Assembly (NCBI GenBank): GCA_015501075.1
Contig: JADNYJ010000016.1
Span: 186,001-250,000 of the forward strand
Length of the DNA: 64,000 nt
Reading direction: 5' to 3'
DNA from: Gymnopilus junonius
Lineage: Eukaryota > Basidiomycota > Agaricomycetes > Agaricales > Galerinaceae
Positions 1 to 64,000 of this stretch are shown here, in pieces. The notes under the pieces are model-generated. The model saw only the letters and a list, made by a program, of their open reading frames with translations. It had not been told where the DNA came from and made no database searches. The stretch's first letter is position 1; the number at the start of each line of letters is the position of its first letter. Made by a program: the position numbers and the translations under genes.

Positions 1-505
1 TTCAGAAGTCTATACTGTTGGGCCTCTTGACTTCTGTGGCATTGCTCAGATCATCACTGGGCCAGGAGGAACAGACATGTAAGCAATTACTCTATCATCC
101 AATGCCTTGACTCTTCTTAACGGCCTTTTTTCATCACAAAGGGTCATGGTATGCAAGATGGATCCAAGGCGGACATCATTTTGTGTCGAAAGACATATCC
201 TTGGTAGTGCGATGGCCAAGCTCAAGGGTAAAGGTCTAGAGAAGAAAGGCCTTGACCTGAAAGTGAAGGCATCTCTTCTGAAGAAGATTCCGAAACGAAA
301 ACGAGAAGAGATCGATGACAATGATTCAATAAAAGAAAACTCAAGTGTGCTTTCATCACCCTCAAGCTCACTTATAACATTACCACCAACATCATCACCA
401 GTACCCTCCTCACCGGTAAGACCACCAAAGCGAAAAAGAAGGTCAGCAGATAGAGATATTTTAGCGCAGGCCAACCAAGTTTTATCTGATGTTGGTAATT
501 TTTAA
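1..505 (+). CDS. 3' end of an unknown gene (partial, runs off the left edge)
   Basis: Two exons are visible. The first runs from the window edge to base 78 and is Gly/Thr rich near its end; a 63-nt intron (79-141, GTAAGC...AAAG) restores the frame into the last exon, 142-505. The protein tail is about 145 residues long as seen. It is strongly basic, with two lysine/arginine clusters (KIPKRKREE and PPKRKRR) that look like nuclear localisation signals, separated by a Ser/Pro-rich linker. I do not recognise a domain. The gene lies just outside the repeat at 735, so it may be either host sequence flanking the proposed mobile unit or part of an older element. The reading frame and splice site are seen; the nuclear location is inferred from composition. 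Confidence 0.45.
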
Positions 506-734
506 TTCTGTTCTTTCCTAATACTTGATACTTGTAATTCTTCATAATTCTAGCTTAGTCTGCCCTCTGCTTGCTTTTCGGAGAAAAAGTTCAGTCTAAT
601 GTAGTATAATAAAAGATGTCTCTCTCATGGATGTCACGTCATTGAGGGTAAATCTTAAGATCTAGCACTGTAATTGATGTCAGGTAAGGCATCTACTAAG
701 GACAGTTACAGAAGTTATAGAGCTAGAGCATTGA

Positions 735-1145
735 AAATGTTGCCTGAGCAACAACTTGGGGCACCGCTTGTGTGTGTGACATGGTTGTGACGCAAAGGTA
801 ACTCTCAGTCTACACCAAATTACCTTGTCCACTCACAAGATTTTTAAGGTCTAAGAATGCAGGATGGTAGTGAGATGTATCTACAGTAATTACCTCCAAG
901 GAATTTTATTTAAAGTTCAGCCCAAAGAAGTTATAAAGCATTGAGCATCAAGGGGGGAAAACACATGTGCATGTGATGTGATTGTGATGACTGTGATGTG
1001 AAGCGCGAAGTGAGCTCTCATTCTACACCAAATTACCTTGTTCACTCACAAGATTTTTAAGATATAAAAGTGCAAAATGGTAGTGAGGTATGTCTATAGT
1101 AATTGTCTCCAAGGAATTTTATTTAAAGTTCAGCCCAAAGATGTT
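735..1145 (+). repeat. Two tandem ~205-bp repeat copies, left side of an inverted-repeat pair
   Basis: Two direct copies lie at about 735-930 and 940-1145. Both contain CACTCACAAGATTTTTAA (830-847 and 1043-1060), followed about 60 bases later by a TTTAAAGTTCAGCCCAAAG block. The same sequence is present in reverse complement at 6285-6455. Reading from the outside inward, the order of the shared blocks is the same on both sides, as for terminal inverted repeats. No clear target-site duplication was found. The stretch between the two genes here (506-1223) holds no other feature I can support. Confidence 0.7.
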
Positions 1146-1430
1146 ACAGAGCTTCGAACATCATTGACAAAACTCAGACTGTCTAAAGTTCTAAACTAAG
1201 TAATTTGTAAACTAGAATATGATCTATGACCTTGTTTCTTGTATTTCACCAGTCTCAAGACTTCTGGTGAATCTCTGCCTTTGCATCTCTGCCTCAGTGC
1301 CCAAGTCCATATGGCTTTCCACAACATCATCCACATCGATGACTTCTTTTGCCTTTCCTTTTCCTTTGCTGGCATATCGACGCAACTCATCTATTTGAAA
1401 GGGGCTTGCAGGAATGGTTTCATCCAAAGG

Positions 1431-4063
1431 TCATGCCACTGTTTGAAAGAGCATGCTGGTACTGGCTTGAATAAAAGGCTGAAGACCGTAAAACTCGCAG
1501 AAATAATTGCATTCATGTTCTTCCTCAAAGGACTCGAAGCCTATGTTCCCTTCACCAAAGATACCTTTGCCAAGATTACTGGTAGAAGACAGGACAGATT
1601 AAATTAAAAAGGGTCTTCTTGGAAAAAGAATACCATGTACTTACAGTGAAGTAATGATCTGGGGATCACTCAGTGTTCTCAAGCCACCTAGTAAGAGGTC
1701 TAAGGTAAGCAAAAAGCGACTAATTGACCGATAAAGAAACTCACCTTGGAGGTCAGAAATATAGGCCATGCTTGTCAACTTGTATTGAACATGCTGGCAA
1801 AAGCATAGGAAATATGCTATGTTCTTGTACTCCTCATCGTCTGGAAGATAGGTCCAGAGTGGTTTAGGTGAGGAATTATTGATGTATTTGACATATCGCC
1901 CTTCTTGCTTCTCGTCAATGAACTCCTCGACCAGATACACAGTATTGCGATCATCTGATATAGCAAGTCCGCAAGATGTGAAACGAAGGATAGGAATGAG
2001 TGGACGCTGCTCAGAGGCAACCCCTCCTGTTCCTCGATGAACTTATAGACCAGCTTCATCAAGTGATCGGCCCATACCAAACAGCAAATATCAACCACAA
2101 GAGTTGAAATCTGCATTGCGGCGTCATATGGCTTGCGCTTGCCAGTTTGTGAGCTCTGATAAATCGCCTGCTTCAAACATAATGGTTCGCCACCAGGTTC
2201 GCTCGAGATAGAATTGGAATTGTGGAAGATCGGGCTAGTAGAATGTCCAAAAGTTGCCAGTTTGAAGACACCGCAACATGGATTAGCATCTTTGCGGAAG
2301 GTCAGCGAAGTGTGAACAGTGCTGTAAACTGAGGATGTAGGATCCAGAAGAGCCTTGGCGCTATGACTGAGCAATTCGTCCCAAGATCGAATCAAAGGTT
2401 TGTATATTATGACCTCAATCATTATATGATTGGCCACTGGAAAGAAAAATGAATCCAGTCAGCTGGTTTGAATTTATCAAGAATAAATACATACTGAGAT
2501 TCTGAATGATCTTTTGGGCAGGTGCTTTGATACCACCCAATGCAACTCTCAGTCTTTTACTGTCTGGGGATCGCAAAGTCATACTGCTTGACTTCGAATG
2601 AGATTCGGCTGACTCTGACGGTGCAGTCTGCATGCTGCGTTTTCTGGAAATAGAGCCATTGGTGCGCTTTCAATATTTTAGTGAATTATGAATCAAAGAA
2701 TTAGAGAATCAAAAACAAGCTACCTGATCAACTCTATTTTTGATTTCCTGGAATTGTGTGTGCGTTTTTGGTTCCTGACTCAGAGCAAGCAGGTCGATGG
2801 GATTGTTGAAGCCTCTGGAACAAATAGTGGCAGTTGGGCAGTGAGAGCGTGGGTGTGATTCACTTTCGCTTCAGCTGGGCCCGCTTCTGGCTGTGACGTG
2901 ACCCTTGATTCTTGCTTCACTCTTTCTTCAGCTTCCTGCTCATCAAGTTTCTGTTCGCGATACTGGATTATCTTCTGATAGACTTTATAGTCGAGCTCCA
3001 GAATGAGTTTGGCTTGGCCAGTTTTGAATTTTTTGCCCTTTGTCTTGCCGCCAATTGAGATAAAGAACTGGTCAGAAATAGCGTCCCTATCATCAATTGC
3101 TCTTGGTACAAACTCCACCCAATTTTTGTCCCGCAGCTTGATATTCTGTATGTCCAATGGATAGTCAAAGGACCATATATGAAAAGATGGAAGAGCAGTG
3201 TAGAAGCTCAGAATCTTCAAGTCCTCCACTCCGATATGTACAGGTATGTTTTTCTGTGTCTCCATGACATTCTTCAGATGTTGAATATTAGTTAAATGAT
3301 ACTAGATACTAGATGTTTCGAAGGAAACTCACTCCAACCAACACTGGCCTTACTTTTCCAGGTGTCATAACCTTCATCGAAACTTCAAATGTGATGAGTT
3401 CTGCATTATCGGATGCATATGCAAGGCCTGCCATGTATTCACGCATTTCCTTGTAAAATTGATGTGATTCTTGATATCCAGGCTTCGAAGGAATTTTCAG
3501 TTTTGAAAGAAGTGTAAGAGATGCAATTGGAGTCGCATTATTGAGTAATCGAGGGGTAGCAACTGCAGGTCCTGAAGGAGGTGGCATCAGAACGGCATCC
3601 TTCCAATCCCTCGAGTTGCTGGGTTTGCTATCTTGGCCTCGAGAAATATGCCCGATGGACATGACAGGTGTGTTGCCTAATCCAAAAAACCATTGTTATA
3701 CTAATTTCTCGAGACTGGAATCTTGTACAGACCTGTCCCTCGGTGTGCTTCATTGAAGTGAGAATGAATTGCAGCAGCATGGGCAGGGTGCAATAGGGGA
3801 AGCACATTGCTTTTTGGCTGGCCTTTCTTGATAGAGGCTGGTTGTTGATCTTCCGCCCTTCCCCAATAATACTTGATGCATCCATCACAGCAAAGTTTTC
3901 CTCTTTTCGTTGGATCCTTGTTTTTGACATAGGTCAATTCCTCCCCAGGATTAAGGGAGTTCCGACAGCGTTGGCAGACTGCCACTCCATCAGTTGTCAT
4001 CTTAACCTCCAATGGAGGCTGCAAATTGTTGGAGGCCATAGAAATTCCTTGCCTTCTAATCAC
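1431..4063 (-). CDS. Alpha-type protein kinase with N-terminal cysteine motif
   Basis: This multi-exon gene encodes an atypical protein kinase of the alpha-kinase family (eEF2K/MHCK fold, PF02816). The N-terminus (3701-4063) carries a C-x2-C...CC-x2-C pattern that could bind zinc. The kinase domain lies in 1431-2400. It shows the lysine strand (GVFKLATFG), the YLVEEFI and KYINN strands, the DPQI motif, and a C-terminal FGEGN...H-x-C-x3-C segment matching the zinc-coordinating end of alpha-kinases. Splicing is clear at several introns, for example 3663-3720 and the one between AYISDLQ and GLRTLSDPQI. At 2021-2024 (CCCC) the frame holds only if one base is added. The TGA at 1431 is followed in the same frame by about 67 open codons (1224-1427). 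The start could be 4063 or the next Met at 4039. It lies head-to-tail with the integrase gene, inside inverted repeats. Confidence 0.75.
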
Positions 4064-4229
4064 AGCAGATGATATGTGTCGGGTTAATTAGACCAGGTGA
4101 TCGCGACTATCAAAAAGTGTTTATGTAATATATCAAAAAGAATATAAAATCGATGATTATAATAATTATGCCATTTTGCATGGAATGAGGATATTGAATG
4201 AGGACAACACTAAGACACTAAGTACGAGG

Positions 4230-6169
4230 CTATGAAGTGTCCGTTCTAAGGCTGGGAGTCATGCTGGCTACCAATGAAGGAGGAGCATGATCAACTTCTC
4301 TCTCCCCCTCTTCCTGCTCTTCTTCTGAATCTGTCATTTCTGCTTCAAACGACCCATCTGAATCAGGACCATGTTCACCGCCATCGCTGTTCCTATCACC
4401 ATTGCCATCACCAACAACAGTTGCTCCAAGTCTAAGAGGCTTGAGTCCAGGAATCAGTTTCACTTCATCCTTGTCCTTTTCTGAAATGTGCCGAGTCGCC
4501 TCATCGAGCCCAGATAAAACATTTGCCAATTCCTCAGTCGCATCATCAGAGTCCGAGTTTTTAAAGGCGGAGAGGAGGCCTTGATACACTGACCAGAATG
4601 AGTTTGAAGTGACAAGTGGCCGTCCCATCTCATTGTAGTACTTGTTGGCACGGGTATCAAACTCAGGTGGGGTCAATTGGAAGACTGGATGATCATGCGA
4701 TGCATATTCAGCCTCCATTTTATCAAATAATGCATCTGGAATGCCAATCTTTCATACAGTCAGAAGTGATAAAAACTGGACAAATGATCAACACACCTTG
4801 TAGTCTTGTCCGCCATACCTGTGGGGATGTGCACGGATTATAGCCGGTACACCTTGAGGCAAAATTTTATTCTTATCATGTCTTGGGGCAGTAAAATTTC
4901 GTTGAAACACCCAGTTATCTACTTCAGCTTGTATCCATGGTATAGCCAACCATCGGAAAACAAGCCTAAAGAATCAGAGCAGGAGCATATGAGACTTCTC
5001 ATAGTCATGAGAGAAAGAGAAAGAGCTAGGCTTACCGTTCCAATGGGTCCTCGATGTCATATAAACCATGATTTACTCCATAATCAAAAGCATTCTCAAA
5101 GCCAGGTGTAAAATCCCTCCGGAAAATGGACCATAAGCTTTCAGACTTAACATTGTTGTGTTTCCGCATTATTCGATGTTGGCGTGTATCTTGAAGGGAT
5201 GGATCCAATGTATGGCGAATCATAGTATGAACATTGGCGACACCGTTGTTCTCACTTCCCGGATCAGATTGAGTTGTGAGAGGACAACCTGTTGAAATAA
5301 TTTAGATGTCCATAACTTTACATCAGATGAAAACACATTACCGCTCATTTCTCGACAGGCAGTGAGGTAGTAGTTCAAGATGAGGCGGGGATTAGAGTTT
5401 GTCCACCATACCTTTAACCAATTGATCCAGGAAGAGTATGTATCAAGGCTGCTGTGGAACCAGAGGCCATATTTGTGGCCCCATTTGTCATGTTGGTCTT
5501 GCGCCCACACATCATTAACTCCAGCGGCATAATAACGCTTCCTCTTGAATCGCCGCCCCTTGCGCTTTTTCACCTCGTTTGGTTCTGTAGCAAGGAGATA
5601 AGCCTCTATAATTTTTCTGTATTAAACATGTGATCAAGGTGGTCTGACATTCTGACATTCCAGAAGAAAATAACATTAACTCACCTGGACACATGCATTT
5701 TGTATTCAAGCATCAATGTCTTTCGGATACCCTCAGCTCCTTTGTTAGGGAACCTCTGTCGTATTTCTGCAACAACAGGAGCGATACTCTCTGCGGTATG
5801 TTTCTGTTGGCGTGTACTCTTCAAACCCCATTCTTTGCGGCGGCGTTGTAATGTTTTGCCACTAGTATATTGAGTACTAATCAGATGGAAAGCTGGAAAG
5901 TCTTCAAGAAAGGTTGGAACATACCCCATGTAATAGCGCTGGGTATCATAGTGCTCCTTGAGTAACTCTACAATTTCAACATCTGGGGTGCCGATTGAGT
6001 GATACAACTCGACCCAGGGCCGAATGATAGCCTCTGGCGCTGCAAATAGATGTGTTAATCAAAATTAGACATATAAGGTCCACCAGTGCTCACGAGCTGG
6101 TTTGTGCTGGTTTTTGCCAGTAGGATTTCTGGCCATAAACTTGGTGTCCCTGGCACTCTCGTTCGGCAT
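4230..6169 (-). CDS. Integrase-core (DDE) transposase-like protein
   Basis: The gene encodes about 530 residues in seven exons, with all splice sites GT-AG and no frame break that I could find. An N-terminal helical region (EIRQRFPNKGAEGIRKTL) precedes an integrase catalytic core with a plausible D-D-E triad: VWAQDQHDKW (about 5480), TQSDPGSEN (about 5245) and the NVKSESLWSIFRRDF segment (about 5130). The core continues into NPRLILNYYL and WLAIPWIQAEVDNW. The family is the integrase-core-domain protein found in many basidiomycete and some animal genomes; it is distinct from retroviral pol because no reverse transcriptase is nearby. The C-terminus (4230-4400) is an acidic, disordered tail. The start at 6169 is the first Met that splices in frame. 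The intact frame suggests recent or maintained activity; the mobilising role is inference. Confidence 0.8.
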
Positions 6170-6284
6170 CCGTCACAAGAAAAAGTAAATTCAGAAGTAA
6201 AATGGATGGTAGACTGTGATTAGATAAGAGGTCACGGGCGTTACTCACACTCCAGAATGTTGCGACTTGTTACACTCATATCTT

Positions 6285-6455
6285 TTTTGGGCTGAACTTT
6301 AAATGAAATTCCTTGGAGGCAATTACTATTGACATATATCACTACCATCTTACACTTTGATACCTTAAAAATCTTGTGAGTGAATGACGAAACTTGGTGT
6401 AGAAAGAAAGTTACCTTTGCAGTGTGACGATCACATGCATGGCCCTTTGTTGCTC
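6285..6455 (-). repeat. Right-hand inverted copy of the 735-1145 repeat
   Basis: The reverse complement of this stretch matches both left copies: GGGCTGAACTTTAAAT at 6290, then CTTGGAGGCAATTACT, then TTAAAAATCTTGTGAGTG at 6365-6382. The match fades near the GAGCAACAA block around 6450. It starts about 115 bases upstream of the integrase start codon, so it could also carry that gene's promoter. Confidence 0.7.
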
Positions 6456-7470
6456 CCTCTCTGTCAATATGACAATATCTAAAGAAAAGGATTCCTCGCC
6501 CTCAGGTAGATTCAGACCAAGCAAGTGAAAGGACCAGAAAGACTGTAACTTACATCAGTGTTGTGCAGTTTGACAATTGATGACCGGCTTGACACCATTT
6601 CTGAGAGTGATGACATTTTCATAACTTGTTTCATCAAGGACGATGCTGTCGATCTCCTTGACTGCCACCCTCTCAGCAGAGAGCAAGACTACTGACTGAC
6701 CACCGACACTTGCCCACAGCATGAGAAAGCAACGACGTGTCGACGATGAGGCCATGCGGCACCGCCGACTACCTGACCCACCCTGGCTCAGCAGCAGCAA
6801 GGACAGCAGTACCCACCCATGTCGATGATAGCATGGCAGCGGGTGCAGCGATAGCAGCAGCAACAGCAGGGGTGGCAGCCACATTGGTGACAGCAGCAGC
6901 CGCTTGAAAGGCGACGGCGGCAACTGCGAGTCTGCGATGAGAGCAGCTGCTGCAAGGATGAGATCAGCAGTGACCGCAGCTGCAATGACAAAGTCCAGCT
7001 TGGGGATTTAGATCTACAAGGCCATTCATGATCAGTGGAGTAGTTGACAAGGAAGCTAGTGCTTTAAATAACTTGCCTTAATACATTGTTCCATAATCTA
7101 AATGCGACGAGTTTTCACAACATCGAACAAAGGTAGGAAAACAAACCCTAACCCTATACACGACGGAAGAACACACGGCGTCCCACTACCACTTGAATAG
7201 AGCTCGACGGAATAACGGAAGGTCCTCTCCCACTTCGCCCAAATCTTGTGTATCTCGTGGTATTTTCATATCCAATTCCAAGCTTTTTGACGAATGGAGT
7301 GAATCCGATGTCGCCATAGGCCCGGCCGCCTCGTTCCGTTTGCTTTCCGAAACTACACCCAAAATAGGACTTTGGCTTCTTTAAAAAGGCCCTATCTCTC
7401 AACCCAGAAGGTGGACCCACATCCTCATTATAAAGTGCTCAGCCTCCTCGACTTGATCAGATCTGCCGCG
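6456..7470. other. Intergenic stretch with a CAG/CTG-rich low-complexity block
   Basis: Bases 6780-6990 are dominated by GCAGCAG and GACAGC triplets that give Leu, Ser or Cys runs on either strand. The minus frame around 6556-6700 (VAVKEIDSIVLDETSYEN) reads like a coding exon, but I cannot build a gene around it. At 7144-7157 there are two CCCTAA telomere-like units. Bases 7154-7420 hold an 88-codon minus-strand open frame with no recognisable domain. No gene is supported here. Confidence 0.5.
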
Positions 7471-10416
7471 ATGTCCTCACGAGCTTCAACGATCCCTGAC
7501 AGGTCCATCCGGATCTGTGCAGACAGAGGGGGCACTTTCTGTGACGTACATGCGTACGGGTCAAGCGTTATTTTTGTGTGGCGCATTGCTGAATTTATGT
7601 TGTAGATCTTATCCTGATCCTGAGAATCCGAACGAAAGAAAGGAACTAGTTGTGAAGCTGCGTGAGTCGATGTAAACCCAAGCAATTTAGAATTCAAGCT
7701 GATTCTTGAAATATCAGTCTCTCAAGATCCAGGAAATTATCAGGATGCGCCTACTGAAGGCATCAGAAGAGTTTTAGAAGCGGTGACAGGGGAACAAATT
7801 CCCAGAGGATCCATTCTGGAAACTGAGAAGATTGGTTCGCGTCTTCCCAAATTTCTACCTGACTATCTCTAAACACTTATCTTATTTTTTCTAGATTACA
7901 TCCGTCTATCGACCACAGTTGCTACTAACGCCCTCCTGGAACGAAAGGGGCACAAGCATGCTCTTCTTATCACTAAAGGATTCAAAGATCTCCTGCTTAT
8001 CGGCAACCAGTCGCGCCCCAAGATCTTTGATCTCAATATCAGAAGACCCGCTCCTCTCTACTCAACAGTCGTCGAGGTAGATGAGCGAGTAACACTCGTC
8101 GGTTATACCTCAGACCCCAAGGCAGAAGAACACGCTGTTCAGTTTGATGAGAGTGGGAAGGTCGTTAGAGGATATCGGGGAAATGGATGGGATGAAGTCG
8201 GCGATGCAGAAGGCCCAGGAGATATTGTTCAAGGTCTCTCTGGAGAAGCTGTTCGAGTTATGAAGAAGCCCGGTAGGCAAAGATACATTTCCAACATCTA
8301 AGCCTCCCTTTCATTCCACCTTTTCTTTGTTAGACTCGGACGCAGTGGAGAAAGACCTCCAGAAACTCTACGATGAAGGCTACCGCTCCATCGCTATCGT
8401 CCTTGTTCACTCTTATACCTACCCGCACCACGAACACCTAATCGGCCAAGTCGCACGTAAAGTTGGGTTCACCCACATCTCAGAATCTGCCCAGCTCCTC
8501 CCCATGATCAAAATGGTTCCCCGAGGTGTCTCCTCCACCGCCGACGCGTATTTGACACCTATATTAAGGGAGTATCTTGATGGTTTCTTTAGCGGCTTCG
8601 ATGAGAAGCTAAAGGATGGGAGGTTGAGAAGTCCCAGGGTGGAGTTTATGGGCAGCGATGGAGGCCTATTGGATTTGAATAACTTTTCCGGGCTGAAGAG
8701 TATCTTAAGTGGTCCTGCTGGTGGAGTGGTAGGATATGCTTTGACGAGCTGGGATGAAAAGGAGAAACATCCAATTATCGGGTCCGTGCTGCAGCCAAAA
8801 TTTTCATTGTATTTTCTAAATTGCTGATCCCTTTCAATGTTCTTAGGTTGGACGTTGGAGGCACCTCTACAGATGTCTCGCGGTATGACGGTCGTTATGA
8901 GATCGTCTACGAGACCACCACTGCTGGCGTGACTATCCAATCACCTCAACTGGACATCAACACCGTAGCGGCCGGCGGAGGATCATGCCTGACCTTCCGA
9001 AATGGACTCTTCCTTGCAGGCCCGGAGAGCGCAGGTGCTCAGCCTGGTCCTGCTTGTTATAGGTTCGCTTTTCTTCCTCTTTTTCCATTTTTATCTTCCC
9101 ATTAACTAATCTTGCCTGTCGATAAAATCTCTATTTAGGAAAGGCGGTCCTTTGGCAGTGACAGACGCCAATCTCCTCTTGGGCCGGCTCCTGCCAGATT
9201 ATTTCCCCAAGATATTTGGAAAATCGGCTAAAGAACCTCTGGATGTTGAGGCGTCTAGGACGGCGTTTGAGAAGTTGGCAGAGGAGATTAATAGTGAGCA
9301 GGAGAAGAAATTAAGTTTGGATGAGATCGTCTATGGGTGAGGTCTTGTTCCTTCGTTATTATGCCTGCGTTCGGAAGCTGATTTTTGCTCCATTTTTTTA
9401 ATCGTAGTTTCATCAAGGTGGCCAACGAGACAATGTGTCGACCCATCCGTGCTCTGACGGAAGCACGAGGCTACGCGACTTCGAAACATACGTGAGTGCC
9501 CCTCTTATTTTTTAATATGTAAATTTTACTGACATTTCTAACTCTTCTATAGACTGGCAAGCTTTGGTGGAGCAGGTGGACAGCACGCCTGCGAGATTGC
9601 AAGACTTTTGGGCATCAAAACTGTTCTGATTCATCGATACAGCTCGATATTGTCCGCCTATGGACTGGCTCTAGCAGATCGGTGCGTAATCAGTGTACTT
9701 ATACAGAAGAGTCATCATTCCCTGACCTCCTCCCCTACTCTAATACAGGGCCTTCGAACTTCAAGAACCCTCCTCAACATTTTACACCCCGCAAAACATC
9801 CCCACCCTCAAGTCCCGTCTGGACAAAATGACCGCTGAAGTCCAGTCAGAGTTGAAGAAGCAAGGATTTGAGGATAGTCGTATACATGTGGAGCGAATGT
9901 TGAATATGCGGTTTGAGGGGACAGATACGGCGTTGATGGTACTACCTATTGAGAAGGATGGGGACGGGAAAGAGGATTTCGAGGCGGCGTTTAAGAGGGT
10001 GTACAAGGCCGAATTTGGGTTTTTATTGGATACGAAGGGTATTATTGTCGATGATATCAAGGTCGGTGATTTGGTGGGTTATCATGTTGTGACCTAAACT
10101 AACATTCCTCTCCCTCGACAAGGTACGCGGAATCGGCAAAACATTTGATACTCTAGGTGAATCCGTATACTCCGAAGTGGCGAGGCTAGAAACCCAAAAG
10201 GTTGACCACGAAGCCAAGATCGAGACACGACACAGCGTGTACTTTGATAAAATCGGACGGGTGGACGATACCCCTGTGTTCTTGTTGAATAATCTAGACG
10301 TTGGGGACGTCGTGGAGGGACCGGCGATGATCATCGATGATACGCAGACGATCGTGGTTGTGCCTGATGCAAAGGCAATTTTGACGAGCAAGCATTTGTT
10401 CATTACTTTAAGGTAG
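7471..10416 (+). CDS. 5-oxoprolinase, HyuA half only (lacks hydantoinase B)
   Basis: The gene has about eleven exons and encodes about 770 residues. 5-Oxoprolinase opens 5-oxoproline to glutamate using ATP, in the cytosolic glutathione cycle. The N-terminal nucleotide-binding motif is [10 protein letters not shown] (7530-7555, then spliced to SYPDPENP). It is followed by [14 protein letters not shown] (7915), [10 protein letters not shown] (8710), [14 protein letters not shown] (8855), [13 protein letters not shown] (9558) and the closing [15 protein letters not shown] (10320). These are the hydantoinase A N-terminal, central and C-terminal signatures, and I traced the frame through every intron. 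Eukaryotic family members are usually near 1,290 residues, with a hydantoinase B domain following directly. Here a stop comes right after the A part (TAG at 10414), and no HyuB sequence follows before the F-box gene. It is either a truncated duplicate, a pseudogene, or a split-subunit form. Confidence 0.88.
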
Positions 10417-10882
10417 ACGTCAGTTGCTTGTTGGGCTGCGGGATCTTTTGGATGTGGATGTACGAATATCCGTCCCATGGGCATCGCAAGGACATCGAGC
10501 GATGTCCGTGTCCAAATGGACCAAGGAACATGGCAATCAGGCCGTGTAAGGTGTAAAATAAATTAGTCATTATACTTGAGTACAGCGTGTAAGAAATATC
10601 AACACTGAAAGAACGAATTGGACAAAGGAATGGAAGCAATTATTGCGAGACTAAAAGCATGTGGGTGACTCGAGGGTATTGAAGATACTAACAACTATAA
10701 TGCATAAGTCAGGATAGATCAGGGTATGTAATAGGTATGCACAAAGAGTTCTGGGAGTAACTTCCGACTGAACGCGAGCAAGAAGAAACCTGAGAGCAGA
10801 AACCTGAAAGCTGAAGCAGAGTACTGGGTAGATTGGAGGTATATAAAAAGAAAGTATGAAATCTGAACATGGTATAGTGAGA
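10417..10882. other. Gap between the truncated oxoprolinase and the F-box gene
   Basis: This is the region where a hydantoinase B domain would be expected if the 5-oxoprolinase were full length. None of the six frames gives HyuB-like sequence. The genes on either side converge, so it should hold both 3' UTRs. No clear terminator or repeat was seen. Confidence 0.5.
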
Positions 10883-13008
10883 TTAAGGGAATTTGAACGT
10901 GGCTCCGTTTTCGAGGAGATTCGCTTTTGATCTCCGCTTTTGTTCCTGCAGCAGAAACTGCAATTGGTCCGCCGTCTGGTGGAATTGGGTTCCGGAGAAT
11001 AGAGTGATAGATGCCAGTGTGGGACATTGTTTGATCCAGCAGTCGATTTGGGCTTGTTCAAGTGTACTGGGTATCAGTGGTATTTTTTCTTCTGTGCTAA
11101 TGTTAGTCACTCCTGCGCTTTGCGGGTCGTTCGCTAACGGGGAGGAGAAGCAAAGGGAAGAAAGAGCCTTGTAGCGCGCTAACGATCCTTGGAGGCTTTT
11201 ATACAGAGCCTGATAATAACAAATAAGTGGCAGATAAAGAAGAAACGAACAGCAGCACTACTTACTTCTTCTCTTCCAGAATTACGGCATCGGAAAGATA
11301 CTTCAAGTGAACAAAGGCCAAGCCATTCGACCTCAGACGTATGTCCTTGCGCTGGAGATAGCTCATCCATGACAGGCTTGCTGAAAGCTCCCAAAGCTGC
11401 ACCTGTTGCACCTAAAATCTTTTCAATCGACCTCTTGTCAACATTATCACTGAATCTGAGTGAGAGGTGCAAGATGCCGCGCAAAGAGTTCATCAACGCC
11501 GCGGGTCGTAAACCATTGTAAAGAGTGGTGTTGATATTAAGTGTGACAGACCTAAGGGTCCTTCGTAAGGTTGCTGCGAATGGGGAAGTGAGGAGGGTTG
11601 CTAATGCCGGTGTGGCGTGTAGTGTTGTCAAGTTCGGAAGTAATGTGAGCGACTCAAATCCAATGATTGGACTTGGAGGTAACGACGGAGGAGTGAAATG
11701 TGCTGAATGAGGGGAGGATGACGGAGTCATCGAGTAGGGAGTTAATGGACCGCTGGTCAATATTGGTTTTAGGTAAGGACCGGAAGGTGCTAAAAAGTCG
11801 ATTCTGGTATTGTCGTCGTGGGGTATACATTGAGATTTCCTGTTGTCCGATGATGGGGTATCTTCGAGGTTCATAAATCGCAGAAAGATAATATTCGTCT
11901 GACCATCCAACCACGCGAAGAGAGCTTTCAACTCCGCGTCGGTCATAGAATGGGTCGTGAAAGTCAGGCTCTGGAGACCGAACGCGGTATGGTGAGAAAG
12001 GAGCGAGAAATCGAACGAGGGGAGGGTCAGAGAGCGGAGGTTGGACATCCGTTCTAGAGCCAGCGTGAATGACGCAGTTAGCAGCGCGTTCTTGCGCTCC
12101 ATGGCATAGTCAGTGGGCACGATGGCGGACGGATTTTGATTGAGGACGTCTGCGAGGAAGAAGGGTGGCCATTTTCGGCATGTAAGGGTTGTGACGAGGT
12201 CTGTAAGTTCCCTGCGTGAAACAAGGTTGGCAACCAGTTTTTCTGCTTGCTCTGGGGAGAGTGAATCGAATTCTAGGGAGCCGTAGAGGGCGCTACGGGA
12301 AGCGGATGCGAATATACGTGAAACTGCGGCAAGGGACCGCACGTTCGATTTTGGGAGGTGGGATAGAATGAGAACAATAACCTCTTCTGGTAAATGCAAC
12401 ACGGGCTTGGGTGATTGAGGAAGAGGCGGCGGTAGTTCCTGTGCTGTAGGACTCACGGGACTCGGCGCTATAGAACCGTAACGCGGCTTTTTGACCTTCC
12501 AACTCAACGATCTCAGCAAATTGGGCGAGCTTATGGCACGCGTCCGTGGAAGGTCTCTCGCTGGGAAGGAACCGTATCGTGCTGGGCTCGCAGGTGGAGA
12601 ATGCCCAAAGGATCGACGGGAAGATATCGAAACGGCACTGCCAAGCCCACTCGGTCTGCGTATGTCATCATCAGATTCAATAGTGTCTATCGACGATGAG
12701 AACGACGGTCGTCTTGAGCTGTTGTTGAGGGAACTGTTGAGGAGGTCGAGGTCAGGTGGGGGTGCCTTCTTTCTAGGGGTGAAGATGGAGGAGACGCGGC
12801 TAATTATACGGATACTAGTTGACGTCGTTCGATACCGTTTCTGAGGTACATTTTCGACGGCAGCGGATGGTATCAGGGGAGGCGGCCGGGTTGCTGGGGC
12901 TTCTACTGGGCCTGGGGATGGCTTGGCCTCTACTTTTTGCTTTTCTCGTTCCTTGTCGATGAAATGGAATGGCTGCAACGAACGTCTGCGGGAGAGGAAG
13001 GAGCTCAT
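10883..13008 (-). CDS. F-box protein
   Basis: Two exons (11266-13008 and 10883-11209) are joined across a 56-nt intron (11210-11265), giving about 689 residues. The F-box lies near residues 205-245 (LPEEVIVLILSHLPKSNVRS) and would bind Skp1 in an SCF ubiquitin ligase. Residues 1-200 are Ser/Pro/Arg rich and look disordered, with a short positively charged start. The region after the F-box has Leu-rich spacing (for example LRSLTLPSFDFS), as in the degenerate leucine-rich F-box proteins common in Agaricomycetes, which choose the substrate. The large first exon is fully open. The unspliced frame would stop at 11179, but splicing adds about 80 conserved-looking residues ending LLENGATFKFP. Substrate unknown. 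Confidence 0.85.
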
Positions 13009-13760
13009 CGCCGTTGGCGTTCAGGACGTGCGAAGCAAGCAAGGCTAGGTGGCGTACTCCCTACTAAGCCTAGTGGAGTTATGTATAGAGTGAAAAATCG
13101 TCTCGTGGGCACCTGTTTTGCCGGAACAGCTCATAGCGACGGAAGGCAGCCTGGATACCAAAATATTCTTGCGGTCCGCCAACCCTGACAACATGTGAGT
13201 TTCTCGACAAACAGTTCATTTACATAAGTGCTTACCAAATACTTAATTACTCTTCAAGTGTGTTGTCGATGGGATCCATCGAGAACATATTTCAGAACGA
13301 AAATGTCCCTACGTTGCTCTGAAGTCACAATCACATCAAGTTTGCTACTCCGACTTGGTCTGCTACCATGCCTCCAGTTCAGTCAATACATCATGATTTG
13401 CACTCTCATCATGTTGTCTCTTTCTTCCTAAGAAGGCAAACGATCAGCTCAAGGCCTAGCCGCTTAGGTACTCCTCTGTAGATCTGGGAGTTGTGTGGGC
13501 AGGACCCAAAAAGCTGCTGTCGAACTGTTGATCTTTGATGGACAAATTTGCCTTGACGTTCTCTATCTCGAGTCCCATTACACCTCGCGGCTTCAAATAT
13601 CTCAACAATTTTTTTCAAATCGTCAAGATGCAGACATTTTCTGCAAAAAGCTGCCACCCAAAAGACTTGATTCGCTATATATGATTCGTGATCTACTATA
13701 GTCTACTTACTCGTGGGTCGTTGAAACACCGATAACTGGTATACTTCGCTGTGTTGGTTA
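13009..13760. other. Intergenic stretch upstream of the F-box gene
   Basis: This should include the F-box promoter on the minus strand. Short open frames exist (13228-13431 plus, 13409-13657 minus), but none has a recognisable domain or convincing splice structure. Nothing else was seen. Confidence 0.4.
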
Positions 13761-14200
13761 TATGAACACATTGACTCTCAACTGGATGGTTAGTTATCTT
13801 CCTTTCGTTTCCGCTTGTTGTCTTCAAAGCAGGTCGCATTCCCATTTTTCGGGCTTCTTTCGATCCTTTGCGCGGTATGCCATGATTGTCACAGATCGCT
13901 TGGTTAGACTTAAAGTAAAGTTCGAAGACGAAGCTCTAGCCACCATAGAAGTGGTTAACCATGGACTTGATTCCTGGTGCCTATTATGGGAAGCATCTTG
14001 CGTCTGTCCTTCCAACTTGAATTTCTATATCTTCTGATCTCAGACCCAAACCTCTGTTGCAGAACTATCAATACTATACCTTGGATAATTTTCTACACCT
14101 CCGTTGCTTTAGGCCATCATACTAGTTGGTGCATCCGTGCTCTTTTTGATGGATTCATATCGGTTTCAGAACCCGCTACTGGCTTTCTTCCACCTGAGGA
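13761..14200 (+). pseudogene. Decayed C-terminal fragment of an MFS transporter
   Basis: The block DEALATIEVV (about 13926) corresponds to GEALASIEVV in the last exons of the MFS gene at 16662-18720. The block GASVLFL.DSYRFQNP (about 14125) corresponds to its final exon, GASVLFLIRDSDRYQKP. The intervening bases also align (for example the CTATTATGGGAAGCATC stretch against CTGATGGGGAGCATC), but the frame is broken. The upstream two thirds of a transporter are absent. It is best read as a relic of a paralogue. Confidence 0.6.
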
Positions 14201-14999
14201 TGGAGCTTTATATTTTCCTCACAAGTTGAGATTGCGGCCGGCCCAGCTGATACTTTGCAGCGAAAGCAGTCGCACGGTCGCACGGGTGTTCATTGGCACA
14301 TTGAATATAATTGATGTTCGATGGTCTAAGCCTTATCCTCAGCTCAAGTGCTCCCTCCATTTAATCAGACTGGATTACGACTTAAATCGGTAGCATCACC
14401 GAGGTAAGATAATGCCTGTTATATTCTAGCTGAATCTGATTATCCAAATCCAATTCTAGTCTCGAACACCCTGTATGAAACTCAAAAGCTCTTCATTTCA
14501 GGTGTCATTTGATTATCATCCACCTCGCTACAGAATGTATATTTAGCAGTGTCATCTCCGAGATCTTGCTACCCCAATATAAAGAGTGGCCATTCACCAG
14601 GCGGATGGTCAGTGCGACCGACCTTTTCAATATCTGACTTGGGGTGTTGTTCGCGGGGGATTATTATAACATTGACATTCAATATATATCGGCAAAGGAT
14701 TCTACGGGATTGACGGCAAGGGCCTGGTATGTGGTCCTGAAACAGAAGCAAGCCGTCCTCGTCGTTTTCGACATTTCTTCACCTATTCGGCGGGCATGCT
14801 CCACGGCATCAAGAAACCACTGAATCCACGCATTTTCCAGATAAGAATGAATGACTCCACACATCTTGACTTAAGTAAATCTGATGCGCCGACACAGCGG
14901 AGTTCCAGCATCCTCCTGTCGACACTGACCTACGAAAAACTTCCAAGTTCCAGTAAGTGGCTGGATACCGCCCTTGGGGAGCAATAAGCGATTCTGATC
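14201..14999. other. Gap between two transporter relics
   Basis: No gene is supported. Several 60-120-codon open frames overlap on both strands at 14569-15183 without a domain. It may hold further decayed transporter or promoter sequence. Confidence 0.35.
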
Positions 15000-16345
15000 C
15001 AGGATGCCAGAGATATTGCACTCGCCAAGGGACGTGGAAGCTCGGGGAAGCGTTCTCTTTCGACCTCATCCCATTCTCCGGGTCATGAAGAAAGCAGGAT
15101 TGATGTGGAAGCAGAATGCAGTACTGTTGGCAAGCTGGATTGGACAGTTTTGCCGATAATGACAATGTTCTATCTTCTGTCATTCCTAGTGAGAGTCCTT
15201 ACGTCTGGTCTTCAGGATACACGATTCATAGCCTACTATGTTTATTTCAGGATCGAGCAAACATCGGTAATACAAATATCGCAAACTGACTTCTTTACAT
15301 TTGTCTTACTCCTGGAATTTCCTGAGGCAATGCTCGCATCGCGGGGCTGCAGAAATCTCTCGACCTAACAGATAACCAGTACCAGATAGCTGTTACCGTG
15401 CTCTATGTGTGAGTTAGGTTCTAGTGATTTGGAAGTCAAACCCAATCAAGGCTGATTAGACCCATCTTTTTATAAGACCTTATATAGCCGCAGAATTGCC
15501 ATCGAACCTTGCTCTATGAAAGATTGGACCACGAGTGCTTATGCCGACATTATTAACGATATGGGGTATCATTGTTACACTTCAAGGTGCATTTCCGTCC
15601 ATGAATATAATCTATGTATTCTAAGGACAGTTTGTATTGACAACGATAAAGGCTTAGTCACTTCTTATGGAGGTTTGGTGATAGTACGAGCGTTACTTGG
15701 GTTACATAGTCGAAGGTCCAATGTTACCTGGGATCGTCCTTTACCTCTCTGGATTCTACGCACGCTCGGAATTGTCTTTACGGTTGGTCTATTTTCCTTT
15801 CCTTTTTGTACAGAGGAGGCGACTGACTAGCGGGACGGAACGCAGTATTGCGTTGTTTTTCTCCTCAGCTTCGGTAAGTATTTAAACTTTGTACTTTCGC
15901 TGGTTAGTTAGACCTGCTCTTTACCTTGTAAGCTCTCTGGTGCCTTTTCAGGTTTGCTCGCGGCTGCTATCCAGAATATGAACGAAATAGGTGGTGAACC
16001 CGGTTGGTCATGGACCTTCATTCTTGTATGATTCAATTGCTTCCTACATTACGAATTTACCCCTCAATTTGTTTCAAACAATGCAGGAAGGGTTGTTCTC
16101 CATGTTAATAGGAATTTCCGGATTCTTCCTGCTGCCATCGACTCCTCGCGACTCAAAATTCTTGACAGATGAACAGAAAGAGTAAACTATCTTTTTTCTT
16201 GGGTTTGAGACAAGTTTCAGCATTAATTTTACTAACAACGGTATCGCAATGCGCCTAGTGGAAAGGGACCGTCCCTCAATTAGTGCCTTAGACCACATCT
16301 CATTCTAGGAGATTTTTCGCTCCCTCACGTCGCTGTTATGGATAT
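15000..16345 (+). pseudogene. Broken Dal5/allantoate-permease-like MFS transporter
   Basis: The encoded blocks run in the right order for the anion:cation symporter family: LDWTVLPIMTMFYLLSFL (15130), DRANIG-NARIAGLQKSLDLT (15255-15365, split by an intron), PYIAAELPSNLAL (15480), KIGPRVLMPTLLTIWG (15528), SYGGLVIVRALLGL (15664), VEGPMLPGIVLYLSGFY (15710), LLAAAIQNMNEIGG (15960) and EGLFSMLIGISGFFLLPS (16087). An in-frame TGA replaces a codon after SNLAL (about 15515), a 4-base insertion (CATA, about 15704) shifts the frame, and the gene stops near DEQKE with only faint homology beyond, so the C-terminal half is missing. Members normally have about 500 residues and 12 membrane helices. Confidence 0.75.
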
Positions 16346-16661
16346 TAGTATAAATGGACATTTACAATAATCACTACCTCGTAGTACTCAGTAGAATATT
16401 CTAGTTAGTCTCCAGTACTCGAAATCGAGTCTTATTTTAGCTCGCTATTGATACTCTCACGGGAGCTCGAAGAGTAGAACAAAGGAGTTGGCGTTTTAGC
16501 GAAGTACCCCGTGGGATATTTTGTCCAATCGGCACCAACCCTCGCTGCCGAGCTTGTCAGAGTTCAACATGCTTCTGACTGCGACCAATTTTATTTCCTA
16601 CCTCCACCGCACGAGCCCGCCCATCCTAGCCATCCAGAAGGACTGATGAACTCGCTTCCTC

Positions 16662-18720
16662 ATGAGTTACCTATCTGAAGAAACTTTGCTCGACGATGGG
16701 CACGTTCAACACGCCAGGCACCGCAGCCACTCTGCATCCAGGGAGCGCAGGTTCTCAGCAGCCACTCTGGTCATACCCATAGCGATAATATGTCGTCTGG
16801 CAATTATGTTACCGTCAACAACGAACTTTCGCATCTTAGAAATCGCTGCTTGTCGGCTATGGTACTATTTGAACAATCCTGGGGCTATTCCTCCAGGTGG
16901 TGGTGGAATACCAGATGAAATGTGCAAGACAGGCGCAGTGGACAAGTACTACGCGGCCATGTCGTCCCTCCTTTCTGTGGGCGATGGTATAGGAAGTAGG
17001 TTATCTCCAACTTGGCTTTTATGATGAAGGTAAACTAATATATCGCATTTGTAGCTGTTGTTGGCTGCGCCGCCGCTGGGTACTTCGGTTCTAGGATTGG
17101 ACGAAAGCCTGTCCTATTGGGGGTGCTTTCAATTGCTGTCATTGGCCAGATTTCCGTCGTTTTCTCTCAGATCCTCGGAGGATGGTTGGAATTCGTGTTC
17201 TTTTTTGTTTGGGCTGTCTGTCAGACGATTGGCAATGCCTTCACGGCCATATTCGTCATCAATATGTATATCGTCGATGTGTCTGGGGCAGAGGAAAGGT
17301 ACTCTTTTTGACCTTGGGTCCTATATATGTTCTCAAGTACTTCAATGAAGGACTGCAGCCCTCAGCAAAATCGCAGGATGGGCCGCATTAGGTAAATTTC
17401 TTATTCGACCTCATTGATTTCATTGTTCAAACTCCAGTCGTACTCCAGGCGGCGCTTTATCGTTTTCTCTTGGCGGCACAATAACAACGCAATCTCATAG
17501 CACGCTCACGGTGTACTTCGTGTCGTCAATCATCCTCATTTTGTCATGCATCTACATTGCTCTTATACTGCCCGAATCATTCCCTGCCTTTAAACGCGCT
17601 GAACTCCGTCGTCAACGTGAAGAGGAAGCACCTCGAATAGCACAGTCGTGGCTCGAAAAAGTCAAGTCATCTATGGCTATGATCACAGAACCTTTGCAGC
17701 TGCTCAAGCCTGCATACGATCCGGCCACGGGCAGATTTAACTGGCGTTTGCTGTACTGTGCGATACATGTGTTTATTGTCACCTTAGCTGATGGATATGC
17801 TGTCCTCGCGATGATCCTTTACTTTACGGCTCATTATAAATATTCCCCTGCTCAGGTGTGTCCCTGTCCATTCTCGTGGTTTTGTATCTTATATTACACT
17901 CCAGACTGGATATGTTCTAACCACCCTCAACATCACGGGTGTTGTAGTGCTGACGGCAATTATTCCTCAAATTGTTCGTTACCTCCGACCTTCATACCAG
18001 CGGAAGCAACCTGTAGCATTGCCCGAGGAAGGGCTAGCTTCCGAAAATGATGGTGCTAGCAGTGAATCTAAACAAGAAGTCGTGTCTGAGACTTCTGATC
18101 ATTTGGATGTCCATATTACAATTGGTTCTTGGGTCATTGAAGCAATCGCCTATCTCGGCGTCGCGACGACTACGACACTTACCTCTCAGCTTGCTTGTCA
18201 GTTCCAATCTAAGATCCTCTGTTGTACTCTTTCATTTACTCTTTTTCAGCTGTGGTGTGCATTGGCCTCGGAGCTGGGCGTAATCCTGTTTTCCGCAGCT
18301 TGGTTGCAGCCTCTGTAGATCCCTGAAGCAAGGTGAATATTAAGGACCTTGCTCTATAGATCTTTATACTCAAATCCTTTCTTTTTCATTCAAAGGCGAG
18401 GCTTTAGCTTCCATTGAAGTTGTTTCAAGTCTGTCCTTGATTATTTCACCTATTCTGATGGGGAGCATCACCACCTGGTGAGTTCAAATTTTTTTAATAT
18501 TTCCAGCACGTCAACTTATTTGAGATAGGACCATCACCTCTATGCCGCAAACTATTTTCTGCGTCCACGCCGTACGTGACTTAGCTAGCTATCATACCTT
18601 TAGTATGTGCTTGTACTGACAGATGCCATGATCTAGACGATTATCTTGCTTGGAGCATCAGTGCTCTTCTTGATTAGAGATTCCGACCGGTATCAAAAGC
18701 CTCGCATTGTCCTTGAATGA
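16662..18720 (+). CDS. MFS transporter flanking the RiPP-like cluster (one frameshift)
   Basis: The gene is spliced from about eight exons and encodes a 12-helix transporter of roughly 530 residues. Blocks seen are RRFSAATLVIPIAIICRLAI (helix 1), SSLLSVGDGIGS, GYFGSRIGRKPVLL (the loop 2-3 G-x-x-x-D/G-R-x-G-R-K/R signature), NAFTAIFVINMYIVDVS and GALSFSLGGTITT, with a charged central loop, and TIILLGASVLFLIRDSDRYQ at the end. It resembles drug or tetracycline-type MFS exporters in Agaricomycetes. In the second-last exon the frame stops at 18322 unless one C is added to the CCC at 18321-18323 (DP-LKQG). It lies convergent with the repeat-precursor gene, 434 bases away, so it could export that product; this is inference. 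It could also be a fresh pseudogene. Confidence 0.7.
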
Positions 18721-19153
18721 ATACTCTTTTTGGCACCTATACAATTCCAAGATCTTGTACCTGGACTGAGATGCTCAAGTACCATAGTACCCATCAATTA
18801 TGGTCGATTTTCCGGCTGTCTGATTTGAATTGGCATCTTTCTTACATTAAATCAAGAATATGTCGCTTGATAAAACATTAACCGGCAAGGTCCGCGACAA
18901 GGATCGAGTAACCAAAGACCTGTAAATATGCGCCACATATAACATATTTGGAAATTCAAGAAACATCTAGCCACGGATGGAATTTGAGTCACATAAGTTG
19001 CAAGCCATGCACGTCTCCCGGTTTCCATGTCACTCGTGTTCGTGTTTCAAATTTCATCCTATATATATACAAAAACTGATTTCTATGTTCACCGTTCAGC
19101 AAAGTAAAAGAAATTGCATGTCAAATCATGGCCATGGCTAAAGCCTAAGATAC
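18721..19153. other. Gap between convergent MFS and precursor genes
   Basis: This holds the two 3' UTRs. It is AT-rich, with a TATATATAC run at about 19063. No open frame of interest and no copy of the 39-nt repeat was seen here, so the repeat array stops sharply at 19217. Confidence 0.4.
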
Positions 19154-20976
19154 TCAAGCTTGGATGGCTAATTGAGTTATTAGAAAGCTGAATCAAGCTC
19201 AGAGGTTTTTGCCTACCGCGACCGTAACGGGATTGAACGTCATCGGTGAATTCCTCTTTTAATACGCATGCATCATCAGTTTATCTCATCTTAAGTCAGC
19301 CACTGTACAACACTTACCACGGCCATAACGAGATTGAACATCATCAGTGAATTCCTCTTTGTACGAGTATAGGTTAGTGTCTTCAAGTTGTTCAATTTCA
19401 CCCAACATCTACTTACCACGACCATAACGAGATTGGACGTCGTCAGTGAACTCTTCTGGTAAGGTAGGTGAGATAAACTCAATGACATCCTAGAAAAAAG
19501 ATGAGCTTACCACGTCCATAACGAGATTGGACATCATCAGTGAATTCCTCTGAAGATATATTGAGCTTCATTTTCGTATTCGAAAAAATACTACCTACCA
19601 CGACCGTAGCGAGATTGGACATCGTCGATGAATTCCTCTTTAATGAAGTTCAGGCGTTTTTCTTGTTCGACATGAAGGACCACATACCACGACCATAACG
19701 AGATTGAACATCAGCAGTGAACTCCTCTTTGGTCGCAGCTCAAGGTCTTTTCATCTAGATTGAAAGCTGTGCACGTACCTCGACCGTAACGTGACTGGAC
19801 ATCATCAGTGAATTCCTCTGTCAACATTTCGTTTGCATTCCCCACATAGCTATAAAATTCTCCTTACCACGACCATAACGAGACTGAACGTCATCAGTGA
19901 ATTCCTCTAACGATGACAAATATCATCAATCTCTTCTTTGTAAAAAAGAGGACACCGGACACCTACCGCGACCGTAGCGGGATTGAACATCATCTGTGAA
20001 TTCCTCTGTTTCATTCTCGATCAGCTGGGACAATACTGAGTGAAAGTCTATAGGTTACCACGACCATAACGGGACTGAACATCGTCAATGAATTCCTCTT
20101 TAGTAATGTCAAGATATTGGTCAGTCTTCATCGAACTAATTCAAAAAAATACACTGACCGCGTCCGTAGCGGGATTGGACGTCGTCGGTGAATTCTTCTG
20201 AAATTGGTAGTATACCAGTTATTTCTGTGGTCAACATAAAGGCAATGTATTAGTAGCTCACCACGACCGTAGCGGGACTGGATGTCATCCGTAAATTCTT
20301 CTATAAACAGAGCAGTCTCAGCAGGAGACAGTGAGAAGGCGCTTAGTCCAATTACTGCGACCATAATGGGACTGAACATCGTCAGTGAACTCCTCTATTT
20401 ATCTGTTAGTTTATCCTGGTAGCAAATTTGAAACTGGTAAGCTTACCACGTCCATAGCGAGACTGAACGTCGTCAGTAAATTCCTCTGTCAGAGCGAAGG
20501 CGTTAGACTCTGTCCACTGCCAGAAATTTGGCTACAAACCACGGCCGTAACGAGATTGAACATCGTCGGTGAAGTCCTCTGTTCAGGGAAGATGCGTTAT
20601 TAAATATCTGTGGTCCACCGGAGCTACCAACTTACCTCGGCCATATCGAGACTGGACGTCATCCGTAAATTCCTCTGTTGGATATCAATACTTAATCAAA
20701 CAACTTCAGTTTGATTCGTACCGCGACGTCGAACATCGTCTATCTCTTTTGTTGGAGGTCCTTTAATATATAACTTTTGTTTAAGCTGTACGGACTCACC
20801 AAGATCAGGTGAATAGTTGAAAGGAGCTCTCCTGGAAAGTCCTGCTTATGGTCATTAGCACAAGAGTCAGCAGTCGGTGTTTTTAAATGCTCACCTGCTT
20901 CAGCAGGGACGACGGGCACAGCCAATGCAGCTGTCAAGAGAGGGAGGAGGACGATGAACACACGGGAAAGCTGCAT
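19154..20976 (-). CDS. Secreted repeat-peptide precursor (putative dikaritin-type RiPP precursor)
   Basis: Twenty exons join to 801 nt, or about 266 residues. Exon 1 (20895-20976) encodes a signal peptide (MQLSRVFIVLLPLLTAALA). Exon 2 (20800-20841) contains LSRR, and exon 3 (20722-20760) contains EIDDVRRR; these are two Kex2-type sites bounding a spacer. Sixteen 39-nt exons follow, at 20636, 20540, 20447, 20356, 20262, 20159, 20059, 19967, 19868, 19779, 19688, 19599, 19511, 19417, 19318 and 19217 (left ends). Each encodes one 13-residue repeat, consensus EEFTDDVQSRYGR. The last exon (19154-19167) adds four residues and TGA. All introns are 39-64 nt, GT-AG and phase 1. Repeat junctions read RYGR/E, an R-x-x-R furin-like site. 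Secretion, cleavage at each junction and oxidation by the neighbouring UstYa enzymes are expected by analogy with ustiloxin-type precursors. The product is unknown. Confidence 0.85.
19217..20674 (-). repeat. Array of sixteen 39-nt coding repeats with 47-64-nt intronic spacers
   Basis: The unit period is 88-103 bases. Exon copies differ mostly at synonymous positions (GAT/GAC, TCT/TCC/TCA, CGT/CGC/CGA). Amino-acid changes are few: E2D (20540), R10H (20356), E1K with V7I (20262), T4I (20059, 19599) and D5A (19688). F3, D6, Q8, S9, Y11, G12 and R13 never change. The introns share almost nothing beyond splice signals. The regular spacing imitates a CRISPR array, but the coding and splice pattern explains it. 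Confidence 0.92.
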
Positions 20977-22337
20977 TATGAGAAAAAGCTTGATGGGTTC
21001 GAGTTCTTTCGACTAAGAAAGGTGGGAGTGTGCAGATCAGGTCTCTATAGTATTTAAAGTCTCGATTAGTGGCCACCTAATCAGAGTTGGCTTATGCACA
21101 TTTCCGACTCAATAGCGAAAATTTGGCTCATGGAATGGAGTACTCGTTTCTTTGTCCAGAATGAGTTACTGTAAGCATGTGAGCCTTCTATTTGGTATAA
21201 ATACGAAGAACATGTACATTTTTGGGAGTAGGAGAGGACATGCGGTGATCAACTGCTCCGCTTAGGTCGCATTTTGTTCAAAAAGAAATAAGAAGTTCCA
21301 CTCAAAGCGCACTCCTTTCTGCTGAAAGCGAATCAATAGCCATTGCCACTTACAAATGGAGTAGTAGTTATTACTAGTGAATGAGCACTAGAACTTCAGA
21401 TTCCGAGAAGGATCCCATGACATGACAGTCTTACTTTACTACTGCTTCATTTACGACTCCAACATTCGCACACCAATATTTTAATCTTGACAGCTCATAC
21501 ATACCCAGGTTTCGATATTTTTAAACCTAGTACACCCATATGTCGTACTAGAAAGTCCCGAATGAGGTGAATCGCGATCATATGTGGGACAACAGTCACT
21601 TTCGGGTTTGTAGGTCAAGTGTGGGCTGAAGGAGCCTGAAGCGCTGACATTTGAAATTTAGTCCGGCCCCGAGCACCAAATATTGGAATTAAAGCAAGTT
21701 TCTTCATATAATCGTGATCAAAGGTACGACTTCACATTATATCGAAGTCTGTCTACGAGAGACTAGCAAGTTTCCCAGACTGGATGTCGAGCCGGTCTTT
21801 ACTGGCTGCCATCCGCAACTTCGTAAAAGGGTACAAACGTAACGAAGGAGCACCATCCCAGTACAGTGAACTGGTCTGAGAAAATGACCCTCTTTCCAGA
21901 TGGCGTTTAATATAATAGCTAACAAGGAAGTATTCCATGACCCCACCCAATTACATTGTTGATGAAGTAAATGGAACAACTTGATCGGTTTTCTACCAAA
22001 AAAAAGAGAACTGTGGTAAAGCGATCAGGTGTCTTTCATGGACATCAAATGGAGTCGAGGGGATTTAAATCGCAGTCCAAGAAGGCTTTCGCTTTGCCTC
22101 ACCGCATTTCATCCTACTACAGATAGCACATTTGGGGCTTAAAAATCCCCTACTGCTTTCTCACAGAGGAGAAGATGAGGAGAATTGCATTTTAAGCGGT
22201 CATAGAATTTCAAGTCAGTGTTGACCCGAGGTAAAATTCAACCAAAGTTCTAGCCCAGCCGGGCGTGATGCCTTTTATTTTGATTACAGTCCGCCTTCTA
22301 CCACCTTATCAAAACCCACTTCTCATCGTTGCTCATC
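20977..22337. other. Divergent intergenic region between precursor and first UstYa gene
   Basis: About 1.36 kb separates the two divergent starts, so it probably carries both promoters. A TATAAATA on the plus strand at about 21195 is too far from the UstYa start to assign. The 60-100-codon open frames at 21737-21979 (minus) show no domain. No regulator gene is visible here or elsewhere in the cluster. Confidence 0.45.
21051..21058 (-). promoter_or_regulatory. Possible TATA box of the repeat-precursor gene
   Basis: On the minus strand the bases read TTTAAATA, about 75 bases upstream of the start codon at 20976. This leaves a reasonable 5' UTR if transcription starts 25-35 bases downstream. 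It is a sequence match only. Confidence 0.4.
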
Positions 22338-23420
22338 ATGTTTTCCAATCGGTCTTACTCACCTGTCGAACAACTCGACGAGGAAGAAAGTGCATCTGAA
22401 AAGCTTCTAACGCATTGGTTGGACCCGCATAGGCAGCTCAAGCTTTCTCGATATCGCAAGTTCTGTATTCAATATTGGGCATACTTCACTCATGGTATAT
22501 TGCTGTTCATGTCGGCTCTGTTTTTCTGCCTGTGGATCCGTGCTCGAACACAGCGTCCAGAGGAACCTGTGTATTGTAAGCCATTTAACAATGCCTAGCG
22601 GGAAATTTTTGAAAGGCACCGTTACAGCTCCTGCTAATGAAGCTGTCGAATATCTGAACTCACTCACGACGTTTAATGGCACTTTCAACCACCCGTCCGA
22701 ATTCCGTGGCCATCCTACTCCTGAAATTGATGCTGCCTGGATGAGGATATCGCAGGGAGGTAAGATTTTTAGTTTTAGCCAGAGACACATTGTTAAAATT
22801 TCTCTGTGAATAGTCAAGCCTACGCGCTTGACTCTAGAACAGGTTTTAAAGGTGGGAAAGAAGGATTCACCGTCGAAAGTCAAGTTTCGCGATGAGGACG
22901 GAGGAGGTTACATGGCATCCATGGAAGTAACTCATCAACTGCATTGCTTGGTATGCAATTGAAACTCAACTCTGGTGACTGAACTGACATCCGATCCAGA
23001 ATATGCTTCGAAAATACACCTATCACGAGTATTATGAAACGTTTGATCCTTCTTTCACTGAAGCCAAGCCAGAGGTTTTCAGAACGCATCTTGGTAAAGT
23101 TGTTGTTAGCTGGGTGATTTCGATCCTGACTTATCCTTTCAGATCATTGTGTGGAAATACTCCGTCAGAATCTCATGTGCTCTGCGGACGTTGGGATGAT
23201 CACTTACGAATGGGTCAAGTAAGAAATTCGTGTGCATGATCAAGCACTATCTAACGGTTCCAGCAGAGGTTTCAGTGAACCATACCCAGACTTCAACACA
23301 AAGCATCAGTGCCGGAACTTCGATAAGATTCTGGAGTGGGGTTACAAGCAAGCGGTCCACATTCCGAGGGATCATGTTGCAAGATTCGGCTATGAGATTG
23401 ACTTGACTATACCCCCGTAA
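22338..23420 (+). CDS. UstYa-family (DUF3328) oxidase, copy 1
   Basis: The gene splices from seven exons into about 265 residues. A charged cytoplasmic start is followed by one membrane segment (HGILLFMSALFFCLWIRA), then an ER/Golgi-lumenal domain. Both family motifs are present: VTHQLHCLNMLRKYTY (H-x-x-H-C, split by an intron at about 22951) and DHCVEILRQNLMC after the intron at about 23094. The closing region has FNTKHQCRNFDKILEW. UstYa proteins are thought to be copper-dependent oxidases that cyclise or hydroxylate core peptides in dikaritin pathways. Introns are 40-56 nt and every junction keeps frame. It lies divergent from the repeat-precursor gene. The enzyme class is a firm assignment; its action on that precursor is inferred from position. 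Confidence 0.88.
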
Positions 23421-23940
23421 TCAATTATCATAGGCGTTAGCCAAGATAAGTAACAAATAGAAAAGAAATTTAAAGAGCTCAGATGAAAGGAAGTACTTGG
23501 GCCAATTTGGGACAATGAGTGTCGTCCTCGAGGCTCAAAGAAGCAGCGCCGCTTATTTGGTACTATTTTTGGATGGGCATTAGTCCCGGTATGCAAGGAT
23601 CAATATGATGGAGTATCGATTTCGGACATTTTTTGCCAAATGGGCACAAGACATCATCTATCGCTGTCATGATGTCTGTCACTGCGCACACGCTCGGCCT
23701 GGAGAAATGGATGCCAACTTACTCTGCGCAGGCTTCGCTGAATCCTAAATGCCCGGATAAGATTCTTCGAGAAGAGTTGGATGTCCCGTAGAACCCGCCC
23801 TGGTACAACTACATGGGGCTAAGCATTACTCTCTATTCAAAGGCTGATTTGCTGAGAAAGATTATTGACGGGAACTTACATGTCAGAAACAGCTTGAACC
23901 CACAAAGAAATACCCTCGCCCTCCCATTTACTGTCGCCAC
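23421..23940. other. Gap between the two UstYa genes
   Basis: This should hold the 3' UTR of copy 1 and the promoter of copy 2. Short frames without domains only. No repeat seen. Confidence 0.4.
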
Positions 23941-25061
23941 ATGAAGATGACTCTCTCAAGAAAGGTGTACGAGCCACTTCCCGTGAATGATGCAGACAAC
24001 GATGGGAGCTCTGAGAAGCTACTAGGCGCTGATGAAACCACTGTCAGTCCCAAAGCAGCGTCTCATCGGAGCCCTTGGATTATGCACCTAGGAATATTCA
24101 GCTTGTATACGATCACCTTTCTTGGACTCTCTGCACATTTCTTTGACCGGAACCCAAAACGGTTGAAAGACGGTTGTTTACTTGAACAGTCGATGTATTG
24201 TACGTTTCGACGTTTCCAAGCCAGTGCAAAAGCTGATATCGTTACCAAGCACCTGTACATGAGGTTGTCGAGTATTCTGTCATTCGATTTAATGGATCCT
24301 TGGACTTTTCTTCGCCCTACAAGGGGCATCCGTCAGCAGCCCTTGATGAGGCCTGGGATAGAATCACTACAAATAATTCATGTAAGTCACGGTTTTCGGG
24401 AGATGGTTCACAGATCTCAAAAGTACATTCACAGTGTGGCCAATGAGAATTTCTGATAAGGATCTCGAAAAAATCAACAAAGGCGGACGGGGATCCAATG
24501 TCAAGTACAGAGAAATCGATGGTGGAGGCAACATGGCATCTGTCGAAGTCTTTCATCAGTTGCACTGCCTCGTAAGTCCGTTCTAGCTATCCTTAACAAA
24601 ATAAACACTGACCTTACATTCGATACTTAGAACATGCTTAGAAAGTATACTTACCCAAAGGAGTATCCAGAGTTGCATGAGCTTTGGAAAACCCAGCCGA
24701 AGTTCATACGCGGCCATCTAGGTATGATTTTTGCTTTCAAGATGGAGTTGAAGGCCGATTGCCGTTTAGACCATTGCATCGACATGATCAGGCAAAACTT
24801 GATGTGCGTTGCTGATGTCGGCATGATATCGTGAGTGTCAAATCCTCCATGGGCATATGGGAGATAGTTGCTCATTTAGCGGTCTTTAGATACGACTGGA
24901 TATCTGGATGGGACGTGCCGTTTCCCGACTTCAACACATATCATAAGTGCAGGAACTTCGACGCAATTCTCGACTGGGCGACAAAGCATAGGGTCCGCAT
25001 TCCACAAGACCATATGGGACGTATAGGGAACGAAATTAACCTCCCTGAGCCACCTATTTGA
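23941..25061 (+). CDS. UstYa-family (DUF3328) oxidase, copy 2
   Basis: About 265 residues in seven exons. One membrane segment follows the charged start (IMHLGIFSLYTITFLGLSAH). The lumenal domain begins with SPVHEVVEY and SSPYKGHPSAALDEAW, the usual entry sequence of the family. The two metal-site motifs are VFHQLHCLNMLRKYTY (intron at about 24571) and DHCIDMIRQNLMC (after the intron at about 24722). The end reads FPDFNTYHKCRNFDAILDW. Intron positions match copy 1, which points to tandem duplication; the conserved stretch KHRVRIPQDH pairs with KQAVHIPRDH in copy 1. Known dikaritin clusters often need two different UstYa proteins (for example ustYa and ustYb). The start could be 23941 or the Met two codons later. 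Confidence 0.88.
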
Positions 25062-26017
25062 TTGAAGGCAGCATCCTGATGACTGAGGGTTGATACGAAT
25101 ATCACTAAGTTTGTATATTAAAAGGAGGTTTTGTAAATCATTGTAACATGCATTGGGAAAGATGTACGCACTTGTTCAACAGCATATACTATCATGAAGT
25201 CCTGGCCAACACAGGAACCATTGCACCATAGACACCGTGCACCACCTTCCAAATCTTGGATTCCTTTGGGGATATTTCAAAGAGGGCTCGCCGTTATGTT
25301 CGAACTTCTACACGACTGGTCCCCGGTTTGCCCCCGGTGTCATTTCAATTTTGTCTGGAAGAAAAAGAGGCAGAAGTGCTACCACAGTGCAGATGACCAA
25401 TAATTGTAGCTTCAACAAAGTGACATATTGGTGGAACGAAGAGGATGAACGTAGGAAATCCGTGAGGTTCAGGAAGGCGAAGCTCATCGTCCGACGTACG
25501 GCCACGGCGGATCTTGACGCGTAACACGTGACCCAGAGATTCCTTCTTGAACATCGCCGCTCGCGTTGACACCAACAATCTCTTTGGCTTTTGTACTCCG
25601 AGCCCGAGGTCTAAGGAGGTCTACCGTAACCCAATCCGACGCCTGGATTTGTTGAACGCAGCAATATAGACCAACGGCCCGCGGGCTTGTGAGAATACAT
25701 CATTACAGCGGTCGGAGTGCTCATATTCGCATTGGGTATCTGGACATTGTCCTCTCTTTATCGAGTTATTGGGGTTATAAATGCTGCTATTCTTGTGCAC
25801 TTGCCTGCTGCGACGATGGTGGTTCGTGATGTAGGCGGGTGGAAGTTAAGTTTGATCCCCATCACTCCCGCTCTAACCTGAAGAATGGAGGTAACCCCGA
25901 CTGCGAATCCTTTTTTGTGCCTGAGCAGTTATAATACACGCTTCACACGTTTCTATGGCCAACTTCTAAGCTGCATCCGCCCCATTTCCTGGAGCTAAAC
26001 ACTTCAACCACACAGTC
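25062..26017. other. Region upstream of the ABC transporter
   Basis: A plus-strand open stretch at about 25708-25880 encodes a hydrophobic segment (VGVLIFALGIWTLSSLYRVI) but has no start and is preceded by a stop, so it may be a relic of a membrane-protein gene. A TATAATA at 25930-25936 lies 82 bases before the transporter start codon and could be its TATA element. The 60-95-codon frames at 25194-25578 are not convincing. Confidence 0.4.
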
Positions 26018-29000
26018 ATGGAGCGACCGCTCGAGTATCCTGCTCAACCATGGTACGTAGTGGCTTGATTCCTCCAATTTCTGTGTCATACTAACATTGT
26101 ATGCAGGTACTTGCGAGTTCCTTTCACGTCGTCGAAGCATTCAATGAAGGAGAGACACAAGGAGGACCAACCGACTATGACCCCAGAGGCGTCTGCTGGC
26201 TTCTTCAGTTCTCTTACCTTTGGTTGGATGACGGCTATCTTGTCACTTGGCTATGCGCGCCCTCTGGAAATATCCGACCTGTATGCACTACAGGATGAAC
26301 GGTCCGCGTCGCGCATAGGTAAATTAATTGAAGAGTCCTTTGAACGTCGCCGCGAGTCTGCCGAAGATTACAATAGAAAGCTCGAAGCAGGGACTGTCAA
26401 GCCAGGCTGGCGAGTGGTCTGGTGGACTCTGTTGGGGAACAGAGCGGAAAGGGAGAAGCATTGGAGGAACGGTGGCGGACAGAGACATCCTAGCCTTTTT
26501 CTGGCCTTGAATGACAGCGTGAAGAGATGGTTTTGGTCCGCAGGTCTATTGAAGGTTTGTTCAGTCTTTTTTCCAAGCCATTGCCATTGACGTGTCTCAT
26601 AAGATAATCTGCGATACCCTGACGATCTTGAGTCCTCTTCTAGTCCAAGTAAGGGGCCCGCTAGTTCATTGGGTTCATTAATTGATCATTTTCCTTCCAG
26701 GTTATCATCAACTTCGCTTCAGACTCATATACTGCTCGGTCCCAAGGAGAGAAACCTCCGCCTTTGTGGAAGGGTGTCCTGCTAGCTTTAGCTCTCTTTG
26801 CAATGCAGTTCATTGCCTCCTTTTGCCAGCATCATTATTGGTATAGGGCTTCTACGACCGGAGTTCTCCTTCGAGGCGGCTTAATAGCTGCCATCTATTC
26901 CCGCACATTTAGACTTTCCTCTAGAGCACGCGTATCACTCCCTAATGGTCTTTTACTCACACATATTGCTTCAGACGGTCTGTCTTATCCTAATTGTGTG
27001 CTATACTTTACTTACTTTTTCGATTCCAGCCTCCAGAATTGATGTCAGCGCAGGCCTTGCTCATATAGCCTGGACCTCCCTTGTTCAAATTATGATCTCG
27101 CTCGTTATTCTTCTTGTTAATCTGGGGCCCAGTGCCCTTGCCGGTTTCTCTCTTTTCCTCATGGGTATTCCTGTGCAAAGCTGGATCGTGAAGCGGTCAT
27201 ACGCCACAAGAACCAAGAGCATGATCTTCACTGATAGAAGAGTCAAGCTTATTCAGCAACTACTGTCTGGTATACGTGTTATCAAATTCTTTGCCTGGGA
27301 GGTCCCCTTTCTAAATATCCTTTACGGAATAAGGAAAAATGAACTAAGGTAAATGAATTTTGGAGAACAATGGACAGAATTTTTGGTCTGAGGACCAATA
27401 TATTGATGTTTCTCGTTTAGATATATTCGGTGTCTACTTCTCATTCGCGCATTCAATAATGCCGTTGCGGCCTCTTTTCCAATCCTCGCGACTATTTTGG
27501 CTTTCATATGGTGAGTTGTTATTGATAGGCTGCACGCCAAGTCTTGGCTTACCACGGAGCTTCTTTCGCAGCTACTCTCTTTCTGGCCGTGAGTTATTCC
27601 GATTACCTTGTGCTATCTGCCAAAGTGAAGTCGTGAAACCTACCGATTAGATTCTCTGAATCCCGGAATTATATTTAGTTCCCTTTCGTTGTTCCAGCTT
27701 CTCAGGACGCCTGTTATGCTCCTCCGTGAGGCTTACAGCTTTTGCTGATTAACCATCACTTGCTTATAAACCTCTTCCATGATTCTTTAGCCATTTCATT
27801 GAGCAGCATTACTGACGCCTATAACGCACTTTCTCGACTGTATTATGTCTTCGTTGCCGAGACAGCGAGCGATGACAGGATTATGGACCCTAACGCCGAA
27901 GCTGCCGTTACAGTAAAACACGCATCTTTTACGTGGGAAGTGTCAGCTTCAACCAGCGACGAGACTTTCAAAGCAAAGCGAAAGGAGAATAAGAAAAAAT
28001 CCCAGGAAAGCCCTTCAGAAAAGAAGCTACTCCCTGATACAGTCTCTGAAATTGCGGTGTTCCGCTTGGATGACGTCAACATGGTAGTACCGCGCGGTCA
28101 ACTTTGTGCGATCGTTGGACATGTCGGTTCTGGAAAATCGAGTTTATTGCAAGGTTTAATCGGTGAAATGCGCAAGACGCAAGGCACGGTCACATTCGGT
28201 GGCAGCCTCAGCTACTGTCCGCAGAGTGCGTGGATCCAGAACGGCACTGTTCGCGAGAATATTTGCTTCGGTAAACCGTTTGACAGCGAACGTTATTGGA
28301 AGGCCATTCACGACTCGTGCTTGGAGGCCGAGTGAGTTGTCTCGTTATTATCCATTTTTCACGTCGGATTTACGTTGGATAACTCATTTAGCCTTGCACT
28401 CCTTGACCATGGAGATCTGACGGAAATAGGAGAAAAAGTTCGTGTATTCATTATTCTTGCATTACATTGCCTCGTTTTTGATATCGATTACCTTCAGGGT
28501 ATCTCACTCTCAGGTGGACAAAAACAACGATTGAATATATGCCGGTCAATATATGCCGACACTGATATACAAATTTTTGACGATCCCTTGTCAGCCTTGG
28601 ATGTACGTTTGCCAAAGTTTTTGTACAATGAGGGAAATACCCATGTCTTGTTCAATGCTCTCAGGCGCATGTAGGAAAGGATGTATTCCAAAATGTCCTG
28701 CGTTCAAACGGACAGAAGACCACGAGAATACTTGTCACCCACGCCCTGCACTTCTTACCCCAAGTCGATTTCATCATCACGATGTCTGACGGACATATCG
28801 CCGAACAAGGCACCTTTGAGCAGCTCATGGCGAACGAGGAAGGTGCTTTTGCAAAGTTCATCAAGGAGTTTGAACGTCAGAAAAATGAAGAAGCCGAAAG
28901 TGCGGAGGAAGAAGAAAACACATCTACGAAAAATTCTGAACCTTCTGCGAACAAAGAGGTGAAGGCGCCAGCCAAAGCACTGATGCAAATGGAAGAACGG

Positions 29001-31752
29001 GCAGTCGGAAGTGTTTCTGGTCCTACATATTCCACCTATTTTGCTGCCGGGAAGGGCCAAGTTATTCTTCCCTTGATCTTCGCCTCGCTTTTCCTCTCGC
29101 AAGCCTTCAATGTCTTTTCTTCGTATTGGCTGGTTTATTGGGAAGAAAGGTAAGATTTATTGTTCTTTGCACAGTCAAGTCGTTTTTAAATGCGTGCAGA
29201 AAATGGCCCGAGTCTCAAGGTTTCTACGTATGTAACGTCTTCCAACTGTGTACCTGTTTCGCTCATCTATTTCTCGGATAGATCGGTATTTATTCTGGCC
29301 TAGGTATTGCTCAGGCAGCGGCCACTTTTTTCCTTGGAAGCTTATTTGCTATGCAAGCCTATTTTGCCAGCCGGGAGCTCCATCGCGTGGGTAGCAATAT
29401 TGCCGATTTCTATAGTTTCGCGTGTCTAACCATTTTATTCCAGGCCTCTGTAGAACGCGTCATACATGCGCCAACGTCTTTCTTCGAGACCACTGTAGGA
29501 AATTCCTCTCCCGACATTGCAGTCTTGAACAATCGATTAACGTTTTGATGTAGCCCCTGGGAAGAATTATGAATCGCTTTTCGAAAGGTGAGCATACTGA
29601 TCCTGGACTTGATTCACGAATTCACGACTCGATCTAGATATTGGTGCGATTTGCATGGCAATTTCATATGTCAAAGGCGATTAAAACAGTGCCCAGACTC
29701 ATTGGACAACCTCCTTGGGGATGCATGGAGTTCTGCTGCACAAAGTCTTGCATCAATCATTGGAGCGATTGTCTTGATCGCTGCAGTCTTCCCCTACTTT
29801 TTGATTCCTGTCATTATTCTCAGTGAGTTCGCATTCTTCCGGTCGTTGCCTGCGAGGTTGAATGAGCTTTGCAGCCATTTGCTATTTCTATTTTTCATTA
29901 TTTTTCAGGGCCAGTGCTAGGGAGTTGAACGTGAGTTACATGAATAATTAGACTAATGAACACGTACTGACTTTCAATCTCAGCGGCTGAGTTTGTCGTC
30001 TACCTTCTTTTCCTCCACCCATACTAATGGGTTTTGAAGACTCTATTCTGCGGTCCACTCTTGTTTCTCACTTTTCCGAATCTCTGTCGGGTTTGCCTAC
30101 TATCCGTGCATACGGAGAAGTCACTCTTTTCCAAAGCGAAAATGAGAAACGCATAGACAATGAGAACAGGTAGGCTTTTTTGATTCCAACGACTCACATT
30201 GCGGAACCTGACATCAGAATGGCAGAGCTTACTGGTTAGTCATCGCGAGCGAGGTACATATGGCGGATCGCTTGTAATTTGCCACCTTTTTTACTCACAA
30301 CCACCATAGAGATGGTTGGCGATCCGCCTGGATGTTCTTGGAACGCTTCTTATTTTCATCGTTGCCATGCTTGCGGTCTTGGGGAGATCCATCATCACAC
30401 CGTCACAGACAGGTATCATGCTTTCCTATATTCTGTCCATACAATCAGTCAGTCATTCCTGTCATTGTGCTGAGCCTCAGTTCTCATTTTCACCAGTCTT
30501 TGAGCCTTGTGGTAAGACAAGGTGCAGGGGTCGAAACCTTGATGAATAGCGTTGAACGCATTGTTCATTATGCTAAAGAAGTCGAACAAGAAAAATACAA
30601 GGGCGATTCCAATTTACAACCTCCATCTTCATGGCCAGCAACAGGCAGCATAGAAATGAATGATCTTCAGCTTTGCTATCGCCCAGAACTACCACCCGTC
30701 TTGGCAGGCCTGTCAATGCGGCTTGAGTCTGGCGAGAAGCTTGGCATTGTTGGACGGTATGTATCAAAATGACTTGTTGATATTACGACAACTGATTCAA
30801 GTAACTTAGAACTGGTGCCGGCAAATCCTCCATTATGGTAGCTCTCTATCGTCTGGTTGAACCAAGTTCGGGTTCGATCAAGATCGATGGAGTGGACATC
30901 TCGACACTGGACCTTGAAATACTGCGGCGTTCAATCTCAATCATTCCACAAGAAGCTGTTAGTGTTTTTCTTTTGCTGATACTAGTTTCTAATGAAGTTT
31001 TCATTTGGCTCGCTACTCCAGGTGCTTTGTACGTGTCTTTTCAGTGTTACGAAATGCTTTTCTTAAACCTTTTTGCTGTCGCATTATATAGTTCCTGGAA
31101 CTGTACGTTCCAACCTTGATCCTTTTGGTCAACATGGCGACGCAGTGTTATGGGATGCCTTGAAGAGAGCTCACTTGGTTCCGAAGGAGGCTGACGAGAA
31201 GTCTATTGTCACAGTCACGCATGCCAACCGCTTTATGCTCGACGCAACTATTGACGATGACGGAAGCAACTTGTCCATGGGGGAGGTACGTTTTGTCACA
31301 ATATTGCAAAGACGATCATTACCAAATCTTACTTTCATCCCTTCAGCGTTCTCTAATCTCATTGGCACGAGCCCTAGTGAAAAAATCTAGAGTATTGGTT
31401 CTGGATGAAGCTACGGGTGATTTTCATTCTTTTTATATGTCGCCCTGTCTAATAGCATTTCTCCAAAGCTTCCGTGGATTATGAGACAGACAGAAAGATC
31501 CAAGACACAATTGCGCGTGAATTTCGTGATCAGACTGTATTGTGTATTGCACGTAAGTGTTCGGACGTTGTGTTCCCCTGGTGTTTTTTGACATGTTTAC
31601 CCTCTGCCTGAGATCGCCTCCACACGATAATTGGATATGATCGTGTATGTGTCATGGACGCAGGACGTGTTGCCGAACTCGACACGCCTGCCAGCCTGTT
31701 CGGCCAACAAGGATCTTTAGAAGCATGTGTAACCAGTCCGGGATCTCGCTAG
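26018..31752 (+). CDS. ABCC-type (MRP/Yor1-like) full ABC transporter
   Basis: The gene has more than twenty exons and encodes roughly 1,300 residues as TMD1-NBD1-TMD2-NBD2. It starts [12 protein letters not shown] with a 44-base first exon. NBD1 has Walker [10 protein letters not shown] (28117), signature LSGGQKQR (28508) and Walker [12 protein letters not shown] with Asp after the usual Asp, as in ABCC NBD1. NBD2 has Walker A TGAGKSS (30815), the variant signature [16 protein letters not shown] across an intron, Walker B VLVLDEAT, and H-loop [12 protein letters not shown] charged linker (28880-28960) joins the halves. I traced intact frame through the difficult junctions, including a 6-base exon (29638-29643, DID). 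ABCC exporters move glutathione conjugates, drugs and secondary metabolites. Its place next to the UstYa genes suggests product export or self-protection, which is inference. Confidence 0.87.
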
Positions 31753-32389
31753 ATGATATCCTGCTTGCACAGAAGTCGCGTCTGCTGACATAGAACAAGA
31801 TAGGAGGGACGTTACCCTTTCCTTGAACAAAAAAACACTTGTTCCTTTTTTTAAAGAATTATTTATGTACACCCAACCTCAAATCCCTCATTTGCTTCCA
31901 TTTGTAACTATACTGTAATTTCGTTGCTTTCTAATCCATTCCTCGATACTGTAGCCTCTACTCTTAGTGACGTCGTATATCCCTGTTTAATAGTATCACT
32001 CTCGTTATACCGACTACGGCGCTGAATGGTAGCATGGTCCTTTTCTCAAATCGAGCTGTCAATGACGCTCCTTGGGGCTATAGAACAGTGATCCTCGCCA
32101 CCTCCTGAAGTCTTTCATTCGTTAAAGAAACTTTTATATGCAACGTGAGAGGAGGGAAGGAATCGAGGCTAAAGCGTGAAGGACAGGAGGGGAAAACTGG
32201 AAAGGAGAAATGGAAGGCGGCACGCCCTGTTGGCAACATCGTTAAAGGAGATTTAGATATCTTGGACATGCCACTGTCTGCGACGACCTGGGGCTTGACA
32301 TGAGCTTCACGATCAACACCGGACGCTCCAACAAGTCAACTAACTCTCTTCACTCGAGATATTGCAAATCTCTACAAATATTCTTGGGA
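31753..32389. other. Downstream region of the ABC transporter
   Basis: This is 3' UTR and intergenic sequence. No coding structure or RNA gene recognised. Confidence 0.4.
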
Positions 32390-33680
32390 TCCGGAATCGG
32401 AATCGTGGTCGAGATCATCTAATTCATCATCAACTTCGACACCGATATCTACCAGGCCTCATTAACTTTAGACATCAAAAAAAAATGGAACGAGGAAAGC
32501 GCTCACCACAACCAGACATCAGGTATTGGGAATATTCTGTTACTTCGTCGCGAGAGGCATTGGGTCCAGGATGTGGAACAGGTGCCCCGCCGGTTCGAGA
32601 ATGCTTATCGACAGCCTGCCGTGTGGTAGTCTTCTCATTTCAACCGCTCTGGTTCGTTCCGAACTCGTCTCCTTCATCAATATAGATCTGGTGTTCTTGT
32701 CGGAAGGAGTGTACGCGTCGTGAATGAGATTGATTTGATGCAGCGCATTATTAATCACAGACTGGAAATAAATCAACTCGACCAAATTCATGGTCAACTC
32801 AACGAGTTCCTCCCCCGCTTTCCCTCAAAGCACCATCTTCACTGACAACGTAAAACTTGGGAGACACCAACGTCGCACTCTGTTCAGTGTACACTACTAG
32901 TCCGCTGCCTTTCTGCAGAAAGTGGTGCGGATGTAACACAACACTTCATACTGAGCATCCGAGAAGGGAGGGAGTTTTAAACTGGAAGGAGCAATTGGAC
33001 ATTGAGCGCAACTATACGAGAGTGCGCTCACCTTGAAGAGTCTCGCACTCGCCCCATCACGATCTAGCCACGCTCAAGTGATAGCAAAAAATCCAGTTCT
33101 ATCAAGTATGTAGTGCAGACCACTCCTTACTGGAGAAAGGAGGGCGGGAAGTGAGCAGATGGGACTGAGAACCAAAAGTGACGTGGACTTACGAGGGACA
33201 AAATTGGACGTCGAATTGAGCACAAAGGTGTTGGGAACGACGCCGAGATTCTTGAGGAAAAGTTCCTATACATCGAAATACCCCGCCTGTTTCGTTATGA
33301 AGCGGCCTTCGTTTCGGGATACCTTTTGTCGTTCGTTCTTCTCATTGGTGCTCATGTCGGTTGAGACAGACGCAATGGAGGCCAGGTCATCGTCCGAGTA
33401 CTTGTGTTCCAAGGCCGGCAAGTTGAGCTCAGGAATGCCTTCGATTTTTTAAGTTGTTTTTAAGTATGGCCATTGCGGATGGCAGACATGAGAGTGCAAA
33501 GGTGAAAAGGTGATGATGAAAATAGAATAATGTTGATCATGTTTATGTGGCGCCGTGACGTCGACTCAAGCACCGCGAAGTTTGGACAGGAAGCTTGGAT
33601 TTGTATATCGGAGACTCGAAATAGGCCAATGTGAAGGTTCAACTTAGAGAGTGCAATATATTTAATAACTCAAGTAGTAC
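32390..33680 (+). repeat. Dispersed ~1.4-kb repeat, copy 1
   Basis: This segment matches the reverse complement of 53590-55110 along nearly its whole length. Shared landmarks are GACGAGGAAAGCGCTCA (about 32492), GGTTCGAGAATGCTTATCGACA (about 32594), CACCTTGAAGAGTCTCG (about 33030) and the GATGAAAATAGAA block (about 33513). Both copies have short frames, for example VRECLSTxCxVV on each, but no intact gene. It may be a decayed transposable element or solo LTR; no terminal repeat or target-site duplication was identified. Confidence 0.7.
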
Positions 33681-34472
33681 GAAATTTATAAGAATTGCAT
33701 TTATTTCCATCCGCTTCCGTCCTCGAGATATTTACAAGTCTCTAGAAATATGTCAACAATGCCATGCGAGTAAGCTATTGGTCGTACATTTGGCGGGCTA
33801 CTAATGACCCTTTTACAAAATATCACAGTAAGAAGTGGAGATAAGATATGATTAGTACAAATATTTCAAAGAATATAAAAGAAGCAGCAGGGGGTACAAT
33901 AACAACAATAGATGAATGGCATGTAGTAGTAAGTACATACTTTGCAAAAGGGTCCAAAATTTTGGGAGAGCAAGCAGCAAACGGGTAAGTTGACAAAAAA
34001 GCAGGGAAATATATTTATTGAAAAAAGTGCAGCAGTTTAGAATGATGAGAGGAATAATTGAGCAAGTGAAAGATAAATTGATCAAGGGATTAAAAATGGG
34101 AAGGGGAAGGGGAAAGAGAGACATGGGAAAATGAATGTAGTGCTGACCACTAGTACCGGGAATGGGCGGTCCAAATTCTCGACATTGTTCGACGGAATGC
34201 CTTCAGTTGTCTTGAGACATCACAATGGACGATGCAAAGGGCCAGAGGCGTTGCTTCATCACTTGCAGAGTCAGGTCATGTGCGACGTCGCTATAAACAC
34301 AATTGCCACTGCCAAGTTCCAACCCGTCTCCCAAAAAAGACCTCAGTTGACCACACGCGTCATGGCCAGTACCATGACTATATCCTCTGCACTTCCATGT
34401 TACAATTCCTCCAACTCTCAAGACATATATGGCGCAGAGGGGCGATTCCTCTTCGGAGGCGTAGGCGCCCCA
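33681..34472. other. AT-rich gap before the DUF262 gene
   Basis: Purine-biased, A-rich sequence at 33830-34130 (AAAAATGGGAAGGGGAAGGGG and similar) gives Leu/Phe-rich minus-strand frames that are composition artefacts. The bases just before 34473 are probably the 3' UTR of the DUF262 gene. Confidence 0.4.
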
Positions 34473-37400
34473 TTACCTTGCCCTCCCTGCCCCCGAACGA
34501 CCCTCCTGAACATGTTGATTTGAAGTCGACCGCGACAGAGACCGTTTGAGACCAATCGTCGGTGGGACGCCAGCAGTAGCAGCGCCAGCGAAGGAAGGGT
34601 CAACAATGCCACCTCCAGGAATACCTGCAGGAGTAGGAGTAGGAGTAGTAGGAGAAGGACCATTCCCAGCTCCCTCAGCGCCCTGGTTCTGGATGATTCT
34701 CCACGCCGTCCGAGGGTCTTTCGTAGCAGCGAACGCCGCCGCCTGGGATTGAAGCGTAACTTGACCTTGTGGTGGTCGAGTCGCGAACCACGACGCGGCT
34801 GCAGGCAAGACGGGGGAGGGCGTGCTAGCAGGTGTGGCGAGTGCCCCTCCTTCTCCAAAGCTACCGCTCCTTCCGTGCATGAAATTAGTCCCAGTCCCAG
34901 CACTAGCGCTAGAAGCATAACCAGTCGCATATGGCACGAGAACCTGAGCAGAGGCCATCTGTCCACCGGAAGGCTTCACTTGTAAAGACGGTCGGCCAGA
35001 CGCGGGTGCATTGGCAGAACCGAACGCTTCGTCCTCCCCACCAACAACGGGTGAATGGGGCTGGATCTTGTTGAATTTGGGTAACTTGGCGGTGCTAGTG
35101 CTGCTCCCAGTTCCAGTTCCAGAACTCGCACCAATGCCTTGACCTTGACCTGTACGCGCGCCTGCGGTGTTCCCTGGTCTGGAAGAAGTATTACCACCTA
35201 CACTACCACTACTTCCGTTACCACCACCACCACCTGCGCATGTATTCATATTCAAGTTCCCCACAGATGGAGATGCAGACGCAGACGCTCCTCCTAAATT
35301 CGGCGATGACGACGACCCACCCACACCCACACCAACGCCCTTGGCAGCTTTGGCGTTCCTGAGGGGATACAGAAAATCTTTTGAGCTTCCCGATCGCGCG
35401 GGTGGTGGTCCCTTTGCGTTTGCATTTCCGTCCACATTACCAATACCACCGGCATGGGCACTGAGAACGGGCACAGAGGAATCGAATAGTTCCTCGGCTG
35501 GTGCAAGTGCTCCTGGGCCTGCTAGAAAGGCCTGAGGCACTGGCTGGGGTATAACAGGAGAAGCTGAAGCAGACGTAGTACGACCTGGAAGGGGACGCCG
35601 TGCTGGAGTGCTAGTTGGAGGAGCAGAAGGAGGAGGGGCGGGGCTGCCGCTGGACAGGGGAGGCGTAGGCGCTGCTCTGAAGCTAAAAGTCGATGAAGCC
35701 ATTTGTGCAGGAGCGCCCCCAGTAGGAGCAGGAGCAGAACGTGCGATGGAGCTGGAAGATCCTGAGCCTGAAGGTTGCAGGTTACCCAAGGAGGCGGAAG
35801 AAGCAGATGTTTTTCTCTTCGCTGCTGTGCTGGCACTTGTAGAACCTGTGGTCGCTGCGCTCGCCTGGCCCTTCTTGGGCGACTTTTTCACGGTCGTTTT
35901 GGCTTTACTGCTACCGGATGCGGATCTGCTGGTGCTCGCTGCGAGTTTTGATTTAGGTTTCGTCGTCTGGGGGGGTAGATCTGGAGCGGGGGTGAGTAGA
36001 GCTTGGGTTTGGGTTTGGGTTTGAATCTTCTTGGATTGGGCAGTAGGGGCCCTTTTCTTCTTCTTGACAGGGATGATGTACTCGTCGTCCTCGTCCTCAT
36101 CCTCGTCCTTGTTATTAATGTTCTCTTCATCTTCCTCTGTGTCGGAAGCAACACGCTTCCGCTTTTTTATTGCCTTCTTTGCTGTTGTGGTTGCTAATGT
36201 TGAAGTTGAAGCAGAAGCGGGCACACCAGGCGTCTCGGACCGACTCTGCTTCATCTTCTTCGCTGCCACCCCTCTCCCTTCTACACCACCAGCGCCCACC
36301 GTCGTCTTCAACTCAAGCTTGGGCACCTGCTTGACCACAAACGCCAACACATACTTGAAATTCTTCGTCTCAAACTTGGTATTCTCACACCCCTTCCTCA
36401 CATACGCCCTCATCTGCTCAATTGCATGCGACAACTGAGGGGCCGAATACCCCTTCGGATGATACACATACACCAAATACACGCTCATCGCGAACTCCAA
36501 CACGGAGAAATCCTCTTTCATCGGCGCTCCCAATACCGGATGCACCACAATCTCACAAAACACGTCCACAGCGCGCAGGATGCTCCGCTCGAGGTTGGGA
36601 AGGGTGCCGTCCTCCGCCCCGGCTGGGTGGGGCTGGGAGAGGAAGGTGTTGAGGCGTTTGTAATTGGGCTCGGCTTTGGAGGGCGTGTGGGCATGTTGGG
36701 TGATGTAGAGGATTTGGGCGAGGGCTTGGAAGTTGCGCCCGTTGGCGGAGCCCCAGTTGAGGAAGGTTGCGAGGCCGGGGAAGGATGTGATTCTTTTGCG
36801 CATGGTGCGTACAAGGTCGGCGTAGGGTCCATTTATGGCTGCGAGGCGTTCTGGTTTTTGGAGTGATGAGTGAGTATGGGGGGTCTTTTTTTTGTTTGGA
36901 GGTTAGGGTACGAACCTGCAGGAGTCAGTGCTACGCCCAACTGTACACGCTGTAATGTGACATAAAAATGCCACGAGTTTAGAGATTTACTACGACAAAC
37001 ACAAACGCGAAACGCACCTGGAAGATCTCGCGTTCCTGCGCGGCAGTGACATCCTCGTATTCGAAGCACGCTATTTGCTTGTTGTTGAAGTTTTGCTGCA
37101 TGATTGCGGTGATGGTCTTACGGCGGGTGCCGGGTGTGGAGGTGTAGTATAACTTGCGGTTCGTCATTCTGCCAGGGATGAAGGGTTAGCATTGGCTGTT
37201 GGGGATGGAATGAACGGTCATACGGATCTTTATCTGGGGATAGATATGATTAGCGAACTTTGATCGAGACAAAAGGAGGACTTACATGGAATCTGATTAT
37301 AGCAATAAGAGCCAGTGTTAGTCTGCAAGCAACGCACAAAAGAAGAAGAGAAAACCCGACCTCTCCCTTGATGAACCTGAAAAGCTCGTTAGAGAGTGAC

Positions 37401-38106
37401 AAAAGGACGAAGGAGACAAAGGCTTACCTGCGTATTGAAGTCAGCCGTTGTTTTCCATCAATGCAGACCCTCGTTTCGCTGCCGTCTTCATGACGGTTGA
37501 CGACTAAAAAAGGGACGCCATGAGGTTGAAACCTTTTGATGAATGGGACACGCACCAAAGACGAGAGGCGGGATATGAAAGTTATTGAAGAGGGAGTCAA
37601 TCAACCCTGACTGTTTCTCCTCCTTCCAGACGATTCCTAGGGGGAAAGAGAGTCAAGACACGCTTCGAGACACAAAGGGGATGGAGTATGCACGCACCCC
37701 TTTGATATTCAGCGTTAAGATCGAGGGAGTCCTGTATCATCCAAGCTAACAGGAAAAGGAGGAAGGGAGTCAGGACGCGTTGATCTGGGACAAAGGGAGG
37801 AAGGTGCGCACTGTTGAGGGAGGAAATAGCAAAGTTGACATTGCGGCCGGGTCTGAGATTGGTGGTGAAGGATTTGAGACCGCGGCGCTCTCTGCTCTTC
37901 TGTGTGGCAGATTGTGTGGAGGGTCTTGTTGACTTTGATCTGACGGGGGAATTGGCTGGAGTGGGTTGTGGCGCGGGGGGATTCAAGCGAGAGGCAGAGG
38001 CAGGCACGAGGGGCGCATCATCATCCAGCTCCTCTTCATCGCTGGACAGGTCGGTCAGCTCGTCCTCGTCCGAGTAGGTCACCCAGTTCGTCTGCTTGGG
38101 TGTCAT
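34473..38106 (-). CDS. DUF262 domain protein with long Ser/Gly/Ala-rich tail
   Basis: Several small 5' exons join one large 3' exon (34473 to about 36870), giving about 1,000 residues. After an acidic, disordered start come SLDLNAEYQRG, then IVWKEEKQSGLIDSLFNNFHIPPLVF, then VCIDGKQRLTSI (37430-37470). This set of motifs defines the DUF262/GmrSD N-terminal (ParB-like) fold; DGKQR is the family's nucleotide-binding or nuclease signature. Further exons carry GTRRKTITAIMQQNFNNKQIACFEYE, PERLAAINGPYADLVR and the helical region NWGSANGRNFQALAQILYI. The C-terminal 550 residues are low complexity, with two Lys-rich clusters that look nuclear. In bacteria this fold cuts modified DNA; its role in fungi is unknown. 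It is divergent from SMC2. Confidence 0.82.
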
Positions 38107-38337
38107 TAGTTTAGGTTATAGTACTAGAGGATGATGATCAAGGTGATCTTTAAAGCATGGTCCTCGTATTATTAGACCGCGATCCATCTTGTCTTTTTTT
38201 ATCCATCCTAGTCCCTTTCATCCGGGGATACTCCATTTTCAAAATGAGGACTGATCGGGGTCCCGGCCATGAACACGAGCCACATGACCACGACGCGCTT
38301 TTTGATCTTTGAACTACAACCATCAACGAGTCCTGCA
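38107..38337. promoter_or_regulatory. Shared divergent promoter region of the DUF262 gene and SMC2
   Basis: Only 231 bases separate the two start codons. Both promoters must be here, so the genes may be co-regulated. No clear TATA box or cell-cycle element was identified by eye. Confidence 0.5.
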
Positions 38338-41300
38338 ATGCGGATAGAGGAGCTCATCATCGAGGGTTTTTCTCTTTATTCTTTTACAAGGTATACAACT
38401 CACGCGTCTGCATACTGTAGGCTTCAAATCATACCCCGTCCGCACCCAGATCACCGGCTGGGACCCTTCCTTCAACGCCATCACTGGCCTTAATGGCTCG
38501 GGCAAATCCAACATCCTCGACGCGATTTGTTTCGTGCTGGGCATCACCAATTGGCAACAGGTGTGTATTATGTTACCTTCACTCTGATATATCTCACAAT
38601 GTTATTTAGATGCGCGCCAATAACCAACAAGACCTCATCTACAAGCGCGGTCAAGCAGGGATAACTAAAGCCAGCGTCACCATCGTCTTCGACAACTCGG
38701 ACCCCGCAAAGTCTCCGGATGGGTACGCTGGCTACAAGCAGATCACTGTGACTCGTCAGGTACGCGTTTCTCCTCTGTGGCTTGGGTCGTTGTTCAGTTC
38801 ACCGACCATTGTAGATTGGACTTCCAAACGTTAGCAAGTACCTCTTGAATGGGCACAAGGCCCAGCAATCCACTATTCAGACTATATTCCAGTCTGTCCA
38901 GCTCAACATTAACAATCCCAATTTCTTGATTATGCAAGGCCGTATTACCAAGGTTAGCCGTCACCTTTCAGTGTCATTGTATTAACTTACTAACAACAAC
39001 ACCTACAGGTCCTCAACATGCGACCGCAAGAAATCCTCGGCATGGTCGAAGAAGCCGCCGGAACGCGCATGTTCGAAGACCGTAAGGACAAAGCCAAAAA
39101 GACCATGGGCAAAAAGGAAAAACGCGTACAAGAACTCAAAATCACCCTCGAGGAAGAAATCAAACCCAAACTCGACAAACTCCGGCAGGAAAAGCGGAGT
39201 TTTATTCAATACCAGAAAACCGCCTCCGAACTCGAACGCATCGGGCGCGCTTTACGCGCTTATGAGTGGTACGAGGGTCAGGAGCGGACAAAAGCCAAGG
39301 AGGCGGAGATACAGGATAAGGAGGCTGGATTGAGCAGGTGAAGAGTGATAAGGCGCAGGCGGAGAAGGAGATCAAGGATGCGGAGAAGGAGGTGGTGAAA
39401 GTGAGCAAGAAGCGCGACGCGGAGATGAGTAAGGGCGGCAAGTTGAAGAAATTGCAGGAGGAAGTGGGAGATTTGGGCAAGGTCGTGGCGAAGCATAAAG
39501 CCCAGCTTGAGATTAAGGGTGATACGATCAATGACGAGGAGAAGAAGGTCGTTACATTGGAGAAGCAGTTGAAAGACGTATGTTTTTCTTTTCCTTTATA
39601 TTATTCCAAACACATACTTACATTTTTCTAGGCCGGCTCGACACTAACAAAAAAACAAAAAGAAGTCGAAAAAGTGCAAACCACCACCGACCACCTCAAA
39701 GAAAAACACGCCACGCTCGAATCCAAACTGCAAGCCGACGAAGAACTCCTCCAAACCCTGCTCACCGGGCTCTCCTCCGCCCACTCCGCCAACAAGGGCA
39801 AGGGCGGGGGCTACATGGGCGCGATCGCCGATGCCGGAAACGCATCGCCCAAGCCGCGGCGGAGGAAGAACAAAGTAAAGTCAAACTAGGCATGAGCGAG
39901 CGCGAGCTCGCCGAACTCGAGGGTCGTATGCGGGCATTCGCGAAAGAGGCCAAGGATAATGAGAAGAGACTGGGTGGTTTGAAGGCGGAGGTGAAGGCGC
40001 TTGAGGAGAGGGTGGCGAAGACGGGATGGAGTGCGGAGAGGGAGAGGGAGTTGGAGGGCAAGTTGAGAGAGGCGAGGGAGCAGGTTAAGACTCTGACTGA
40101 GGTAATTCCCTTGTGTTTCTATTTATATCTTCTGCTGCTAACATGTGTACCAGCACCGCGAACGCATCAAGTCGCGTATCCCGCGACTCAACTTTGATTA
40201 TGAAGACCCCTCGCCCAACTTTGACCGGCGAAAAGTCAAAGGTGTCGCGGCGCAGCTGATCTCCTTACCCAGGAGCACTTCAACAAGGCCACGGCGCTGG
40301 AGATCGCTGGTGGAGGCAAGCTGTATAACGTGGTTATCGAGGACGAGAAAGTGGGGAAGGAACTGATCAAGAATGGGCACATGAGGAAGAGGGTGACGTT
40401 CATCCCTCTGGCGAAGATTACTGCCTGGACATTATCTGACCACGTTAGTTTTCTTCCCTTGCTTTTTTTTATTCAACGCTAACATGACATATATCTTTTT
40501 CCTTTTTCTCTAGAAATTAAACGCAGCGAAGCACATCGCACCCAATAAAGTCCGCACGGCGCTCTCTCTGGTTGGATACACCCCAGAAGTACAAAAAGCC
40601 ATCGCGTACATATTCTCCGACACGCTCATCTGCGACGACTCGGATGCCGCGCGGAAAGTCACCTTTGCCCGCGAAGTCTCCGTGCGCTCCGTCACCTTTG
40701 ATGGGGACGTGTACGATCCGAGCGGGACACTCAGCGGCGGGTCCGCACCCAAGGGCGACGGGATTCTGGTCCAGGTCCAAGAGCTTCTGCAGGTCGAGGA
40801 GAGGTTGGAGGAAAGGAGGAGGGTGTTAAGGGAGCTGGAGGGCGAGGAGGAGAGGGGGAAGAAGGGGAGGGGTGAGTGGAAGGGTTTGATGAGGGATTTG
40901 GAGATTAAGCACCACGAGCTTAAACTTTTGGAGGAGCAGGTTGGGGGAGTAATGCTGCGTTGGTAAGTTTTCTCTCTCTTTCCCTATCTCCTTTTTTTCT
41001 TTTGCTATGCTATGAATTCCTCGGCTGACGCGACTTGCCCATCTAGAATGCAAGCGAAGTCGAACGCGTCAGATCTACCATCACCTCCCTCCGCCAAGCC
41101 GTGCAGACCGCCAAGGAAAAGCAAACCGAGGCTCAGGAGGAATGCAAGAAACTCGAGCGGGACATGGACGAGTTTAAAAATAACAAGGACGGGAAATTGA
41201 CGAGTTGAAGGTGCGTTGTTGTTATTACCGGATCGCGTGTGATACCTGTTATGATTGGATGGGTTGCTTTGGATGGATGCATGGACAGGCACCTGTGGGG

Positions 41301-43125
41301 CGGTGTTTTTTTGGGTGTTTGGTCGAGATAAGAGATACATTGGAGGATAGGTGGATACACGGAGATGTGGTGTTTGATTTCATATGACAGATGGAGCTCT
41401 CGTAGCATTGATAACTGACTTTATCTTTGTTTTACCTATCATACAGGCCAGCATCATCGCTCAAAAAGCGGCGGTACAAAAACACGCGGTCACAGTCAAG
41501 ACACAGCAAAAGGAGTTACAGACCGCCGCGCTCGAGTTAGGTACGGGTTACGGGCTCCCACCGTTCGTTTCGCTATCTCTACCCCATTCTTTGTTTTCCC
41601 CCTCCTGATGGGGCACGAATTCGCCGCTGACCGTGTGCTTCTTTTCTTTCTCGGTTGTCATTTTTAGAACAACTTGAAGGCGATATTTCGGGTGAGAAGG
41701 AACAGCTGGAAGAAGCCAAGGAAGGGATCGAGACACTCAAGAAGGATCTGGAGAAGTTGCACAAACAGCTGGCCGCCAGCGAGGTGTGTTTTCTTTTCTT
41801 TTTCCTTTGTTTTTCTTTATCTACCGAAGCCCTCTCTAATGTAACCCTCGGAAATATAGGATGAGCACTCCAAAGCGGAAGAGAAACTCTCAGAGGAGAT
41901 GGCCACCCTCAGCCGATTCGACACGGAACTCAAGGAGCTTGAGCGTGTGATCAAGGAGAAGAAGGCGGTGATACAGCAGGCCGATTTGAATGTAACGGAG
42001 CTGCAACATAGCATTGAGGTGTTGGAGACGGAGAAGACCAAGGCGATGAATGTGGTTGCGAGGTTGGAGCAGCAGCATGAATGGATTGCGCATGAGAAAG
42101 AGTGAGTTTTTTTTTTTCGTCTCTTTTGGCGTCATTTTTTCTCGGCTTATTTTTTTCTTTCTTTCAGTCAATTCAACAAACCTGGGACGCAGTATGACTT
42201 CTCCTCTGTTGACGTCGAGGGACTTCGGAAGAAGGCTCAAGAGCTTGAAAGTTCTCAAGAGGGGTTGAAGAAGAAAGTCAATCCCAAGGTCATGAATATG
42301 ATCGAAAGGTACGCCTATATAATTCTTTCAGTTTTTTTTTTCAGCTCTTCACTGGACCATTTTTTCTCTTAAAAAACAGCGTTGAGAAGAGGGAGGCGGA
42401 GCTCATCAAGAACATGGCCATCGTCGAGAAGGACAAGGAGAAGATTGAGGATACGATCGACGAACTTGATCGTTACAAGCGTGAGGCTCTCCAGAAGACT
42501 TGGGAGAAAGTCAGCACGTAAGTTAAATTCATTGTTCTATTTTTACTTTCGTTGATTGTGGACCTTGTCCAGTGACTTTGGTGGAATTTTTGCAGAACTC
42601 CTTCCAGGAAATTTTGCAAAGCTCCAGCCTCCTGAAGGGCAGGATCTCATGGACGGCTTGGAAGTTAAAGTTCAGCTTGGGAGTGTTTGGAAGCAGAGCT
42701 TGACAGAACTGAGTGGAGGACAAAGGTACATTCTCGATATAGCATATAACAAGCGACTGGGTTTACTAATCAACTCTTGTAGATCACTCATCGCTTTATC
42801 ATTGATCATGGCCCTTCTCCAATTCAAACCCGCACCCATGTACATCCTCGACGAAATCGACGCCGCCCTCGATCTTTCTCACACGCAACACATCGGACAA
42901 CTCTTCCGAACGCGATTCAAAGGCTCCCAATTTATCGTCGTCTCGCTGAAGGAGGGTCTCTTTACCAACGCCAACGTCCTCTTCCGCGCCCGCTTCCATG
43001 ATGGGACGTCCTTGGTTGAGAGGACGGCGCAGAGGTCGACGTCGGCGCTGTATGCTAATGGTAATGGCAATGAGGACGAGGAGGATAGGAGGAATAGTAG
43101 ACGGAGGAGGGTCGCTGGGTCATAG
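38338..43125 (+). CDS. SMC2: SMC2, condensin ATPase subunit
   Basis: The gene encodes a near-complete condensin SMC2 of about 1,200 residues. The start, [10 protein letters not shown] spliced to [20 protein letters not shown], is the SMC2 N-terminus. Walker A is GLNGSGKSN (38495); then come [13 protein letters not shown] and [18 protein letters not shown] (39018). Long coiled coil follows. The hinge region includes [28 protein letters not shown] and [15 protein letters not shown] (40702). A second coil leads to the C-terminal signature [18 protein letters not shown] (split by an intron at about 42726) and Walker [13 protein letters not shown] (42838). SMC2 pairs with SMC4 to compact chromosomes. 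Five single-base gaps break the frame (near 39327, 39838, 40269, 40945, 41195), all in short homopolymers. Since SMC2 is essential, these are more likely sequence errors than mutations. Confidence 0.92.
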
Positions 43126-46100
43126 GGTGATTGACATAAAGGGTCTGGTGAACTTTGGTGTATTTCTTGTGTTTTGTTCATATCATTGTGCTAATAGTGT
43201 ACTTTATTTCTTGCTTGATTATCACCCACCACGTACATGCTGTAAGCAGGGCGGCGCTTGTAACTTCTTGAAACTTGCCGTTTGACTGTGGAAAGACACC
43301 CCTAACACTACTTGGATGACGGAAGCTAAATGCCCTGAAAGGTGGTCTTTTCCTTTTCTGATCCCATATATGTATGACGTCATTTATTTAAGTTGTGACC
43401 TTAAAATAGAGTTAGAGCTTAGATGTTTGTAGGTTTCGAATACATATCTACTCGCAGCATGCTATTCAAATCATATACTTTCAGCGAAGTAGATATTCAA
43501 AGATGTATGCGAAACCCATCAGCTAGATGGTACCTAAAATGTCCGTCCTAGACAGACTGACGATATATGTGGTTCAAGTTATGGATCACGCTATTGAGAG
43601 CTCAATGGCCTGTGTTCCCACAATTACTAGAGTAGGAAAGGTCGCGCATGTGAAGTGACTCATAAGACAAGTCCTCTCCCTTGGTTCAGTTTATTGGCCT
43701 TAGACCTGAGACAGAGCTCTTTTGCGCATGAAGGAAAATGAAATATTCAAAAGTGGTAATGTGCCAAGATGAAAGCGGGGAAATGATTTTATGAGTACTC
43801 CTGAGTTGTCATGTTTTCGCCATCACACCCTATTGTTAGATTTACATGATGTGACCTGGTGCTCACATGTCACATTTGTACAAATACGGTAGTTTAGTGA
43901 CAAATATAACTTGCCGTCGTACCCCGTACTTCTGTTGTGGCCATTAGGTGTTTGTGTTCGTGTTTTGGGTCTCCATTTTCATCTCTCTCTCTCTCTTTTC
44001 TTTCTCTTACTCTAACACCTATAGCTAGTTATTTGCAACAAGGTATGCAATGCTTAGTCTTCAGCTTTAATCCCACATGAAGAAAAGACTGAGTTCATGA
44101 TGAAGCTCTTCAGAATCTTAGGAATTAAGTGCGATCTCTGCAGCTTCCACCGAGGATTGAGGAGGCGAGAAGTATCCGTAGCAATTGGCGTAACTTGGCA
44201 GGCGATAAGAAAACTTCCATCTACAGAGCAGATTCTGGAAGAAGGTAATAAACGCACCACTGCTGGTATCATATTTTATTTTCTCTCTCTTCTAATTGTA
44301 CCTTCTTCCTTTCGAGTTCGGTTCTTTTCAACTGGCGTGAGCGTCAGCAGCCCCTCATCGTAAATAGAACGCTCAGAAGAGGTAAATTCACGGTCAACTA
44401 TTTACAGCCAAATTGTCTGGAATGCACTGAAACGCAAAAGATGAGGATAAAGGAGCTGTGCAAGATTTTGATAATACAAGTTTGGAAAAGCATCCATCAA
44501 GATGCCACCATCAAAGAGTCGAAGGTGTGGGACATACATCCTCAGCGTCTTTGCTCTCCCTTCAGGCAATAGCTAGATGGGCAATAATGCTGCCTTGCTC
44601 CTGATTTTCATTGCGTGAGCTCCCCATGGGCTGCCACCGTTTTGAGCGACAGTCATGACAGTGAACTGTCGTTCACTGTAGACTTGGAACTCCGAGCAAG
44701 TCCTCGCTGACATGACGGCCATATGGTTTTTCCCCCTTCCAAGCTTTCCCCTGCATCTGAGGACGATAATTGGGGTGGGAAAGGTTAAGGTACAAAGGAT
44801 TTTCGGAACGACTGCAAGTTGCTTCAACTAGCCACAATGCGTTTGCTCCGGACAGACTTGGCGGGTTATTGCTCCGGCTATATGTATCTCTGTCCCCGCA
44901 GTGCGCACCTTGAGCGTGTGGATGCAATTCTGCACTTGAGTTATCCACGAATAATTAGACAGGACCAAGCTTGAAGCAGGGAAGTGCTAGATGTGGCCGC
45001 GCCTAGTCGGTCCGATATGGAGTTAGCTGGAGGAATCTGAGCGTGCGATAGAACTTTGAAGCACAAAGCACTAGGCTGCGCTGGCTTCTCTGAATGCCAG
45101 AATAGAAGCGCGGCATTGAGGCTGTTGGTAAAATGATGTATTAGAGTCATTGACTATGTGTACCAGCCAGAGAAGGGGCAAATAGAAAAGTATCTGGGAA
45201 CAAGCAACCCAGATAAAAAGTACTGAACGTCGATCATCGATCAATGGCATAAACAATACTGTTTTCTTCATCTCTGCGGGTCGATTCGATGGCATGCAAA
45301 TTTTCGAGGTATTTTGCTGTAGCCTGCACGGAACTCGACAAAGTTGCATGCTGCTTCGCTGCGGCTTCCTAGCTCGGTACCGCTCAGATTCCAGAAGCAA
45401 AGTTTGACAGAGTCGTGTATACAGCAGGGGTAAATGTCATTCATGTTTCCGCACGAAGAAGGAATCAAAGTCTGGAGTAATCAGGTTCTTTAATTAAGCA
45501 TCATTGCAGATTACTTATCGCGGTCTTTATATTATAAACCCTTCTTCATTCAAAACATACGCCGATGTAATCCTGGACGAAATCGACCCCAATACATAAC
45601 GTCCGATCAATACATGGGATATCATTCCGCGCCGACTTCGTCAATTCGGTCGTATTGATTATGGAAGGTATCCTGAGCACTCCGGTTTCTATCAAGACGC
45701 GTTGGCCCAGGAAAGGGCGATACAGCTGCCAGTCCGATCAGGTAGAAAAGGCGGGGAAGTTGCAGGGAGTTTTGTTCGTGAAGTTGAGCAATGGTAAGAT
45801 TTGCTTGGCCGTCTTCCTTTCCCCTCAGACTGTTGAACTGTCCTTGAAGCCTTGCTTGGTCATTTCAAAAGGATCGTAACCGCCATAGCTATACATGCTA
45901 ACGCGACATAGGGTGACAAACGTTCTCCTGTTTTTCAATGAACACATATACGTCCACGAATGCAACACTGGCGAAATATCAATATGCATACCTATTCTCG
46001 CAGCCTTGAAGAGCAAACCCGGGAACCTACGCGTGTGTTAGTTCAAAAAGACATTCAAAATGAGCCCCAACTCACCCGACTTTATTCCTATCGACCAGCG

Positions 46101-48671
46101 AAGGAGCTACGGCGCGTACATAGGTGCATGTGCAGATGAACAGCAGAATGACAAGCAATAACGATTGAAAATTAAAAAGAGCTGACTGGGGCGTGTGATA
46201 CCAAAGTCAGATAAGAATTTGCACATATAAAAGGCATACCATTTTCTATTCGCAAAAAAAAAGCTTAAGGTGAGGCAGAGGAGCTCGTGTTTGTAGATGC
46301 TAACGAGCATGCACACTGAACACGTCGGTGACATGGCTGATCATGTGGCGTGAGAACAGTGTTCTATTTTCGGAGAATGAAATTGCGTTCCGTCCTTGGA
46401 CTGAACTCTCCAGACATCCTTCAGACTCAATTGGCGCTTCGCCTCAGGTCAACTCCTTGGAAAGGCGTCAAAAAAGAAGCAAGAAGGCCCCGATGCGCCC
46501 TTCCGATTTCTTGTACCTTGCTTCTTTCTGCCAAGCTTCAAAGGATCTCCAGAGATCTTCCAACGCGTGGTCGAAGATCGAAAGCGCGTCAAAAACATAT
46601 GGCCGACGTGCTCGAAGGAATCCACCATCTGGTTCGCAATGTTTCTACCTAACATCATAATGGGCTCAACCTATCCGTGGATAAATAATCGCTTACCATC
46701 GTAAATGCTAATGTCTGTCAACAATGCTCCTTCAAACGCAATTTTAAACCTCCTTCAAGTAATCCGTTCCCGCCGTCTCACCCAACTTTCTCCTTGTGCT
46801 CATAGATCTTGGCACACGACCGCCCTTCGTTCATTTCCGCTTTATCCGCCCAAGTCTTTGGCACATTTAGCCGGGTGAAACGCTCCTATTTGCCACGCTA
46901 AGTTTTTATTATCTCTTGTCGTTACCTAAGGTATTTGTGGAAGTCATGCTCTGGATTTCTTGTCTGGTTGACGTAGATTACAGTGGCATTGGCTCTCTGG
47001 AGTAGAGTTTCTAATCAAGGTCCAAATATTTCAACTGGGCGGTCGTCATCTTTATTCTTCTCCTAGCCATATGCGACGGTATTTAGGAATCCGCTCCGAA
47101 GTTCGAACGTCTACGTCCCACTTCCGTATTCCATATCAAAACGCATCCACAACCATATTCGACTTTTATTGCAGTCTAGGTACAAACTCAAGATCCACCG
47201 ATATCTGCCCTATCTCAACTCGAAACATGCAGACTTCACCATATTTCTCTATTTTGTATGTCAGGTCGGGTCGGTTCTTCCCGGAAGCCCAGAGGAGCTG
47301 ATTAGAATGAGCCATGTGTTTGCAGTCCCATGTTAGCTCATTCAACATGTGTATGGCTTACAACAGACCGCTCAAAGACCTTTTCTCACCCGTCAGCCCT
47401 ACTTACTTCCGACGTCTGTCCAATTTGTTTACATTGACATTGCATTGTTACATCTGCCCACTGCCCAGCCATGTTTTTCAATCAGGACGGTGATTAACCT
47501 ACAAGGCGTTGTCTATGCAGCTCTAAGTTCTCATGTACGACACGTCCCGGAAGTCCCATGATGATTTTCAGTTCGGTATGTCTTTCGGACATTACATCGA
47601 ACTCAGCAAGAATGTCTTCCTCATCTTGCATATCGACACAAGTACCGTGAAGCAAGGCGCTGAACCCAGTTCTACGGTAGGCGTTTCCAGGCTTCCTGAA
47701 CCAATCCTTTGAAGCGTTCTCTTGTTCTCACAGGCTGCTCTATCATCCCAGCCCTCGGCCAAGCGGTGTACCACAGAGTACACTCCACGCTTGCCAGCAC
47801 TGCTTTCTGCCGTTTAGACTTCGGAGATATATTGGAGCTGTTTGTCTCTGTTTGATTTATCCGGTAGTGCGCCAAAGTTTTCTAACTTAACCTTAGTTGT
47901 CGCGCGCCATGTGCTTTGCTAGTCGTGTGCAAATGGACCCGCCTCAGAAGGAATAGCTTTACTCGTGATATCGTTATTATTGGTATGCAAAGTTATTCAT
48001 ACACGTTGGTTACTCACTTTTTCCTTGCGACTTATCGCAATTGCTCCAATTGTACCAGAACTATTCCTTTCTGACCAGATAGTCAAGTCCCATACGTATC
48101 ACACACAAAGTTTAACGTTCTTCAGTACCAGTGTAGCCTCTGTCAAACTGCTAACTGTTATTCCCCTCGGAGACATGGTGCTAACCTATGGGATTTCATA
48201 ATCTCCGCAAAACGCTGGGTACCAAAATCTCTGGGCTATCTGCAGATTGCATGCTACATAACGTGCTTTCATGGGAGAAGCTCTTGGTGTTGCAGTCCAA
48301 ATATGAAATACTCCCGATAAAAGAGTATAGGCTCCCGATGCAGGTGCATTGTGATCGGACGACTGGGAGTTGTCCATGAGTAGTGATGGCACCGAATGGG
48401 AATCGCCCGCGAGGTGACGGAAGATACTAGAGCAATTAAGTAGGTCAATCTGGGGGAGCCACACTTGTCTTGCCTATTCGGTGGTTCCTGAAGGCGTGGA
48501 AGCTCCCAATCGACGAAATTAAATATAGAGATCTGGATCCCAATTCGCTGTCACTTCCTGACATTGTTGTGCGTTCTTATCTGTGGTTCCACATGTCGCA
48601 ATTCACGAATTCATACAAGTAGCTGGCACTCGAAGAAGAGCACCAAGCTTCCTCTGCTTCAGCTTTTCATC
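43126..48671. other. Long gene-poor stretch between SMC2 and the OPT gene
   Basis: About 5.5 kb without a gene I can support. It holds a CT microsatellite (43981-43996) and scattered 60-110-codon frames on both strands. A plus-strand open stretch at about 45625-45795 (includes IDYGRYPEHSGFYQDALAQE) has no start, domain or clear splice partners. The minus frames at 46449-46658 and 47592-47875 are likewise unassigned. No tRNA or rRNA was recognised. Confidence 0.4.
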
Positions 48672-51600
48672 ATGTCTTTTCCTCAAGACACCAAGCATGA
48701 AAGCGCATCCGACGTCGAGAAAGGCGGCGAGCTAGGCGAGTTTTTGATTGGGCGCCTCTCTCCTCTGATAATTATTAACAACTTAAATAGCCGACATCGC
48801 GGCGCTTGCCCTGCCCGAGTTCGATGACCCCAACATCGATAAGGAAGAAGCGATAGCTGGAGTCTTAGGTACAAGGTTTCTTTCAATTATCTTTGGCTTT
48901 TTTCTTACTCTCTTTCAGAGGACGACTCCCCATACCCCGAGGTGCGGTCTGCTGTCGCCAACACGGACGATCCTTCCATTCCGGCAGCATCCTTCCGTAC
49001 TTGGGTCCTTGGTTTGTTCTGGGCTATTATCATCCCGGTAAGTTACCGAAAAGAAAGTTTGTTCAACTGTGCCATTTGACCTCTTTCATTCCTATAGGGT
49101 CTTAACCAGTTCTTCTTCTTCCGTTACCCATCCGTCACAGTCAGCGGGGTAAGCCAATACGATAAGACCCTCATATAAATTGTATTTGCTGACGTGCAAT
49201 TTAGTTCGTTGCCCAACTCTTGATCTTCCCAATGGGAAGAGCTTGGGCTCGCTTTGTTCCTAATGTCAAGATTTTTGGCCTCGAGATTAATCCCGGCCCA
49301 TTCACGATCAAAGAGCATGTCTTGGCAACAATTATGGCGACTGTTGGCTCTGGTAGCGCATATGCAACCGATATCGTTGCTGTCCAAAGGGTGTACTATA
49401 ACCAGACCTACAACTTCTCGTGTAAGCTTCTCGTTTAACCTACGTCCTCTGCTTATCAGCTCACAAAAATCGCCAGACCAATGGTTCGTTGTTATGTCCA
49501 CCCAGCTTATCGGTTTTTCCATTGGAGGTATTGCTCGACGCTTCTTGGTGCAGCCCCCGTCAATGAGTAAGTTTTTTGCGGAAGCAAGCAGGCACTCCTT
49601 ACTGAGCTTATTTTGTTAAGTCTGGCCTGCAAACCTGGTGTCCTGCGCCCTTTTCAACACGCTTCATGCGCAGTCCTACGCCGGTATTGGAAACCGTGGC
49701 GGTATGAGCCGAGAACGTTTCTTCTTCTACGCCTTTGCATGCGCTACCGTCTGGTATCTCTTACCCGGATACCTATTCCAAGCCCTCAGCTACTTCTCAT
49801 GGGTATGCTGGATTGCACCCAACAACGTTCCTCTCAACGAGATGTTCGGTTATGTCCACGGCATGGGTATGAGTCTTATCACCTTCGACTGGGCCCAGGT
49901 AAATTATTCACAGTAATGCGAAAAGTAGTGCTCTGACAGCCATTTTCTTTCTAGATTGCATACATCGGTTCCCCTCTTGCGACACCCTGGTGGGCCGAGG
50001 CTAATATCCTCTTTGGATTCGTGGCCTTCTTCTGTAAGTTTCCAAATATCTACTCATGATGGTTGTTGGACCTATTGTTATCTGTTTTAGGGGTTCTCAC
50101 ACCTGCCCTCCACGTAAGCCGTCTTACTAAGGCGAAGGTTCAACGAGCGCTGACAGTTGTTTATCCTCTTTAGTACACAAACACCTGGTATGGCAAATTC
50201 ATGCCGATCTCCTCTCGTACCTCATACGACAACACTGGAGCTGGCTACAATGTTACTCGAATCCTTAACGCCGATGCTACCTTCAACGAGGAGCAGTACG
50301 TGGCTTATAGTCCTCTGTACCTGTCCACCACCTTTGCTATCGCCTATGGACTTTCATTTGCTTCGATCACGGCAACCCTCACCCATGCCCTCCTCTACTT
50401 CCGCAAGCAGATCTGGACTCAGTCTCGCCGTGCCATGCATGAGCAACCAGATATTCATGCTCGCTTGATGGCTCGTTATCCTCAGGTCCCCGAGTGGTGG
50501 TATGCCACCATTTTCTGTGGGTATCTTATGCTCCGCCAAATTAATTAGACGCTGCGACTAAGACCATTTCATTTTACAGTGACCATGTTTGCGTTCGGTG
50601 TTATTGCAATTGAGGTCTGGGATACCAAATTCCCTGTCCAGTTTTTCATCCTTGCCCTGGTTATCTGTATGTGTTTGGATCATGTGTTTTATATATACAC
50701 TAATTTTTCTTTTCTAGCCTTCGTCTATGTCATCCCCATCGGAATGATTCAGGCAATCACTAACCAGCAAGTCGGTCTTAATGTTATTACCGAGCTGATC
50801 ATTGGCTACGCTCTTCCTGGACGCCCAGTTGCCATGATGATGTTCAAGACGTGGGGCTACATTACTATGGCTCAGGCGTTAACCTTCACTTCAGACTTCA
50901 AGCTCGGCCACTACATGAAAGTTCCCCCTAGGTGCACCTCATTCTTAACGGCCTTTGAACACGCTCTTACACTCTTACATTTTACACAGGGCTATGTTTT
51001 GGAGTCAGGTCGTTGCTACAGTCGTTGCAGGCACAGTTCAACTTGGTGTTCAAGCCTGGATGTTCACCAACATTCCTGATATGTGCTCTCCTACTCAGAA
51101 GGACGGCTTTATTTGTCCATCGACTGAGGTGTTCGGAACTGCCAGTATCATTTGGGGAGTTATTGGTCCTGCCCGCCAATTCTCCAAAGGGCAGATTTAT
51201 TATGGTATGTTCCTCTAATTATAAGCTTCTGCGTGTGTAATCATTTTTTTCTATTAGCGCTTACCTTCTTCTTCCTCATTGGCGTACTTTGCCCTCTTGT
51301 TGCGTATCTCATTAGTTTGAAATGGCCCAACAGCTGGCTCCGCTACGTCAACTTCCCCGTCATCTTCAATGGAACTGGCGCTATCCCCCCTGCCAGCGCT
51401 GTCAACTATATTCCTTGGGCCATTGTCGGTTTCATTTTCCAGTATGTCCTCCGAAGGCGCCACTTCTCCTGGTGGACCAAGTACAACTATGTACTTTCTG
51501 CTGCGCTCGATTCGGGTGTAGCAGTCAGCGCTGTGCTGATTTTCTTTATTCTGCAATATCCAAAGAACGGCACCATTGGTCTGCACACCGTGCAGGTTTG

Positions 51601-51826
51601 GTGGGGTAACACGTCAGTCTATTTTGCTTCTTTTTTTTCGTTTTTTTGAAAATTCCTCGTGACTTATTTCCGCCTTTCCAGCGTACCATTTAACACTGCT
51701 GATGCGTTAGGAACAACTCTGCTCACCCCTGATCCAAATATTGGCTTTTTCGGGTTCGTTTTTTCACCTTTTTGGATTCTCAAAACATGCTCAGACTTTT
51801 CTTGTAGCCCGTCCGTCTGGTCTTAA
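48672..51826 (+). CDS. OPT-family oligopeptide transporter
   Basis: About fourteen exons encode roughly 780 residues. OPT proteins import small peptides (or metal chelates) with protons across the plasma membrane. Family blocks are seen in order: [16 protein letters not shown] (49090), [11 protein letters not shown] (NPG motif, 49289), [16 protein letters not shown] (49540, spliced), [19 protein letters not shown] (49775), [20 protein letters not shown] (49962), [37 protein letters not shown] (50810) and [18 protein letters not shown] (51340). The final exon gives GPSVWS and TAA at 51824. No frame break was found. It sits 17 kb from the RiPP-like cluster with SMC2 between, so a link with that cluster is unlikely. 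Confidence 0.93.
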
Positions 51827-52240
51827 TTAGACAGTATCATGATTATAATGTTATCTGCGCAATGGCTTGTATGTTAGACACCTTGTTAATTCAGGGGTGG
51901 ATCTACTTGTATAATTAGTATTACGCATATAAATCTTTTCATTGAAGTATCTACATATTCTTGACTATCCTGAGTATTCTAGAGCACGTGAGAATAAGTT
52001 AAATGAATTATTTGCATTACTGCAAAGGAACCTGAGAACCTGAGCATCGATACCATGGAGTCAGAAACCTTGCAGGAACCCAAGGTTATCTTCTTGAGTC
52101 TGTTAATCATTAATTGACCTTTTGGTTCCGGAATAACGCAATGACCTTAGCGACGGCCATCACCTCAGTTTGCTTAGTCATCAATCGAGGTCATGATGGG
52201 CCCGCAACGAATTGGTTTTCTTTCGAGTTGACCTCGCACC
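51827..52240. other. Gap after the OPT gene
   Basis: AT-rich 3' UTR and intergenic sequence. The start of the next gene may lie in its last part but could not be fixed. Confidence 0.35.
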
Positions 52241-53446
52241 CTCACCAGCTCCCCATATACATCCGTCTGCTGGCCAGCGGATTATCTGACACTGACTTTT
52301 CTTTGCTTGACTTAATCTACACTGACGACTACAACGACTTTACGCTCATTCCGATACCCCCTACCTTTCTATACCCTCTGGGTGATTACTGTTTAGTGGC
52401 CTGGCCTTTCCGAGAACAATGGTTTTTAATCTGAAAGCTCGAAGTACGTGTCTTGTGGATTATTATAGTGAAAATCTTAGCTTTGGTACTGATTGCTTGC
52501 TGATTGCTGTGCTTGAATAGACCCGGCTTTTCCTATTTCGCTGGGATTGTTGGCCTGCTCGTATTTACCTACTGCGAGTGCTGCTTTGAGTTGGGCAATT
52601 TGTACGAAGGATCAGTGAGTTTTACTCCTTAATTATTATGTTTGATGCTGTTCTTTTATCTTTATTTCTGTCGCAAAAACCATCGACTTTTGATTACACT
52701 TTCATCTGCTGCTTCATCTTCTTTGAATCTGCTGTTCTCTGTGATGTGAATATGTATCTGACGGACATCTACCAAGGGATGGCAAGCAAGTATGCCGAGA
52801 CAGAGTCAGCAAGGGCGCCAGAATTACGATGGCCATTGCTTGTTGTGAGTCTCAATAGGTCGCTCTTGTAACTAGGACCCTTGGTACTGATGGATGCTTG
52901 CAGTGTTCGTCCTGGTTTTGCTGGCTACATTGTCAGTTTGCATCATACGACATCGACGTGCCACTGCTGTCTCTGAGAGTGAATACAACGTGGAAGCCAG
53001 TCAGGTTGACGGGCCGCCAACTATCATCGCCACCTCATACGACCCGAACTCTAGACGTGCCTCGCCTGTATATAGCGCCAAGGATGATGGGCGCCTGAGC
53101 GCCCAGCCACAGATGACTGGCCCCATGTTTCCTGCTGCAGTCCACCAGTACAACGGCAGCCAAGCAAACTATACTGCTCCTGTGTCGCAGGCTGCATTTG
53201 CCAATCAGCCTTATCCATTCCCAGGCTACTCACCTGTGCGTCCATTCTTGTCTCATGGCGTATGTTAATATTTCTGATAATTTGGCTGTACAGGGCATGG
53301 GTCCTTCGGCACCAAAGACAGCTTTCGTGAATGGGTCGTTTCCTAGGCCTGCACTGGCAGGTGATCGGCTCAAGGACAGAATCAAAGAGCGACCAGCATC
53401 CGTATCATCGCTTACGCCTACTCTCCCAGAGTACCAGCCTAGGTAG
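52241..53446 (+). CDS. Unknown membrane protein with Pro/Tyr-rich tail
   Basis: I do not recognise the family. Exon-like blocks on the plus strand are DFSLLDLIYTDDYNDFTL (about 52295), GFSYFAGIVGLLVFTYCE (about 52527), MYLTDIYQGMASKYAET (about 52750), a membrane helix followed by positive charges (VFVLVLLATLSVCIIRHRRA, about 52906) and a hydrophilic tail to 53446 containing ANQPYPFPGYSP and KDRIKERPASVSSL. The helix followed by RHRR suggests the tail is cytoplasmic. The start and 5' exons are uncertain, and 52241 is only where coding-like sequence begins. An intron at about 53233-53294 joins the last two exons. The 3' end is duplicated at 55395-55920. Confidence 0.5.
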
Positions 53447-53589
53447 CACTATCGGAGATTTAGGTATGCCGTCCACGGCCGTTCGAGGCAGAACTGGACA
53501 GCATTGGGTCTGAAGTTTAGTGTCCCGATCCTTCCGTTCAAGTTGTACTTGAATTAGTTGGATTGAAATAAATAAATAAAATATAATGA

Positions 53590-55110
53590 TATTCTTGTGG
53601 ATTTCTCACAAGTTGTGCTACTTCAGTTACTTATTACACTGCACTTCTTGGGTTGAACGTTGAACCTTCAAGTTGGCCCATTTCGAGAGTCCAGTTGACG
53701 TCACACCCAATGTTCAGCCAACGTTAAGCATCGAATCAACGTCGTTCTATTTTCATCATCACTTTTATCATTGCCTTCTCATGTCTACCATCCGCAACGG
53801 CCCAATTTCGACCACATCCAAGTACGCAAATATCGAGGGCATTCCTGAGCTTAGCTCTCCAGCCTTGGAACACAAGTAGGCCTGGCCTCCATCATTGCGT
53901 ACATCTCATCCGACATGAACACCGATGAGAAGAACGAGCGACAAGAAATATTCCGACACAAAGGCTGCTTTTGTAACAAACTAGAAGGGGTATTTTCTAC
54001 AGGCTACTCTTTAGTAATTGTTGTACGTAAGGATAAACGCTCAAAATATGAGGTGGTACTTAAGAGACTTATCCAAATGTCGGCGTTGTTCCTAGCACCT
54101 TTGTACTCAATTTGGTTCCAGTCTGGTTCCTCTTTAGTCAACGTCACTTTCATTTTTCGCCAGTTAGGAGTGATCTGCGCTACATAATAAAGTTGGATTT
54201 TTTGCTATGACTTGCTCGAAAAGGACGCTCAAGTCAATGATTTAATGTCGTCAAAAGAGAGAACCAAGCGTGGCTAGATCGTGACGAGGAGAGTCCGAGA
54301 CTCTTCAAGGTGAGCGCACTCTTGTACATTGCGCCCAATTTCCAATAATCGGCCCTTTCAGTTTAAAACCCCTTTTTCGGATGCTCAGTATGAGGTGGTT
54401 ATGTTACACCCGCACCACTTTCTGCCACAGGGCAGCGGACTAGTAGCGTGTACTGAACATACTGAACACAGTCCAGCGTTACTGTCTTCCGAGTCCCAAG
54501 TACTATGTTGCCAGTCAAGATCTTTGTGGAAAAACGCAGACAGCGGGTCGGCACGACTTCCAGCCTTGTCCACTTCTCGAGGTCGTAAGCCGGGAGATCC
54601 AGTGAGTTCATCCCTGGTCGTCCTGAATGCGCACACCGTCTTCCGTCGTTTTGCCAGAAATCCTGAGAATATTCTATTTTGCATGGAATACAAGGACCTC
54701 GCTAAGTTGACCATGGATTTGGTCGAACAGATTTATTTCCAGCCTGTGGCCGCAGCAGCGATAGCTAGTCAGTCGGTATCGCAACTCGCTCCCTGCTTCA
54801 TGCAGGAACACCAACTTGGATGTCGATGTAGTTGACAAATTCGGAATGGGCCAAGGTGGTAACAATGAGAGGGCTACCACATAGCAAGTTGTCGATAAGC
54901 ATTCTCGAACCGTAGGAGCACCTGTACTACGTCTGAACCCAATGACTCTCACGACGACGTAATGGAATATGACCAGTATCTAGTGTCTGGTTGCGATGAG
55001 CGCTTTCCTCGTCACATTTTGTGTCCAAAGCTAATATGAGGCATGGCAGATATCACTGATGAAGACGATGGTGGTTTTGATGTTTTCAAGGATTTCGACC
55101 GTGCTCCCGA
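53590..55110 (-). repeat. Dispersed ~1.4-kb repeat, copy 2 (inverted relative to copy 1)
   Basis: The reverse complement aligns with 32390-33680 (landmarks given there). It lies between the unknown membrane-protein gene and the decayed copy of that gene's 3' end, which suggests it inserted between, or helped create, the duplicates. No intact open frame; the 92-168-codon frames are fragments. Confidence 0.7.
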
Positions 55111-55394
55111 TTCCCGACGACTAACCACATCATCATTCTATACTTTTTGATCTTGATGTAGGTGGCTTCAATCCATCCTTGCATTTATTTTGCCCACCCT
55201 CCTCCCTTTCCTGGGGATCACATGAACCACAATGGTTGAGTGACTCACACGTGTAAGAAAGAAGAGGAAAGACGGAAAGGCGGAAGATGAGTAGTGATGT
55301 ACGTCTCGTCCTATGAGAGGCGACAATGACTCTAGAGAATGGGCTGCCTGTACGTGTGGAAGGAAATCCTTTTGCTGAATTAATCGTCACATAC

Positions 55395-55920
55395 CCAAAC
55401 TCTAGACGGGTCTCTATAGCGCCAAGGACATCGGTCGCCTGAGTGCACAACCATAGATGACTGGTCCCGTGTATCCTGCCGTAGGCAGTGCGCCTGGACC
55501 AGGACAACGGCAGTCAAGCACTCGTTCGCAGGTTATTCACCTGTGAACTTGGTCCATTCTTATCTAGCCATGACGTATGTTGATGATTGACTGCACAGGG
55601 CATGGTTCTGCGGCACCAAATCTGAAAGATAGTTTTCGTTCCCTAGGTCTGCACTGAGGTAAACGACTCAAGGATAGGAGCCTGAAACCCTTTTTACCCC
55701 TTTTTAAAAAGCATTTTTGCTCCTGCCTCAGCTTTGGCGAATCAAAGGTAGTTTTCCCGCATTATCGGAGGTTTAGGTATGCCGTCCACGGCTGTTCATA
55801 GCAGAACTGGACAGCATTGAGTCTAAAGTTTAGTGTCCGATCCTTCCGTTCGAGTTGCACTTGAAACAGTTAGATTGAAATAAATAAATACTTATGATGA
55901 GTTCCTGACGTATCGCACTG
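55395..55920 (+). pseudogene. Decayed duplicate of the 3' end of the membrane-protein gene
   Basis: The bases match 53040-53580: CTCTAGACG...TATAGCGCCAAGGA, then CAGATGACTGG (here TAGATGACTGG, creating a stop), ACAACGGCAG, GGGCATG, and the 3' UTR block GTATGCCGTCCACGGC...GAACTGGACAGCATT...GATTGAAATAAATAAATA. Several deletions and an insertion near 55690-55750 interrupt it. No upstream exons are present. Confidence 0.8.
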
Positions 55921-56183
55921 CTTGGGTTATTACACCGCAGACCTTGGTGCAGTGTACAGCGGCAACGAAGACTATAAATTTATAAAGGCACGTACGTAGC
56001 CTAGCCTTCTTTTGTCGTCAAAGCTTATTGAAGAACTGTTGTGCTCCGTAGAGGATCGACAATTCAAGGACAATTGTCCCTCAGGGCGAGCGGGAATTGC
56101 CGGACCCCCTGATCTTGTGGTCGTTAACGACTCTTTGGACTGTCCGTTGCTGTTCGTTGCCCACATCCCCGTCGTTCAACTCG

Positions 56184-59100
56184 ATGCCCAGCATATTTTC
56201 CCGTTCCCGTACAAATTCGACGCCAAACAAGAAGAATTTAGACGAGAACAGCGGATTTAGCGCATTTGACGAGTTCGGAAGGGTCTCCAGTCGACTCTCA
56301 AACCGTGGTGGCACCACTGGCTCCCTGTCTTCAGTGAAGAACAAGAAGAAGGACCAAAAACGTTCAAAGACTCTTCCTTCCCCCAGGATGAGCCCAGGCA
56401 AGTCCAGGACTCACCTTTCCCAGACGGCGCCTTCTTCCCTCTGAACCTCGAAAAACCGCGAGATGAGACCGGTGCCACGGATGCTCTCAAGGAGCACGAT
56501 TATGGCTACCTCTCCTACCAGAGGCACGTTGTTTTGGGTCTTGAGCAGGTGGAACACTTGGTAGAAGTCGTGTCGGAGGAACTAGAGACGCGGGGCGGCA
56601 TTACTACTCCATTCATTTTTTCTACGACCGCGCTGGATATTTCGTCGTCCGCAATCAAGAGATTAATTCGAAGCTTCCTCAATACCTGTGAGCCCTTCTC
56701 TGGTCAGAAAGCCCAGGAAGCAGAGGCAAAATGGAGAGAAGAGGCGAGATTCGCAGGCCCCCACGAATTGGGAATGTGCCTACGCTGGGGGCTTGCTCGT
56801 GTCATCAGATCCGTTGGTGGCCAAGACGTTCGTGGGCTCGTTTCTTGGGAACACTACGTCGACTTTCGTGACTCAGAAGCAGGTATGTGAATCCTCTCCA
56901 CACCTTGTTGCTTTATATCTCTCTTCACTCCGATCACTATTTTTTATCCTTCCACTTTTGGTTAGGACGAGAATCTGACAGACAAACTTCTCCTCCAGCT
57001 CTCCATTATCCTCCGACCCATTTTGCGACACACTTTTTGCCTGGATTGGTGCCTGCCCTGCAAGTTGTCATCATCAGGCTTCTTTCCCTCCTCGCTCGTT
57101 TAGTTGCCAATTCCACATCTTCCGGACATACGCCTCCTACACTTTCACCACTTTTTGGGCCTCTTTTCTTCGGTCTTGGCCCAGCCACGCTCGCTTTTCA
57201 TCATGCCTATATTCACTACTTACGCGCCGTCAACGCCATGGAACATCTTATCCTGGCGTTCGTTAGATGGCAAGATACACCTCGTGTTGCCTCAGGAAGT
57301 GGTCCGTCAGCAAGTGCGGCCGCCTTAGGTGTACCCATTCGACTCAAAGAATGGATCAAAGGATATCCTTCTATGCTTCCTTTCCTACAGGACAAGGACA
57401 AAAAGCCTCAACCTCGAAGAGGTGCCCGAACTGTCCGTGTTATAAGTGTCCGCAGGAATGTTAGGATGTATTCCCCTGACCTGGTCAAAACTGCCTCCAC
57501 TTGGGCATACAGGCCACCTGGTTCGAATATTTCCAACCCCTTAGCAGGCTCAAAAGAATGGGATAGAATAGCCCCAACAACTCTGAAACTTGCTCCGCGT
57601 TATTCTGAAGGTTACAAGAAGCGAATGAACTTGCCAGCAAATTTCCATCCAGATGTCGCACCGGGTGCCAGTGCTGGACTGAAGCAAAGCCAGTCTGGCT
57701 CGTCATATTTGTCTACCTCTTCATCTACTACTGCTACATCTTTCCTTCCGGAACCAGATCACTTCGGTCTTGGTGGTAGAGAAGGAGAAGATAGATTTAG
57801 AAGTTTGACGGATCTCAAATGGGGTGAATTTGAATCTATGGGATTCAGCGGACTCGGTGACGACAAGAAATTGCAGTTTGATCTGACAGAGACCGCAAGA
57901 ACTGTGAGCCTGTTTTGCTATATATAATATCCTTGAGGGCACAATTTACATATTGATATCATCAGGAACGTGCTGCCAAACGCCAGACACTTTCTTGGAA
58001 CGATTTCTCTTCAGCAGGTTTTACTCGCATGGATGCCCCGCTGAGCGCCACCCTTCAATTTAGCACCCCGCTTGCAAACACGATTTCCACATGGCCTTCT
58101 CAGAGTGCTGAGATCAACAAGAAATTGAAGAAGACCCACAAAGCTTTGCCAGCATTTGGATGGGATACGGAGCCGGTCATTGGAAGTGAGGAAGTAATTG
58201 AGGAACCTTTCCTCGACGTGTTTTGCGACCTTATTTATGGTGGAGGATGGATGGACCTAGAAAGAGGAGAGATGATAGATAGGGACTGTAACTGGGCACT
58301 GGTTTGTTCACTGACGCTTCTCACTCAAATCGAGGCAATTGATGTGACTTTTAGGTTGACTACAAGTCTCTTCCGCCCTCTCGAACGACAACATCGGGAA
58401 TGTCAGATCCTCGAACGTCCACCACTCTCATCTTATTTGAGGAATTTGTTCCACTTGAATACCGCGAACAATTGGCCATCAAGTCTCAAAGTCGACGCCG
58501 GTTGCCATCTCTTTTCTCGACCTCAGGAAAGAAGCAATGGAAGCAAGCAGCAACGCTCAACGGCCGCCCTTACGTTGTGGGGCTCGTTCCTCATAGTCCA
58601 TCTTTCCGTGAAGTCGAATTTGAAGGGCTCCTTCGTGGCACGACGCCCACGAAAGTCTTATCTCTAAATCCGAAGCCATCCGCTCAGCCCGTAAGTCCTG
58701 TTCAAGATCGTCGTCCTCATTTACCTCGAGTGCCAGTGCCAACCACCAGCACCAAGACATCTTCTCAGCCAATGAAACCTTCTGAGCCATCTCTTCCTCC
58801 TCCGTCAAAGAGTGAGGAGATGCATTCAGATTCGACCACGTCTCCGTCCATCAGAAAATCGATCTTCAGACTGCCTGCAACTCCTGGCTCGAACAGGAAG
58901 TCCATGATTCCCGCAGAGTATTCCACTGTCGAGTTCGAAACCAGGATGGCCAGCTATAGTGATGATGAAGCTAACTCTCATTTAGACGAACCAGAGGATC
59001 TGAAGCAGAAGCGTCGAGCATCGAATGCCGATGCCTGGGTGGATATACTGGTTGGTAGCCAGACGCGTCGACTGGGTAGTCAAGATGCGGACTTCAATGA

Positions 59101-60070
59101 CAGAAAACGGGGGGGACCTCGCCCGAGACATTCTGATCCTGATCTTGCGAGCTTGGAAGTAGCTCAAGTCCTTGCTTCTGTTCAGAATAGACCACCATCT
59201 CCTTCCAGTATGATGGAGCGTGTTGACAAAGATTACGGCATGGATCAACATTATAAAGATTTGGACATTGATGAGGTGGATACAGTGCCAAGGACAAGCA
59301 ATGCACAGAGCGAAGACGCAGATGACGAAGAAGACACTACTGGTTTGCCCTATGATGAATCTGAAATAGGTCACGATGATGATGATATCGATGGTCTACC
59401 TTCCCTTTCACAGCGCCGACTCGGGTACTTTGATCTTCATCCTGAACGCCGTCAAGCACTGGGACGATCTGTGATTGACGAAGACAGCATCCGTGCGAAG
59501 CTTGCCAAAAACGAAAGCGATGAGGAAGACGATGTAGACGATGGGCAAGTATACGGCCCTCCTGAAGTTCGTCCTCTTCCAGCCCCTCCTGTTGGCCCTC
59601 CTACCATCCATGAACCAGCTCCTCTCGGACCTGTGAAGTCAACTGTTTCGGCCCTCAACAAGTCGGCTGAGGCACAGTCAGCGGCCGTTACATCCACTGG
59701 CAACTCACACAGCGCTCTGCCTGTCACTCCCAGCAAGACTGCAGCGCTCATTGAGATGTATCGTGAGCGCGAACGCGGTGCTTCACCCCAACCTAATCCC
59801 CCTGTCAACCCACCACAGATCGTTATCGCCCCTCTTCAACCTTCTCGCCTTCCAGTTCGTACCATTTCCCTGCCCAAAGACCCTAAAGACGCCTCCGCCC
59901 TTCCTCAACCTGCTGTTCAAATGCCTTCCCTCCGAGTCTCACCTCCCCCTGAACAGACAATGATCGAACCTCCACGTATCCAACTTGAAGAAACCGGCCG
60001 CGCCAGCCCCGGCCGCTACCAACACGGAGCGCCTCTTCACAATGTCATTGAGGATCCCGAAGAAGAATGA
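56184..60070 (+). CDS. Msb1/Mug8-domain (DUF1708) protein
   Basis: About 1,230 residues in four exons. It starts MPSIFSRSRTNSTPNKK and has a Lys/Ser-rich leader. The conserved domain follows: YGYLSYQRHVVLGLEQVEHL (56500), TPFIFSTTALDISSSAIKRL (56606), CLRWGLARVIRSVGG (56778), YPPTHFATHFLPGL (57009), SGHTPPTLSPLFGPLFFGLG (57121) and YLRAVNAMEHLILAFVRWQD (57219). This is the RhoGAP-like domain of yeast Msb1, linked to polarised growth and Cdc42/Rho signalling. The second half (58690-60070) is acidic and Pro/Ser rich, probably disordered. At 56380-56384 the frame requires one more C to continue from TLPSP into QDEPRQVQD. Other junctions (57905-57963, 58303-58350) splice cleanly. Function in basidiomycetes is inferred from the family. 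Confidence 0.88.
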
Positions 60071-61074
60071 AAATTTTCTGCAGTCTGCCAACTGTTGCTA
60101 AATCTTTACAGTATCAACTCTCTAGATTCAAGAAATTTTATTTTTTCATGGTTCAGACATTTTTGATCTTATCTTCTTTGGTCCTTTCTTCACTGCCATG
60201 CTCCATCTTACAGTCTTACAGATACCATTTTCAATGACTCTATTGATACCTGCGGGCCCGCGACCCGCTAGCTGGCCACCAAATCGCCTTGCCATCCTTA
60301 CACGTTACACTCTGACTACACTCTTTTCTTTCTGTCTAATTTGGATATTTCTGACCAAGTCACACATGTTGTTTTTCTCGATTATGCTCTCTATCTTTTT
60401 CTCGATCTCCTGTTTGCTACATATCGTAACTTTTCTCGGAGAACTAGGTGCATCTATATATTTAAATTGCTCGAATAATAACTCGAAATTTCTTTCAGTA
60501 TCAAGTCACATGACTCACTTAGCCACGGCCAGGACAGTTTGTATGTACCATCGTCTTAGACCAAAGCTTTACTTGACCACTACATACTGCTAGATCATAA
60601 CATCTATGGCTACCTCATGAAACGGTTGAAGCTCAAGGATGTCTTACAGAATGTTGCAGTTATCAGGATATGAAGCCCCATGTTTCTTTGGTGTTTCTGG
60701 ACTATGGAGCTACTGTAACCTGGAACCAGAATCTTGGTCAAAAGCCTATTACTATTCCTGCATTTATAACCGCCATAGTAGGTACCCTCCTGGTAGCAGC
60801 CTCCACGTATCACGACTTCTTTAAACTCGCCTTCGCAGGTTCAGGACAACTTGCTTGACAAGGACCAACTCGTTTCATGGAGCGTCTGGCTGCAGCTATG
60901 GATAGATACTCCAACACGAATATCTTGACCATTTATTGTGTTCCAAGGGTCAGAACCGAATATGTGGTGCTTTCAACTCTATCGGAGTAAAGGAAACTTC
61001 TACCACTGATATCATACTATCTTTACTCTCCGACGACTTTACCGCCGGGATCCACCTTGACTCTCTACAGGAAA
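60071..61074. other. Gap between the Msb1-like gene and a secreted-protein gene
   Basis: 3' UTRs of two convergent genes. A 131-codon plus frame at 60198-60593 and a 62-codon frame at 60670-60858 have no domain or coding-like composition. Nothing else seen. Confidence 0.4.
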
Positions 61075-61966
61075 TTACCCACAGGACGTCTTAAATATCG
61101 ATGAATCTACTGGACCTGGTATTATGTTGAAAAATCTTGTTGTCGTAAATGTGCGGAGGGCATCCGAAGCAGCAAAGTCGTATCGGACTAATGTGTTGGT
61201 AGAATCGAGGAAGGCGGTCACCTGGAGATTGCTGCCCATCTGAAGGATTTCATTTTAGCTACCTCTTACAGTTGATGAGAAGCAAGCAATGCCTACAGAA
61301 AATGTCCAGGAGGTTACTGGACCGTATAAATCATCGTGCGCAGTTCCTGAGAATACGGCGTTGGACAGAGACAAGAAATTGTCAGGGACAAGCAAGATAA
61401 ACGGAGCAACACTGTCAACAGAATAAGCAAAAAAAGTTCAAGGCAGGATGCCTCTAACTGCAACGCACAAGAAGGACGAGCACGTCGCCTGCGTTGTACC
61501 ACCGTTAAAGGAGAGGATGGAATTTGCTACCGTCCCATTGGCCGTCGTATTCGTGAAGTCAAAGATGCTGACTTCCAAGAGCCCATCACTAGCGCCGTCT
61601 GCTCGAATCTTCTGCTGACTGGGGCTCAGGTAAATCTGTGCACAAAACAGCTCTCAATGCCATTTCCAAGTTTACCGACTTCGATTCACTTACGAATCCG
61701 CTGATGATGTGGCTGACATTGACGTCAAACTTATGCTACATAGTACGACAAGTAACGAGTATGTAAGTCCAGGTCTTCATTGGTAGACGACTGTTGCTTA
61801 CTTGCATGTAGTTTGCTCGAAATTCTGACTGTATATTTGGAGGTTCGGGGTTCATGAACGCTGATGAATAAAATGCCCGCGACAAGGTTGTAGGTTGGGA
61901 TGTATTGTCCTGCGCTATACAGGTAGCAAACAAAATTGCTGAAAACGTAAGGAGAATGGACGACAT
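61075..61966 (-). CDS. Small secreted protein of unknown function
   Basis: The start at 61966 opens with a good signal peptide (MSSILLTFSAILFATCIAQ). After about 60 residues an intron begins near 61810. Coding-like blocks continue on the minus strand: FDVNVSHIISGF (about 61720), GLLEVSIFDFTNTTANGTV (about 61580), FNGGTTQATCSSFLCVAV (about 61500), LLVPDNFLSLSNAVFSG (about 61395), and MGSNLQVTAFLDSTNTLV (about 61240) to a stop at 61075. That makes about 230 residues in five or six exons, with several N-glycosylation sites (NxT). The exon borders are approximate. No family was recognised; the size and signal peptide fit a secreted effector-like or cell-wall protein. Confidence 0.55.
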
Positions 61967-62636
61967 TTTAAACTGAGGAAAAGTTGATGGAGAAATCAAA
62001 TATCTTTCCTTCTTTTATTGGCACCATACCGCTGAACAATGATCCTCATTAATCTCGTTCTCGCGGACAACTTTCACCGCGAGTGAAAGCGCAGTAGCTG
62101 CCTTGCGTACTGAAGCCGCCTACTTTGACAGCTGAGTCTCCTGGTATTTCATATTTTTGCGCATTGATCTGGCTCTGGCATGTCAACGACGTACTTCAAT
62201 ATCGCCTAGTAGTGGCGTTCTTTGACCGAACAATTGCTCCATGGTTCATGCCGAAGAGATTGAAGGCTACACTGCTTCGCCCGCAGCCTGATCAAGGTCG
62301 TGATTTCAACTAAAAATTATCCTTAGCAAGCGGATGAGTTTCTAATTGCATTGGTAATGTACAATTGAGTATCTAGAGAGGATTGAGTACAGGAGAAATA
62401 CAGACACGGTAAAGCTACAATAACCCTGAGATCTCCTGAAGCATAGCTAATGACGTTTGATGGAGATTGAAGTGATGTATAATAAATTATACTTGTTGGT
62501 ATTGAGACTGGCCGACACTTGATACAGCGAAGGAATCTTGGAAAAAATAGCGGAGGATATTCAATTGAGTCGTGATTCGTAATCCGTAAAAGTTGTAGCG
62601 CAAGAGGTGTAGTGCCCGAAATGAAATGACAGCAAG
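61967..62636. other. Gap between two small minus-strand genes
   Basis: Contains the promoter of the secreted-protein gene and the 3' UTR of the next gene. No open frame with a domain. Confidence 0.35.
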
Positions 62637-63236
62637 CTATATGTCCGATTCAATCATGGGCGTGTCTTTAAGCATTGTTTCAAGCTCCTCCAGTGATTTC
62701 TGGAACGAATCCAAAGTATCTGGATCCATCTTCTCGACGTCAATCGAATAAATGAGAGAGGCGATATCTGACGGAAGATCGGAATTCTCCTGGAAAACAT
62801 CCGACGAAAAATCCCAGGATATATCTTCATTGGCAGTACCATTGAAGACGACACCGGGATCTACATCGAAAGAAGCTGATGTGTCTGACCCGCTGTCGTC
62901 GTCCTGCACAAGAAAATCGAAGACATCTTCGCGCCTGTCAGGTAGAAAGTAACCACTTGACTCTGGCCTCGAAGCTGGTGAAACTTCGTGTGAAGTATCA
63001 GACTGGAAAGGGAACTCAAATGCCCTATTCTCGAATTGCGGAGATGCAAGATATTCGTCTACGTCTTTCCTACAATTGTATTCATCAGCATAAACCTCTA
63101 TAGAGAATAAAACGACATACCTTGCCTGCATCAAAATCTCAATGGGGACAAGCTTATCAAGGTCAGGAAAATCGCTCTGCGGGGCACTGTTGTACATGCC
63201 AGGTGATAAGGGGACAAATTTGATGCCGTAGGGCAT
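62637..63236 (-). CDS. Small acidic protein of unknown function
   Basis: The unspliced frame is 199 codons. A likely intron (GTATGT...TTGTAG, about 63072-63121) joins EILMQA to RKDVDEYLASP and shortens the protein to about 182 residues. It is strongly acidic and Ser rich (DDDSGSDTSASFDVD), with a leucine-spaced C-terminal helix (LDSFQKSLEELETMLKD). No signal peptide or membrane segment. The composition resembles an acidic activation region or an unstructured regulator; I do not recognise a family. A TATAAATA element lies about 80 bases upstream, which supports a real transcript. Confidence 0.55.
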   Translation of the reverse strand: MPYGIKFVPLSPGMYNSAPQSDFPDLDKLVPIEILMQARYVVLFSIEVYADEYNCRKDVDEYLASPQFENRAFEFPFQSDTSHEVSPASRPESSGYFLPDRREDVFDFLVQDDDSGSDTSASFDVDPGVVFNGTANEDISWDFSSDVFQENSDLPSDIASLIYSIDVEKMDPDTLDSFQKSLEELETMLKDTPMIESDI

Positions 63237-63313
63237 TTCAAAGAAGCTGAAGTGATAAGCGAGGGAGGATTAACGTTGCTTGTTGTACCCATAACATGAC
63301 TCGACGTGCCGGG

Positions 63314-63321
63314 TATTTATA
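63314..63321 (-). promoter_or_regulatory. Possible TATA box of the acidic-protein gene
   Basis: Minus-strand TATAAATA lies 78 bases upstream of the start codon at 63236, a sensible distance for a fungal core promoter. Confidence 0.5.
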
Positions 63322-64000
63322 CCTGAGTATGCCTTCCAACTAACAAGCAGGCATCCTCGTGGACCGAGCTTTCGACAAACAAGCGATCATACGTAACAAG
63401 TTGACAGATCGGCGTGAATGCGGGGCTTCGAAAGCCAAGTTGATACAAGCTTTGATACATTCTTTAAGAAGATATTCCCAGAATGGTAATCGCCTCCATT
63501 TCTATTGTATTGTCGAGTAGAGACGCCGATATGCCTTGATCTTGCTATAGGCAACCTAGTACTAAAATAGTTAGAGAACAAATAACAAAATGACATTTTT
63601 GTATTCACACCTCTTGGTCCGGCATTCCAGGCCAAAGCGTGAAATGGGAGCGTGATTATATGACAACAATAATGGCCATAATTGGTCGCCGGATCTAGTG
63701 CGATTACGCCACTTTTAGAACAATTACAGCCCTTTGCATAATTCCGTGAAAATCGAACAATTCCAAAATTGATCAGGTGACCGTGAGCCTCAGCCAAACA
63801 AAGGAGATTATGATTAGATCGATTGATGGCTCTGCTAACGACCCCTTGCCATGCCTGCCACCATATCTGACGACTTGAAAGAGCAGAGGAAATTAAAGGC
63901 CATGCAGGCTGTTCTATACACCTGATCGACAAAGTAATATTAAACTACTGAAATTTTGGACAAGTCAACAACCCTTTCAAATGTCGATGGTTACTAGCTT
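63322..64000. other. Right edge of the window
   Basis: A 181-codon minus-strand open frame (63387-63932) is present, but it has no recognisable domain and its composition is unlike the other genes. I do not call it. No repeat or RNA gene was seen. Confidence 0.35.

Follow-up and report, generated by a model that had tools for sequence, protein, structure and literature searches.

A predicted UstYa-linked precursor gene of the basidiomycete Gymnopilus junonius with sixteen core peptides in separate micro-exons

Dikaritins are peptides that originate from a repeat precursor and are cyclised by UstYa homologues; the sections of the account drawn on here give five of them as examples, from filamentous fungi or ascomycetes, and describe the precursor UstA as 16-fold repeated and accompanied by two UstYa genes (PMC10512285). 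The available part of another paper suggests that RiPP-related UstYa proteins can be recognised by two HxxHC motifs (PMC12048977). The second closely related group comprises the KEX2-processed repeat proteins (KEPs), whose surveys, as far as the consulted sections state, start from annotated proteins and look for dibasic sites (PMC9769878, PMC7329392). One of these surveys covers 1461 strains, and the accessible portion of its main text mentions neither introns nor exons (PMC7329392), while in the C. cinerea study the proteome was cut at dibasic sites in one of two methods, according to the portion available (PMC9769878).

This work describes a gene in a 64,000-nucleotide stretch of G. junonius DNA (hereafter the window, to which positions refer), which sits on contig C68 of the 58-Mb assembly of this species. 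The gene, which runs from 20976 to 19154 on the minus strand, is probably a secreted basidiomycete precursor of the dikaritin type, predicted to carry its 16 cores as separate 39-nt exons in phase 1-1. It shares with UstA and the dikaritin precursors (ustiloxin, phomopsin, asperipin-2a, victorin and epichloecyclin) a signal peptide, here putative, many near-identical cores and two UstYa-family genes adjoining the precursor, and the number of cores is also that given for UstA in the excerpted account (PMC10512285). It differs from them in its basidiomycete origin, in having one predicted exon per core and in its mostly monobasic YGR junctions, and the locus differs in that no tyrosinase or methyltransferase was found in the parts scanned. 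With the KEPs of Agaricomycetes it has the secreted repeat precursor in common, and P0121, an orthologue from Agrocybe, carries RR/KR sites, whereas the repeats of the G. junonius gene lie in separate predicted exons.

Between 19217 and 20674 on the minus strand, 16 units of the form AG-[39 nt]-GT follow each other at a spacing of 88-103 bp, all in phase 1-1 and all open. Sixteen 39-nt exons, each encoding one 13-residue copy and separated by introns of their own, had been proposed in the initial annotation, and our scan reproduced the units, the layout itself being a predicted splice model. When 19101-21000 was shuffled base by base 50 times, the same micro-exon scan returned no more than two copies; it returned at most two in the rest of the 64-kb window and at most three in 24 other stretches (229 kb, UstYa loci of G. 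junonius), where the three belonged to a serine-rich low-complexity stretch; the 16-unit array is not explained by chance. According to the micro-exon scan and the spliced model, the core exons are located on the minus strand at 20636..20674 (core exon 1, EEFTDDVQSRYGR), 20540..20578 (core exon 2, EDFTDDVQSRYGR), 20447..20485 (3), 20356..20394 (4, an SHYGR variant), 20262..20300 (5, KEFTDDIQSRYGR, with the junction codon A|AG), 20159..20197 (6), 20059..20097 (7, a T4I variant), 19967..20005 (8), 19868..19906 (9), 19779..19817 (10), 19688..19726 (11, a D5A variant), 19599..19637 (12, a T4I variant), 19511..19549 (13), 19417..19455 (14), 19318..19356 (15) and 19217..19255 (16). Ten of the 16 core units read EEFTDDVQSRYGR exactly. 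The other six carry seven substitutions in total, namely E2D, R10H, E1K together with V7I in the same copy, T4I twice and D5A, and Tyr11 is unchanged across all 16 cores.

The complete precursor gene (19154..20976, minus strand) is predicted to have 20 exons and 801 nt including the stop codon, encoding 266 aa, with an ATG at 20976 and a TGA ending at 19154. The spliced sequence model has coordinates identical to those of the 20-exon model proposed earlier. Exon 1 (20895..20976, minus strand, 82 nt) encodes a hydrophobic N-terminus that was read, by inspection, as a putative signal peptide. It is followed on the same strand by exon 2 (20800..20841, 42 nt, phase 1-1), modeled with the leader motif GLSRRAPFNYSPDL and an RR site and similar to an exon at C708 and C77, and by exon 3 (20722..20760, 39 nt, phase 1-1), found by scan and model, which encodes GPPTKEIDDVRRR with a likely Kex2 site ahead of the first core. 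The last exon of the model (19154..19167, minus strand, 14 nt), for which the acceptor was picked by inspection, encodes AIQA and then TGA.

The 19 predicted introns are 39-64 nt long and all have GT..AG borders. For 17 of them the splice-site score lies within the range spanned by 15 introns of three deposited UstYa gene models, and for two it lies just under this range (6.7 and 7.3 bits versus a lowest value of 7.9), in a comparison that favours the reference introns because these were scored with a matrix built from themselves. Retention would introduce an in-frame stop for 14 of the 19 introns; of the remaining five, four shift the frame and the 39-nt intron alone is frame-neutral. Being both stop-free and frame-neutral, this second intron, located between exons 2 and 3, is uncertain. 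Read-through would yield a longer protein of 280 characters including the stop, but the Phlegmacium orthologue P0122 lacks the additional residues (SPDLG-PREL-EEF), which favours removal of the intron.

Each of the 18 internal exons is 39 or 42 nt long and symmetric (phase 1-1), and any subset of them therefore keeps the frame. Schistosome micro-exon genes likewise encode secreted proteins in numerous very small symmetric exons; they are unrelated to the present gene and differ from it in having no repeat of one peptide and no RiPP enzymes. The symmetry would allow a gene that, like these, generates many precursor lengths through splicing variation, but the cores are nearly one peptide, so that skipping of exons would alter the dose and not the product, and we consider such a function extremely unlikely.

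Protein searches with the full or the 110-aa precursor gave no match among the deposited G. junonius proteins, and the gene thus seems to be unannotated, which may reflect weak expression or merely a missed model. As it is seemingly unannotated and has no KR, RR or KK at its junctions, surveys of the kind outlined above are likely to miss it twice. Among the matches listed in the open-licence literature, no precedent for an exon-per-core gene was found, in line with the earlier statement that no gene with this architecture had been described. Possible precedents with one exon per repeat were Venturia Cin1 and Epichloe GigA, but the accounts of them and a 2022 review are silent, in the parts drawn on, about introns between repeats. 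A paper from 2024 reportedly states that functional microexons had been undescribed in filamentous fungi before it (PMC11121469).

The precursor is divergently oriented to the gene of UstYa-family oxidase 1 (UstYa1; 22338..23420, plus strand), and the 1361 bp between the gene models (20977..22337) are likely to act as a shared promoter. UstYa1 is followed on the same strand by UstYa-family oxidase 2 (UstYa2; 23941..25061). Each gene has six exons, matches PF11807 and encodes the motifs HQLHC and HLDHC, and both models splice exactly to deposited G. junonius proteins (CPB84DRAFT_1769237 and CPB84DRAFT_1959751, respectively). The locus thereby displays three of the features associated with dikaritins: two UstYa/DUF3328 genes (PF11807) clustered with the precursor, two HxxHC motifs in both of their products, and a secreted multi-core precursor in which 16 cores stand behind the hydrophobic N-terminus, by inspection a putative signal peptide. 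A possible exporter is encoded downstream by an ABC transporter gene (26686..31415, plus strand, extent from Pfam domain matches), with one membrane and one ATPase domain over the Pfam cut-off and a second pair under it. The scan of ORFs and reading frames, which covered less than all six frames of the whole window, revealed no tyrosinase, methyltransferase or peptidase. Pieces of an OPT oligopeptide transporter gene (50549-51649), approximately 25 kb from the UstYa pair, are probably unrelated. Beyond the precursor's 3' end, the opposite strand has an ORF (17418-18050) whose MFS match stays below threshold, at 17 bits versus a cut-off of 33.4.

Three orthologues of the precursor, P0121, P0122 and P0123, were retrieved with a shortened query of 110 aa (E 5e-39, 5e-38 and 8e-11), while the full 266-aa query gave no protein match in a search restricted to proteins of similar length. 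P0121 and P0123 belong to Agrocybe pediades and P0122 to Phlegmacium glaucopus, species that represent two families distinct from that of Gymnopilus. P0122 is encoded on a contig of 43,005 bases, as is P0002, a UstYa orthologue of the same species. P0123 (tag 821398) and the UstYa protein P0004 (tag 821399) have consecutive tags and are both on a 69,357-base contig; no contig or tag link to a UstYa orthologue was seen for P0121. From the equal-sized contigs and neighbouring tags, we infer linkage between precursor and UstYa gene for two of the three orthologues. The initial reading as a RiPP-like precursor thus becomes firmer through the two adjacent UstYa genes, through orthologues of which two out of three lie on contigs matching UstYa orthologues, and through the dibasic sites of P0121 described below. 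For the orthologues the evidence consists of protein sequences, which have 5, 5 and one-and-a-part repeats, and the micro-exon layout is documented for a single species, G. junonius, as a splice model. The ending of the Phlegmacium protein, a core followed by GM, is what read-through of a phase-1 exon into a GTATG donor would produce and hints at micro-exons in this species as well, too weakly so to be counted. In Agrocybe chaxingu, P0006 (UstYa1-like) and P0056 (UstYa2-like) have consecutive tags (NLJ89_g5194 and g5193) on equal-sized contigs; the UstYa1/UstYa2 pair seems to be conserved in this species, in which a protein search found no precursor.

Two further loci of the G. junonius genome, C708 and C77, have the leader motif RRxFNYxPDL, in both cases on a 42-nt phase 1-1 exon that stands behind a 76-nt signal exon and is divergent from a UstYa gene. 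The C708 precursor (L014:6117-6610) comprises AxAMF cores, 11-13 residues apart, in one exon (start position provisional), with KR junctions and one GR. It has in common with the C68 gene the 42-nt leader exon (with RRIFNYEPDL), the repeats of 11-13 residues and the divergent UstYa gene, the product of which (P0009) is 55% identical to UstYa1. Its cores are continuous in one exon, whereas the C68 gene has one core per predicted exon, hence the exon-per-core layout belongs to the C68 gene and not to the whole family. The third leader copy, at C77 (L023:1237-1417; G000:C77:11237-11417), consists of a signal exon and a 42-nt exon with RRRIFNYEPDL; no core repeats were recognised downstream of this leader, and they have perhaps decayed or consist of a single core. 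No second micro-exon array was found in the 24 stretches, which stem from 13 further UstYa contigs; PF11807 matches occur on at least 17 contigs, with C92, C150 and C861 outside the array scan. Weak matches at C576, C253 and C108 (15-19% identical; C108 later with E 0.88) were attributed to chance. The contig pairs C12/C244 and C36/C423 have UstYa matches with scores that are equal or similar, which suggests that both nuclear haplotypes are partly present in the assembly; the precursor array was found once.

These neighbourhoods bear on the question of whether the precursor yields a UstYa-modified product at all. It could instead be a Kex2-processed repeat protein that releases linear secreted signal or surface peptides, with UstYa acting on another substrate or on none. 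The peptides from Agaricomycete repeat precursors are linear and minimally modified in the consulted sections of one study (PMC9769878), and of the 1680 repeat precursors from basidiomycetes in the available part of another, no more than 103 (6%) were recorded with a UstYa neighbour (PMC7329392). Such an unmodified product is nevertheless rather unlikely here, as the UstYa genes adjoin the precursor in G. junonius and linkage is inferred for P. glaucopus and A. pediades, the leader paralogues at C708 and C77 are also divergent from a UstYa gene, and Tyr11 is invariant in the 16 cores.

Processing of the cores was evaluated at the junctions. Fifteen of the 16 post-core junctions are monobasic (YGR) and one is RK, located after SHYGR, because the next core begins with Lys. 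None of the 16 is KR, RR or KK, and the precursor would work like a KEP, yet it is not one under the strict rule. R-x-x-R is a protease site rule to which RYGR conforms in 15 of the 16 copies, with the SHYGR copy as the exception. When repeat precursors of C. cinerea were expressed in yeast, cleavage after a single Arg was reported in the sections available (PMC9769878). In P0121, all four internal core junctions are GGRR or GGKR, and these dibasic sites coincide with the junction that reads YGR|E in Gymnopilus and AKYGR|E in Phlegmacium, which points to a cut site corresponding to the Gymnopilus YGR. P0123 displays YNR at its single visible junction, whereas all junctions of P0122 read YGR and no basic pair stands ahead of its first core; P0121 is thus the sole source of dibasic support. 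In the strict dibasic sense, Kex2 processing therefore does not hold at most junctions of the G. junonius precursor.

The non-dibasic nature of almost all G. junonius junctions would also be expected if the product were an uncut secreted repeat protein, with a function in the wall, in adhesion or as a structural element and with repeats that represent exon modules; duplication of symmetric exons is generally common in structural repeat proteins. The dibasic residues at four out of four internal junctions of P0121, the UstYa linkage and the SRR and RRR sequences of the leader make an uncut protein very unlikely. Borosin and cycloamanide (MSDIN) peptides, another type of product, arise from a cytosolic precursor without signal peptide, with a methyltransferase fusion or an MSDIN leader. 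The 266-aa model has a secretory-type hydrophobic N-terminus and no such leader.

For the preferred reading, a dikaritin-type precursor, the following pathway is proposed. Splicing of the 19 introns would string the cores together in one frame, after which signal peptidase and Kex2 (at SRR and RRR) would take off the leader. A kexin-type protease would cleave after YGR and a Kex1-like carboxypeptidase would trim the Arg, resulting in EEFTDDVQSRYG. The two UstYa oxidases would then cross-link this core, most likely from Tyr11 to a β-branched residue (Val/Ile7 or Thr/Ile4), with a predicted [M+H]+ for cross-linked EEFTDDVQSRYG of 1443.60 or 1441.59 versus 1445.62. For the forms that still bear the Arg, the corresponding calculated values are 1599.703 or 1597.688 versus 1601.719. 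Finally, the product would be exported, perhaps via the neighbouring ABC transporter. The array itself probably grew as units of one exon plus its intron, in symmetric phase, were duplicated. As introns and silent sites diverged later, recombination between the copies would decrease, and copy number would be held as a consequence.

The initial annotation had left open whether the peptide is under selection or the exons are being homogenised, and had proposed a dN/dS analysis across the sixteen repeats. Comparing 12 whole codons per unit in the 120 pairs of the 16 copies, we obtained a mean pS of 0.704 and a mean pN of 0.028, corresponding to a dN/dS of approximately 0.013 with a near-saturated dS of approximately 2.1. 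No association was found between the codon states of different positions (p = 0.26), adjacent copies are no more similar than distant ones (p = 0.63), and silent diversity amounts to 84% of that obtained when codons are drawn at random according to their usage in the two UstYa genes. Arg is always encoded by CGN and Ser always by TCN in the core units, as expected if all units descend from one. Since the silent sites are near-saturated and unlinked, recent homogenisation of the G. junonius array is ruled out in favour of purifying selection on the peptide, which has long been maintained and keeps the copies alike within the array.

The mutual similarity of the 15 introns between cores is no higher than their similarity to UstYa introns (label permutation, p = 0.28), with introns 8 and 14 as one pair that is still alike. 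The full divergence of the introns noted initially stands except for this pair. An intron-only shuffle test had given a mean score of -1.68 versus -2.90, reached in 0 of 200 shuffles; once the introns were compared with unrelated UstYa introns, no excess similarity remained beyond the one pair.

A different pattern is visible between species. I7, A9 and K10 are present in all five units of the Phlegmacium orthologue P0122, and Gymnopilus has V7 (15/16), S9 (16/16) and R10 (15/16) at the same sites. Residues common to the copies within a species imply that the copies moved together at some time; separate growth of the arrays after the split, or an old homogenisation, would explain this within-species sharing. 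Selection therefore answers the initial alternative within the present array, and older expansion or homogenisation may underlie the differences between species.

Taken together, the UstYa-linked precursor gene is real and under selection, and its exon-per-core layout, a predicted splice model, is unusual. The dikaritins named in the sections of the papers drawn on are from ascomycetes (PMC10512285, PMC12048977), and mushrooms are rich in UstYa genes, with 16 in Pleurotus ostreatus according to the accessible part of one report (PMC8893723). The locus supplies a candidate UstYa substrate with a predicted mass, and the same genome holds a paralogue with its cores in one exon, which offers a clean evolutionary comparison. 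One core per micro-exon combined with monobasic junctions is a reason why other such substrates may be missed. More tentatively, and with somewhat less than an even chance in our estimate, it may represent a hidden class of basidiomycete UstYa peptides, with cores as symmetric micro-exons that were built by exon-intron duplication and a copy number frozen by divergence. If so, 16 near-identical products would be encoded without an unstable DNA repeat, and some apparently precursor-less UstYa genes of mushrooms would have micro-exon partners, which stay hidden since 39-nt exons escape gene finders and surveys demand dibasic sites.
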